Assembly (NCBI GenBank): GCA_037043015.1
Contig: CM073323.1
Coordinates: 4,774,001-4,838,000, forward strand
DNA: 64,000 nt
Source: Bryum argenteum
Taxonomy: Eukaryota; Streptophyta; Bryopsida; Bryales; Bryaceae
Direction: 5' to 3'
A program made the position numbers and the translations under genes. A model generated the notes under the pieces. That model saw only the letters and a program-made list of their open reading frames with translations. It searched no databases and was not told the DNA's origin. Shown one piece after another: positions 1-64,000 of the stretch (within the stretch, counting starts at the first letter, position 1; every line of letters starts with the position of its first letter).

Positions 1-1391
1 CAAAGAAAACCTCATACAGTGAAGTATGAATTAGTAGATTGCATTTTAGTGAAGGCAACTTTTGGTCCTCAATTTCCAAACATAAGGCATGTTTACCATT
101 GCAAGCCAATTATGGGAAACCAAAAGTGGGTTATGATGTATTTTTTCATTGTGATCTTAAAATGAAATTTGAAAAAAATCTAGTTGGAAGATTTTTGATC
201 CAAATACTTTTGGTAGTAGATTTGCAACAATGTTTTCACAATGAAATAAGTGAAGAATAGATGATTCTTGAAGAGCTATATCTCCACTATCCATCGTTAT
301 ATTTTAACTTTGTTTTTTGGGTTGGATTTCGATAAGAGTATAGGCTTAGTAATAAAAAAAATCACCATATCGAAGATATTTTGTAGATAAGGCATGGATT
401 TGAGTGCAAGGGGTAGAGTTTTGGACTATTTTTCCTTTATAAAATTTGGCGGTTTTCACTATTGCAAGGCTATCATTTGAGCAAGTAAATTTTTTGATGA
501 TTCTTTCGTACAAGGGTAATATTAAAATGAAGGTCAACAACTTACTAGTTGAGGATTTTTCAATTTGAGTAACTTTGTTGGTAAAATTTCCACTCAAAAG
601 TGAAACTGACAAACTTTTGTAAGTTGTTTTGCGTAATAATACGTTACTTGTAATCTTGCAATCTATAAGACCTCATGACTCTTGAGAATTTTAGTCCACA
701 TGACCTACAACAACTCTATTACAAGTTTGTACAATTATGATCTTAATAGCATATCTTCATTTTCATCTATTTTACTCTTTTTGAAAATGTGTTTTTTGGC
801 CAAAAGTAGGTTGGGTTGTTTAGGGGTTAAAAGCCTTTGGAACCTTGAAAATTTTGAAAAAGATTGGTAAGAAAATTTAAGTTACAAAAATTTTAATTAT
901 ATTGTTGAAGTGTTGGTTCTCAGAAGAACGAAAACAAATGTTTTCAACAAGATCACAAGCTTTGGTCACCCGGTTTGCAAAGTTGACCACAGAGTGCACA
1001 AGGTTTCAACTTCAAGGCCTAAAATGAGTACCCAAAGACTAGTAGAAATATTGTTTAACTAAAATTTGGGTTTTGTAACTTGATAGCATCTCTCAAAATT
1101 TATTTGCCACCAACCGATAGCTGATGACTCCCTGATAAGGTTGCCTCAACATGTAGCACAACTTTACCTATCCATACAAAAGCACCTACACATTGTTTAT
1201 TCATATAACCATACATTCATAAAAAGGAATGATTGAGCACCAGAATGAGATACCTTTTCAAATTTGAATGTTCATTTATATGATCATGGTAGTCACCGCA
1301 ACACCAGTAAAAAATTCTATTGTGTGAAATATTAACCAATCAGTGCAAAGCAACCTACTTTCACTACCTAGTGTAGTTTGCTCACTCCCAC
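1..1391. other. AT-rich intergenic DNA, no gene recognised
   Basis: No open frame here resembles a known protein and codon patterns look non-coding. Part of it (about 340-615) is a diverged copy of a dispersed repeat that recurs in reverse orientation near 10838-11060. Confidence 0.6.
340..615 (+). repeat. Diverged dispersed repeat, copy 1
   Basis: This stretch is similar to the reverse complement of about 10838-11060; a shared core reads GGATTTGAGTGCAAGGGGT here against GATTTGAGTGCAAAGGGTC there. A further weaker relative lies near 11215-11290. The family and ends are unknown; the divergence suggests an old element. Confidence 0.45.
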
Positions 1392-1393
1392 TA

Positions 1394-1610
1394 CACTAAA
1401 TTTGATAATTAGTGTTAGATACACTAATTTACATAAACATGTTATAAGTTTTTACTGTTGTTCAATAATTTTACCCACTATATTGGCCAAGATGGGGGTC
1501 CTTATATAGTATGAGAATCAATGCTCTTGGTAAATTTTTTTAAGCAAAAGTAAAAACTTATAGCATTTTCAAATCTTATAATAATCTAACACTAATTATC
1601 AAATTTAGTG
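1394..1610. mobile_element. TA-flanked MITE, family 1, copy 1 (217 bp)
   Basis: The element is bounded by TA on both sides. Its terminal inverted repeats begin CACTAAATTTGATAATTAG and match over about 27 bp. The interior is shared with the copies at 16075-16291 and 47725-47940. Both ends of this copy carry the same variant block (TTTGATAAT instead of AGGTAGAT), so it belongs to a separate subfamily. TA target duplication and lack of coding capacity suggest mobilisation by a Tc1/mariner-type transposase. Confidence 0.75.
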
Positions 1611-1659
1611 TACTGAAAAATTATGGTATATTCTAAAGATTCTCCACCAAGATTTTCAC

Positions 1660-1984
1660 CAAGAGTATCTCATTCCACTAAGAGTATCCAATTCCCCTAA
1701 AAGTATCCAATTCCACTAACAGTATCCAATTCCACTAATAATATCCAATTCCACTAACAGTATCTCATTCCACTAACAGTATCCCATTCCACTAAGAGTA
1801 TCCCATTCCACTAACAGTATCCCATTCCACTAAGAGTATTCCATTCCGGTAAGAGTATCCCATTCCACTAAGAGTATCCCATTCCACTAAGAGTATCCCA
1901 TTCCGGTAAGAGTATCCCATTATACTAACAGTATCCCATTCTGGTAAGAGTATCCCATTCCACTAAGAGTATCCCATTCCACTA
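1660..1984 (+). repeat. 19-bp minisatellite, first block
   Basis: Roughly 17 tandem units of consensus AAGAGTATCCCATTCCACT. Variants include CCGGTAAGAG, ACTAACAG and TATACTAACAG, and a few variants occur in the same order in both blocks, suggesting higher-order amplification. Early units near 1660-1750 are more degenerate (CCAATTCC). Confidence 0.9.
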
Positions 1985-2276
1985 AGGTACAATGCTCTTA
2001 AACCGCTCGGCACCCCAAAACCGATCAGGCCCCATTCCTAGATTGTAAAAGAACAGATGCACCTCATTCGTACATTTGAGTATGTGAGCGGTTTAAGGTC
2101 ATGTACACTTTTGACTTCATAAATTTCTAGCAAATTCAGCTTTTGCTATTTAATTGTGGAAATTTTCGCACTCACTCTCCCCCCTGTTTCCGCATCCAAG
2201 AAAAATTTCAAATAATAGACATGAAGTCACAACCATGCTGAATTGCTTATTCGAGCGGTTTAAGGGCAGTGTACCT
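1985..2276. mobile_element. MITE inserted inside the minisatellite (292 bp)
   Basis: The ends are inverted repeats of about 25 bp: AGGTACAATGCTCTTAAACC at the left, AGGTACACTGCCCTTAAACC in reverse complement at the right. Each end is flanked by TA. Removing the insert and one TA recreates a normal repeat unit (CACTAAGAGTATCC), which defines the boundaries well. No coding capacity. TA duplication suggests a Tc1/mariner-type mobiliser; a TAA duplication with slightly asymmetric ends is also possible. Confidence 0.8.
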
Positions 2277-2370
2277 TAAGAGTATCCCATTCCGGTAAGA
2301 GTATCCCATTATACTAACAGTATCCCATTCTGGTAAGAGTATCCCATTCCGGTAAGAGTATCCCATTTCA
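2277..2370 (+). repeat. 19-bp minisatellite, second block
   Basis: About five further units continuing the array at 1660-1984 across the inserted MITE, with the same CCGGTAAGAG, TATACTAACAG and CTGGTAAGAG variants. Confidence 0.85.
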
Positions 2371-5142
2371 CCAAGCTTGATGGAAATCACACCGTTTCCC
2401 ATACTTGGCCACTTGTTTCATCTCCAATCCCATTTTCCCCACATAGAATAATACAATTGGGAGGGAGTTGCGTTACACTACACAGACCCGGGCGAACAAT
2501 ATCGATCGGATTCATTGCAAGAGTGAGCCAGGGATTCCTCAATGTTGCTCCGATCTCATTCTGGTGCTCAATCGAGGCGGTAAGTTGGACAAGTGAAACA
2601 AGCCAAGCGAACTGAATCGAAGCAATCAAATACCTTATCCAAGTGGCATCCGGCTCCACATCAGGAGCTCTGACTTGTATATTTACCAGCACTAAATAGA
2701 GCGTATTAGAATTAAAGAGGGCCCGCATTGGCAGGGGTGACGGGACATCCGCCAACGCTGGTCAACAGTGATCATCGCCGAACTGGACCACTCCGACTTG
2801 GACCACTGTACTGTAGCTCCGATCGATCGATCGATCGCTCTTTGTTTTGTTTGCATGCTCATGTTTGATCTTCAGCTTCCGCTACTTCCTGGATCTACAG
2901 AAGTTGTTGAACTACTGCAGGAATCTCCAGCTAATCCTTCCACGTCCAACACTTTTACACTGTCAATGCTTGCTGCTTGGTGTCACTCCCACATGTATTT
3001 TCATGCCCATTTGACTACTTTTTGGTGGCCCTACATGGTTTGTCATACGGTACATCGTATGATACTTGCGTTTGTTTGTTTTTTGGTGGTTTTTTTTTCT
3101 TCTTTTAACCATCGACGGGGGGCTCAGAGGGGTAGCAAGATTTGGTGCACTCTCTCTAAATTTTGAAAATGTGGTATTTTCAATGAGGGATTTCACCTAC
3201 GTCCCAATTTCACAAAAAAGAAATTCTTGAGAAATATCTCAGGTTTATTTACATGCACTTCTAATGATGATAATTTTAATATCTAATTTTAAATCAGTAA
3301 AAAAAAAAAATTTAAAAAATTTTTAATTTTTTTTTTTAAAAAATTGGTTTAGAGGGAGCTTACTGAGTGTCCATTGAGGATGCTCTAACACAGTAAAGAT
3401 TGAGAATGAAGGAAGGAGGGCATGAATGGCACGGACTCCGAGAAAGGAGAACAATTTAATCCAGCTAGACGTGAGTTAGACTTTCATCAAAGTTCCAAAT
3501 TGTTATTAGTGTTACCTCCGATAATGGTGTGACCCTCCTAATAAAACAGATCATTGTAGTCTGGATCGGGTAAGCCAAACCTACCTTCCGTCATCAGATT
3601 CTTTTTCCCCACATAAGACAATCAATCCCTTTATGAAGCCAAGAACAAAAGAATGAGACAGTACTGTATGCTTGGCGATCTAGAAAACGATAAATATCCT
3701 GCAACATCAAAATACAATGTATTTCCATGTTGAGAAATATACAAATACAATGCACCTAGAGAGCAAGTTGGAAAGCTCCATCGATTGAGGAGACATGAAG
3801 CCCTGAGAACCTGAAAAGGCAAATGGCAGGAAGATATTACACAAATTATAAATTAAATGAAATTGGCTACCAAACTCTGCTCAAGATTGTTCAAGTACTA
3901 AATTGAAGGGTGCTTGCAGATCCCGAGGAGGGACTGACCTCGGAGGGTAATGATGCGGAATTTCTGAAAAGTTGCCGTGCTAGGTGTCCATGTTCTTTAA
4001 GTGTGCGAGGACATGAGCCAGCCTGCCTGCCAATCTGGAGCCTCCGACTTCGGCATCCTCCATCATTGCCGATCTTACCGTGTAATGGCACCAATCCAAT
4101 TACTGCCTCGGAACATGAAGCATACTAATCATCCTTGCGCCATTATTGTCTATATTCATAATTCTTCGTTATGGGACTTCTCCTTTTCGAGAATTTTTTT
4201 GAATAAAATATCATTCTTTTCCCTTCTCTTCCATGAACCGACATATTTGGGAATACCCCACATAGAAATATCACAAACCGACCTATCTATACCATGTGTC
4301 CTAAAATTGGTCACTCCGAGATTGGTACACTACTGAGAATCAACTCTAGAATGATATGCTCTTTAAAAGAGTTTCTGGTTTGGCCAATGAACAAACTTAT
4401 TTCTTCGGATAATTTTGAACAATTCTTTATACTTATATTGTAGATAGAACCTTATTCTTTGTCGCCTACATAGAAAGATTCAAAGAACTACACCCCATTC
4501 ACACATGGAAACTCCTTATTTGGAAAGTAAGTCAACTCTACAGAGATCCGGTTCTCAATCGTTAACACAGTTTTTTTTTTAGCAACGACACTCACCGGCT
4601 TCAGCACGGTGCTTTCACTTTCAAGTTTCGAAGTAGAAATACATGATCACTCTCGTATCAAGGCATATACTGATAACACTGTTCTAGTAAATCCCTTTCG
4701 GAGGGAATAAAATCGAACAGTAACCAAAAAGTACGAGTGGAGTGGGCAGGGGATTGCTCTGATTGTACTGTTCTCTGATCCTGTGGCACAGTGAAATGCA
4801 CCCACTAACTTTTTTGTAAAACTCTACAGTGCTAATTTGAAGGTGAAATGAGGAGTTGGTGACGAATGCGAAGCTGGATGCTAGTTTATTTTCACATTCC
4901 ATCGACCGAGAAATGACATCATGGGAATGTTCCCTCATTCTCCGAAGTGATAGATGAATCGTACAGCACTCGAGACAATCCAACACGTGGGTGGAAAGTA
5001 TGGACAAGTGACGGTGAGGACAGACGATCGTCCAACCAACTACTTTTGATACAGAGATTCCGTCTCGGAATTTGCACATTCCCTGTATCCATGGCCTTAG
5101 GCTATGCTTAAAACTACCAAAATTGCGTTGCCGCTGCAGACC
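2371..5142. other. Intergenic DNA, no gene recognised
   Basis: Several open frames of 60-130 codons occur on both strands, the longest on the minus strand at 2387-2755, but none shows a recognisable domain. A short GATCGATC palindromic run lies at 2821-2836 and an A/T homopolymer block near 3300-3345. Confidence 0.5.
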
Positions 5143-5805
5143 CTAGCTTGAGCTCGTGGTAAGCATCGAGGAGCTATACAACGGATGATCACGGTGGTGT
5201 TGAAGTTGGTTCATCCTGCACTGTGAATTCGAACTGCTCATTCCATGGTCGACCGATGCGATGTGCGAATTCTTCGACAGTCCACTCCTGCTACATCTTC
5301 CTGCAAAAGGAGGCCTCTGTCTCATGATGATACGCTTCTGTTTCTCCTGTTTCTTCAATAAAAGTGCGCCCAACACCCACCCCTGATCACCTCTGGCACT
5401 GCTGCACCTTTGGTAACATACTTCCACAAGAGAGCTTCGATACATGGACGTGATAACGTCGAAACTGACCTGGGGAGCAGCAAGCTCCTCGTTCTTTTCC
5501 ACTGTACACATTGTCGCGCCACCTCTAGAGCCGTGACCACCAAATCGACGACCACAGCTGCTGCTGTCTGAATCCTGTTGTCTTCGTTTGCTTGATGGTA
5601 GTCCGACCTCCTCGCACCACACTGGCACTGTCTGGTCCCAATACACCGGCACTAGTTGATCATTACCATGACGCGGCCGCGGCACTACACTCGGCACTAC
5701 GCACCGTTGTCGCCGCCGCTGTGATGCCTCATTCACTACCTCTCCCATGCCCAACTCCATTGTCACCCCGGATTGCAACTCACTAGAACCCCCGCTTCCT
5801 ACCAT
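5143..5805 (-). CDS. Unrecognised 220-codon open frame
   Basis: A GC-richer minus-strand frame of 220 codons begins with MVGSGGSSELQSG and is rich in Ser, Arg and Gln. I recognise no domain. A CAG|GTCAG splice-donor-like site lies in frame after about 113 codons, so it could be a first exon of a longer gene, but no convincing downstream exon was found. The opposite strand also has an open frame of about 64 codons here, so chance openness through GC content is a real alternative. No neighbouring gene supports a role. Confidence 0.2.
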   Translation of the reverse strand: MVGSGGSSELQSGVTMELGMGEVVNEASQRRRQRCVVPSVVPRPRHGNDQLVPVYWDQTVPVWCEEVGLPSSKRRQQDSDSSSCGRRFGGHGSRGGATMCTVEKNEELAAPQVSFDVITSMYRSSLVEVCYQRCSSARGDQGWVLGALLLKKQEKQKRIIMRQRPPFAGRCSRSGLSKNSHIASVDHGMSSSNSQCRMNQLQHHRDHPLYSSSMLTTSSS

Positions 5806-6659
5806 GATCGTTCAGATACCCTCAAATCTTCATCTCCTATACAATATCAAAATTACAGCTAACTACACTCTCAAGAGTCTGCACCCCAATCCGAAAAACG
5901 TTCTCAAGAAGTCGGCATTACACTTGGCTTCCATCACACCAAGTTTTGTCAATGGTAAAAGGTTTCGGACAAGCAGCAATAGTTGAGTAGTGGGACAAGA
6001 GCGATCTACTGCAGAGACAGAAAGAATTCGGTAGTGGAACTGTGGGAGGAGGATCGGTATAAGGAGGAACGGTAGTACCCTTCGGATTAATGCGTAGCTA
6101 GGCTACACTAGGAGAGGGAGTGCGTGATGAGGAGCCAGGAGCTAGGTAGCGCGTGAGATCTTTGGGAGGGTACAAGAAAGGGATTGGATTTTGCAATTGC
6201 AGCAGTGCTGGGTAGGGGCAAGCTGCTAGGATGGCGATTACAGTGGAGTTGCTAGTTTGTCCGACTGGTTTGGGCATAATAAATGATCAGGGGAAGGTGA
6301 CAGACCGCATTTAGAAGGCTGACCCCTGATTAGTGGATTCGGCAGCTGCTAAATGTAGGCTGCATCATGGCGGACCATAGAGAGTGCGCTACGCGACGGC
6401 CCAGATGGCACTCGCCGATTAAGCAACTTCCTCTGCTTCATCCTCAGGACTCCACATTCTCGGGTAACTACCCTCACTGCTGTAACTCCCATTTCTATCT
6501 GCACATTCTCATGGTAAGCACATCCATACCCCAAACATGTTCTCCCGCCCTGCCCTCTGCCGGTGAGGGCTGTGTCACTATTTCCTCATTTCGTACAAAA
6601 AGCCTGTAAAAAACAAACAAGACTCCGGCTCTTCATGTTTTTCTCTTCTTTCTTTCTTC

Positions 6660-6747
6660 CTTCCTCTCTCCGTTCCTCACCGACGTTATGGAAACCCTTA
6701 CGAAGTCACTTCCTCTCTCCATTCCTCACCGACGTTATGGAAACCCC
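6660..6747 (+). repeat. 49-bp tandem duplication
   Basis: Two adjacent copies, each starting CTTCCTCTCTCC and containing ACCGACGTTATGGAAACCC, differ by a few bases. No gene is assigned around it. Confidence 0.8.
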
Positions 6748-6759
6748 ATGTACTGTAAA

Positions 6760-8460
6760 AAACTTTAGGAAGTCACACTGTAGATGTTTGGAACTACCTT
6801 TGTTGCTTGTGCTCAACTTAATTTTTCTTGAAAGACTTCATGCGTGAATTGCATTTCCACAACACCCTTGAAATTGTCCCTGTTCCATGTAAGGTGAAAG
6901 TCTTCAATCTATGACGTATTTTGAGAATTATAACTGTAGAAAACATTACTTTATTTGTACAATCATGTATGTACACCATATCTTAGACTAGGATTCCTCA
7001 CTCTTTATAAAATTTTATTCTATAAAGTTGATAGGATACTTCTATCCTCATTCTTATGAAAACGGTAAGTAGTCTTTCAAGGTACGAAAAGCACCATTTT
7101 TAGAAATAAATATGACATGATAATCTTCGATTTTTTGTTCCTAGGTCTTTGAGTTAGATACATGACTACACTATTTTATTGTTGGAGAACATATAAATCC
7201 TATACATTGTTTGAAATTTTATCGTTGAAATTTCAAATACAGAGGCCTATTCTCCATAGTAGAAAAGGCACGTGAACGTTCATTAGAATGAAATTCCAAA
7301 TATAGGAAGACACCTTAATACCTCTTTCACACATAGATAGAAACTCCGGTCCCTTTCTAAGAGGCCGACGTGAATGAAGTGTCCGTTCCCGATGGCCACC
7401 GGACAAGGGGGAACTAGAACAATACTACTTCCCCCTCTCGAGGGTGGACACTATAACTACTCTAGTTTCTAGCCTAGTTACTACTGCCTTGAGGATACTT
7501 GACATAGCTTTTCACACATACAAATAACACAAAGTTTAGAAGATAAGATCTCAGTTATTGATATATTATTATTATTATTATTATTATATTATTTTATTAT
7601 TATTATTATTATTTTTTTTTTTTTAGTTGAATTGTTTTAGAGTTGATTTCGGGAGAATTGAGAGTGCCGTAATTGCACTAATATTATAAAATATGACGGA
7701 CGAGAGTCAAAACTAACTATTTGTAACTTTAGATGTTAACCAAATTGAGCAATACATGATGATTACGACATACAACCAAAGCTACATTAAGCATCTCAAC
7801 TTTTATTACAAGGAATCAAGGAAATCCTAAATTTGGGGACCTCACATTATGCTTATTCATCCATAGGACATGAAAGTTTGATTAGATACTCAATGACAAG
7901 TTGGTGGAAAATGGTACATCTCAATTAACAACAAGATGCACCTCCACAACAATATGGACATCCAATAAATAAATTATTTACGTACTACCGTCCATGGAAT
8001 GAAATCTTATGACATATCCTCTAAAAGAAAGAGTTGCCATAGATTGAAGGACATGATTGTACCATTGTATCCTCTTTATCCTCATGTGTACCCATAATGC
8101 ATTGTTTGTTTCCTTTTTTTAGACATGGTGGCGTTCCATGTGCTCAAGACCCACCTCAGCCTGCTCGCCATGTCAGCAGCCACGTGGCGGGGCCTCCCAG
8201 CATGGACATGTCGGTTGTGACTTGGATTTTGTTGTTTACTCCTTTTAGTGTAACCTGCAGTTATAGTATAAAAGTCTCATTGTTTCCTATATGCTCATGT
8301 TTCCAAATTTTTGGGGTAGAAACGATGTTATTCAATTTTATTTTCTTACTTTTGTAAAAAGATTTTAGGAATTACTTGCAAGGAAAAGAAATTCTACGTT
8401 GTTAACCACTAAAGTTTCATGGCACTATTTGCATGCTTTGGTACTGCCCTCTTTCCATGT
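6760..8460. other. AT-rich intergenic DNA
   Basis: No supported gene. It contains an ATT/TTA microsatellite at 7565-7624 grading into a T run. A short GC-richer patch at 8120-8230 has no recognisable product. Confidence 0.5.
7565..7624 (+). repeat. ATT trinucleotide microsatellite
   Basis: Interrupted run of ATT/TTA triplets followed by about 13 T residues. Confidence 0.9.
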
Positions 8461-8464
8461 GAGT

Positions 8465-9115
8465 TTTTGAATTTTGACAAATTTTGAAGTATGTAACTGT
8501 AGGATCTAGTACCTGACTAGTACATGTGTATGAAATCTTAGATTCAAATTTCTCACCATTTGTAAGATCGTAAGATTCAAAAGTTTTTTCTATCTTGTAG
8601 AAATAATGGTTTAGTAAAGCCGTATTTTGTAGGAAATTTTGGTTTGAGGATCTTCAAAGCCATGTTCCTAGGTGAGATAGGAACATGTTTATGCAATTTT
8701 TACCCTCATACAACCCATAGAATTGCTTGATTCTTTACATGGAGGTAAGCTGAAATTCATATACAAAGGCCTGTTTTCAACAATTACAAAGGCATGTAAT
8801 TTTATTTTATTTTTTGATAATCCAAACTGTGAGATCATGCCTTATTACCATTTATATATGTATTGAAAGAAAATTTTGAAAAAAGTGAAATAATAAATTT
8901 TGGTGATTTTTTGAATTTTATGTGTTTTAATCAAGTTTGGGCAGATTTTGAGAATGAAGGAGCATATACGGCACTTTGGGTAATTTTGGGCAAATTTCAA
9001 ATAGTGTTTTCAAACTTTGACCATAAATATCTTCTGAATTATGAGGAATTTTGGAGCATGAGATGACTTCTCGGAAAGCTATGGACAACTCTACAACCTC
9101 CAAAAGATTTCAACT
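8465..9115 (+). repeat. Old inverted-repeat arm, left copy
   Basis: This segment aligns, with many substitutions and gaps, to the reverse complement of about 13325-14045. Shared landmarks in the same order are a CCATTTGTAAGATC-like block, CCTAGGTGAGATAGGAAC, a motif around ACATGGAGG, and a block around TTTTCAAACTTTGACC. Either two independent insertions of one repeat family or the long terminal arms of one old element. Confidence 0.65.
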
Positions 9116-10064
9116 TCATGCAATCTAAAAATAGCAAGTCAAAGGATGACCAAAGCCAAATCGGCCAAGAACAAGCCTCTTGAAATTTAAGGGATTGATT
9201 TAGTGTTCTCAAGAAAGGGATCTTAATATGTAGTGTGCTCAAAATTCAAACGACATGAAAATTGTTCACTAGCTTTATAGAGCAAAAGATGTATTTCAGC
9301 TTCCACCTTCACCTTTATATGTACTTGAATGTGTACATTTTATCTAGGATGAACAATTTTTGACACTCCTATAGGTTCGAATGCCAAATTTCAGAACTAC
9401 ATAAAGATAAATCCAAAACTTCTAATTCTAGTTGGTTCAAATCCCTACATACTTTGCACATCTTGAAATATCAATTCCCTTGGTCACCCCCTATGAGCTT
9501 GCCAATGTAAATTTCAATGGTCATTAAGCGCACTTCCCTAACTCCTAAAGGTTGAATTATGGTCAGTTTGGAATTTTGGGGGCTCACTAGAATAAAAACT
9601 ATAATCTTTTCTTTTTTTTAAAAACTTGAAGCAAATTAGGGATGAGTTAACTCTCATTTGCAAATTCGAGAACTTCATTTGGGCTTGTTAGCAAATTTTT
9701 ATATGCCTCGAGACTTAAATAAGGTAAGTATTTAATCTTGGGCAATTTTGAGGCCACGGTAAGGACCATTGGGTTTGCAACATTGGTATGAGGTAGAGAA
9801 TTCTTTAAAGTGCCAAACTTCAAGTATATTTGACAAAGGCAAAGAGTGTGCAAAGGTCACTCGCAATCCTTTAGTCGATTTCTATTGCTTCAAGTCAAGG
9901 AAGGTTATTCATCTAGCGAGGAGCTAAAACAAATAGTATAAAATTTAAATGGTAGTTATAGATTTATTGTGTGTTAGAAATGAAGTCAAAAGGAAGGTCC
10001 CTCCAAGCGACCCTTCATTTCATACTTGCCCAATTATTGTTTACTCTGCAATTTGTTACTTTAA

Positions 10065-10305
10065 CCCTTAAAGGTCCAGGAAAGCAAAATCTGCTTTTTG
10101 GAGTCCCAAATTCAGCGAGCTTTGACCATTACAATCTCACAAATGAAGAAAAATCAATGGTTCAATTTTGGCAAGTGAGTGGAAGGTTAAGTTAAATTCA
10201 AGATCCTATGGTTGGATCTTCCAGATAATTCTTAGATTGAGAGTTTTTAGGTCTGAAGTAAGGGAATGTCTATTTTTACAATTTTGCATCAAGAAACTTT
10301 AGGGG
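10065..10305. mobile_element. Degenerate TTAA-flanked MITE-like segment
   Basis: TTAA flanks both ends, and the termini read CCCTTAAAGG and, in reverse complement, CCCCTAAAG. They resemble decayed versions of the CCCTTAAACG ends of the family at 14693, 48257 and 50316. The interior is not clearly alignable, so this is a weak call. Confidence 0.3.
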
Positions 10306-10837
10306 TTAAACATATTGGCACTTTGTATACCTCAACCCATTGCAAGCATCAGAAATAATTATGTAAGCGTCAAACTTTCTAAGATGAGTAGAAGAATGGT
10401 AGGCATTCAATTGTGCACTGTATTCAAGAGTAGTTACTTCTTTAACTTTGTATGAAGTCATATTGTTTGCGAAAAGTCAATTGCAATGAGTTGAAAGATC
10501 GTGTGTGCATAGCTATTTTGACACTTAGAGATGAATAATTGATTTAGTGATTTTCCAACCCCTACATGGTTTGACTCTTTGGTACAAAACCAAATACATT
10601 CTCAAAAATAGTGTTATAAAAGAAAACAAAGGTAAGTTTTTCCAAATCACAGCCTTACAATCTTGTAGTACAAATATTTTACATCATGTGGCTCAAAGTT
10701 TGAGTCGTGAGGTTAAATAAATTGCAAGGTCACAACATATTAGTACTCAAAAAACATCACACAAAAATGTCAACATTTTCACTTTGAAGTAAAAATGCTA
10801 CCAGTAGACATATTGCAATGAATAACCACCAACTACA

Positions 10838-11060
10838 AAGGTGTTTACCTTCATTTTAATATCACCCTTGAACAAAAAGAATCCACACAAATATCTTCTT
10901 TGTGCAAATAATGGCCTTCAGTTGCAATCATGGTGAAAACATCCAAAAAACTTACAAAGGAAATATATTTCAAAATTCGACCCTTTGCACTCAAATCTAT
11001 GTGTGATCTTTGATACATCTTTGATTTTGTCAAAGTTTCTACCACATAAACTAGATTCAA
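10838..11060 (-). repeat. Diverged dispersed repeat, copy 2
   Basis: Reverse-complement relative of 340-615, sharing a core around CCCTTTGCACTCAAATC. A partial third relative follows near 11215-11290. Confidence 0.45.
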
Positions 11061-11941
11061 ACTGGAACCGATTCCAATTTAACAATGTCAAAATCCAACA
11101 GTGGATGAAGGAGATCTAGCTCCTCAAAAATCATCCATTTATCAAATAATTGCAAATCCGATACCAAAGTTACTTGGATAGTCAAAAATCATTCAACTAG
11201 AAAAGTTGTTAGCCTTCATCTTAAGATCACGATTCTATAAAAAAATTCATAAAAACATCTTTCTGATTTCCTATTATTGCCTACCAATGGTATAACATGC
11301 CCCATGCTTGAAAACTCAATCCAAGTGATTTCATCCAAAATAGACTTTGGATGAAGAAGCTATGACTCTTCAAAGTTTCTGTTTTTCATCCATAGTGTTG
11401 TGTTTTGACATTCGGCACATTCAAGGATTAAGTTTGACAAAACTACTTTCTTACAATATAGTTTATCAAGGTACTATTAAGACTTTTCTAATTTAATAAA
11501 ATTACAAAAAAATTCGGCTTCTAAATTAAGAACTTACTTTCTGCCGAACTAGCATGCACAAACATTATAGAGGAATGAAGATTTTGAATAATTTCTACAA
11601 GTTACATATAGAACTATATGCTAATCATATTTAAGATTATTTGAAAATCTACTTTATTTGGCATACCTTTATTCTTTGATAACATGAAAATTTAACTTGC
11701 ATAGGTTTTATTTCCAATTCCCTACAACAAACCGAGAAATTTACCCTCTTTAAAGCTTTTTTATGGTACAACTTCAATTCAATAAAACTCAATAAGCAAG
11801 ATAGGCTGACCGTATAAAAACTTATTATATTACATTCATTTAAAATGTGCATTTTTCATCTATTTACTTATGTTGGGCTTCATCATTTCTAAAGAGCTCA
11901 TATTCTTGCTACTTTCATCCATCAATGATCTTCTATATTAC

Positions 11942-12838
11942 TCACTCATTAAGTGAATGTGAGCTTAATCTCCTCATCTCTATTGACTTTTCGTCCCACA
12001 AATTTTTTATGTCATTTAAATGTCCCCAACCAACAACTCCAACAACTTTTCCTTTGAGGTACCACAATGAGTTTGCCCACCTTTGATTCCTTCTAGCCAG
12101 ATAAAGTTGGTTTGTCAATTGAACATGTTCCGGATAAATACTTTTTACTTTCACTTTATCTTTGTCTAAAGCGTAATTTTTAGCATAAGTCTCCATATCT
12201 AAGTAAAGGCTTTTGATATACATGCATATGAAATCTCTAGATCCTATGTCCAATCTACAACTATGTCTCAAATTGGCTGCTTCAATATCCTCCGCGTTAT
12301 AATCATCCTCCAATACAATTCTAGCTCCCACTTTATGTCCTTCTTCAACCGCTACCTTCATCTCTTTTCCATATAATCCAAACACGTTAAAAATTGCCAT
12401 CAACTTTCCTTGAATATTGTCAAACAATAATTTATATATTATGCGATAGATATAAGTAAAATACAAACTTAGGTTATTTGTCTTGAAATACCAATCATGA
12501 TGAACTCTCCGAAATTCCACCATGACATAATTTGGCCTTATTGCTTTAATCATTTTTTTGACTATAGCTTTGGATTTTTGTGAGGTGTGTATGGTGCCTA
12601 TTAGATAAATCTCGGCTCCATTTGTTTCATTTTCTAAATGCAATATATTGCAAACATCCCAATTTGCTTGGACTAAATCATCTTTTTCTTGATTTATATT
12701 CATCCGCCAAGCTCTTCCCTCATTTTCCTCTAATTCTTGCAATTCTTGCAAAGTATATGCTTCAATTTTTGACTTATTTTTGAGATTCCTAATTTTGGAT
12801 AATATATTTTGAAAAAGTTTGCTAAAGAATGTCACCAT
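11942..12838 (-). CDS. TraB-domain protein (intronless, 298 aa)
   Basis: The TraB/PrgY family is found in bacteria, archaea and eukaryotes; plant and animal members are mostly organelle-associated proteins of poorly known biochemistry, some at mitochondria. Residues about 75-290 carry the family landmarks: the N-terminal IYLIGTIHTSQKS with its GTxH motif, an acidic-start strand PNYVMVEFRRVH, the central EMKVAVEEGHKVGARIVL, and the C-terminal ARRNQRWANSLW followed by VVGVVGWGHLNDIKNLW. No clear transit peptide or C-terminal membrane segment is evident. The first Met fits a complete domain with about 75 extra residues, several of them Lys/Glu-rich. It is one uninterrupted exon with very AT-rich codons, unlike the GC-rich multi-exon genes elsewhere here. 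It lies between two inverted copies of an old repeat. A retrocopy, a transposon-captured gene or a laterally acquired gene are all possible. Confidence 0.85.
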   Translation of the reverse strand: MVTFFSKLFQNILSKIRNLKNKSKIEAYTLQELQELEENEGRAWRMNINQEKDDLVQANWDVCNILHLENETNGAEIYLIGTIHTSQKSKAIVKKMIKAIRPNYVMVEFRRVHHDWYFKTNNLSLYFTYIYRIIYKLLFDNIQGKLMAIFNVFGLYGKEMKVAVEEGHKVGARIVLEDDYNAEDIEAANLRHSCRLDIGSRDFICMYIKSLYLDMETYAKNYALDKDKVKVKSIYPEHVQLTNQLYLARRNQRWANSLWYLKGKVVGVVGWGHLNDIKNLWDEKSIEMRRLSSHSLNE

Positions 12839-13324
12839 GGTTCGAAATGCAAGTTTATAAACTATTGCTTCTAATTGGAAAAAAAAGTTACTAAGTTGTA
12901 AGTTTGAATCTTATGAGCTCGACATACTATACCACAATTAAGCTAATAATCATTTATAGTAATGATAATACGATATACAAGTATAATGAAATAATTATAA
13001 ATTCATAGTAAAATTTTTGTACACTTAGAGTAAAAGTGATAACATGAGAGAAAGTGAAAGGTTATGAACAATTGACTCTCTTTCTTAGAACGGAAATTAT
13101 TCAATGACTTCAAACATGGAAGTCCACTTCTACTATAAAAAGAAAACCATAAAATTTGTAATAAAATTACATTGCTAAAACTATAGCACAAAAAACGTAA
13201 TAATAAAGTAAATGATTTGTAAAAGTAAAATATTTATTATGCTGAAACTTATCATCATTTAAAAAAAAGTTAACTCCTAAAGGTGAGTGAGGCCCAAATT
13301 GGGTTGAGTTAGCCTCTGACTTAC

Positions 13325-14045
13325 TAAATTTAGATCACATGAAGTTGAAACGTTTTGAAGGTTGTAGATATTTTTATAATTTTATAGCTTTCTTGAAAAA
13401 TGCATCGCATGCTCCCAAATTCCTCATACTTTAGGATATGTTTCCGGTCAAAGTTTGAAAACACTATTTGAATTATGACCAAAAGTACCTAAACTCTGTG
13501 GTATATGCTCGTTTATTCTCAAAATTTGCTCAAAATTGATTAAAACATAGAAACTTCAAAAATTCACCAAAATTTGAGATTTTACTTTTTTGCAAGTTTT
13601 GCTCTTTTGTATATGTATAAAGGGTAATAAGACATGATCTCAATGTTTGGATTATCAAGCTAATGATTTTTACATGCATTTTATTTTTAGAAACTCCTTG
13701 GTATTTTATATTCAGGATACCTCCATGTGAAGAATCAAGCATTTTGTCAAGTTTTATAGGTGGTATGAGGGTAAAATTAACATAGACATATTCCTTACTC
13801 ACCTAGGAACAAGAATTTGAAGGGCCTCATGTCAAATTTTCTCTCAAAATTGATTTTTTTGGGCCCCCAAAACTTTACTTTGCCATTCTACGACATGAAT
13901 TTTATTTACTTATTATTATTATTATTATTTTTTTTTAATGTGATGATCCCACAAATGGTGAGGGGTTTGAACCTAAAATTTGGTGTACATGAGTTAAGTA
14001 CTAGATTTTATGGTTACATACTTCAAAACTTGTCGAAATTCAAGT
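13325..14045 (-). repeat. Old inverted-repeat arm, right copy
   Basis: Diverged reverse complement of about 8465-9115, with the same order of shared blocks. It contains a short TTA microsatellite and T run near 13910-13936. The distance between arms is about 4.2 kb and encloses the TraB-domain gene. Confidence 0.65.
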
Positions 14046-14692
14046 ATTTGCATCTTGCATCATAAGAGGCCAATTTTGAGAGTTTCTTGGTGTTTTGAGG
14101 CTACTCACCTTGGGGGGTTAAATAAAGTAAAAAAATATAGGTGAGATAAATTAGGACTGAACATAATTACATAATTCTAAGCTTTTCTTATTTTCTTTAT
14201 GGTCCATCATACCAAGTATTGTATAATGCCTCAAATGCCCCATAATAGATAATTCTACCACAAAAGTTAATCAAGAACATGTGATAGGTTGGAAAGTCGT
14301 TAATAATTTTTGCACTACTATTACGTTCTAAGGGGGATTGGTAAAAAATGGAGCGGTACTAATATTGGAGCTTTAGGCTTCTTCACTTACATGTGCATGA
14401 TAACATTGCTAAATGTAAGTTCACCTTCAAAAATTCATAGCAAATTGTAAAAAAGTCCAAAAAATTCACCCCCACTCTTCTTCCCCTTACATTCCCCATG
14501 CACAAAAAGTACTACAATATTTACTTTAGTACTATTAGAAATTCCGAAATTTGAGCCATTATTGAGCACTCTCCTCTATGTTTGCAATTGAAAAGAAATT
14601 TAAATTGGTGGTAAGCAACTTCACTAATTTTTGAACCCCGTTCAGTGCCAAGTGGAGCGTTCATTCCCCAGGCAAGTCCCCTTCTTAATTAA

Positions 14693-15053
14693 CCCTTAAA
14701 CGTCTAAGGTGACCCGAGGGGTCCTTTTCCAACAGAATCTTCTCTGTAGCTCTCAATGTACTCAACTTTTCACTTATATTTTGATGTCAAACTGGTCACC
14801 TTCTTCTGATGCATTCAAATAGTGAAATATTAGAATTCAAATCACAATTTGTATGAGTGATTTTTTGCTTTGAAAGGATTGTGGTAGGTAGGTTGGGGTT
14901 GTACAATACTTGTAGGAGGTTGCAAGCTCATCATTGATTGGATCATTCATGATGCCCAAGTTCAAAAAGTGCACTATTCATGATGCCCGAGTCCAAAAGA
15001 TGTTGTGATCCAATACTGGGCTGCCCAAATCCGTATAGCCTGACGTTTAAGGG
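14693..15053 (+). mobile_element. piggyBac-like MITE, copy A (361 bp)
   Basis: TTAA lies immediately outside both ends. The termini are inverted: CCCTTAAACGTCTAAGG at the left and CCCTTAAACGTCAGGC in reverse complement at the right. The interior (a block around CTGTAGCTCTCAATGTACTC, then TTTTGATGTCAAACTGGTCA) is shared with the copies at 48257-48640 (opposite orientation) and 50316-50677 (same orientation). TTAA target duplication plus ends beginning CCC are the hallmark of the piggyBac superfamily. There is no coding capacity, so the element is non-autonomous. Confidence 0.75.
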
Positions 15054-15191
15054 TTAAAGACCTAGATCACAACTTGGATCACAACTTGCCTTGATATCTC
15101 TTTTTCACATACATTTTTTTTTTTTTTTCAATAAAAGTAGAATCTAAAATTTTGGTGATTTTTTAGCATATCAATGGTTTTTGAGCCTCAT

Positions 15192-15254
15192 GGTCTCCTT
15201 GATTTTAGCTGAGTAGAGGCAATCTGCTTCGACTCAACTAAAATCAAGGAGATC
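15192..15254. repeat. Short hairpin-forming inverted repeat
   Basis: Two arms of about 23 bp (TCTCCTTGATTTTAGCTGAG and its near-perfect complement) surround a loop of about 16 bp. No transposon ends or target duplication are obvious. It may be a remnant fold-back element or a small hairpin-RNA source. Confidence 0.6.
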
Positions 15255-16074
15255 CTGAAAACATTATCCACTATAGAAAATTTAGGAAACCTCAAAGTTA
15301 GTAAATATTCCCCTTTCCTCAAGGTATAGCAAAGCCAAAGGAGATTGAAAGCACTTTACTCTCCTATCACAGATTTAGAAGACCATGGTCCATTGTGTCA
15401 AGCGACCCAAATTACAAGAAACAATATGCACTTTTGTAATGAACCTCCTACCTACATACATTTCTCTCCCTACATTAGACATATAACAAATTAAAAATAT
15501 TTCTAACTACAAAAACAATCTTCAAGTACATGTAAGTCCAAGTCTATATACATATTTGAAACTAGAAGATCATTGTCCTACTTTGGTAACCATGGACCAA
15601 AAGCTCTTGGAGAACGGAAGAAATTCTTCAACCTCACCAAAAATCCCAATAACCCATTTTAGATTTTACAAGGTTATTTTTTGGTCTTATATTATTGTTT
15701 TTTATATGTTTATAATAGTGTTGTGATAAAGGCATGAGTCCATTTGCAAGGGCCAGCAAAATACTGGAGTACATGAAGAGCAGAGAACATCATAGGGAAC
15801 TTCCATGATGACAAGACCTAGTTGCAAACTTCATTGAGTACCAAAGCACATGGGGAGCTTTCAATCCTTGGTGCTCCCCACTTGGTGAACACGTTCCCTT
15901 CCATTCATGAGCATGCCTCTAATCATTTGTTGCATGGCCCCTTTTAGAATGATGCCTCATCCTAGAGGTTTTTACCCTTGAGGTAGGGATACTCAATTCC
16001 AATCATTTCTTTTTGCTTTCCTACCAATTGAGTGTACTAATCAATTGAGAGAAATATAATCGTGAACCCAAGTA

Positions 16075-16291
16075 CACTAAATAGGTAGATTAGTGTTAGA
16101 TACACTAATTTACATAAACAAGCTATAAGTTTTTACCGTTAGTCAATATTTTTACCATCTACAATGGTCAAGATGGGGATCCTTACATAGTATTGGAATC
16201 AATACTCTTGGTAAATTTTTTGTACCAAAAGTAAAAACTTGTAGCATTTTCAAATCTTATAAAAATCTAACACTAATCTACCTATTTAGTG
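16075..16291 (+). mobile_element. TA-flanked MITE, family 1, copy 2 (217 bp)
   Basis: TA flanks both ends. The 27-bp terminal repeats start CACTAAATAGGTAGATTAG. The interior is nearly identical to the copy at 47725-47940 and clearly related to 1394-1610. Confidence 0.8.
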
Positions 16292-16299
16292 TAGTTGAC

Positions 16300-19089
16300 A
16301 AGGGGGAATAATAATACTTTCACGGAATGTACTTGTGGTGTAGATTTGACTTCAAATGTTTCGAAAAATCCAAATTAGGTTTTGAGGGATTTGGACAACC
16401 TACGTCCATGTGTGTTTGAAGCTTAGAGTTTTGAACTACGTGAGCCTTGTTAAATTAGTTCATATTGGAGGATGTATGATCAATCTCTCAAGTTTTAGGG
16501 CCTAGACTCTATGATCCTCCCTCAAACTCTCTTATTTTAACCCTAAAGGATCATTCAAGCGTGTTTTTGAACCTTGGAAACTAGTAACTGCAGTTTTTTT
16601 TTTTACCATTTTGTACAAATTGGTAACTTGCTCTTGTAAATTTTGGAGGTTGCCCTTGTAAAATTGGTAAAGCTTTTGACTTGACGAACCTTGGAACTCA
16701 AGTAGTGACTTGGTTATGAACTTATTGTCAATTTTTTTCCGGAAAAGGATAAATTTGAATTTACTCAAATTGGCCTTTTTGGGCTGAGAAACTAAAATTT
16801 GCATTAAAAAATATATCTTAATTTGGAATTTGACATTGCAAATTCTCTCTTACACACACCTTATAGTATAGGGAGCATCTAAACAAAATGTTAGACAAAA
16901 AATTACTATTAACTCCTTCATCTAAGTTGCCAAAATTGCAAAAACCACTTTTTACATCCTTCAGTTGGTCCCTTAGAGGTTAATAATGTACAGGAGAAAT
17001 TTTGAGTTTATGAAGTATCTTTCAAGGATAGATTTGTTTGTATGTGTAGACCAAACTTAAATCCAAAATTCCCACTATATGTGATATCATATTGTTCGAA
17101 GGTGAAATAATTATGTTTCTCTTGTTAACGAAAGGAGATGGAATGTTTTGTGGAGCACTAAAACCATAAAGTAGACATGACTTGATTTTCCGAGTATTTG
17201 TTCCTTGATATGTTAGAATGTTGTTTGCATGACTTTAGTCTAACAAGGTATATGAAACCTACAAAAATGCTTGGATTTTTGTTTTCAAGTAACTTGAAAC
17301 TCAAATACAAGGACTAGTTTTTGAGTTGCACAAGCTAATTGTTTTTAGGAAGATCTTGTTGAATATCTTGTTAGAAGAATATGAGAAAACACTACTAGTT
17401 GTAACAAGCTTTAGCTTCATTGTTTACAGGTTGAATCAATGCAAAGTTGATTGAAGTCAAAACAACTTATTTTAGGCTTCACTTGACTCTAAGGAGTTTT
17501 GACTACATAAACCAGAATTTGTTAGTACATTGAGCTCAAATAATTTTAACACATGAATATGGATAATGGCTTTTGCATGAGAGCTCCTACATGGGCAGAA
17601 TTTACATACACTTTATTGCGTACGTATTCAAGGCAAAATCTCATGAGAGAATTACCCTATCCGAGAAGGATAAGAGTGCTCACGAAGAAAATGATTGACA
17701 TGGTAATTGAGCAGAGAGTGCTCTACTTCTTGTTGATTCAAACAAGTGTAGACAAAACTGGCGACGATAGTGATCGAAGCATGGGATTACTATCGTAATC
17801 TTTCCTCTACATACCCCCCAACCATGGATAGAATTTCTTTCTTTGAGACATTCTCGAGACCATGGAGAAAATCTTCCCTTCCCTTAAGATCAAGTGGCAA
17901 GAATTAAGTACCTCCCATCACATGATGACTAGAGTGATGGACAATATTTGTTACTTTGATACTTATTCAAATGTTTTAGATTTTTGCCTTATACCTCTAA
18001 ACTTGAGAAAATTTGTACATTTCAATGCCTTTCTACTTTTGAAATATCCTTGGGTCAAGGATAGCTTACCCATTCATTATCGAGAGATTGATTACAAACG
18101 TAAAAACTAGGACAAATTTTACTAAATTAAGAGTGCAAATAGTGTCAAGAAGTGGGAATTTGGCGAGCTATGGCTAGAATCTCCTTGGTGGTGACCCCTT
18201 TCACAGGAACTTATCTCGACTTATCATAATAAGAGTCCTAGGACATACGTAGAGCCATTTCTTGCAATGAATAAAACGATAACGTCTAAATTACCTCCTC
18301 TTGATAGACCATTGTTTCCAACACCTCTCCTATATCCATGACTAATTTTTGTTAAATAAATTGTAGTTTACAGGGCAATGGTAAGCTTGGGGTATCACTT
18401 TTTGGACACACTAATTAGGTTATTTTTATTGAAAACCTCCAAAGTTTGTCTAATTTAGTCATTTTAATCAAGTAAAAAGACCCTAAAATAGAAAATAAAA
18501 TATCATGCACCTCACTGAAATCAAAGTATATATGCCTATAGATTTTCTTTTAGATTTTTTATTTTTTTTGGATCCATTCATAGATGAGGGAAAAAGTGTT
18601 GAATTTGGGGATTTGCAGGCATTATAGTGCACAATGAATTAATTTTTTAAAAATTAAATAAATTATTTTGTATTCTATACAAGAAGATGTAGGTCATATT
18701 CAAAAATTATATTTAAATAAAAATGGTTGATATTCCATTTGCTTGATTCTATGGATTTTAGGTTATTGGGACATGACTTACTTTTTCAACTAAAAAATCA
18801 AATAAAATTACTTCAAAATATTTTTTTTAATTTTTAATTTTTTTCTTGATACATTATAAGTATAGACAACTAAAACCACATCTAATGTAGTCTTATTGTA
18901 TTACAGTTTAAAAATGGATATGTTTGTCACACTAGCATAGAGTGCAATTGTTCATGGGACAACCTTTTTGGGTACCCCAACCAGAGCATCACCCTACAAA
19001 CATTCTATGAGAAAGTCAGGGTTTCTACTTTCCCGCACAACAAATTTAGTCATACCTTCGAAGAGAACGAAGGTTTCACTGCCTGATTT
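16300..19089. other. AT-rich intergenic DNA, no gene recognised
   Basis: Two neighbouring plus-strand frames of about 80 codons (17553-17798 and 17862-18110) have a protein-like feel (for example PTWAEFTYTLLRTYSRQ) but match nothing I recognise. They could be an old coding remnant. Confidence 0.4.
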
Positions 19090-19424
19090 TCCCACTACTA
19101 CACGTTACCAATATATAAACATATTTGTGTCCTATTAATGACGTCTTTAAAACGATTAAGAAAATCTCTTCGAGTAAAAAACGTTTTAGTTCTGTCACAT
19201 TTGCGTTTTAAGAATGAAACAAAAACGTCATACATTTGACTACAAAAACGTCATAAAATTTAACAAAAACATATTTATGACGTATTCGAAACGTTTTTCA
19301 TAGGCATTTGATACACATGTGCAACGAAATCATAAAATTAGCAAAACATTGTTTTGCAACTTTGCTACAACTTTGTAGCGTTTGTAAATGATTTAGTGCT
19401 AGAACATAATAAAGACAATTCTCC

Positions 19425-20400
19425 CAATTTAGGGCATGAAATTTTTAAAAAATGAAAAAATACGAGTTCTATAGAATATTCACTTCGTTCTTTCTCACAA
19501 CAGCTACAAAGTGCAAGAAATCTCTCTTTTGGGCTAAAGTGATCAGAATCATTTTAAAGCAAACCTCTTCTCCACCTGGTTTCTATGAAAGTTCATAATT
19601 TTGGATTGTAGTTCATTTTTTTGAATAAGCATAAAATTGGTTCAAAGTCATCAATTCCAATGAATATTATGTTGCAATATACTCTCCGGGTAAAAATTTT
19701 GAACGACTTAAAGATCTTTAGACAAGATTTAAATTTGAAAATACAGAGTAGAAAGGCTAGAGATACACTGGTAGTTCCTAAAATGAAGGAACTTAGGATA
19801 TAAAGCTTGGCAAATGATAAGATGATGAAATGTAAAGAACTTCCAGTTGAAGATGAATGAACTAGAGTTAGATAATTATAAGTGGATAATATGTACACTG
19901 AAGTTAGACCACTCTAGTTGATCTATAGATAAGATTCCACTAGAGTTGGACCACTCGAGATAGAGATTGTGAAAATAAAAAAAGTTGGGATACTCTAGAT
20001 GATCTACAAATCAAATCTATTTGTGGATATTGAAGATTAAAAGATTAAAGAAAGACTTTTAGTACCTTAGGAATTGTTAAGAGTAGATAACATGCGATCA
20101 CCAGAAGTCTAGAATAGATAACATTAGTCATCTAAGTAATTGTTAAGTATTTACTACAGTTTAACTAGGGTTAGGGGCGTTACCTACCACTGCTCAACTC
20201 TAGTTGTCCATACCTTATCCCTAGCCTAACCCTACTTATGTATGTTTTATCCCTACCATATAATGGAGGATTAGTATAGTGGCTACTCACTTCTTCTCTT
20301 TCATTTCTCTTTCTCTCAACATCTCTCAACAGGAATAAACAAGCCAAGGATCTCTTTTTCTTTTGCAAATTACTCTTGCCTTTGCTTTCTCTTGTCTTTG
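19425..20400 (+). repeat. 976-bp inverted repeat, left arm
   Basis: The reverse complement recurs at 21085-22060. The arms have exactly equal length with no net indel, and all segments I compared were identical, including translated stretches of 101, 62 and 60 residues. The frames inside are consequences of the duplication and match no known protein. Confidence 0.95.
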
Positions 20401-20757
20401 GTTTTCACTTCCTCTCAACATTTAGCTCTTCTCTCAAGTCGCCTTTCAAAAAGTTGCTGTATTATTCATGCTGATAGAGCTGTAATTAAAATATAATATA
20501 GTTTAGAGGTATTAACTACTCAATTTGTAATTGTCATTGCGAATACATAGTGCACCATGGCTAGTGATGTATCAATAGGTAGTAGAGATAGTTTGTCCAA
20601 TAAAAGGTTCACGTAGTAGCAATAGTGACCGTTCGCCTAGTAGCGAGGTTAGAAATTTGTTAAGAAGTGATAGCAGTTTGTCAGGAAGTGGTGATTCCAT
20701 TGGTAGTAATCCATCTGAAATTAATATGAGTGTGTATGAATTTGATCGTGTCGTGTC

Positions 20758-20865
20758 CTTTCGAAACTTAGAAAATATTAGAGAACCAAAATACTTTTGT
20801 TTTTGTGATAGGTGTAAAGGAGATCATAAGCACAAAATTAGCATCATTACTCATCATGTTACCGA
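20758..20865 (+). repeat. Inner inverted-repeat pair, left copy
   Basis: Pairs imperfectly with 20981-21080 (shared block ACTTAGAAAATATTAGAGAA; the left copy has a small insertion around GGAGATCATA). It lies in the loop between the 976-bp arms and is more diverged than they are. Confidence 0.85.
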
Positions 20866-20980
20866 CCTGTTCGGACCTATGGTAGGCAAACTTGCATTTA
20901 CATTGATTGCAATAACAAGGGTAAATTATTCCTATATTCTCAAACGATGTGGACCTCCTACCTTAGGTCCAAACAAGTCT

Positions 20981-21080
20981 GTAACATGACGGGTAATGAT
21001 GCTAATTTTGTGCTTTACACCTATCACAAAAACAAAATTATCTTAGTTCTCTAATATTTTCTAAGTTTTGAAAGGAGACG
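20981..21080 (-). repeat. Inner inverted-repeat pair, right copy
   Basis: Partner of 20758-20865. It directly adjoins the right 976-bp arm, whereas about 360 bp separate the left copy from the left arm, so the palindrome is asymmetric in its loop. Confidence 0.85.
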
Positions 21081-21084
21081 ACAA

Positions 21085-22060
21085 CAAAGACAAGAGAAAG
21101 CAAAGGCAAGAGTAATTTGCAAAAGAAAAAGAGATCCTTGGCTTGTTTATTCCTGTTGAGAGATGTTGAGAGAAAGAGAAATGAAAGAGAAGAAGTGAGT
21201 AGCCACTATACTAATCCTCCATTATATGGTAGGGATAAAACATACATAAGTAGGGTTAGGCTAGGGATAAGGTATGGACAACTAGAGTTGAGCAGTGGTA
21301 GGTAACGCCCCTAACCCTAGTTAAACTGTAGTAAATACTTAACAATTACTTAGATGACTAATGTTATCTATTCTAGACTTCTGGTGATCGCATGTTATCT
21401 ACTCTTAACAATTCCTAAGGTACTAAAAGTCTTTCTTTAATCTTTTAATCTTCAATATCCACAAATAGATTTGATTTGTAGATCATCTAGAGTATCCCAA
21501 CTTTTTTTATTTTCACAATCTCTATCTCGAGTGGTCCAACTCTAGTGGAATCTTATCTATAGATCAACTAGAGTGGTCTAACTTCAGTGTACATATTATC
21601 CACTTATAATTATCTAACTCTAGTTCATTCATCTTCAACTGGAAGTTCTTTACATTTCATCATCTTATCATTTGCCAAGCTTTATATCCTAAGTTCCTTC
21701 ATTTTAGGAACTACCAGTGTATCTCTAGCCTTTCTACTCTGTATTTTCAAATTTAAATCTTGTCTAAAGATCTTTAAGTCGTTCAAAATTTTTACCCGGA
21801 GAGTATATTGCAACATAATATTCATTGGAATTGATGACTTTGAACCAATTTTATGCTTATTCAAAAAAATGAACTACAATCCAAAATTATGAACTTTCAT
21901 AGAAACCAGGTGGAGAAGAGGTTTGCTTTAAAATGATTCTGATCACTTTAGCCCAAAAGAGAGATTTCTTGCACTTTGTAGCTGTTGTGAGAAAGAACGA
22001 AGTGAATATTCTATAGAACTCGTATTTTTTCATTTTTTAAAAATTTCATGCCCTAAATTG
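21085..22060 (-). repeat. 976-bp inverted repeat, right arm
   Basis: Exact-length reverse complement of 19425-20400. The outer boundary is the block CATGCCCTAAATTG. Confidence 0.95.
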
Positions 22061-22474
22061 AAAACCCGTGTTAAAGACGTCGCTTCCGTCTCACCAACGT
22101 TACAAACTCACTTAAAATCGTCATAAAAAATGTCATAATGTATGCTGCTTGTAATAGTATCCCTACCGAGACATGAAAAAGTTTCGGCAGAATGTAGCCA
22201 TAAGTAAAAGCCAAGTCACAAGTTCCACTTCCTTTACTTCCACAACCAGTTCTGTTCAAAATTAGAGCTTTTACACATACTACTGCCAGTTAGAACATCA
22301 TAGACAGTCTTGGGAAGAGATCGAGGCTCCTGTTAGTCACATTCTCAGTAAGTAGCTCTCGTTTGCAACGATCAGCTTTTCAAAAGCAGGATTGCTTTTG
22401 AATGTAGGTTCTGCTATTACGGTTTTTTTCAATTGATAATATATGATTGATTGGTTCAATTTAAGATAAATAAA

Positions 22475-22990
22475 ATGAAGCGAAAAGTAGCAGCTCTAGC
22501 GATACCCGTGGGGGCAAATCCAAGGAACAAAACGAACGTCTACCTGAACGTGTATGACATAGGAAACATAAACAAGTATCTGTACTGGGCCGGACTAGGC
22601 GTTCATCATTCCGGAATAGCCGCCCACGGTGTCGAATACGCATTCGGAGGCGCCGTGAGTGGGGTCTACTCCGTGACGCCGAAAAAGGATCGGGGTTTCA
22701 CATTCCGACGGCAGATTCTGATGGGGACGACCAGCTTGAATGCCGCCGAGTTTCGAAGCTTCATAGATGATTGTGCCGGAGAAGAGTATCGTCCGGAGAC
22801 GTATCATTTGCTCACGAACAACTGCAACCACTTTAGTAACCATGTGTGTCGGAGGCTCATCGGGAGGGGTGCTCCTCGATGGGTCAATCGATTGGCGAGG
22901 TATAGTTTCCTCTGCAAGTGCTTCTTGCCTCCTGATCTTCACGAGGCTCCCGTGTCAGAGAATGGACCCACAATTGCCAACAGCACATGA
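22475..22990 (+). CDS. PPPDE (deSI-like) thiol isopeptidase, 171 aa
   Basis: PPPDE proteins are papain-fold peptidases that remove SUMO or ubiquitin from substrates; plants have a family of them annotated deSI-like. The single exon contains the complete domain at residues about 20-145: VYLNVYDIGNINKYLYW at the start, the catalytic His in GVHHSGI (His45) followed by AHGVEYAFGG, the FxFRR element at 75-79, and the catalytic Cys in LLTNNCNHFSNHVC (Cys117). The C-terminal WVNRLARYSFLCKCFLPPDL matches the usual plant tail. The ATG at 22475 is the first Met in frame and gives a short basic leader. Codons are GC-richer than the surroundings. The right end of the CACTA-like element lies about 315 bp upstream, within the likely promoter region. 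Function is inferred from family. Confidence 0.92.
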   Translation: MKRKVAALAIPVGANPRNKTNVYLNVYDIGNINKYLYWAGLGVHHSGIAAHGVEYAFGGAVSGVYSVTPKKDRGFTFRRQILMGTTSLNAAEFRSFIDDCAGEEYRPETYHLLTNNCNHFSNHVCRRLIGRGAPRWVNRLARYSFLCKCFLPPDLHEAPVSENGPTIANST

Positions 22991-24459
22991 GCATCGATCT
23001 TGTCAATGTAGCAGAAGCTTATAACACTTAATCGATTTTATCACAATTGTGAAGAAGATAGTGATTGTCTGCAAGATCTGCCTTGTTTCTAATGAAGATT
23101 GAATGTTGACAGACATGATTTTTGGTGTTTCATGGCTGACTGCCGGTGGTTATATGCAATTGTTTCAGTATCTCTCTAAAAAATATTTTTGTGCAGAGGA
23201 TGCATTTAAAGAAACTGATGAATTTCAGGATCTGTGCTTTATTTGATATCATTTCTCCCAATAATGTCCCCAAGTTGTTATTGCTTCTATTGGATTCTTT
23301 GTGAGATTGAATTCAGGCTGTATTGGATACTAAAATGATGATGTTACAACAATTTAATAAACAAAATAAAAATGAGCGATGACAAAGCACCATTCAATTG
23401 TTTCATTATATTCATATATAGTCATGTTTTGTCAAGGTTGTTAAATGATGAGATTAATTATATTCTTATTTCAGAATAAAATTTGTTCGTGTACTTTAGT
23501 GTATGGAGGTTTATGATGATAATTCTTAATATAACTTTTTGTTTGTGAAGGTCAAATTGTACTAGAGCTAAAAGGACAAGGCTCTTTGGGTTCATATGTA
23601 TCTCCTTTGTGAATAAGAAGTGAGAAGGATTCATGAGTATGGGATTTCTATTTAAGAGAGAAATCATATTTTACACATTACTAACAGTGTTTTTCTTGAA
23701 TTAACCACTCTTTTATCTCTCATGTAGGATTCCTTACAAGAAAACTTGTAGAAATGTACTTTGATGTCGTATTGTCTCTTTGTCAAACTTTCTCTTGATT
23801 AAGATGTTATCATAGTTTGTCTCATTTTATTCACTTTTAATTTAGACAGTTAAATTGTGATAACAAAGTGTGATGTCATCCAACTCATTCATGGTAAGAA
23901 TGTAAGATGTGAAAGGACGAATGCATAGCGTCTTTTATCTAATGTATCACAAGCCATAGTTGACACAATGTGAGAAAATATTGAACTTCAAGACATATGC
24001 AAATTTACTAGCCATGATACAACTCTCAGCTAATGGACCCAAAACCTTACCATGTACTTTATAAAATCCCCAATTTTTGGGATTATTTTTTCAAAACTTT
24101 ACTCTAAGATGTGAGGTTACAAGCTCTGTGAAGGTCCAAATATTGTCTAAATTGGATAGATGTATATTGCAAAAGTTGTAGGCATTTTTATGCTAGTTTG
24201 GAAAGAAAGGGCAATTTCATTAAAGGAACCATGTTGATTTCAAAGAAATATTAAATTTGAGAAATTAATGAGAAGGGCTTGTCTTGCCCATTTCAATTTA
24301 TATTGCAATGAGGCCTTACCTCTTCTAATTTCCATAGTAATTGAATTATTTTATGTAACATTTTTCTTTGTCTCTTTCTCCTATTGATAAAGTATCTCCC
24401 CTTCCATCCATTATTGAGAATCATAATCACTAAAAAAATAAAAAATAAATTTCCGTAGA
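22991..24459. other. AT-rich intergenic DNA, no gene recognised
   Basis: Begins with the probable 3' region of the PPPDE gene (AATAAA-like signals near 23350-23370). No further gene seen. Confidence 0.5.
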
Positions 24460-24467
24460 CTAGAAGG

Positions 24468-24620
24468 CAGCGTTGTCTTATCACGCCAAATTCCTATTCA
24501 TTTGTCTAACACAATTTAGATGAGATGTACATTTGATACATTGATGACGTCTTAGATGTACATCTCATCTAAATTGTGTTAGACAAATGAATAGGAATTT
24601 TGTATGATAAGACAACCCTG
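24468..24620. mobile_element. hAT-type palindromic MITE (153 bp)
   Basis: The termini are CAGCGTTGTCTTATC and, in reverse complement, CAGGGTTGTCTTATC. The flanks CTAGAAGG (24460-24467) and CTAGAAGA (24621-24628) are an 8-bp target duplication with one mismatch. Nearly the whole element is a fold-back, with inner arms of about 45 bp that pair perfectly. Confidence 0.8.
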
Positions 24621-24628
24621 CTAGAAGA

Positions 24629-25690
24629 TGGTTGGATCATTGTTAGTTGGTTAAATTATATTATTTTTCCTTTTTCAATACCTTCTTGCACGTTAGGATG
24701 TTTTCACAACTCCACTACCTCAAAGTATTAGTATGTAGGTGCCTAACACGATCATTGAGTCAATCTTTTGTATTAAAAAAAGTAAAATCTAAGATCCTAC
24801 AATTCAACACCATAGAGACTCATACAAAATGCATTAAAGAGAGCTATTTGAATGGTTTTTAGAAAAGAATGCATGAAAACTACAAGGGTTAGTTTGAACA
24901 ACTCTTACACTAGTTTTGAAATAATTGTTAGATAAAAGCAAAAAACCTTTGAAGTAGTTATTGAAAGGTATTTCAAACTAAAAGCTTTGGAATATACAAC
25001 TATCCAAATTCTTAGTTTCAAGTAATTACTTTCGTCTCTTCCATTTATTGTGCGTCGTCTCTTATAAGACAATGAAATTGAGTCTTTAATGTATAAAAAC
25101 ATTATGTTTAACTAAGTTTTGAAGTAACAAGTTAAATCCCTACAAGTACTTAATGACAATCTAACTCTATCTTGATTTAAAATTGTAGAGCAATTGTAGT
25201 AGAAACGGTTGGGAAAAAGGCAGTTATTGCAGCGGTTGTTTTGGAAAGGAAATCGTGTTGAAGCCCCCTCGTTCTCGTTGTGCCTTGATGCCGCCAAGAC
25301 CTCTTAAAGCTACAACAACCACTAATGACTTGTGTACCTCACTTGCACTTGATTCCTATTTGTTTGGGTCATTTGAATACAGTGGTTGTTTGTCAAAAAA
25401 ATTGGATTGATGAATGTTGAATAAGATAGGTTGAAGATGTGTTCAGATTGAAATACATAAGTAATAGGTCAATATGTTAATTGGGACCAATTGTTGGCAA
25501 ATGATCAAAAATAAGTGCGGAGCACAATCTACAAAAATAATTTATGTACAAAAGTGGTGGTTTACAAATTAGTAGAATGGTTCTTGAAGCAAAGACAAAG
25601 GTATACAAATAATCAATCCTAAGTATGGCTAAATCATACAAAATTTTAATGGTAGATTGTGCGGAATCATCAATGCAACAACTTAAAGGA
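24629..25690. other. Intergenic DNA upstream of the MYB-related gene
   Basis: No supported gene. An undetected 5' exon of the MYB-related gene could lie here. Confidence 0.4.
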
Positions 25691-25756
25691 TGAAGGAGTG
25701 GTAGATGGTGCGGCAACTTGGATACAAGAGATTGGAAGCTGAGGCAACGACTCATT

Positions 25757-28700
25757 ATGGAACAATGTGGGGTGATGCTTGAACCAGCATCTAGTAGAAA
25801 GGTCAATTCCATGATTCCTGAGCACTATCTTCAAAACATGGATTCTTTGGGACTACAACAACTTGAGCATTTAGAGAAGGAACTGGAGCAAGCAAAGAAA
25901 AAGGTAGTTCATCATTTTATATCTATTAAGCAAGTAGTCAATAATTTTTTTGATTAAGAATTATCCAAGTTTATGAATGCATATAAAGCTCAAGATCTGC
26001 AGTGACATGTTTTTCTATCACTTTTAAAACATCAAACTCATTTATCGTAGAAGATGTCTTGTACTCTCAAATAGAATCATAGATTTATGATACAAAAATG
26101 GGATACAAAGTGGTACATTAGAGAGATTTAATGTATTCAGATGATATCAAACCACAGTGAATTGTAGGGGCAATACTGTATATTTAATGTAAATCTAATA
26201 TAGTAAAGAAGAGATCTTAAATGTGAAATTTAGTTTTCCAATCACACATATGCTCATCAATAAGTAACAAAGCTGAAAAATATGCAGAATTTTTTAAAAT
26301 TTTATTTTAACATTGACTCCTAAGTGAACTTAGAAGTGAATAGAAAAATTGCATGAATTTAAAAACATTGTACAAAAAACATCTATTGGAAGTTTTAAAA
26401 TTATATATATATAAATAATTGATAAGATATTTCAAGTCCAAATCAATCAATTTTGAGGAGCATAGAATGAACTACATGTATAAACTATAAAAAATACAAG
26501 TGGATGAATATCATCCGATTACTAAAGGGAAATTCACTTTTATAACAAAATAATCTGAGTATAACATTGAAGTTTTACCAAGTAAAATTTCATAAGGACT
26601 AGTTTCATAATCTCTTTTCCTATGTCTATGAATCATGAGTATGATGTATTAATATCATCGAAGCTCATAGACTACAAGATTTGACTTCAATATTTTGAAC
26701 TTGATATTCTTATATGAAACTAACATGAAAAGTTTCACTGGGTATTTTAGAGTATATAAGAACACTAAAGTTGTCAACAACGTTGCTCTCGCAAAACATA
26801 TATAACTTGCACATAACAAACTGAATTCATACACATAATGCCTCTTCTAAAACACCACATATAGAAGGTCTTAGAAAAGTATCAACCAATTTACCTTTTC
26901 TCTTGCAAATTTGTGTTATATTGAACTCATTTATGTTCACTTGATACACTAGGTAACATATTATTGAATCATTTAAAAAAATAAATCATGAACAAGAAAT
27001 CAATATTGGAATTCATATAATTTGCGAACTTATAAACTGATCATTGGTGTGTACTCTTGAGAGAGATAATACTTGGAAAATATTCTATATGTATATAAAT
27101 TGCAATTGAATTAATGTATGATACTAGTATATGATCGTGTATAGAGATATACCTTGCTACTTGTGTACAACCTCCATAAAATGACTGAATTATGTATGAT
27201 GTTTTTGACAAGTTATTTTTATATATAAGTACTAAATTTGACCTTTCTTAGGTTTTGTTTCAGATTTGCATTTTTTTGAGAAAATCTGAAGTAGTATTTG
27301 TTAAAAATGGTGTTTTAGCAGATTTTGGTGTTGAAAGCACAAGAACATCGAGAAACTTCATCCCCTGATACCAAAGTATGAATATTACTCTTCTCTATTC
27401 TATAGTGTTGGTAAGTTGCTTTGGTTTAGGATGTTAATGATTGTTATTCCTTTAACTTCAAAGCACCATGGAATTTGTACTAGAATTGAAGAAAGGAAAA
27501 ACAAATTAAAACAAACACTGAAGCCTAATTATGGGTTTTGGCAAAAAAGTCATTCAACCTACCTATCATGATATGATTTCATGAAAGTATTTGAATATAT
27601 ACTAGAACACCTATTATAGAGTAACTTGTTGAATCTAACAAGTCATTCTATGATTGATGTATAAAACCCGTAAATATGGAAACTAATGATGTGAAAGTGA
27701 GCATTAACAATCTTACTTTATACTAGATGAGGTTGTACTTTATCGAAACAAGTTCATCAGTCACATAACTGCTATGGGGTTAAACCACTATTCAAATCTT
27801 TTTTTGGCTTCACACTATTGATAAGTAATTAGCTTCGATGATCATTAATTATATTAGTATAAATGTTTCAACAAAATGTGATTGTATAAGCTTATTACGT
27901 TGTTACATTTGTACACAGCAAGCCTCTGAGAGTAGATATTGGACAAATGAAGAGCGCCAAAGATTCAAAAAAGCCCTCAAGACGTAAGACACACCTAGAT
28001 TTATATATGAAACATACTAGCAAAGTAAAGGCCTACCATATTGCTACAATACAACCCAAGACAAACACAATTAAATGCTATAACAAGGTAAGTCGAACCA
28101 AATTAATAATTCTGACCAAGTAAATAAGAAGGTGCCTTTCTCACATCATCATATCTATTGATCCTCAAAAACAGATGATCTTATAACAAACATGTGGACA
28201 TGATTGTAAATCATCTTTTCTAAATGCACATATGAAATCAAAGATTCACCACCTACCAAGATGAACTTCATGCCTCAAACTTACACTATGCCCTCATACA
28301 TTCGTGCCCCTCCAAATCCATATTATTGAAGTGTAATATTTCCACTACAATCTCCACCAAGTCTCATTTAATAAAAAACTCTTGTCGGAAATCCTAACGA
28401 GATCCTAGTAGAAATACCACACTTTTCCTCTGGTCATTTGACCAAACATTCAAATATTGCACATGAAAGTATGTGAGCACCGAAGTTAGAGAAAGTATGC
28501 TAGAATTCTTATCAATCAAATTTGGTGTTTGTGAAATGTAATACTCCTTCCATCTCACTAAAATATCGTGATTTGCTTCAAAAGTTTGTCGAAACACTTG
28601 ATGTTGTTGTATGAGCCTCTTCGGTCCAACAAAACAGTATTGAGCTATCCTAATAGGTCATACAATACCCTTTATATCTATCTCATTCATGTTGTATAAA

Positions 28701-29232
28701 TCTGCAACATACGTTACATATTGAGACTCTAAAAGTTGAATCTTATTCCCTTGTAATATTGAAATCAGAGGAGCAGTAGACAACTGTTGTGAATGAATAT
28801 CAACATCTTGTGAGTCTTACTAGTTTGGTTCAATGGGGGTGGTTCACAGGTTTGGAACAGATTTTGCAGCCATAGCCAAGTTCGTCGGCACTCGCAGTTC
28901 AACACAAGTTCGCACCCATGCACAGAAATACTACGCAAAATTGGTAACTATGCTTTTCTTGCTGAATTACAACTACTTCAGAGTTCAGAGCAGTACTATT
29001 GAATCTATTCGGTGCATTGCACACTATTTTGCATCCCTGCAATTCTACGAGTACATAGGAATGTAGTAGAAATGAGAATAGAAATGTTTGCTTGAGTAAA
29101 GAACAGCTTGATAATACCTCATTTATGTATACGATGTGCGTGTAGATAAGAGACTATAAGCGCTCAGGCAAGGCCGGAGCAGCATCCATGAAAGGCCGTG
29201 AGGATGTGGCCACTAGACTACCCGCAATGTGA
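25757..29232 (+). CDS. MYB-related SHAQKYF-type transcription factor, about 148 aa, 5 exons
   Basis: Single-repeat MYB proteins with the SHAQKYF signature bind I-box/evening-element-type DNA and act in the nucleus. Proposed exons are 25757-25903, 27322-27375, 27919-27983, 28850-28943 and 29146-29232; all boundaries are GT-AG and phases agree throughout. Exon 1 encodes a Leu-rich heptad stretch (LQQLEHLEKELEQAKKK), a likely coiled coil that recalls the K-box of MADS proteins. Exons 3 and 4 join into the MYB repeat: SRYWTNEERQRFKKALKTFG, then DFAAIAKFVGTRSSTQVR and THAQKYYAKL, a variant of SHAQKYF. Exon 5 adds a basic tail ending in RLPAM. Missing: the usual middle Trp of the repeat is replaced by Ile (AAIAKFV), as is common in this class. 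The start is uncertain: the frame is open upstream to 25691 and an earlier exon may exist. Confidence 0.75.
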
Positions 29233-29539
29233 TATATAATGCAATTGCCAAATTCATTTTAGTGGTTATGAGGCAATTTTTAGAGATCATAACATGTTGG
29301 AATATTACCTGAACATATTTGAATCAAGACATAGTCGGTATATCAGCTTAATCATCTGTTTCAAGTCTGAGATCTTGGACCACATTTTGCCTTCTGCTTC
29401 TTTTCCTCTTTTTCACATTCATAACAATTTTGGGCTACTCTTGATTTCAAATTAAATGAACAAAACTTTCTACTAGATTGCAAGTCTTGACTTTGTTGTT
29501 ACTACATCAGTCACATAGGTGACAAAATTCGAAGTCGAA

Positions 29540-29627
29540 ATGTGCCGGCTCCTTAGCTTGACGTGAACATGCCTTTCGAAATGTGAAATTATGTGCCGGC
29601 TCCTTAGCTTGACGTGAACATGCCTTT
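29540..29627 (+). repeat. 51-bp tandem duplication
   Basis: Second copy starts at 29591. Both contain TGCCGGCTCCTTAGCTTG without a mismatch over about 37 bp. Confidence 0.9.
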
Positions 29628-29736
29628 ATCTCACAGTGCATTTGATCATGCTCATTGTGAAAGAATAATGAGGAGTAGCTTGCGAGCATTGCAATGTTAG
29701 CATGGTATGGACATGAATTTACTCGGGATGTTGTTG

Positions 29737-29766
29737 CTTTTGCGACGAATTTTGGCAGTAGCAATG
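29737..29766 (+). repeat. 30-bp dispersed direct repeat
   Basis: An identical 30-bp stretch containing GCGACGAATTTTGGCAGTAG recurs at 30370-30399, 633 bp downstream. Confidence 0.85.
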
Positions 29767-30369
29767 TTTTTGTCTTTCTCGTCCTCAGATGAAACTAGTT
29801 TGGACAACGGTGACTAGTTCTCCTTGTTCAATCCAAGCTCTCATTCAGCAAGTGCTTGACTTTGATCTTGTGTGTTCTCCATGAAACTTTGCAAGTGTGT
29901 TCTTGATGAGCTTGTTGTCATTTTTCACTCAGAATTGGTGCTAACAAACCTCCTTTGAAGGTTGCCTGTTCAATGAGCAAATGGGTTTTGTTGTAAAGCA
30001 TTGTCACTAAAATTGGTGATAAATATCCATGGATTGGAAAAGTATCAAGAAGAGTGTCTTTAAGTATTAAACTTTTTTGGCGAGCATAGAGTTTTATATC
30101 TGATTTGCGGCGAACCTATAAACTTCTACTTATGAATGGAAGCTTATAGGTGCTTTGTAAACCAAAGTCTAGCTATTCTTTAACTCTTAAGTACTTTGGG
30201 ATTTGTACATGAAAACAACAATCTTCTTTGTTGAATGCCCCAATTGTACGGTTTTTGATCATGGTTGGTTTTTGAGTATCCCTCCTGAAGTTTATAGTCA
30301 AACTCGAAGTTGAAAACGGAGCCATGTTTGATTTGTGTTGATCTTGCAAGATTTTCTTTACAAGATTTT

Positions 30370-30399
30370 CTTTTGCGACGAATTTTGGCAGTAGCAATG
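30370..30399 (+). repeat. 30-bp dispersed direct repeat, second copy
   Basis: Identical to 29737-29766; the pair may mark the edges of a duplicated or inserted segment. Confidence 0.85.
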
Positions 30400-30807
30400 C
30401 AATGGTGCCTAGTTGGTGAGTTTTTCTATCGTGACGCTTTCTAATTCATATTTACGATCCGTTTAGTTTTGTACAATGTCTTGTGCCCAGAACAAGATGA
30501 ACCTTGTTTTCATGCTCTTAACAAGAGCTTAGAGAAGAGAGAAAAGCATTTCACCTCTTGTTTCAATGAGCTGTAACCCCTTCAATAAAAAATGGGAAAA
30601 TTAAATATTTTCCGGGCAGCCCAGGAGGCCAGCACGGCCGCGGCCTGCTGGCCCCGACGGCTCTCCGCGGCAACAGGCGGCTCTCCGCGACGCCCTAACT
30701 CATTGATGTCCCCAGCCCATCTCGTGCAAGCTCGATTGACAGATCGTGGTAGGCAAGGCGTGAAATCCCAGAGTGGGGTTTCGACGAAGAGCGTGTAGGA
30801 TCTCGTC

Positions 30808-31242
30808 ATGGGGCGCAAGGCAGGGGTGATGCGCGTCAACCCCAAGACGCTAACGCGCAAAACACTACCCTGCTTTCAGGAGATGCTGATCTTTCTCTCG
30901 TGCATTCAGAAGCACAATTACGACGATGACAAGTGCGCCGCTGAGAAGCGCGCTCTCAACATGTGCATGGAGCTCCAGGTACTCTAGATTCAAATTTTTG
31001 CACAATTCTGTTGCAAGCTAGGGTTTAGGGTTTAGCGCTCTATGAGCCACACTCCAATCTACGATTCCTTGCTTAGTTTATTCGGATTCTCATCAGAGAT
31101 AGAAATGTGGCGAATGCTCTTAGAGTATTGATTAGAGAGCAATGTGTGGCGTGGGATGGTGCAGTCTAAGCAGCCAAAGCAGAACAGCACAATCAACTAT
31201 CATCTTCAGAGAATATCGCGCATGATGAAGGCACCAAAATGA
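30808..31242 (+). CDS. Twin-CX9C (CHCH) protein resembling mitoribosomal mS37, 82 aa, 2 exons
   Basis: CHCH proteins are imported into mitochondria and held by two disulfides; mS37 (Mrp10/CHCHD1) is a small-subunit mitoribosomal protein. Exon 1 (30808-30978) encodes MGRKAGVMRVNPKTLTR, then the two Cys pairs PCFQEMLIFLSC (Cys22 and Cys32) and KCAAEKRALNMC (Cys43 and Cys53), both with exactly nine residues between. Exon 2 (31165-31242) adds SKQPKQNSTINYHLQRISR and a short basic end; the NYHLxR motif is typical of the mS37 C-terminus. The intron is phase 0, GT-AG, 186 bp. The first ATG is used because it gives the basic MGRK start common in these proteins. Each exon is too short to stand out as an open frame, so the gene is easily missed. 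Another CHCH assembly factor is a less likely alternative. Confidence 0.85.
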
Positions 31243-34105
31243 TAAGCCTTCTTTAAGCTTTGCCGAGGTGGTGCCGGACTTTTTGATCAGTAGGGTTGCT
31301 GAGGTATTTATCAGTCTGGGAAGTTTGTGCTAGAATGGCCGTTGTAGACATATCACATCCTTTGTATCCCTTTCATTGTAAGTAGGCAGGGAGAGTCAAT
31401 CTGATACTGCAGCACTCTTAATACATTTTGGTTCTCTTTCCATTTGTTACTGTCAATTCAGCAGAGTCGGGAGGTCTGAGTTCTTGCTGTAATATCTTTT
31501 CAAGAATACGGATGTTCATAGCTCAATACGAGTGCCTGAATCTTTGTCCTCTTTGAAACAAATCCGTGTCAATTTTGCTGTAACCCCCAATTCTGGGACT
31601 GCATATTCTGTGGAAGTGAGTGCCAATTGTTCAATTGTTCAAGAGAATGCCAATAAGCATGGTGCTCGTGGGAAATTGTGCCGTAATCTTCGAAGATCAG
31701 TTTGTGGTACTTATGACTCGGTAATTAGGGTTTGTTTGCTCCGTGAAAATCAATTGCGAATGGCCTGATTATCGTGAATTTGTGGGAAGTTTAATAATAA
31801 TGCTGTGACGTTGTGTAAGCACGAGTATCTGTCTCGTCTTGTTTGTGTCGGGCAGAGTCACTAATAATCTGAAAGAAGACTTGTAGCTTGCTAGGAAGTT
31901 CATAGAGTCCTAATTCTTTTATGATTGTATACATGTATTCTACGTTCAATATGTAACCCAAGAATGAGCCGAGTGACCTCAAGAAGAAGAAACAAACTCC
32001 AGTCCTGTTGAGGTCAACAAGTAGTCGGAACATTCTACATGAGCTTTCAGCAGGAACGATTTGAAGCTCCCAATTCCAATCATACTAACCATTTCGGTAT
32101 AACATTCAGATGGTTTGGATATTGCAGGCGAGTTTCAGCAATTTCATCAATTAACATGAGGAATTGTGAATTCTGTGCTTGGTGGTTTAGATGTTTCTAA
32201 GTTCGTACCCCGCTTATGGGAGCCCTTACACCCATCCACGGACGTAAAGAACTTGACATTATTCTGAATGACTTTATCCCGCCTCTCAGCTGTTGTAGGC
32301 TATGTACTGTACTTTGTTGCAGAGAACATTTTCAAGGGGCTGGTAGCATCAACTGACGTTGGTCTTATAACTACAGTTACAAGTTTTTAGCAAAATCAGG
32401 AGCGCGTTGGAAGGATGTATTGGACGTGGAGGCTGTCTGCTTGTAGACCACTTGAAGTCAATTCTATGCTATCAAGGATATGCGTAGCCGGGGACCTCAG
32501 AAATCTCTTTCTGTCACCCTTTGGTACGACAAGCCACCGTATGATTTGGCAGGTCAATAAGTACAAGTCACCATCTGGTTAGGCAAGTCATTCGGTACAA
32601 GTCTTGAAAAAACGTGACCTCGACGTTACTATAATGTAGGTCATAATATTGTATGAAGCCAATTTGACACCTCTAACGTCATATTTTCTGTTTCAAATTT
32701 GACACCCTAACTGCCGAACACAAACATATGCACGGCAACACTTGTGTTTTACTGTAATAAATTGAAGCATTTCTTATATACGAATTCTGCACGTATTGCC
32801 TCACTGTTACAGATTTCCACTGAGATAGTGACATTGAAACGACTGATGTGCCAACATGATTAAATTGTTTACAATAGCAAATCGTGCCACGTTGTAGATG
32901 CCACAGAATCAAAGCCCAATTCATGTGTCACGACTGTTTCAGTGAATCAAGAGTCCATTCAAGACCCACCCCAAGAAAGAACACCCTCTTGCTATCGCTT
33001 TTACAGGCAGCCGGCCGCGATCATGAGTCCATTCGATCAACTCAAGAAGCATCAACTTTTGATTCCGATCAGAATCGCAACCTCTACAAGAATCGATTCC
33101 TGTCTCCTTTGGCAAGTGGCCTGAATTAAGAGCCATCCATGTCCCAGCCCTACGGCAAAAACGCATGAGCCTTTTCAGACTGAAGAGTGTCCATATAAGT
33201 TAGTGGTCTCACCAGAAAGCAAAAGCACGCACTGATTCGTACCCTAGATGTGGAAAGTCAGAGCATCACCTTGACTTGCAGAGACTCTCATCTTTCTATG
33301 TATCCATCTCTACAAGGCCGTCCGTCCGTCCTCAAGCGATTGATAAGAGCAGGCCTTTCATACACACCCAAATTCATGTAGCCGTGTGGCCTTTTTTTGA
33401 GTTTTAAAGCTCCGTCAATAGCGTGAGCCCCACTGACAGCCAATAATAGTCTCTTTACGTGGCGTTCGGAAAAGGGAAAAGAAGATGGAGCAATGGAAAC
33501 TCCATCTGCGTCACCAACCCGTGCAGCCAGTTCATCAGCGAGCTAATAATAATCATCATCGCTGGCATATTATAGGCTTAATAAGCAGGAGAGCTGGAAC
33601 GGATCCTTTCCGCCTACTCACTCTAGCCAGAGAAGCTTCTTCTTGGTGCCTTTTCAAGTACCTTGTAGATAAATCCTCATTAGCGATGGCATGGTTATTG
33701 CATGCCTCGAGCAACTGAACCGGGCTGCCTGACGTCGGTGACACTTGTACGTGGTCGGAGCCATGGTTCGTAAAACTCTACATTCGAGAACTTCTTTGAC
33801 TTAGCCCTTGCACATGATGCTCAGACCTGAAAAGCCTCGTGATGTAGAAAGCTCGACAGTTGTCTAGTCGAAGCTCCTCCCACAGGACTTGCTTTCAGGT
33901 AACCCGGATTTGGTGTGCCCAACCCAACGTTTGCTTTTAGAGTCTAGTTCCCCTTCAGCGTTACCGCTTTTCTGGTACAGTAGTTATTGGCTGACCGCTT
34001 TCGATCCAATTCTGAGCAGGGCTATGAACGTTCTAAGACAGAGTGATCCATGTCGAAGGCGTCGTTAGAGGTGAATCGATGGTACTGGAGGATTAGCTGT
34101 TCGCG
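31243..34105. other. Intergenic DNA, no gene recognised
   Basis: The first part is probably the 3' region of the CHCH gene. A plus-strand frame at 31532-31768 (78 codons) and frames near 32884-33129 match no known protein. The base composition is less AT-rich than on the left side of the window. Confidence 0.45.
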
Positions 34106-37100
34106 ATGAATCAGTGGCACTGGAGGACGTTTGTTGCGGTATTGACGCTTGGCGTTGTTGGAGTTCTGGGACAAGATCTGGGGACATGGCAGTTGCTACT
34201 GCCTAACGCCGGGATTGCTTCTATGCACACCGCGCTGACTCGATATGGCACTCTGATTATGATCGACAGGACGGACATTGGAGCCTCGCAAATTCAACTG
34301 CCACGTTAGTTCTCAATCCTTTTGCCTCATCGCCGTTCTCTAAACTGCGACTCAGTCAATGACGATGATGATGATGCGTCAATGATTTCTTGTGACGCAG
34401 ATCAATTTACAGCACATCCTCGAATGTCTAGATATTATCAGAGATCAATAACTGGTATCGCTTAGGTCTTCATTTCGATCGTACAAGATTTGCGTCACTA
34501 AATCCACAGTGGGCAGAACTAGAAACACATTTTTCATAGTTTGCGCCACTAACTCCGGACTGGCCAGAAGTAGAAACACATTCTTCAAAGTCTGCGTCCC
34601 TCTCACACTGCATATGTTCCGCTGTTCATTCTTTTCCCGAAGTGTAGCATCGTTCAGAAGTTTTGTCAAGATTTTTGTTGACAAGTCATTTTGCACGCCG
34701 TACTCTGAGAACTGTCGAAATCGCGCCAGTGTGACGCTTGGCAGGCAGAAAGTATGCTAGTGGGTAAGCTAGAGTAGAAGATAGAGTAGCGAGAACGTCA
34801 GCTACAATAAAAGTCACAGTATGCAGCCTAGCCATTTTTTAGGTTAGTAGTTTTTTAATAGGATTGCGTTACACCACAAATAATCTAGAGTCGTAATTCT
34901 CCTTCCACAGTCAGAGCATCACCATCTCAGCGACAACAATATTTCTGGCTCAACTTCTCGAGCAAGTACCTCAATGGCGTATGAATTGGTGCTGGTAGAT
35001 ATTCAAGAGCTGCATAATCTCTCTTTGCTGAACTGGGGTTTATCGAACACTTAATTCCCTATAACTTGCCGTTTGGTTAATTATCATGGCACTTCTGGTT
35101 GCAATGATAACTGGGTCGCTCTTCCCTGTATGTGTCAATACCTACTCAGCGTTGGCACAAGTAAAGACTCTTGAGCGCACCTACAGAAAAGTGCCTCCGC
35201 TGCTGCTTTGCTCTATCTACAGTAGAAAACAGAGTAGTGAGTAAAGGACAGAAAGGAGGATTCATGGGTGGGGGCTGATGAGGAAGCCGTGTGGATTGTG
35301 CAGCGGGCGTGTGTAGGGACAGCAATGACCTGGTCCTGCCGCACGATTGCACTGCCCATTCCGTGCTCTACGACCCTGGTACCAACAGCGTCCGCCCGCT
35401 GTTCCTGCAGACCGACCCCTGGTGCTCTTCAGGTCAGTTCATGCCCGATGGCTCCCTCATGCAAACCGGTGGTGACTTCGACGGAGTTCGCAAAATCAGG
35501 CATGCTCACTACCCCTCTCCTTTGTGCATCCATAATCAACTACACACAAAGTTGATCCCTACTCCAAAGCAGAACTAGGATGAGGTGTGGATCACAGAAG
35601 ATGCACATAAGTTCCTAGGAAAATGTAGCATTGCTTTCAGATAGTGTTTGAAACTGCATAAATATCATAGGCTAGAATTGGTACATACGCGTAGGACTGC
35701 TTTTAAGTTCATCATCATCATGTGATTCTTTGAGTAGTTAATGTACCCTTCTCAAAAATAGATAAAAAATGAATCACTATGGTGAACTTCCTAGAAGGCT
35801 AATTTTCAATGTACTCGCTCTGAACACTCCAGACTATGTCATTTTAGGCAGACCTAAAAGTTCAATACTAAGATTCATAACAAGTTTTAGAAGGTCCAAA
35901 TATGATGAATCCAAGATCTAATCCTATACTTGCTTTGCTTATACACACAAGTTGTTTGCATGGCTAATCTCTTTACAGATTTGCTATGCTGAAATTAAAA
36001 CCAATAATGAGCAGGTTACCTTGATTGGTGTCTTTATCACTTTTCAATGAGTATCTGGCAGACATGGTGATGATTATATATGGACATATGGTACAGTTGG
36101 TTGTTTGCAAATTTGAGGATATTGTTTTTGAACTTCATGAATTATCGGAACACGGTTGTGATATTTCAAGTGCACTGAGCTGTGAGGTAGATTGCAATAC
36201 GAAGAGAGAATGTAGGTGTTATTATCGGAGAGATTCATGAATCAGTTGGGAGTTTGAAAATGACGAGGTGATGCGTAGTGCAGGACGTTTGTGCCGTGCG
36301 AGCCTACGGGGACATGCGACTGGGTGGAATCGACGACAACTGAGCTCCAATCCGGGCGCTGGTACTCCACAAATCAGCTCCTACCAGACGGGCGGCAGAT
36401 CATCATCGGCGGGCGAGCCGCATACAACTTGGAGTTCATACCTCCAAACGCCAACGGTCCACTCTACTTCCCATTTCTGAACGCCACCAACGACGACCAG
36501 AACGACAACCTCTACCCTTACGTGCACCTGCTTCCCAATGGCAACCTCTTCATCTTCGCCAACCGCGACTCCATCGAATACAACTACGCCACCGACACCG
36601 TCGTCCGCACATTCCCTCAAATCCCCGGGGAGCCTCGGAACTACCCCTCGGCCGGCAGCTCCGTCATGCTCCCCCTCCTGGCGTCTAACAATTTCTCAGT
36701 TGTGGAGATTCTAGTTTGTGGGGGCGCGCAGTATGGCGCGTATCTGAACTCCGCCGCTGGCATGACGTGCTCTAACACTTGCGGCCGCATGGTTGTGTCT
36801 GATCCTGCCCCCACTTGGGCCATGGACGATATCATGCCCATCCCCAGGTGCATGGGGGACATGATCCTGCTTCCCACTCGCGATGTCATGATCATCAATG
36901 GCGCCCAACAAGGCTCGCAGGTAGCACTCTCCTCCTTACAATGTGATGAAAGTTTGACAGATTCGAATGTGCAGGTTTACTTATTTGTGTGCATGCATGG
37001 ATGGCAGGGGTGGACGAATGCGTTGAATCCGGCGTTTAGTCCAGTGTTGTACTACACGTACGCGAGTCCGGGGTACAGGATGTTAACCATGGCGCCCACA

Positions 37101-37589
37101 ACGATAGCGAGAATGTACCACTCGACAGCGAACTTGATGCAAGACGGGCGGATTTTCATTGCGGGGAGCAACCCGCACCAGTTTTACGTGTTGGACTCCG
37201 AGTTTCCGACGGAGTTACGAGTGGAGAGCTTCTCCCCGCCGTATCTGAGCGCGTTGCATGACTCCCTGCGGCCAACGGTAACGGCGTCGCCGCTGCAGAT
37301 CACCTACGGCGTGCCGTTCACGGTTACGATCGCCGTGCCTGTAGTGGTGGCAGGCGCAGTGGAGCTTAACCTGGTGAGCGCGCCCTACTCCACGCATTCG
37401 TATCAGCAGGGCCAGCGCCTGGTCAGCCTCGCTGTGTCCGTGCCCGTGCAAGTGGCACAGACCAGTGTGTATCAGATCAGCGCCACGGCGCCCTCAGGAC
37501 CCACGGTGGCGCCTCCTGGGTATTACATGTTGTTCGCTGTGAATCAGGCCATTCCCAGCACGGCTGTTTGGGTTCTCCTGGCCACCTGA
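34106..37589 (+). CDS. Secreted glyoxal/galactose-oxidase-like copper radical oxidase, 537 aa, 4 exons
   Basis: Aldehyde (glyoxal) oxidases oxidise small aldehydes to acids and release hydrogen peroxide in the cell wall. Exons: 34106-34304, 35304-35499, 36284-36920, 37008-37589; phases agree. Residues 1-22 form a signal peptide ending at VLGQ. All residues expected of a copper radical site are present: Cys107 (DPWCSSG) and Tyr159 (GRWYSTN) for the Cys-Tyr cofactor, Tyr381 and His382 (ARMYHST), and His474 (STHSYQQGQR). Kelch-like repeats (PDGRQIIIGG, QDGRIFIAGS) and the C-terminal DUF1929 region (PPYLSALHDSLRP to the end) follow family order, and the length is normal. Intron 2 appears to start with GC instead of GT, since the conserved frame ends at AG|GCATGC. 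Intron 3 is only 87 bp, divisible by three and free of stops. Probably active. An AATAAA lies 113 bp after the stop. Confidence 0.92.
34489..34602 (+). repeat. 51-bp tandem repeat in the oxidase intron 1
   Basis: About 2.2 units, starting at 34489, 34540 and 34591, each with TTTGCGYCACTAAMTCC and AGAAACACATT. Units differ by several substitutions. It is located inside the first intron of the oxidase gene. Confidence 0.8.
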
Positions 37590-37701
37590 TGAACTGCCCA
37601 TGCCTGCTCGCATTACTTGCTTCCCCAGATTGAGTGGGAACAACCGGAGTGTGCAACAGCCCCAAGCAACTTAAGTGTACAGATTTGACTCGGCCCCATG
37701 G

Positions 37702-37707
37702 AATAAA
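37702..37707 (+). terminator. Candidate polyadenylation signal of the oxidase gene
   Basis: AATAAA, 113 bp downstream of the stop codon at 37589. Confidence 0.4.
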
Positions 37708-39295
37708 TCCGTTCTCTTGGGTCTGCATTTTGTAATTCAATACACATAATTGAGAATTGAGCTCAAACTCTCTTCCGAGTGCACAATCTCTAAGTAGGAG
37801 GTCGGCACTACTCTCTGTCAAAAACCGGTGAAAAAAGTCATCGAGGGAAATAATTTTGATATCCAAACATTGGATTTCCGTCATACTCCTGAGTACAATT
37901 CCACTGAGCACTTTGTTTCATGTTTCAAGTGAAAACGTCATATCTCACTTTTGCAGCAAAATGTTGTGTAGGTCAGTCATCTGGCACAAGTTCACTGCCA
38001 ATGACGGTTTGGAGAATTTCACTATCAACAAGAAGTCGTGCGTGACTTGGTTGTTGTGCGATAAAATGCAGGAAACGCATAAGTTGCCGGCCAGACTTAT
38101 ATGGCAGTTAGTCCCCGATTGAGAAAGTCGACAAGCCCTGACTGCAAGCCGAAATTTGCACAAACAGCAGTGCAGATTGTACAGTCAAAATGGCAAGAAG
38201 AAAGAAGCAATGTGTGCATATTGTCTCTTGTACTGATGATATTTCACCAACTCTAACCACCCAGTGTAAACGATCTCATACTCCACAACCGTGCAGGTTG
38301 ACAGGGTTGACAGGGTTGACAAGTCTCTAAACTAATCACCGATATTTTGGCATTCAGTCTCGAAATCAGAGCGTTGACGTGGCGTGCACATGCACCTCAA
38401 TGTCGTTAAATCGGCTGTTCATCAAGAAAATGGTTACAAAATTCACTGGTCTGTGATCACTATGAGTTTCTATACAACTTTTTTACTCTAAATTGTTACA
38501 ACTCAGAACGGCACATGTAATATCGTCAATGACAAAATTAAAGTTAGTGATACAGTAGATACTTGTGTCCTATCATTTGTAATGGTAGATTGACCATGAC
38601 TGCTTTACCTTGGGCTAATTGAAACACATCTTTTGTCTAATCTTGGGTAAAATGTTGATTACTTACAGTAATTTCGTTTGAGATATATTTCTCTATATAT
38701 ATTTCTGATAGCTTAGCAAGTTATCAAACGAACACAATTTTTGTGATGATCGTGTTTGGAACAAAAGTTCCATATTTTCCAACAACAACTTACACTTGAA
38801 TCTGAAATTTTACCTTGTGTGCTTAATCCAGAAGGTATTATTGTCAATCATGTTTTGACAAATCCGAGTTATTTCAGAGAGAATGAAGAAAGAATCCGAA
38901 TTGATTGATTGTTACGAAGTGACTCGTCTGAGGCCGGCTGGAAAGCAATCGAAGAAGAACGATTCCACGACTAAACTGTAAAGGACGGCACCCAACTGAA
39001 CCGAAACGATGCATCCCTTGGAAGATCAGAGAGAATGAGCTTGGCGTGCTAAGTAATCTTCTTTGCCTCCCACACATCACCGGCCAACCGGCCTACTAAA
39101 ATCTTCAGAGAAAAAAAGAGAAAAAATAAGAATTTCTTGCATACAAATTTCATGCACAGACCTTTTTCAATCTGCTTTTGAGAGTTAGGTTGTGTACGGT
39201 ATGCACAATTGCACGCCATCTTCATGATTCTTGACCCATTCAAGGATCACGTCAATGACTTTTCTGCAGACTATTTCCTAGTACATGCATGCATG
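37708..39295. other. Intergenic DNA, no gene recognised
   Basis: A short plus-strand frame at 37856-38122 and others lack recognisable domains. A 10-bp unit (TTGACAGGGT) is repeated near 38297-38322. Confidence 0.5.
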
Positions 39296-39303
39296 TATAA
39301 ATA
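39296..39303 (+). promoter_or_regulatory. TATA box of the BAG gene
   Basis: TATAAATA about 172 bp before the start codon at 39475, in a region with GCATGCATG repeats. Position and sequence fit a plant core promoter. Confidence 0.5.
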
Positions 39304-39474
39304 TTCATGGCAGCCACAAAGTGCATTCATCCATGTTGCATTGCTCTGCTCTAATGGTCTGATGCTGTGAGTAGGAAGTCGACGAAGCTATTGCAAAGGT
39401 AAACTGCTCGACACCCGTCTGATAAACAAGCTCTGATTGATCAGGTTGATCGATCAGAGCTCTGATTGTGGGGG

Positions 39475-40563
39475 ATGGCCGGGCAGGTCGAGTTTTTGTA
39501 CGTAAGGATGAATGGTCCACCAGGAGCACCGAGGATGCTGCTCAAGGGACCGCCACCGAGTGAGGAGGAGGCGGCAAGCAGCATTCAAGCATGCTGGCGA
39601 GGGGCGATGGTGCGGCGGACGCGGCCGCTCGAGAAACTGCAAGCGATCACGCAAGTGCGCCAGGATCTGAAAGCGCACCTGCAAGTGCTGGCTGGGAGTG
39701 CGCAGTTCGAGAAGCTGTGCTCTGATCCCCAGGAGCGCTTGCGATGGAGCGAGTGCGCCATGGCGCTCCTCCTTCACCTTGATGCTATCCAGGGCGCCCA
39801 TCCCGATGTGCGGGAGCTTCGGAAACTGGTTACTAAGGAAGTCATTGCCTTTCAAGAGATTATCGACTCCACCAACAAGGACGCTTCTAGTGGTAACCAC
39901 ATTCACATGTCATTCACCTTCTCATGTCTTTTCGGTCCTTCACAATCATCTCCTTGTTACCAAATACTTTGATGTGTTTTCACACTTCTATTCAGAAATA
40001 TGTAGAACCAGCCATGCAAGTCGAATCAATTGTATACTTGCAACTACATATTTCAGACTGAGCTGCTTGTAGTAAGCATATACGTGGTCTATTTTTCTAT
40101 ATGCATGGTTGGTTTTATGTGTTGTTTAATCTAATCTCTCATTTAGTGTTGGTATTTCTGATATGGGTTGGTATCATATTGAAATCTCATACTCTCTTTG
40201 TAGCTTCAAAACCAACCTTTCGAGTAAAATCAAATGGTTTGGCATGGTGGATTCCACTGTGAACTCAGTTCACGATGTGCTAATAATCCCTACTGAATAA
40301 AATTCTAAGCAAAAGGATGATACTTGGAAAATAATACTTAGATTGGTTTCTGTAAATCGCTTCCAACCATTTGCTGGTATTACCCACAGACGAGTGCATG
40401 GCCATGAGTATGTGAACGGGAATAGCTAATAGCTTCAACACGACCGTCGAACATCTTCCTGACATCAAAAACTCAAATTGTAAGTAAGGCTAATATGATA
40501 GTCTCATGAAATGCAGATGCGATTAGGAGAGCTCTAAAATCGACGCTCTCCACATTTCTTTGA
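39475..40563 (+). CDS. IQ-motif and BAG-domain co-chaperone, about 154 aa, 2 exons
   Basis: BAG proteins bind Hsp70 and stimulate nucleotide exchange; plant BAG5/6/7-type members also carry an IQ motif that binds calmodulin. Exon 1 (39475-39892) encodes a short leader, the IQ motif SSIQACWRGAMVRR at residues 35-48, and a BAG helix bundle at about 52-132 (PLEKLQAITQVRQDL through TKEVIAFQEIIDS). The proposed exon 2 (40517-40563) adds DAIRRALKSTLSTFL and a stop, in phase with a G|GTAAC donor and a GCAG acceptor. Without splicing the frame would run to 39972 with an unlike-looking tail. The ATG was chosen because the in-frame sequence upstream offers only non-ATG starts. The IQ plus BAG order resembles Arabidopsis BAG5, which acts in mitochondria, but no clear transit peptide is seen here. 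The second exon is less sure than the first. Confidence 0.8.
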
Positions 40564-43032
40564 GTATGATGATAGACAGAGATTTATCTAAAATATCGGT
40601 AGCTACACACTTCGGAACTCATCTTTCACTTCTCGGTGCTGCTGCTGCTGCTGCTAATGACAACCGAAAAGAGCCAAGGTGACAGCATCCTTCTCATCTG
40701 CTTCTGTTTTTGCAATCAGTTTTTGCTATTGTTGAATGTTGAGTTTACTGACAAGGAGCGTTTTATTTCATGCTTAGGCTCCCAAACATATAATATTATT
40801 AACTGGAAACAAAAACTCAACATCAAGAGCACATGTTTCTCCAGGTCGTTGAAACGCGGACAAATATGTTAGTATACCACAGATATGATTTCATGGTACA
40901 TTCCCAACTCCACTTCTGATTGTTTATGCTCATCTTCCTCAAATGAAGAAGATGCAACCCTTAACCAAATCCGGACTTATTCCGGAATTCTAGAGTGAGA
41001 GAGATTTTGGATTTTTTGGTTTTTTGGTATTTTAATTGTGAAATAAACTTCGAAGGATTTGAATATTATTTTACTTTTGAGGAATCCTCTAATATGAGTT
41101 TCATTTTCTCAAAGCTATGGGGGAGCTCCCAATGTGTTACTTCTTGATTGCTCCCAGTCTAGAATTAGTTAAATGTAGCACAAAGATGAGGATACTGGAG
41201 AATTTTGATCTGATATGTCCACATGTTTTATACAGAAAAATAGCTTTGGTGTGATGTGTGTGATACAAGCCTTCATCAAGCAGAGAGGCATCAACCCTAG
41301 AACATCACAAAGTGTTCGATGAATGAATTTGAGATCTGATACTAGACGATAGACAACATTTTTTTCATCCAAAATCGTCTTCCCAACTTCCTCATGAGCT
41401 CCGACGTGCCAGGGTTAAGGTTATAGCAGACATTTGTACAGCATTTCATTTAACAACTTTGTAGCCACTACTTCTGGCATGTATAATATCCAGATTTGTA
41501 AATCAAAAAGTGCCTAAATTAGCAATTTGAGCATTTGATTCGTTTGCTGAGATTTGTTGGGTTCTGGAGGCACTTGAAAGATGACTCCATTCTTTATTGA
41601 TATGATTTTTGTATGTATGATATTCGAGTGTATAACCACAATTGTAGTTTGCAAAAATATATCTTGTGATTGAAGGGAAATGTGAAGAAATTGAAGTATA
41701 GTATGAAACACATGGTTCACATTAGTTTTTGAAAACCAATTAAGATTGCAAGCGAGTTAAGAAGGAATCATGGTACCATTAAGTTTGTAGAGAGGCACAT
41801 CATATTAAAATATTCTTTCATTGTATGATATTACTAAATTGTACGTATGTTCATTGACATCTTAGTGGTTGTGAAGCCAATGTGGGCATGGGAAGTGTTG
41901 TTGTATTCTGAATGTTGCAAGGAATAGTTGGATTGCAAAATTTCATGTGCAGAGTGAAAGAGTTTCGGAGTTTTTGTTGTTGAGAAAGTTATAGCAATTA
42001 TACATGTAATAAATATAGCTTTTGGATTTTAACTAAGAATCCATTTAGATGTAAAAAATATGTGACTCAAATACATTACTAGGACTTAACTCCGTAACGT
42101 TTCAATCTAACTTTGGCGTAGAAACATTTCTATTTAAGCATCAGCAAAGAATATGGCTAAACTATGATTTGTAATAAGCAAATTGTAGCTCATGTTGAGT
42201 ATAGTCATTGTCATAGGGCCTCATACATAGGAAGGTTGTATCATATCGACTTGCATAAACAACAAAAAAATTCATATCTTAGAGGCATTATGCTACAAAT
42301 AATCTTGTTGCAATGAAATACCTCTAACTACAGTTTTTTTCATCCCAATAATAAAAACTAAAAAAAGTCTTGGCTTGTATGATAGCATAACAATGGTAGA
42401 AATTTTGTTATATCTTAAAAAGGAAGAAGAGTTGAAAATTAGACTTCTTGCACTCAAGTGAATTCTATATCTTCACTTTATCTTGAATTGAGCTAAAAAT
42501 CTTACCAACTGACCATACACAAATTGGAATCCTACCTAACATAAATTTGGAACTCAAAGGTGCATGAAAAAAAAATCATTCCTTAAGGATCCTGTAATTT
42601 TTTTAATTTCTCAAAACGTAGCATTATTATAATATGTCACCTGTTTCAAAAACTTAAACAAAAATGCCTTCACAGAAATGCATGCATAAACCCATACTGT
42701 ATTGGATCTGTTTGCAAGTTTTACCAAAAATAAATAGACTTGGTTTCGGGTATCCAAAAAATATTGTCAAATTTTCGCTTTGATTTAATAAGTTGAGGCT
42801 CTTTAGAATTCAATTTTATAATATCAAATAATTATCAAATCATTAAAATAAAGTTCACTACATATAGAAGTTAGCGGCTACCTTATTAAAGAAAAAAACT
42901 ATTTCTACAACGTGTTGAAATCAAATTAGACCTTAAACACTCAAAAAGTTAAAGCACGAGGTTGAATGCTTGACAAGGTCCACAAACTCTTTTGTATCTC
43001 TTTGCAACAACCATCTTCACCGTGGTCAATTT
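40564..43032. other. AT-rich intergenic DNA, no gene recognised
   Basis: A CTG microsatellite lies near 40638-40655. No supported genes; open frames are short and unlike known proteins. Confidence 0.5.
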
Positions 43033-43130
43033 CTCAAAGTGAATATAACAAGGAGTGAAGCAAAGAGTTCGAGACCCATTCCTCAAAGTGAATATAACAA
43101 GAAGTAAAGCAAGGAGTTTGAGACTCCTTA
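43033..43130 (+). repeat. 49-bp tandem duplication
   Basis: Two adjacent units, each starting CTCAAAGTGAATATAACAAG, differ at several positions. Confidence 0.85.
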
Positions 43131-43205
43131 CAATGAGGTCAAACTTGGCTCGAGCTCAAACACAACAAGCCAATGGTGCCATAAGGTACACATGGAGTTC
43201 CCTAA

Positions 43206-43679
43206 GGGCCGCTTTACACGAGCGGTCAAGCGACTGATGGGTCAATTCATGGCAAAATCCTTAATTGTAATTGGTTGATTTCTTGAAATTGGCCCCAAAC
43301 ACAAGGAGTCAAGGCCAATGTTATGAAATTATACATAATAGGTGGGGGGACAAGTTATGACATGACCCGTGCTCCAAAAGTTGAAAGATACAAGAATGTA
43401 AGGCGAATTCATAGCCTAGAAGCCGTTGCTTGATTTCATACAAAATCATTAGTTCATCAAAATATCTAATTGTAAACCAATGAAAAGCATGGAATGTAGC
43501 TAATAATATGAATTGGCCTCATGGCCTTGTTTTTCCTTTTACAAATCATCCCCAAGGGCTTTATACATGGAGGAATTGGCCCACACCCTATTAATTGTCT
43601 AATATGTTATCGAATTTGTCCATGGAGCCAATTGGGATCAACATGTGAGAGAATTGGCGTTCCTCATATAAAGCGTCCC
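43206..43679. mobile_element. PIF/Harbinger (Tourist-like) MITE (474 bp)
   Basis: The termini are GGGCCGCTTTACACGAG and, in reverse complement, GGGACGCTTTATATGAG. TAA is duplicated at 43203-43205 and 43680-43682. TAA target sites and GGGC-type ends fit PIF/Harbinger MITEs. No coding capacity is seen. Confidence 0.65.
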
Positions 43680-43682
43680 TAA

Positions 43683-44655
43683 CGCTCCCCCAAAGCTAAT
43701 CCTTGGTGGCATTGTCATAAGCATATCTTGTCTAGCTAATTTTAAGACGACAAATAGACGCAAAGTGACCATAGGTTTATGCACAATTCCTACACCCACA
43801 TGGGAGAAATAACTTCTTTTCTAATTTTATGAAAATGGAGGCTTCAAAGTACTCATCAAAGTTTCACCCCTTCATCTCAAGTGGCCTCTGACAAAAAACA
43901 CTTACAGAATAGGTTCAACTTAATTGAGCTTCAAAGTATGGAGCGTCAATGCAATTACCAAATACCGACTGTACCTATGAACCCCTCAAAAGCAGGTGTC
44001 AGAAACACGGCCATGTGGAGGCCCACCTACTGATAAACGAACTACAATCAACGTCATGATGGCCCTAAAATGTACATCCCACGAACATGCTAGAGCTCAG
44101 GCGGCTCCTGGCGCTCGTCACGGCCATCGCGTCCTCCGCGCGTGGTGGTGGTGCCCATCATATCGAACGGCGCTTCCAATTCTGTGACCGACACGCTTTG
44201 GTCCACAATCCGTCACTGATCGGATCGATCTTCTAGTGCGCAGGGAAGTAGGGATACACAGACGTGCTCTTTAATCGCTTTTCCCGGGTGGATTCATAGT
44301 TGCTCGGCAGAAACAGGCTCACGTTTCGGCGAAAGTGGCGAGTTTTCAGGTGCACGTGGCGTAGTGGGCCTATGCAAGTGTCGAAAGTCGATATCAGATT
44401 ACGAACCCAGTCGTGGTAATGGTAATGGCGAAGTCAAGGAGACTTCCTTCGTGAGAATGGAGCGTTCCAGGAGCCCACGATTGTGAGATTCTCTTTCCGC
44501 TTCGTTAGGGCAGGTTTTGGGACTGCAAGTGGCAAGAGAGGAGAGAGGAATTTGGTTATGGCTATGGTGGGGCGGTGATGGGCAGGAGAGTGAGCTATGG
44601 AGGGGGAAGAGAGGAGAGAGATGGTACTAGGTTGAGGAGTTGACTTTGTCGCAAG
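43683..44655. other. Upstream region of F-box gene A
   Basis: No coding feature is supported. Composition rises in GC towards the gene and a purine-rich GAGAGGAGAG tract lies at about 44530-44620, plausibly 5' leader or promoter. Confidence 0.4.
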
Positions 44656-46798
44656 ATGGGTGTTCGTGCGAAACGGGAGGAGGAGCAATCCGGGTTGCTT
44701 CAATTTCCCGACGAGATTTTGGAGAATGTGATCGGCTTGCTTCGGAATGCGAGGGACAGGAACGCCGTTTCACTGGTGTGCAAGCGCTTTCACGCCATCG
44801 AGGGGACGTCACGGGGGAATGTGCTGGTGTCCAACTGCTACGCAATTCAGCCATGGAAGCTGGCGTCGCGGTTCCCGAACGCGACGTCTGTTACTATCAA
44901 GGGTAAGCCGAGAATCGTAGATTTCTCGCTCATCCCCCAAGCTGAGGTCTGGGGGGCGTACGCGAGGCCGTGGGTGAAAGTTCTGGCCAGGTTTTTCCAG
45001 CACATCCGTCACGTGAAGATGAAGCGTATGACTGTGTCGGACTCCGACATCGAGCGCTTGGTGGGCGCGTGCGGGACGAGCTTGCAGAGCCTCGAGCTCG
45101 AGAAGTGCTCGGGATTTTCCACGCGGGGGTTGGAGATGATCGCGCGCGCATGCCGGAACTTGGTGGTGCTGAACCTCTCGGAGTCCGACATTCGGAACGA
45201 AGGCTCGCCGTTCTGGCTTACCACGCTCTCTAACACGTCGCGCTCGCTGGAAGTGCTAAATTTGTCGTTGACGGAAGTGGAGGATGTTGAGAGTCATGTG
45301 CTGATGGATTTGGCCTCGCGTTGTCGCGACCTCCGGTTGAGCGGGGCAATGAAGATCGACCATGTGTTGGCTGTTGTCAAAGCGGCGAGCTCGTCAATGC
45401 AGCACTTGGGCATCGGGCTCTACTCCCAAAACGTCGAGAATCCTGACCTTATAGCCGAGGCTTTCCAGAGCTGCACCGGCTTGAGAGGACTATCCGCGCT
45501 CTGGGACCTAGACGATGGCTCCATGATGATGGTCATGCCCGTTGCTGCTCGCCTGACAAGCTTGGACCTCACCTATGCTCAGCTCTTGCAACCTGAGCTC
45601 ACGGACTTGCTTGCCTCATGCATCAACCTGGAGGATCTTCAGGTATGCACGCTTTCCTTCATCGCCATCATAAGTGCGGTACGATCATAGCAGACTGACA
45701 TAAAACAATTTGGGTGTGCAGTGCACTGATATTGTAGGAGACCGAGGGCTACGAGAAGTGGGCAAGCACTGTTCCAAATTGAAACGCCTCATCGTTCAAC
45801 AAGACGATCAAGGTTTCGTAACCCAGCACGGACTGACGGCCGTGGCGCAAGGCTGCTGCTTGTTAGAAAAAATCATCATCTATGCAGCAGATATGACGAA
45901 CAAAGCATTGGAGTCTCTGGCAGATAATTGCCCAAATCTGTCCGACATACGCATATGCCTTGTTCAGAAATATGACGATTCCCATCCAGTACGTATCTCG
46001 TACCCTTACGAGCTTCTGCACTGCACCACCTACCCCTTTCGCTCGTCTGACTCTTCTAATGTGCAGGTTATAGAGCTGGAAGGAAGCTCGACGTTGAACC
46101 TGGGAGTCAAAGCATTGTTGATGAAGTGTCGGAAAGCGCGAAGATTAGCTCTCTGCTTCAGCCGATTCGGCCTCACGAATGTGGTGATCACCGACGAGGG
46201 AATGAGCTACATTGGCCGATATGGTGGCAATCTGGACATCATCACGCTCACGAACTGTGGAAGCAGCGACGTAGGACTTGCCTGTCTAGCTACGGGGTGC
46301 GTGAAGCTCCGGAAACTCGAGCTTCGGCACTGCCCATTTGGAGATCTAAGTACGTCCAATGCCCATTCCCTTGCAGTCTCGCGATTCTCTTGTACTTTTT
46401 GAAGCTTGTTTGGTCCACGGTGGATTTGTGTTGAGAGGATGTGTATGTGTGTGTCAGGTATGGCGGCGTTGGCAATTGGAGTACCACGGTTGAAGTTCCT
46501 GTGGGTGCAAGCATGCCAAGTGGAGCTGGCAGGGGTGAGGATGCTGGCGCAGCGGCCGGAGTTCGTGGTGGAAGTCGTGAAAGAGAGCTGCACGTCTAGC
46601 GGGGTGATCACTCCATGGCAACTCATCGCGTACTCGTCGGCGGCACCACCGCGGACGGATCTTCCGGACAACATCGACCATGTGCACGACAAGTATTGCA
46701 CGCCGCTTTATAGCGAGTACTACCTGTGTCCTAGCACCGTTGAAAATGGGACCACGGAAGTCCCTGAGCCTGCTGCCGGTCATGTTGCGGTGGGGTAA
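44656..46798 (+). CDS. F-box/LRR protein of the TIR1/COI1 superfamily, gene A, 625 aa, 4 exons
   Basis: Proteins of this superfamily are the substrate receptors of SCF ubiquitin ligases and sense auxin (TIR1/AFB) or jasmonates (COI1) in the nucleus. Exons: 44656-45642, 45722-45988, 46067-46349, 46458-46798; all GT-AG and phase-consistent. The F-box is at residues 14-55 (LLQFPDEILENVIGLL then VSLVCKRFHAIEG). Leucine-rich repeats follow to about 570, and a C-terminal WQLIAYSS then RTDLPDNIDHVHD resembles the COI1 tail. By alignment to Arabidopsis COI1 from memory, pocket residues R85, Y386 and R409 are kept (Arg86, Tyr383, Arg406) but R348 and Y444 are replaced (Ile353, Cys448). Other stretches (SNCYAIQP, IRICL) are TIR1-like. 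It may belong to the XFB-type clade known from non-flowering plants rather than to TIR1 or COI1 proper. Gene B lies 6.2 kb downstream in the same orientation. Confidence 0.9.
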
Positions 46799-47205
46799 CT
46801 TGAACCAGGCTTTACAGCATCTACAGCTTGTAAGTGACAGTACAGAAAAGGGGTAGCCCCGGATTGTCACGGAGCTGGATTGCACTTGTACCATATTGGC
46901 TCACCTTGCCATTTCTCGAGTGAGTGAATGCTGAATACAGACAGTGGCCATTTTCTCAAGAGTAGGCAGTTGAGCAGACACATTTAATGCTGGTTGCAGA
47001 TTTTGAGACCAGTGCCGAGGTGAGTCAGGTACACCAGCTTAGTGCCGCATCTCTTTTTTGCGTGCCCAGGGAGCGTGTGGCATCACGTATGTACTGCCAC
47101 TTGAACCCGCTACCGTGAGGCTAACTCTTGGCTAATACCACCGACCTTTGCTAGTTCTAGGCTGTCTTGGACCAAAGCCGCCTCTCTTTACCTCTGCTAG
47201 CCTAA
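46799..47205. other. 3' flank of F-box gene A
   Basis: No further gene; probably 3' untranslated and intergenic DNA before a cluster of small transposons. Confidence 0.4.
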
Positions 47206-47270
47206 CCTTTAAACGCTCCCGAGGGGCTTGCTTTTCAGTGTAAATTTCACACTGCTGGGCGTTTCAGGGT
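47206..47270. mobile_element. Degenerate short relative of the piggyBac-like MITE
   Basis: The ends CCTTTAAACGCTCCC and GGGCGTTTCAGGG, with GAGGGGCTTGCTTTTCAGTG inside, match the 72-bp copy at 47603-47674 with several changes. The flanking TTAA is lost. Confidence 0.5.
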
Positions 47271-47401
47271 TGAGGTTGTTTTCAACCAAGTCCGCGCCTC
47301 TTCCGATGCTTATTGAGGCTGACCACCGGGAAACCTTTCTGGTGCACTTCTAATGAAAGGAGCATTGAGTGTTTCCCTGAAAAGAGGCAATGATTCCCAA
47401 G

Positions 47402-47535
47402 AGATTTTCATGCTGACCAAGTTGCTATGGTCACTGACCCCTCTCAAGTTGCATGTAAATGATGAATCGAGAGAATTTCATGCTGACCAAGTTGCAATGG
47501 TCACTGACTCCTCTCAAGTTGCATGTAAAATGATG
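47402..47535 (+). repeat. 70-bp tandem duplication
   Basis: Two units sharing TTTCATGCTGACCAAGTTGC and CTCTCAAGTTGCATGTAAA, offset by 70 bp. Confidence 0.85.
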
Positions 47536-47602
47536 GGATGCAGCCAGGCTGTGTGTACAATAGCTGCCGTAAAATGTCAATGAAAGTGAATGCGAATGTT
47601 AA

Positions 47603-47674
47603 CCCTTAAACGTCAGAGCATGCCCCTCGGGCTTGGTTTCCAGTGTATTTTCAGAGGGGCTTGACGTTTAAGGG
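47603..47674. mobile_element. piggyBac-like MITE, minimal copy D (72 bp)
   Basis: TTAA flanks both ends. The termini CCCTTAAACGTCAGAGC and, in reverse complement, CCCTTAAACGTCAAGCC match the 361-384 bp copies, but nearly all internal DNA is missing. Confidence 0.7.
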
Positions 47675-47724
47675 TTAAAGACCCAAAAATGAGGGTGTGG
47701 ATTTGCGTTTTGGGGGCATCAGTA

Positions 47725-47940
47725 CACTAAATAGGTAGATTAGTGTTAGATACACTAATTTATATAAACATGTTATAAGTTTTTACTGTTAGTAAATATT
47801 TTTACCCTCTACAATGGCTAAGATGGGGATACTTCCATAGTATTGGAATCCATACTCTTGGTAAATTTTTTTTACAAAAGTAAAAACTTGTAGCATTTTC
47901 AAATCTTATAAAAATCTAACACTAATCTACCTATTTAGTG
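47725..47940 (+). mobile_element. TA-flanked MITE, family 1, copy 3 (216 bp)
   Basis: TA flanks both ends. The terminal repeats start CACTAAATAGGTAGATTAG. Nearly identical to 16075-16291, about 31 kb away. Confidence 0.8.
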
Positions 47941-48256
47941 TAGTGGATCTGACAGAGAGGCCGTGGCACAACCTTCCATGGCTCGCATCTTGGGGACAGG
48001 GCAAAAGTTTGGGTCCCTGAACGCCCCTTTACAAACTGCCTCTCCACCTTATTTTGGGTGATTCGGAAATCTCTTAATTTATTGACTCTGTCCCCTTCCC
48101 CTTGGAAGATGGATGTGAACCAGAGGCGTCCAAAAGTAAAGTGGATTTTGGAGTTTCTGATGGTTCGACCATGTTAGTTATGGTGCAGAAGTAGGGAAGA
48201 ATTTCGCGCTCTATTGACTATGGTCATTGTTCTTCTTCTTTCCCAATATGAGTTAA

Positions 48257-48640
48257 CCCTTAAACGCCCATGGGTCTGAAACGGGCAGCCCGAAATTGGA
48301 TCACAGCATCTTCTGGACTTGGGCATCATGAATAGTGCACTTTTTGAACTTGGGCATCATGAATAGTGCACTTTTTGAACTTGGGCATCATGAATAGACC
48401 AATCAATGATGAGCTTGCAACCTCCTACAAGGTTATGTACAACCCCAACCTACCTACCACAATCCTTTCAAAGCACAGAATCATTCATATAAATTGTGAT
48501 TTGAATTGTGAAATTTCACTTTTTGAATGCATCAGAAGAAGGTTGACATCAAAATATAAGTGAAAAGTTGAGTACAGTGAGAGCTACAGGGAAGATTCTG
48601 TTAGAATCAAACCCCTCGGGCTTGCTTGGGCGTTTAAGGG
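48257..48640 (-). mobile_element. piggyBac-like MITE, copy B (384 bp)
   Basis: TTAA flanks both ends (48253-48256 and 48641-48644). The termini are CCCTTAAACGCCCATGG and, in reverse complement, CCCTTAAACGCCCAAGC. The interior is the reverse complement of copies A and C and contains a small tandem duplication of a block around TTGGGCATCATGAATAG. Confidence 0.85.
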
Positions 48641-48644
48641 TTAA

Positions 48645-50311
48645 GGTGAACACGCCTACATTTGGACACTTGGTTTCTTGGCTTATGAACCTTCTTTCTA
48701 GCTTCAGAGATTACTACCTCACAGAAAGTGATAAAATAAAATCTAAAATTTTATGTATATCTCAAATAATTGATTCCTACATGTATAGTTCTCAAAATAC
48801 TTCACAAATGAAGATTACATAATACTTGAAGAAATGTAGCAATTTTTGAAGTAAACATAAAGTTTGGGTCTTTTTATTTTTGTAGTTTACCCCTATTTGT
48901 CCTTGGGGTATTCTTAGCCAAAAACTCATTTTTGAGAAAAGTGATATGGATGATATTTACATATAAAAAATAAAGATAAGCTATCGTGATCTCAATCGTT
49001 TACATGTAGACCCTAGTGGAGTCTCCACCACTGCCATCTTACGAGTTTGCTTCTTCAATTGCAACAATAAGGCCTTTGTAGAGTTTGATTCTGGATCAAA
49101 TAATTTGGGATATCTTTATGATTTTTCCCAATTTGAAGCGGATGTTTATTACTAGTTGCGAATGTGCTCCAGTTCACCTTTTGTTTCAAGATTAGCTTTG
49201 TATACACCATGCACACCAATGTGTCCGTGGGTTTCAAATAAAGCCGTTGTTATGAACTTCATGACATTCTTTAGGCCAAAGTCTCCCAATGTGATACATC
49301 TTCACATATTTATTGCAAGTCGTCAACCTCCAATACTCCTCATTTTCAAGCTCCCAAACATTTTGGGCTTTAATGGCTACATTCTCCAAGATCTCGTAAC
49401 GTAACTCATGTTTTGTTTTCGTTTTGGTGTCTCATGTAAAACCGACTCCATATTCGTGCTCTCTTTCTTTGTCGACATTTAGGTCTCATGTAAAACCACA
49501 TCCATGTCTGTATTGTTCTTCTCTTTTGACATCAAGGTATTGTGTAATACCACCTCCATGTTCATGTTATTCGTCTCAGTCGACATGAAGGACCTTGTTT
49601 GTAATACTCCAAGAATCCGGCAATTGTGCAAAAAAAAGATGAAGTAGCTACAACCAATGTGTAGAATGACCCTCTTGTCTTCACCAACTAGAATGCAACA
49701 TGTGTCGTAACAACTGCAACTTATTCGAATTGGGTTACCAAGAGGAAAGGAAGTAACGAGAAATGAGACTTGTTTGTCCTTTATAATGTAAAGGCCTTCC
49801 CACCGTAGTCGACCGGCGTGTCCTAGATCAGACGGCACTACCGGCCGTCGGATTGGACCGCCTTCAACCAATTGGGCAGCCTCCGACCAATCCAATTGAT
49901 CGGCCGCGATCGATCCGACGGTCATGGGCCGCCGCATTCGATCTGACAGTCACCGCGCCACTCCAATCGATGCGCCCGCGGGCCAGACGGCTCAAAATTA
50001 TCTCGGTCGGCCTTCACTAGATCAATTTTGAACGGCTACAATGGGAGCTTGTAGATAATCCAATAACCAAAAAAATTTACAATCGTCATAGTAACTACGA
50101 GTTATCCCCTCCGACGTTGAGTCCGTCGATCGTCGGCATGGATAGACGGACGGTCGTCCACCCAAAAAACCCCAAAAGACCTTCATTTTGACATCCCTGC
50201 ATAAGTCACATCCAACAAAATAAAGTACCACTGATTGTGAGTGATCCCCGGTAATAGCACTATTCACATAGATATCTGTGAAATCTAGAAAATGAATGGT
50301 CCGAGATGACC
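48645..50311. other. Intergenic DNA between the F-box genes
   Basis: No gene recognised. A GC-rich patch at about 49795-50030, rich in CGGTC and CGATC motifs, differs from its surroundings and may be a fragment of an unidentified repeat. Confidence 0.45.
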
Positions 50312-50315
50312 TTAA

Positions 50316-50677
50316 CCCTTAAACGCCCAAGCAAGCCCGAGGGGCATGATTCCAACAGAATCTTCCCTGTAGCTCTCACTGTACTCAACATTTCACTCAT
50401 ATTTTGATGTCAAACTGGTCACCTTCTTCTCATGCATTCAATAAGTGAAATTTCACAATTCAAATCACAATTTGTATGAATGATTTTGTGCTTTGAAAGG
50501 ATTGTGGTAGGTAGGTTGGGGTGGTACATAACCTTGTAGGAGGTTGCAAGCTCATCATTGATTGGCCTATTCATGATGCCCAAGTTCAAAAAGTGCACTA
50601 TTCATGATGCCCAAGTCCAAAAGATGTTGTGATCCAATTTTGGGCTGCCCGTTTTAGACCCCATGGGCGTTTAAGGG
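50316..50677 (+). mobile_element. piggyBac-like MITE, copy C (362 bp)
   Basis: TTAA flanks both ends (50312-50315 and 50678-50681). The termini are CCCTTAAACGCCCAAGC and, in reverse complement, CCCTTAAACGCCCATGG. Interior colinear with copy A and inverted relative to copy B. Confidence 0.85.
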
Positions 50678-50681
50678 TTAA

Positions 50682-50885
50682 ACTAGCATGGGATGGTGGG
50701 AGTGGAGGGATTAAGTGCCCTCATGAGTCAACCATGAGGTCTAGGATTCGACCCCCTTCAAACGCAACTCCCCACTTGATGCATACAAACAACCCTAAAA
50801 AGAATCACCTGCTACCTACCATGGGCTTCACGCCCATGTGCAATTATTTTGATTTTATTTTATTCTATTTTTTATTTTTATTTTA
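50682..50885 (+). mobile_element. Possible tRNA-derived SINE
   Basis: A candidate A box (GGGATGGTGGGAGTGG) lies about 50 bp before a candidate B box (AGGATTCGACCCC), followed by about 90 bp and a T/A-rich tail ending near 50885. Only one copy is visible, there is no clear target duplication, and promoter boxes are matched by eye. Confidence 0.3.
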
Positions 50886-51459
50886 AAATCTGGAAAAGGA
50901 AGGTCGACATCTTAGCTATTAAAAGCCCTGGGCCATGTGTGCTGGGGCGTGTCGCGAAGTGCTGCTTTGTTTGCTTGCTATCTTGGTACTGTACACGTCC
51001 CTGGTAAATTCTATAAAGCTTCCAGCTCTATCGAATGCAAACAATGAAACAATCAACCTTAGCATAAGTACAAAAGACAATCCTGTGCCAGAAACATCAA
51101 AATAGACAACAAAGAATCATGGCATAGTTACATTTCCGTTATTACCAATCGATTAGGGATGATTGAAAATACCCTACTGTAGCACCAATCAGCGTGCAAC
51201 GGATTTGAGCATTCTCATGTCAAAGCCCTGTTACCAGCATTCTCATGTTTAAGGAGGGCCGCAGATTACGGTTCATCTACTGGGCATGGTTCTGACGATT
51301 GTTTATTTCATCTGGTACGAAGCATTAGAGTATGTATGTAGTAAGGGAGTTTTACTGGCGGAATTAGTATGGGAGACTGGTCCTAGTCAGTTTTTAGGAG
51401 ACATTGAAAACTGGTGAGTGTTGCAGGGCAGGCGGAGGAACGAGCGCAATGAACGCTAA

Positions 51460-51724
51460 GAGCATCCCCAGTAAGCCTGTAAGCCTCTAAACCTGTAAGC
51501 CTGAGAACGTCGTTATCCCAAACCTGAGTGTCTTTCCGAAGCAAAACATTCCAAATCCGTTTACAGGTTTACAGGTTTGCCCCAAAAAACCTTCCAAAAC
51601 CAGGTTTCAACCTGTAAATTACAGGCTTACAAGCTTGAATACAGGTTTGGACTGAACCGCAATTCACGTCTTTCCACATCTTTCCGTTTACAGGTTTATG
51701 GTTCAGGCATTACTGGGGATGCTC
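51460..51724. mobile_element. PIF/Harbinger-type MITE (265 bp)
   Basis: The termini are GAGCATCCCCAGTAAGCC and, in reverse complement, GAGCATCCCCAGTAATGCC. TAA is duplicated at 51457-51459 and 51725-51727. The interior contains repeated ACAGGTTTACAGG-like units. GAGCATCCCCAG-type ends are common in plant MITEs. Confidence 0.7.
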
Positions 51725-51730
51725 TAAGCC

Positions 51731-52009
51731 GGGAGTGTCTAAATATCCTCTACGAGCGTGGCTTGGATGCCAGGCTCGGGTGGGGGTGGGGAGGGTGGGG
51801 TAAAATCTGCCCCTATTTTTTAATTTGTTTAGGCCCCATTTGAACACTAAGGGGGCTTCCAAGGGTAATTTGGGGCCTGGGGCCCCAAATTTTGCAAAAA
51901 AAAATTCAAAAAATGGCCCCAAATGGGGGAAACGGGAAGGGCCAGAAAATTGATCCCCACCGAGCCTGGCATCCGAGCCACGCTCGTAGGGGAGAAATAA
52001 AGAGACCCC
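51731..52009. mobile_element. MITE with about 60-bp inverted ends and 7-8 bp target duplication (279 bp)
   Basis: The ends pair over about 60 bp, best in the block CTACGAGCGTGGC; the flanks TCTAAGCC and GCTAAGCC are a 7/8 target duplication, suggesting a hAT-type mobiliser. The element directly adjoins the Harbinger-type MITE at 51460-51724, and its left target copy overlaps that element's TAA. Confidence 0.6.
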
Positions 52010-52017
52010 GCTAAGCC

Positions 52018-53039
52018 TCGCGCGTACCGACAACCATAATCTGGATCCATTGCAAGTGGACCAGTGTCATGAAGCGGCCAGAGCTGGTGCCTCGTGCCCC
52101 GGTCTTACTGCAGACTGCAGCAGGCGTCTGGACTGCCAGTCCGGAACTCTGGGTTAAAATAAGCCTTAATTCACAGAACATTCAGTTTCGTTTCAAGATG
52201 CAAGCCAAACGCAGGTTGGAACGAAACGGTGAAAACAATAGTTATATAATCCCAAGTAAAGTGAAGTGAGTCATTGGCTGGATGGTGCGTGATATACTTC
52301 GCAAAAGTTGTCTGAAATATTTAATATTCATGTGATTGTCAAGGCAAGAATCCAGAAGTCACCTTGTCCCCTTTTCAATGTGGCTGCTATCAATCGAAGG
52401 CCAGTCCAACTGGGGCTTTCCAGTCTGCGCCGGAAGCTGGACTGGTAAAACAAGGGCAGTGTGGCCCCGGCATCAAATTCGACAGCACTCAGTCACTCCC
52501 AATTGGCCTTGTGTCAGACGACTGAGTTACTGTAGCAGTCGCCCGGACCATTTCCGGTATCCTCTCCCTCCCTTACTTCGAATCATCATCATCGCCACCG
52601 CTTCTTTCTCATTTCACATTCTTCTCACCTCCTGGACTGGTTTGCTTGCTTGCTTCGATGCTGTTCTTTGCTTGGAACGTCGATGATCGAGGTAGCGCTC
52701 ACTTGGGGTATAGTGGTGGTTGAATGCTGTTTAACGAGTAGCCTGCGGTGGTAAGTTACTGCTAGCTGGGGTTACGGAAATGGTCGGATCTGTGTCAGCT
52801 GGAGTTTTTCCTGGAGTGGAGGTGGTCGACATGGATGAAATACTTGATGCCTGGAGGCTTTTGGGTTACCTTGCAAGGCGGAAGGTGCTCGGCTATGGTG
52901 GCGGGGCGGCGTCGTCGTCAACAGCTGTGGTTGCAATTTCTTCTTCGGAGTTTTAGATCTAGGTTGAGATGGGGGAGAGAGGCTAGTGAGTAGCGAGCAG
53001 AGTGGTTATGTTTTGAAGGTTTGAAGAAGGTGGGGTCCG
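52018..53039. other. Upstream region of F-box gene B
   Basis: No separate gene is supported. GC content rises towards the start codon; a GA-rich leader-like region lies at about 52960-53035. Confidence 0.4.
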
Positions 53040-55426
53040 ATGATGGGCGTGCAAAGACGCCAACGGACCGCCGAAGACGACTGCAGCTTGCTACGATTCC
53101 CGGATGAGATTCTGAAGCGGATTATTGACTGTTTGTCGCATCCGAAGGACCGAAATGCGGTCTCCCTTGTGTGCACACGGTTCTTGGCCATCGAAGGTCC
53201 TTCACGGGAGTCCGTGTTCATCTCCAATTGCTATGCTATACAGCCCAGGACGTTGAAGAGGCGCTTTCGGAACGCGCGCTCTATTACGATTAAGGGCAAG
53301 CCGCGCATGGTGGATTACTCGTTTATCCCGCACGCAGACGTGTGGGGCGCGTTCGCAAAGCCCTGGGTGGACCTTTTGGTTGAATCTTACAGACCACTCC
53401 GGCACCTCAAGATGAAGCGTATGAGAATCTCCGACGCGGACATTGAGTGCCTGGTCAGTGTGTGCGGGGACACGCTGGAGCGCGTGGAGTTCCCCAAGTG
53501 CTCGGGATTTAGCACCACAGGCTTGGACTCCATCGCGCGCACATGTCGGAACCTGGTGGTGCTCAACATCTGCGAGGCGGATGTGGTGAATGAGGGCGCG
53601 CCGCTCTGGTTGACCACTTTGGCCACCACGGCCTTGTCGCTGGAAGTGCTGGACGTGTCGTTGACGTTGCTGGCGAATTTGGAAGTGAAGGCGGTTGTGG
53701 AGTTGGCTAGCCGCTGCCACACTCTCAGGTTTTGTGAAGCCATGAAGATCGACAATCTGTTACCTCTACTGGACGCTGCTCAGAAGACCGTGCGCCACTT
53801 GGGCATTGGGTACCGAAACGCACCCATACCAGCTCTCAGAGAGAATTATGTGCTGTGTTGCTGTTTTATGCATTGAATCGCTACCAGATTAGGTCCCTGC
53901 TCTTCAGGCTAAGTGGTTGTTGAGAATGGTCTAGGCGGACATGTCGTGACGATGGTGGTTCAATGGGCATGGGCAGGTTGTACCCGGACTCGAACCTAGA
54001 AACCACCGACCAGATTGCGGAGGCATTTGGGAAGTGCAAGGAACTCGTATGTTTGCGACCGGTGTGGGATCTCGATGAGCGATCGCTGAGTATAGTGGTG
54101 CCCATCGCGCCTCGCATCAAGAGTTTAGACCTGACCTACTGCGTGCTTCCGCAAGAGCAGCTGGCGGACCTGCTTGGCCTTTGTGTGAACTTGGAGATTC
54201 TTCAGGTACTTACCAACTCCACTCCTCGGTACTGCAATCTACCCTCTCAGGGTATAGTCCGTAGTAAGAAAAAGCCAACCGTGCTGCACTGTCGACGAAT
54301 TATGACCATTGCATTGGTCTTATGTTTTGAGTGTGGCGATGGATGATGGTGATGATGATGAGCAGTACGGTGATACTTGGTGTGTGGTGTTGGTGGTTGT
54401 CAGTGCACTGATATCATAGGGGACAGAGGACTCCGGCAGGTGGGCGCCCATTGCAGAAACTTACGAAGGCTGCTCTGTGAAGCCTACGAAGCCGGATTCG
54501 TGACGCAACACGGGTTAATGGCCGTGGCGAAGCGGTGCTTGAAGCTGGAGAAGGTCACGTACTTCGCGTCCGACATGACCAACGAAGCTTTAGAAACCCT
54601 TGCTTACAATTGCCCCAATCTCTATGATGTCCGCATCTGCCTCAACTCGAAGCAGAACGATTCACACCCCGTGCGTCTCTCACCTCTCTGCTGATGTTTC
54701 CCCTGCGAAACAGTTGAACTGATAAGTGGCGTGCAGGTGATAGAGCTCGAAGCTGAAGACGCGACATTGAACTTGGGAGTGATGACCCTGCTAATGAAGT
54801 GCCCGCTATTACGAAGATTATCCTTGGGCTTCGACGCATGGCACCGAGACAGAGACGTGGAGAATGTGGTGGTCGATGACGAAGGGCTAGGTTACATAGG
54901 CCAGTACGGGAAGAGCTTGGAGATTCTAACATTAGATCACGTGAGCGGCACCACGGACGAGGGGCTGATGTACGTTGCGTTGGGTTGCCACAAGCTACGC
55001 AAGATCGAGCTCCGGTGCTGCCCGTTCGGCGATTTGAGCATGTCGGCGTTCGTAGAGGGAGCGCCCAGCTTGAAGCTGCTGTGGGCGCAAGGCTGCCTGG
55101 TGGAGCTGGAAGGCTTGAAGGAGCTGGCGAAGCGCCCTGACGCGGTGGTGGAGGTCGTGAAACAGAACGCAGACGATTTCAGCGATTGGCAGTTCATTGC
55201 CTACTCCTCTTCTTGCCGCCCGCAACCTCGCTTAGATCTCCCGGACAACATCGACTACGTTCACGATGCTTACGATGCACCACTCTTCAGCAACAAAGTT
55301 GCCGATGTGGAGGACGGCGATCAGTATCTCGACGAAGAACAGAATTTGGAGGAACAGAATTTTGAGTTTGTGCAGGATGATCCGCTGTCCTTGACGAGTG
55401 GTGACTGCACTTACACCGTCGAATAA
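53040..55426 (+). CDS. F-box/LRR protein of the TIR1/COI1 superfamily, gene B, 651 aa, 4 exons
   Basis: Diverged tandem paralog of gene A, with the same expected role as an SCF ubiquitin-ligase receptor. Exons: 53040-53809, 53977-54205, 54404-54670, 54737-55426; phases agree. The F-box starts at LLRFPDEILKRIIDCL, followed by NCYAIQPRTLKRRF and KGKPRMVDYSFIP. The C-terminus has WQFIAYSSSCRP and DLPDNIDYVHDAYD, then an acidic tail of about 30 residues absent from gene A. At the COI1 pocket positions R85 and R409 are kept, but R348 is Leu, Y386 is Phe (as in TIR1) and Y444 is Gly. Two adjacent ATGs occur at 53040 and 53043; either may start. An intron at HLGIG is absent from gene A, and gene A's last intron is absent here. 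Both copies look intact. Confidence 0.9.
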
Positions 55427-56116
55427 CACAAAACTGGTCGATCGCTTTCACTTGCAATCAATCGTTCCAGCAACCCCACGATTTTAGATGTGAGAAGCCC
55501 AAACCATGTCTTAGTCTTAATATTGGATCATTGGTATGGTAGAGACATGGTGAAGAAGCTGAGAAGAGGAGGGGTTTTTGGAACACACAATGTAGCGTGG
55601 AAGAGGCATTGCAAAGCATTGCTCTAACTTCCGGGGTGAACCGTTTTGCTTAAATTTCTTTCTGGTCACAGCATACATCTGCGTGCCACATTATTATTGT
55701 TGTGCATGTAGGCAAAGTCCTGTCATGGTCAACAACTGTGTTGATATTGTTGTCTTTGGCTTGCATGAGCTTCCTGCAGATTACAACCTCGTGTTTGGAG
55801 AGGTTGATGAGTATCAAGAGCTGGCTGTCGACCAGCCTTTTTGATTCATCACCTCTTGAAATTGAAACTGATATCTGTGCACTTTACTCCTTCTGCAGTC
55901 TTGTGATAGACTAGAGATCAGTTCTGTTGCACGTTCTACTTACTTAAACATGCAAGACTCCTTAAGCATGCAAAATTCCTTACGCACACCGTGGTGAAGA
56001 AACATACTCGAATGTACAGTGGTGTACATTCTTTGGCATATCAGAGGTTCGATTGTGTTGTTTGAAGGCTTAGAAGAGGCATCATGAAGCGTAGAACATT
56101 TTAAAAGAATCAAATT
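55427..56116. other. 3' flank of F-box gene B, no gene recognised
   Basis: A 70-codon hydrophobic plus-strand frame at 55702-55914 has no recognisable homology. Confidence 0.4.
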
Positions 56117-56915
56117 GTGGGGATGAGGAAGCCTGGGATGAAGTGTAAGACATTGCAGAAGTCGGGTGCTCCGTGTTCCACCATTTCAACTATCTTGAGT
56201 CATTGGAAGGTACGTGGAAGTGTGGAGTTGTTGAAATCACAATGTGGCACACCCATGGAGTTGTCTGAGCTAGATATTCGAGTCTTATGTTGTGATGTTG
56301 GTTTGGATAGAAGACATACTTAGGTAGAACTTGCAAACTTGGTGAGTGTTTGCTGAAATACTATTTGAGTCTACCTTTGTGAGCTTGGTGTTAGAGATTG
56401 TATATCGCCTAAAAAGCCTTGCTTGAGTGTCAAACATAAGGCCGGTAGGCTTGCATTTGCACGTGCTCATGAGAGTTGAACGTTTGAAGATTGGTGTAAT
56501 ATTATTTGGACGAATGAGTCGTCATTCGAAATCGGCAAAAGTCCGCGACAAAGTAGGTGTTGCGAAAGACATATAAAAAATATAATTGGGATTTTCTAGC
56601 ACATAGTTGAGTGATTATTTGGGTGCCTTATTTGGAATGGATTCGATAAGTCTCTGTTGGTGGCCATTCCTTCTGATAAGAGATCAACAAGTGATTTTGT
56701 CGATATTATTTATAAGGAGTATTAAGTGGCTTTCATTTTTACATGATCACACTGAGCAATTGAGATTGATGGAAGATGGCGCTCCAGTCCACCGTAACCT
56801 ATTGCCACTGCAATGGAGATGTGCTCATGGTATAGAAAAGTTGGTTTGTCCCCCTAATTCACTGGACTTAAATTCAATAGAGAACGTTTGGATGGTTGTG
56901 AAGGATTTGCTTTAA
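56117..56915 (+). pseudogene. Broken Tc1-type (DD34E) transposase
   Basis: The N-terminal part (56117-56323) encodes a helix-turn-helix region typical of Tc1/mariner transposases (TISTILSHWKVRGSVELL, then LSELDIRVL). Middle DNA encodes IIWTNESSFEIGKS, where the first catalytic Asp is Asn. The C-terminal part (56607-56915) has LMEDGAPVHRN and LDLNSIENVWMVVKD; exactly 34 residues separate the second Asp from the Glu, the Tc1 (DD34E) spacing. Frame changes and stops separate the parts, so it cannot make an active enzyme. Terminal inverted repeats were not found. Confidence 0.85.
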
Positions 56916-59900
56916 AATTGTAGTAGACCTAATAGCAAGCTAGAAATGGTAGAAAAAATTCAGTGTGTATGGAATACTATATCTAGCTTTCAAATATAAA
57001 CAATTACAAATACTTTACTTCAACAACTTGAAATATGAACAGTCTGTCGAAGCCATGAATATGAACGGTTGTCTAAATACTTTACACTATGCACAAATAG
57101 GTGTTACCATCTTTGCTTTAATTTGAGTCTTCATTCTAGCTTGCAAATTTGGAGTAAGCTTGGAAGTATTTTATTAGATACTATAGCACATTCTTAATGC
57201 ATGATTAGTACCACTTTCACTTCATCCTAAAAAAGTGAGGCAAGTTTTATATAGTCTTGGAATTTGAGGATTTCTATCAAAGCTTGTAAAAGCCCTCTCA
57301 ACACATTTCCAATGCCGTAGTACTAGTAAGTGAAGGGTGGTGCATGACTAATTGAGTGATATCTCTCATGCACCAACTATTAAGCTTAAAAACGTTCATT
57401 ATTTTGCCAATTTTAAGAGATGACTTATCAATCTACTATGAATGCCATGCAGTATCTTTTTTTAAATTGCTCTACACCACAACACAAGTGGCAGAGATCC
57501 ATATCATGCATCACAAATAAGTTGTAGTATCTAAAGGTCAAACTTGCAAGTTGTTAAAAATGCTCTTACGGGAACTACCCTAACAAGTCTATGTTAGAGC
57601 TCCTCCTAATCACTTTAAGGTTGGATAGTTAAAAGTGGGACTAACGGAGGGAGAAAGGAGTGCACTCTATGACTAGCAAGCGACTAGTGTGTTAGTAAAT
57701 GCTGATGTTGGACTTCTAATCAGTAGAAGGAGAGAAATCACGCGATTCTAATGTATTGATTAGAAATCTTGCATAGTAAAGTTGACTATTCTATTCAAAC
57801 ATACACAAGGAAAAAACAAAATTGAAGACCATGCAAGAAAACTAAGACTACCAAAAAATAAAAATACATTAGCTAGCAACGACTCTCACACAGTGGAGAG
57901 GGATACATATAGTCGAGTAGGTCTGATTGGGTGTCAGATTCAGCTAATCACAATAGGTCACCGCATCTAACAACCAAGTCGGTTATAAAGTCGGGTGTCC
58001 AAAATGAGTCTACGACTCGAACTATGTCTTATAGAGAATCGACATGCTGATCCAACGGGGTAATACCTACTGGGTCTAAACTAGACAACAAATAGCCTAC
58101 AGAATATACTAAAAATATTCCGTTGACAGTGAACTGGTCTGGTTCAGATAGAGGTACTCGAAGTGGTCTTGTTGGGATAGGATAGTATTGAGCATTTCTC
58201 AAGAATTTCCAAGGATTCCATAAGTATTGTGTGAAGTACCTTCAAGGTTTAAGACTTTGGGTATGCAAGTCGGTTGACTAGAGTAGTATGTATCTCTAAT
58301 CTGACTGGCTAAACTATGATGGTTGGTTAGATTACATTCAATTCCGGTGCTCAGCGTGGCGAGTCATTGTAAGTGTCCGACGCTTGGATCGGATCCGAGT
58401 TTGGTTGACTTGGCCTTGGCAGATTGTTATACTTCGATGGGTCGGGTTGTTGGGCTTGCCGGCGAGTAGAGAACAATTGAGCAAGTGGTGATTCTAAATA
58501 GGTTTGTTGGTGACGTAAAACCACAATCTCGCATTGACATTGATACAAGTTGACAATAGGTTGGTGATGAAAAACGTACATGACTTGTGCATTTGACGGT
58601 CTTTATGGGAGGGTGATGGCGTTTGTGGGTGTATTCTCAAAGTAACGGCAGATTGGACGCTGCATAACTTCTTGCTCTTGGTTTGGAGCCGGTTCGAAGC
58701 TCACTTGAAATAGTTGAAAGCGTCGATTAGGAGTCAGTAGACTGGATTACTGGAAGGGCCGAGATTGATTAGACGGATGAATCGGTTTAGGGATGGATCA
58801 GATGATGTCGTCCGTTCTTTTGGTCGTTCCAATTGTCGATCGAGTCGGCCGTTCAGGTATCGGTCAAGCGTCGGGTACGATTGGTGGTGAGCTTTGTGAG
58901 CTTTGTAAATTTCTCCATTGTCAAGGTACGCGTTGGTTTGTCATATGTTCACTCGTCAATTCCTATGTTTTCGGAGATTTAGAGGCGCGTTTACGGCAAC
59001 TCCACATACTAGTAACACATGCCGGTTTCCAGATCTAGATTTAGATCTGTATTTAGATCTTAATCCGAGATCAACGACAAGTGGACAAGTGTTGATGGTT
59101 GCTATAGCTATTTCTCTGTGGAGGTTGAGTCAGTTGCAACTTTTGGCACCGTAAACCACTTCCGCATGCGGTTTTTTTTTACACTAACTAATTGTTCGAG
59201 CATGCATTTGTAAGTTAGATTGTTAGACTAGTGTTCGGGTGTCAAACTGTAGCATGGTCGCCAAATATTAGGTGTAGATTTCCAAGGTCTAGCACTAACA
59301 GGAGTAGGAATTTTCTATTATTCACTCATCTTGCAAAAGTCAACTTCAGTGGTCGACGAGGACGCTTAACAATAGATCAGAAACTTTTATCGATCGAGCT
59401 AGTCAGATAAGCTCATCATCCGATATAGCAAAGCAAAACATACATTTACTACTACGAAGGATCTCAAACTTAGACAAGCCTAGCCATTTCTAAACATGAA
59501 GTTTGAGTTGACACACAGTCGGATAGGAGACTAACAACAATCGAACAACTAAGAGTCGAACAACAAAGAAAATATACGAGTGTCAGTCCTGGTCATCTTG
59601 ATTGGTGGGGTCGACTGATCACGCCAAATATTCACGTCGCCCACCTCAATCCGGTAGGTCTCTATATATTGATACTGAGTTTATTAACTCTCTCTATCTC
59701 TTCTTACTCATACTAGTCATCACATCCGACCGGGTATGGACTCCTTGTCCATACCGGCATGATATCGACTAGTCTCGTCCGACAGAATATCCGATTAATA
59801 TTTGGTTACACCAAAAAATAAAGAAAAAAAAGGAAAAAAAGGAAAAAGAAAAAGAAAACTTTAAACAATAGATGTTGTTTGCTTTGTTTACATTTCGTAT

Positions 59901-60200
59901 CTTCATCTTTAGCGCAAATTTGTATTTTATTTTATATAAAAACATCTTTACCACACTTAAATATGTACCTGATTATTTTGACGAGTAAAACGTCAAAATA
60001 AAGTATGCTAATAAAGTATGTGGTTTACAAATCTCATCCTTCTCTAGAAACTACGTCTCTCTAAATTATGCTTTATATATTTTTTTAAGCACCTTCGCAA
60101 GTTTCCAACCTGCATACCTTGTAAAGTACTAAAGAGTAAAGACATATTGTAGTTTCACAGAGGTGCTACACCTCCAAGTGTATAAAAAATATTAAATGTA
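56916..60200. other. Intergenic DNA, mixed composition
   Basis: No gene recognised. The stretch 57700-59770 has more GTCG and TCGG motifs than its surroundings and includes a short AGATCTAGATTTAGATCT palindromic cluster at 59032-59060; it may contain old, unidentified repeat DNA. Confidence 0.4.
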
Positions 60201-60956
60201 CTCCCTTTGTCCTAAAATGTTTCATCAGTATTCAAACCTCGTAGGATTAAGGTTAATCTTAGTAATTTCAAACATTATATAGGCGAATGGACAACTCTCT
60301 CGAAGAGATTTGTAGTTATGTACGATTTCATTACATTTGCTTCATTAATCATAAAGTTTGATATGCCAAAGGTTGAGCAAATTTTGACCAATAAAAAATT
60401 ACCGACCATGAGGTCAGTTGATAATAAAAAAGAATGTGCAGTGATAGTGAGCGGATAGTTCTCACCAAAAGCTTTGTAATGATATGTGATATGATAACAA
60501 TTGCTCTAGTTATCATAAAGTATTGGAGCGTCAGAGGGCAAAACTTGATCAACAAAGAATCACCTAAGCTCAATTGATGATAATCAAATGTGCAATGATA
60601 GTGAGTGGATATCCCTCATCAAAAAAACTTTGTAATGAGATATGATTTGATCACATTGGCTCTTGTAACCATAAAATTTTGACACACCAAAGGTTGGGCT
60701 AAACTCCTCCGAGCATGTTCATGCTATATATCTTGTATCTTGTGTTGGTATTGAGGGTTCAATTTTGTTTTCTCCAATTGTAAGTTGACATGCATAGAAA
60801 GAGTGAAGTGGTATTGTGAGGTGATTAAAGGCTCAATACAATGTATTGAGATTATCAAAATGCTCAATAAGATCTATCGTTCGTGCATATTTGAAACCGA
60901 TCAGACATTTTGGGACAAATTGAAAAGAGCTCTCAAAATATTTGGGACAAAGGGAG
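60201..60956. mobile_element. Stowaway-like element with internal repeats (756 bp)
   Basis: The ends CTCCCTTTGTCCTAAAATG and, in reverse complement, CTCCCTTTGTCCCAAATAT match the classic CTCCCT Stowaway terminus, with TA on both sides. Inside, about three tandem units of roughly 155-165 bp (60280-60700) share CATAAAGTTTGATATGCCAA-like and GTGCAATGATAGTGAG-like blocks. It is longer than most Stowaway MITEs, and a second internal TTTTGGGACAAATTG lies near the right end. Confidence 0.7.
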
Positions 60957-61902
60957 TAGTCAATAAACATAAAGGCGGAGTCAATTAAGGGCCACTTTCA
61001 CGTCCTGGTGATTTAGAAGGCTGAAGTTTTGCATAACTTTTATGTTTGAATGAAAGAAGTTGACCCTTGGGCGCTTGGATAGCAAAGTTACCCTCGATTC
61101 CTTAGGAATATACATATGAAGAAATTGATAAGTTAAAAAGTCGCTCCAAAAGTCACAAGCAACCTCCCTGCAACGTCAGCCAACTTGCCAACCCTGAACC
61201 GAACCGAACCTTCTTGCACTGGGAAGCTTTTTTTTTTCCTGATTGAAGCCTTTCTGTCGTCCTTGTTCAACAAAACGGAAGAAATGTTCTCGTTTGACTA
61301 CATTGTGTGATGGGGAAACATCTAGCCATGGGTTGAAGGCAGGGCTTGTGAACTGCACAAAGCCATGAAGATTCACAAGCTGTGAGCTTTCGGCGAAATT
61401 GGCCCCACATCGATCACCTCTTAACTCCCAGAAACACTAACGAATCGTCCATCATGCCTTCCCTCCAATTCTTGCATCAAAGAGTGACTTAACTTACAAG
61501 AGGGGTAAGGAACGATCTCTCCTTTTCAGTCTATTCTTTACTGGGCCTTACTGGGCCAGAGTTAGTGACCAATTACTACTTGCTTGCACACTTGTCGTGT
61601 AAATTCAGTCGCTGGAGAAGTTTGTTTGATACTGTAACAAGCTAGTGAAACAATTTGGCACTAAGTTTGTTAGCGTACTAATCACGAACGCTACTTCGCG
61701 TTTTGGACACGCCACTGCAAATATTACTCCTAAATACTTCGATACTACACCGCTGAATCACTCAACTTGCACAAGTAAGGATCGATTTGGGCCTTAGTGC
61801 ATATCTATCATATTCAAGTTTGTTCGATCAATCTTTAGTCAAATTTAGGGTTTGATGGGTATTTTGTTGTGGATGGTAGGTGCAATCAATTGCTGAGCTG
61901 CC
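60957..61902. other. Upstream region of the OTU protease gene
   Basis: No separate gene is seen; GC content rises towards 61900. Likely promoter and 5' leader. Confidence 0.4.
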
Positions 61903-63715
61903 ATGATACGAGTGCAAGAGGATCGCGTGTCCCACACTGTAGGCAAAGATGACGAGACCAGGTACTGGGACGGAGGAGTGGAACACTGCGAAGTGGTAGG
62001 CGAGGGATCGTATAACCAAGAACAAGAAGAACAAGAATGGATGGCATCTACTGACTACGAAGTGGACAATCACGACCTTCAGATTGCACTGGCTATGTCC
62101 GAAGAAGACCCTCGGATGGACGAAGAGCTCGCCAAGCGTCTCAGTGACCTCGATTCAGTTCCTGTAAGCAGCTCATGCACCAAGCTAAATCATGTGTCTA
62201 GTCATTGATCGATGAAGTAGCAATTGTTGCTGATTGACACTGCCTTACGTTCCTTGTTCCTCTTTTCATCTGTGCAGCATGTACCGAAAGTTAATGCGGA
62301 GATTCCTCCCGTAGAAGCCTTAAGTGATAAACAACGCTTGCAAGAAAGGTTAGCTTTTCTTCATTCTCTCATTCTTACACAGAAAAACAAAAGATAGATG
62401 TTCGCCAGGCAGTTGTAATACCTGTAGTATTTTTTATTGCTACATTGACTGGTTTAACAAAAAAAAGAGAATGAAAGGTGAGTTTTTGTGTGAATCCTAA
62501 TTTACCCAGTAGCATTTTTCGTCAACCATGAACCTTAAGCATCATCACTATCATATGCATGCACCCTCTCTCTTGAAGCTTGTAATTCTCACAGTGCTTG
62601 AGCCTCTGTTTCAGATTAAGTGCATATAGGTTGGCTGAGAAACAGATCGCAGGCGACGGAAATTGCCAGGTTGTTGTTCCGTAGGATTACTATGATTGTC
62701 CGATTTCCGACTTTCCTCGGTACTTATCCTTTATCGAAACATGAATAGGTAAGTTACTATTCTAATGTGCAAGTGTGTGAACGACAGTTTCGAGCATTGT
62801 CAGACCAGTTGTATCTTACCCCGAATCATCACATGTTCGTCAGGAAGAGAGTAGTAGACCAGGTAACGTATCTTTCTATTAATCTCTTGCTACACTATAT
62901 TGTTATTGCGACCAATCCAACACAGATTTGATGCTTGATTCAGTTAACAAAGGCACCGGAGTCGTACTCTGGCTATATTCCGATGGAGTACAAGAAGTAC
63001 CTCAAGAACATGGCTAGGTACCCTTCTTCTTCATTTGATGTCTGCATGAAAAGAATGTGGCTTGCATTCTTATGGGAATTGGGGCAAGTGCAGATACGGC
63101 GAGTGGGGAGATCACGTCACATTGCAAGCTGCTGCCGACTTCGTAAGGACCTCCCCCTTTGTAGAGAGAGACTATTATTGTGCGCTTCGATTTGCTTGTG
63201 CTTATGGTGGTATCTGGATGCAGTACGGCGTGAAGATTAATTTAATAACCACTTACAAAGAGTCTGGATTCATCGAGATTGTTCCTGTTCAGCTGAAGTC
63301 AAATCGAGGTTCTTACCCTCCCTCCCTCCCTCCACTGCTTGCTCATCGTTTCCATTTTCAGTGCATTATACCTGATTGAGCAACATCAAGTAACTGACAT
63401 CTATAAGGTGGTATCAATCAGGTGTTTATCTGAGCTTTTGGTCTGAAATTCACTATAATTCGATCTATGCAGTTGAAGGTATTTAAGGCTTCCTTTTCTG
63501 CTACATTCTCTTGTTCTGCATGCATCCTTGCACTTGTAATGAGCTCGATTCATAGGACATTAGGATTGCCATATAAGCACTTTGAGTGCAGAATCTGTAC
63601 TACCTAGTTTGTAAGCAGGAAAGGGAAGTTGACAAGCTATGATTACATGGGTGGTATTTCAGATGGCGCGAGCTTCACGAAGCAGAAGAAGAAGAAATCT
63701 TGGTTGCCTTTTTAG
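61903..63715 (+). CDS. OTU-domain deubiquitinase, 259 aa, 9 exons
   Basis: OTU cysteine proteases cleave ubiquitin from proteins; this one resembles the plant OTU9-12 group. Exons: 61903-62163, 62278-62348, 62615-62669, 62788-62862, 62944-63017, 63094-63142, 63224-63308, 63422-63478, 63663-63715; every junction is GT-AG and in phase. The first 87 residues are acidic, with an amphipathic stretch DLQIALAMSEEDPR. The OTU core starts with AGDGNCQFRALSDQLY, giving Asp125 and the catalytic Cys128, split by an intron between Gln129 and Phe130. GEWGDHVTLQAAADF, a family hallmark, follows. The catalytic His is His234 in WSEIHYNSIY. The C-terminus is basic (KQKKKKSWLPF). The catalytic set is complete, so activity is expected. 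Most exons are very short, so the gene is nearly invisible as open frames. Confidence 0.92.
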
Positions 63716-64000
63716 AAACTCAAAAAGTCACGAGCGACATCAATTGCCAAATAGCTGAAAATAGCTGCACCGTATGTGGTCATGGCTATGGAGGCTTTCA
63801 TCATCGAAAAGTTAAGAGACTCCGTCTCTTAGAGGATTTCGATTGTCAATGCAAGTACTGTACCTATCAATACTGTACACTAGTTTTTTGAGAAGAAATC
63901 AATAATTCTATTCAAAGTAGGCATATGGTATTCGTGGATTTTGCAATTGTGAATGCGGCAACTGTGAATGGCACTGGTTGATTTTGAGCAGGGATTGTAA
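63716..64000. other. 3' flank of the OTU gene
   Basis: Probable 3' untranslated and intergenic DNA; nothing else seen before the window ends. Confidence 0.4.

Follow-up and report, generated by a model that had tools for sequence, protein, structure and literature searches.

A perfect 976-bp palindrome inside a CACTA-type transposon of the moss Bryum argenteum, with arm identity most likely due to recombination

Introduction

How do two inverted arms of 976 bp come to be identical at every position while a second inverted pair enclosed between them has diverged, and does such identity point to a function as RNA? We met this question in a window of 64,000 nucleotides from Bryum argenteum (GenBank assembly GCA_037043015.1, contig CM073323.1, positions 4,774,001 to 4,838,000; all coordinates below are those of the window). 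The arms of long inverted repeats in plant genomes have often diverged from each other, and in Physcomitrella the median arm identity reported is 79% over 132,656 inverted repeats (PMC2600652). The initial annotation of the window took the perfect palindrome for a candidate natural hairpin-RNA locus that might silence related CACTA elements in trans. Here, we analyze the palindrome, the transposon that carries it, and the repeats found in its arms and spacer, and we weigh the ways in which the arms could have become identical.

Results

The arms of the palindrome were delimited by exact comparison (Table 1). They are complementary at 976/976 positions and are separated by 684 nt, so the equal length and perfect identity announced in the initial annotation hold at exact coordinates. 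The divergence that it described around the arms is also real: exact identity goes no further than the arm ends, no identity exists between the two outer flanks, and the inner arms are diverged (Table 1). On the inner side, BLAST prolongs the arm alignment by 25 bp at low similarity (1,001 bp, 99.2%). A 976-bp inverted match is far above chance; the longest exact inverted match was 16 to 18 nt in simple shuffles of the window (n = 3) and 53 nt in the window minus the palindrome. In addition, megablast with 24-base words over 215,816 bases (the window and 16 fetched stretches) found no further inverted pair above 96% identity whose arms reached 100 bp.

Table 1. Features of the palindrome locus and of the element that contains it
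Feature	Positions	Strand	Basis or remark
3-bp target-site duplication (TSD) TCC, left of the CACTA element	19090..19092	.	Flank match
CACTA element, left end (CACTACTACACG...)	19093..19424	+	73-90% identity to 8 other genome places
Left arm of the perfect palindrome	19425..20400	+	Exact comparison with right arm
Solo copia-type LTR with TSD, left arm (copia origin probable)	20070..20336	+	TGTTA...CAACA; LTR proper 20075-20331
Left-only segment, 348 bp	20401..20748	+	3' part (20637-20748) collinear with inner arm in L030
Left inner arm, within degenerate coding-like sequence	20749..20886	+	
Right inner arm	20957..21083	-	11/127 mismatches to left inner arm, plus 11-bp gap
Right arm of the perfect palindrome	21085..22060	-	Exact comparison with left arm
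Mirror copy of the solo LTR with TSD (ATTCC on + strand), right arm	21149..21415	-	
CACTA element, right end (...CTTGTAATAGTA)	22061..22159	+	83-97% identity to 4 other places
3-bp TSD TCC, right of the CACTA element	22160..22162	.	Flank match

We then searched the genome (258,844,377 bases in 25 contigs, with the window on contig 3). Among the matches listed, the only full-length ones to the arm were the two arms themselves; the single-arm copies whose search had been suggested were not found there at full length, and the remaining matches listed were partial repeat pieces. Likewise, the outer 386 bp of the arm matched only the two arms in a search that skipped very common words. No direct repeat was seen by eye at the palindrome ends (19424/22061). 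We also considered the palindrome as a foldback or long-terminal-inverted-repeat transposon and rejected this candidate, as no TSD was seen and no other copy of the outer arm was found.

The palindrome sits inside one CACTA insertion (19093-22159) with TCC flanking each side. The left end starts with CACTACTACACG and contains, by eye, repeated ACGTCATAA/ATGACGT-type motifs. Its BLAST homology to the eight relatives stops at 19410 in seven of them and at 19256 in the eighth (L028); the alignment to the family fades by ~19423, after which the palindrome sequence takes over. Five relatives (L022 to L025 and L027) are mutually alike over ~800 bases or more, past the point where the window diverges, and the left termini of the relatives are CACTA-like, degenerate to varying degree. 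The right end, queried as 22061-22165, matched four other genome places. With a longer query, homology began at 22054-22058 in three of these; in L039, the remaining one and the same genomic place as L028, it began at 22082. Family homology therefore breaks off at the palindrome ends, with an offset of no more than a few bases on the right side and ~15 on the left side. The terminal inverted repeat consists of CACTACTACACG on the left and ...CTTGTAATAGTA on the right, the latter degenerated in its last base (TAGTG to TAGTA, at 22159); L028 and L040 terminate in ...TAGTAGTG.

L028 is a 244-bp copy in which the left end (to 19256) is fused directly to the right end (from 22082). Since it joins the two ends, both belong to one CACTA family, and internally deleted copies of this family exist. 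The CACTA assignment is based mainly on the family homology of both ends, since two 3-bp flanks (TCC/TCC) would match by chance about once in 64 cases. Non-autonomous CACTA (DTC) elements with a replaced or captured interior are a known class, and the sequence of the locus indicates a non-autonomous, internally replaced CACTA DNA transposon. Adjoining the element is a ~625-bp repeat (18368-18995) with copies 97-98% identical in L026 and L037 and a further copy at 67% in L036; it is probably a young transposable element.

Perfect palindromes are a recognised class of assembly or library artefact, and a false second arm of this origin had to be considered. However, the 684-bp spacer is asymmetric and contains the diverged inner pair, and the outer junctions run into the left and right CACTA ends with matching TSDs. 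A simple artefact of fold-back reads is hard to reconcile with the asymmetric spacer and with two different CACTA ends, and we regard a false arm as very improbable, the least probable of the explanations considered here.

The inner pair is nested within the outer pair in mirror order; a single base separates the outer and inner arms on the right, and 348 bp separate them on the left. The spacer contains a coding-like open frame (20657-20989) without a Pfam match at an E value of ≤0.1, and we rejected its assignment to a named transposase on this ground. Our search for relatives of this coding-like fragment found a single partial one, L030 on contig 8, with matches of 82% and 75% and, over 73 bp, of 90%. 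The left side of the spacer and L030 are collinear through 20637-20886; the 348-bp left-only segment therefore appears ancestral, at least toward its 3' end, and would have been lost from the right side. The nested order and the one-sided 348 bp, together with the collinearity of L030, fit a single palindrome with a later deletion. As both inner arms align to the same stretch of L030, the inner pair may be a fold-back of a once-single sequence or two relatives placed head to head. L030 is interrupted over ~620 bp; we considered this as an intron absent from the window, which would make the latter a processed copy, and rejected it, since by eye the interruption looks more like an insertion in L030.

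The two nested pairs differ sharply in divergence: 0/976 differences in the outer arms versus 11 in 127 aligned bases (seven being transitions), plus one 11-bp gap, in the inner arms. At the inner rate of 0.087 per site, the probability of zero differences in 976 bases is ~4e-39, which argues that the outer arms were recently homogenised or were formed later than the inner pair. The 95% upper bound on outer-arm divergence is 0.3%. If substitutions are assumed to accumulate at 1e-9 to 1.5e-8 per site per year, the homogenisation or duplication of the outer arms would fall within roughly 0.1-1.5 million years, and the inner pair would be roughly 3-46 million years old. A perfect 976-bp pair around a diverged inner pair provides a natural internal control for arm homogenisation, given a common origin of the two pairs, which we infer from their order and contiguity only. 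The inner pair, which is short (127 aligned bases), could also be an older, separate inverted repeat.

Each arm contains a 257-bp TG...CA sequence between GGAAT and GGAAT (a 5-bp TSD) and has no internal region, so that its identity as a solo LTR is well supported. The genome search with the arm gave at least 52 matches, two of them the arms (40/55 candidates scored), and the at least 50 matches elsewhere were pieces inside arm positions 384-908. Among the matches listed, these pieces reached at most 83% identity, with the exception of 34 bp (94%) and 37 bp (89%); many of the larger ones span arm positions ~651-907, which correspond to the LTR-like unit, and a second group spans positions 384-649. 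A primer-binding site is expected directly after an LTR, and CGTTATCAG or CGTTATTAG stands in that place in three of the six distinct copies seen in L003 to L008 (L004, L007, and one on contig 5). In the window copy the TSD follows at once, without either motif. On contig 5, two direct LTR copies lie ~4.3 kb apart, and one of the four frames between them gave a weak gag_pre-integrs match (E value, 8e-4; 19.6 bits, below the curated cutoff of 28.4). An origin of the arm LTR from a copia element is therefore probable only. We also noted three copies of the arm LTR within ~1 kb of contig 5 (L034:3805-4844), in + - + order, two of which form a ~500-bp palindrome at 87%. In the window, the LTR and an identical TSD occur in both arms, as would be explained by one insertion that was either copied across or predated the duplication.

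We then asked whether the arms could act on CACTA elements. The predicted fold of a transcript through the locus pairs all 976 arm positions with their mirror positions (minimum free energy, -1,984 kcal/mol), and the locus does lie inside a CACTA element, which upholds the structural part of the hairpin proposed initially. The proposed trans-silencing of related CACTA elements found no support. The arms had no BLAST match at an E value of ≤1e-5 in any of the eight CACTA loci (8/8), and the longest exact match was 12-13 nt. The CACTA left end, taken from beyond the arm as a positive control, had 17-32 consecutive bases in common with these eight loci. The CACTA sequence is found to either side of the arms, from 19093 to about 19423 and at about 22058-22159. 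We thus rejected the palindrome as a trans-silencer of CACTA elements, as its arms share nothing detectable with the eight loci. In Mu killer of maize, the arms derive from the target family: according to PMC3440606, it consists of part of mudrA duplicated in inverted orientation, along with two TIRA copies, all of it sequence of the target. No such derivation was detected for the arms studied here. The same paper doubts the long-hairpin model, reporting short antisense transcripts in silencing plants (PMC3440606). A repeat able to form a perfect hairpin does not by that fact alone mark a silencing locus; its arms need to be compared with the supposed targets.

The locus could still act on other sequences. 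A read-through transcript would yield a ~976-bp double-stranded RNA and then small interfering RNAs (siRNAs), and copia-type LTR relatives, instead of CACTA elements, could be the targets of the LTR and repeat part of the arms. The complete pairing of the arms in the predicted fold is consistent with this; among 26 partly overlapping off-locus stretches, exact matches exist for 20 of the 956 arm 21-mers, and 209 match when up to two mismatches are allowed. These matches start at arm positions 333-891, and five separate places off the locus (L007, L032, L034, L036, and L037) have 21-26 consecutive bases in common with the arm. In Physcomitrella, many 21-nt small-RNA loci are reported to fall on arms that belong to a single inverted repeat (PMC2600652). 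Since a transcript would fold and inverted repeats do make small RNAs in that moss, a hairpin-RNA role may be envisaged. Against it, the best off-locus identity is 83% for pieces over 40 bp among the matches listed, no Rfam match was obtained in 18000-24000 (which also led us to reject a known structured RNA), and, of the frames tested, the nearest on either side with a Pfam domain face away from the palindrome. These are a TraB-domain frame on the left (11942-12838, minus strand) and a PPPDE peptidase (Peptidase_C97) frame on the right (22451-22990, plus strand). Moreover, arm identity alone is no indicator of RNA function. We therefore consider a natural hairpin-RNA locus improbable; if siRNAs do arise, the only relatives found by sequence that they could meet are the LTR and other repeat pieces.

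Several neighboring features of the window deserve mention. The PPPDE frame starts about 290 bp to the right of the CACTA element, which may therefore occupy its promoter or 5' region. Two neighboring TIR1/AFB-type F-box genes (44656-46402 and 53040-55426) each have F-box_5 and Transp_inhibit domains in their first frame, and later downstream frames resemble, by eye, continuing exons; genes of this type point to a plant source. A frame at 56607-56915 matches the DDE_3 transposase domain. Other inverted repeats are a MITE-like, near-perfect palindrome of 155 bp (24467-24621; arms 90%, with a copy at 87% in L032) and an inverted pair of ~310 bp at 94% (48342-48647 and 50309-50622) with a third copy at 88% (14689-14998).

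Discussion

We propose that the locus is an old palindrome whose arms were later homogenised by arm-to-arm gene conversion inside a CACTA element with a replaced interior, and we give this reading a probability somewhat better than even (about 0.6). The CACTA interior would have been lost, with an inverted duplication of other repeat sequence in its place; the duplicated segment would have comprised the part with the solo copia-type LTR, followed by the degenerate coding-like fragment. The palindrome would first have arisen long ago as one inverted duplication, and its right side would then have lost 348 bp. Gene conversion between the arms, or replication template switching between them, may later have equalised the outer arms. 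Conversion would have been bounded inward by the 348-bp heterology and outward by the nonhomologous CACTA ends; the inner pair, which lies past the heterology, would have gone on diverging.

Gene conversion explains the mirror order of the pairs, the occurrence of the LTR and an identical TSD in each arm, and the sharp limits of identity, which is cut off inward by the heterology and outward by CACTA sequence. The genome searches found no third copy of the arm able to serve as an external donor. Conversion by itself does not account for the first formation step or for the mirrored outer ends, and with zero differences between the arms the direction and number of conversion events cannot be read from them. 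Template switching between the arms of inverted repeats, described for short repeats in yeast in the work cited here (PMC8604942), would by analogy be a related route to equal arms.

The main rival to gene conversion is a one-step repair duplication, in which the outer arms arose by a recent inverted duplication during double-strand-break repair within the CACTA element, added onto an older inner inverted repeat. Abortive gap repair, or staggered-break or template-switch copying of the left arm rightward, could have produced it. Zero divergence over 976 bp suits a single recent copying event, the CACTA interior is gone and a 244-bp deletion derivative with both ends exists (L028), and TTG at the right junction is common to the arm and the CACTA end. 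On the other hand, such a duplication needs coincident end points, at the left CACTA/arm boundary and at one base from the inner pair. We judge it unlikely, yet it is the strongest competitor of gene conversion.

Under homogenisation between blocks of nonhomology, arms of equal length are expected, and equal length is therefore no evidence of RNA function. The identity of the arms is most likely a product of recombination and not evidence of a selected hairpin RNA. Both ideas could be combined, in that the CACTA element would carry a conversion-maintained palindrome that traps LTR and repeat fragments and, if transcribed, directs siRNAs against LTR relatives and not against the CACTA family itself; we find this combination more doubtful still than a hairpin-RNA locus as such.

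How does the locus compare with known systems? Like Mu killer, it is an inverted duplication in a deleted DNA transposon with the potential for a long hairpin, but Mu killer, as described, duplicates the transposase gene and TIRA of its target (PMC3440606), and the arms studied here have no detectable sequence of the surrounding CACTA family. Arabidopsis IR71 and Physcomitrella Pp21SR are also long inverted repeats able to form stem-loop RNA. In the account of PMC2600652 these loci are defined by small-RNA reads, whereas our palindrome is known from its sequence alone. As in the mammalian X/Y and willow sex-chromosome palindromes, for which gene conversion is invoked in the reports cited (PMC8981503, PMC7023750), the arms may be much more alike than their age would suggest; unlike those palindromes, this one measures about 1 kb and lies inside a transposon. 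Finally, the locus resembles non-autonomous CACTA (DTC) elements in its CACTA terminus, 3-bp TSD, and lost interior, and in being accompanied elsewhere in the genome by family copies and by a 244-bp deletion derivative, but its interior is a 976-bp perfect palindrome of unrelated repeat sequence. The palindrome locus is thus an unusual combination of known parts.
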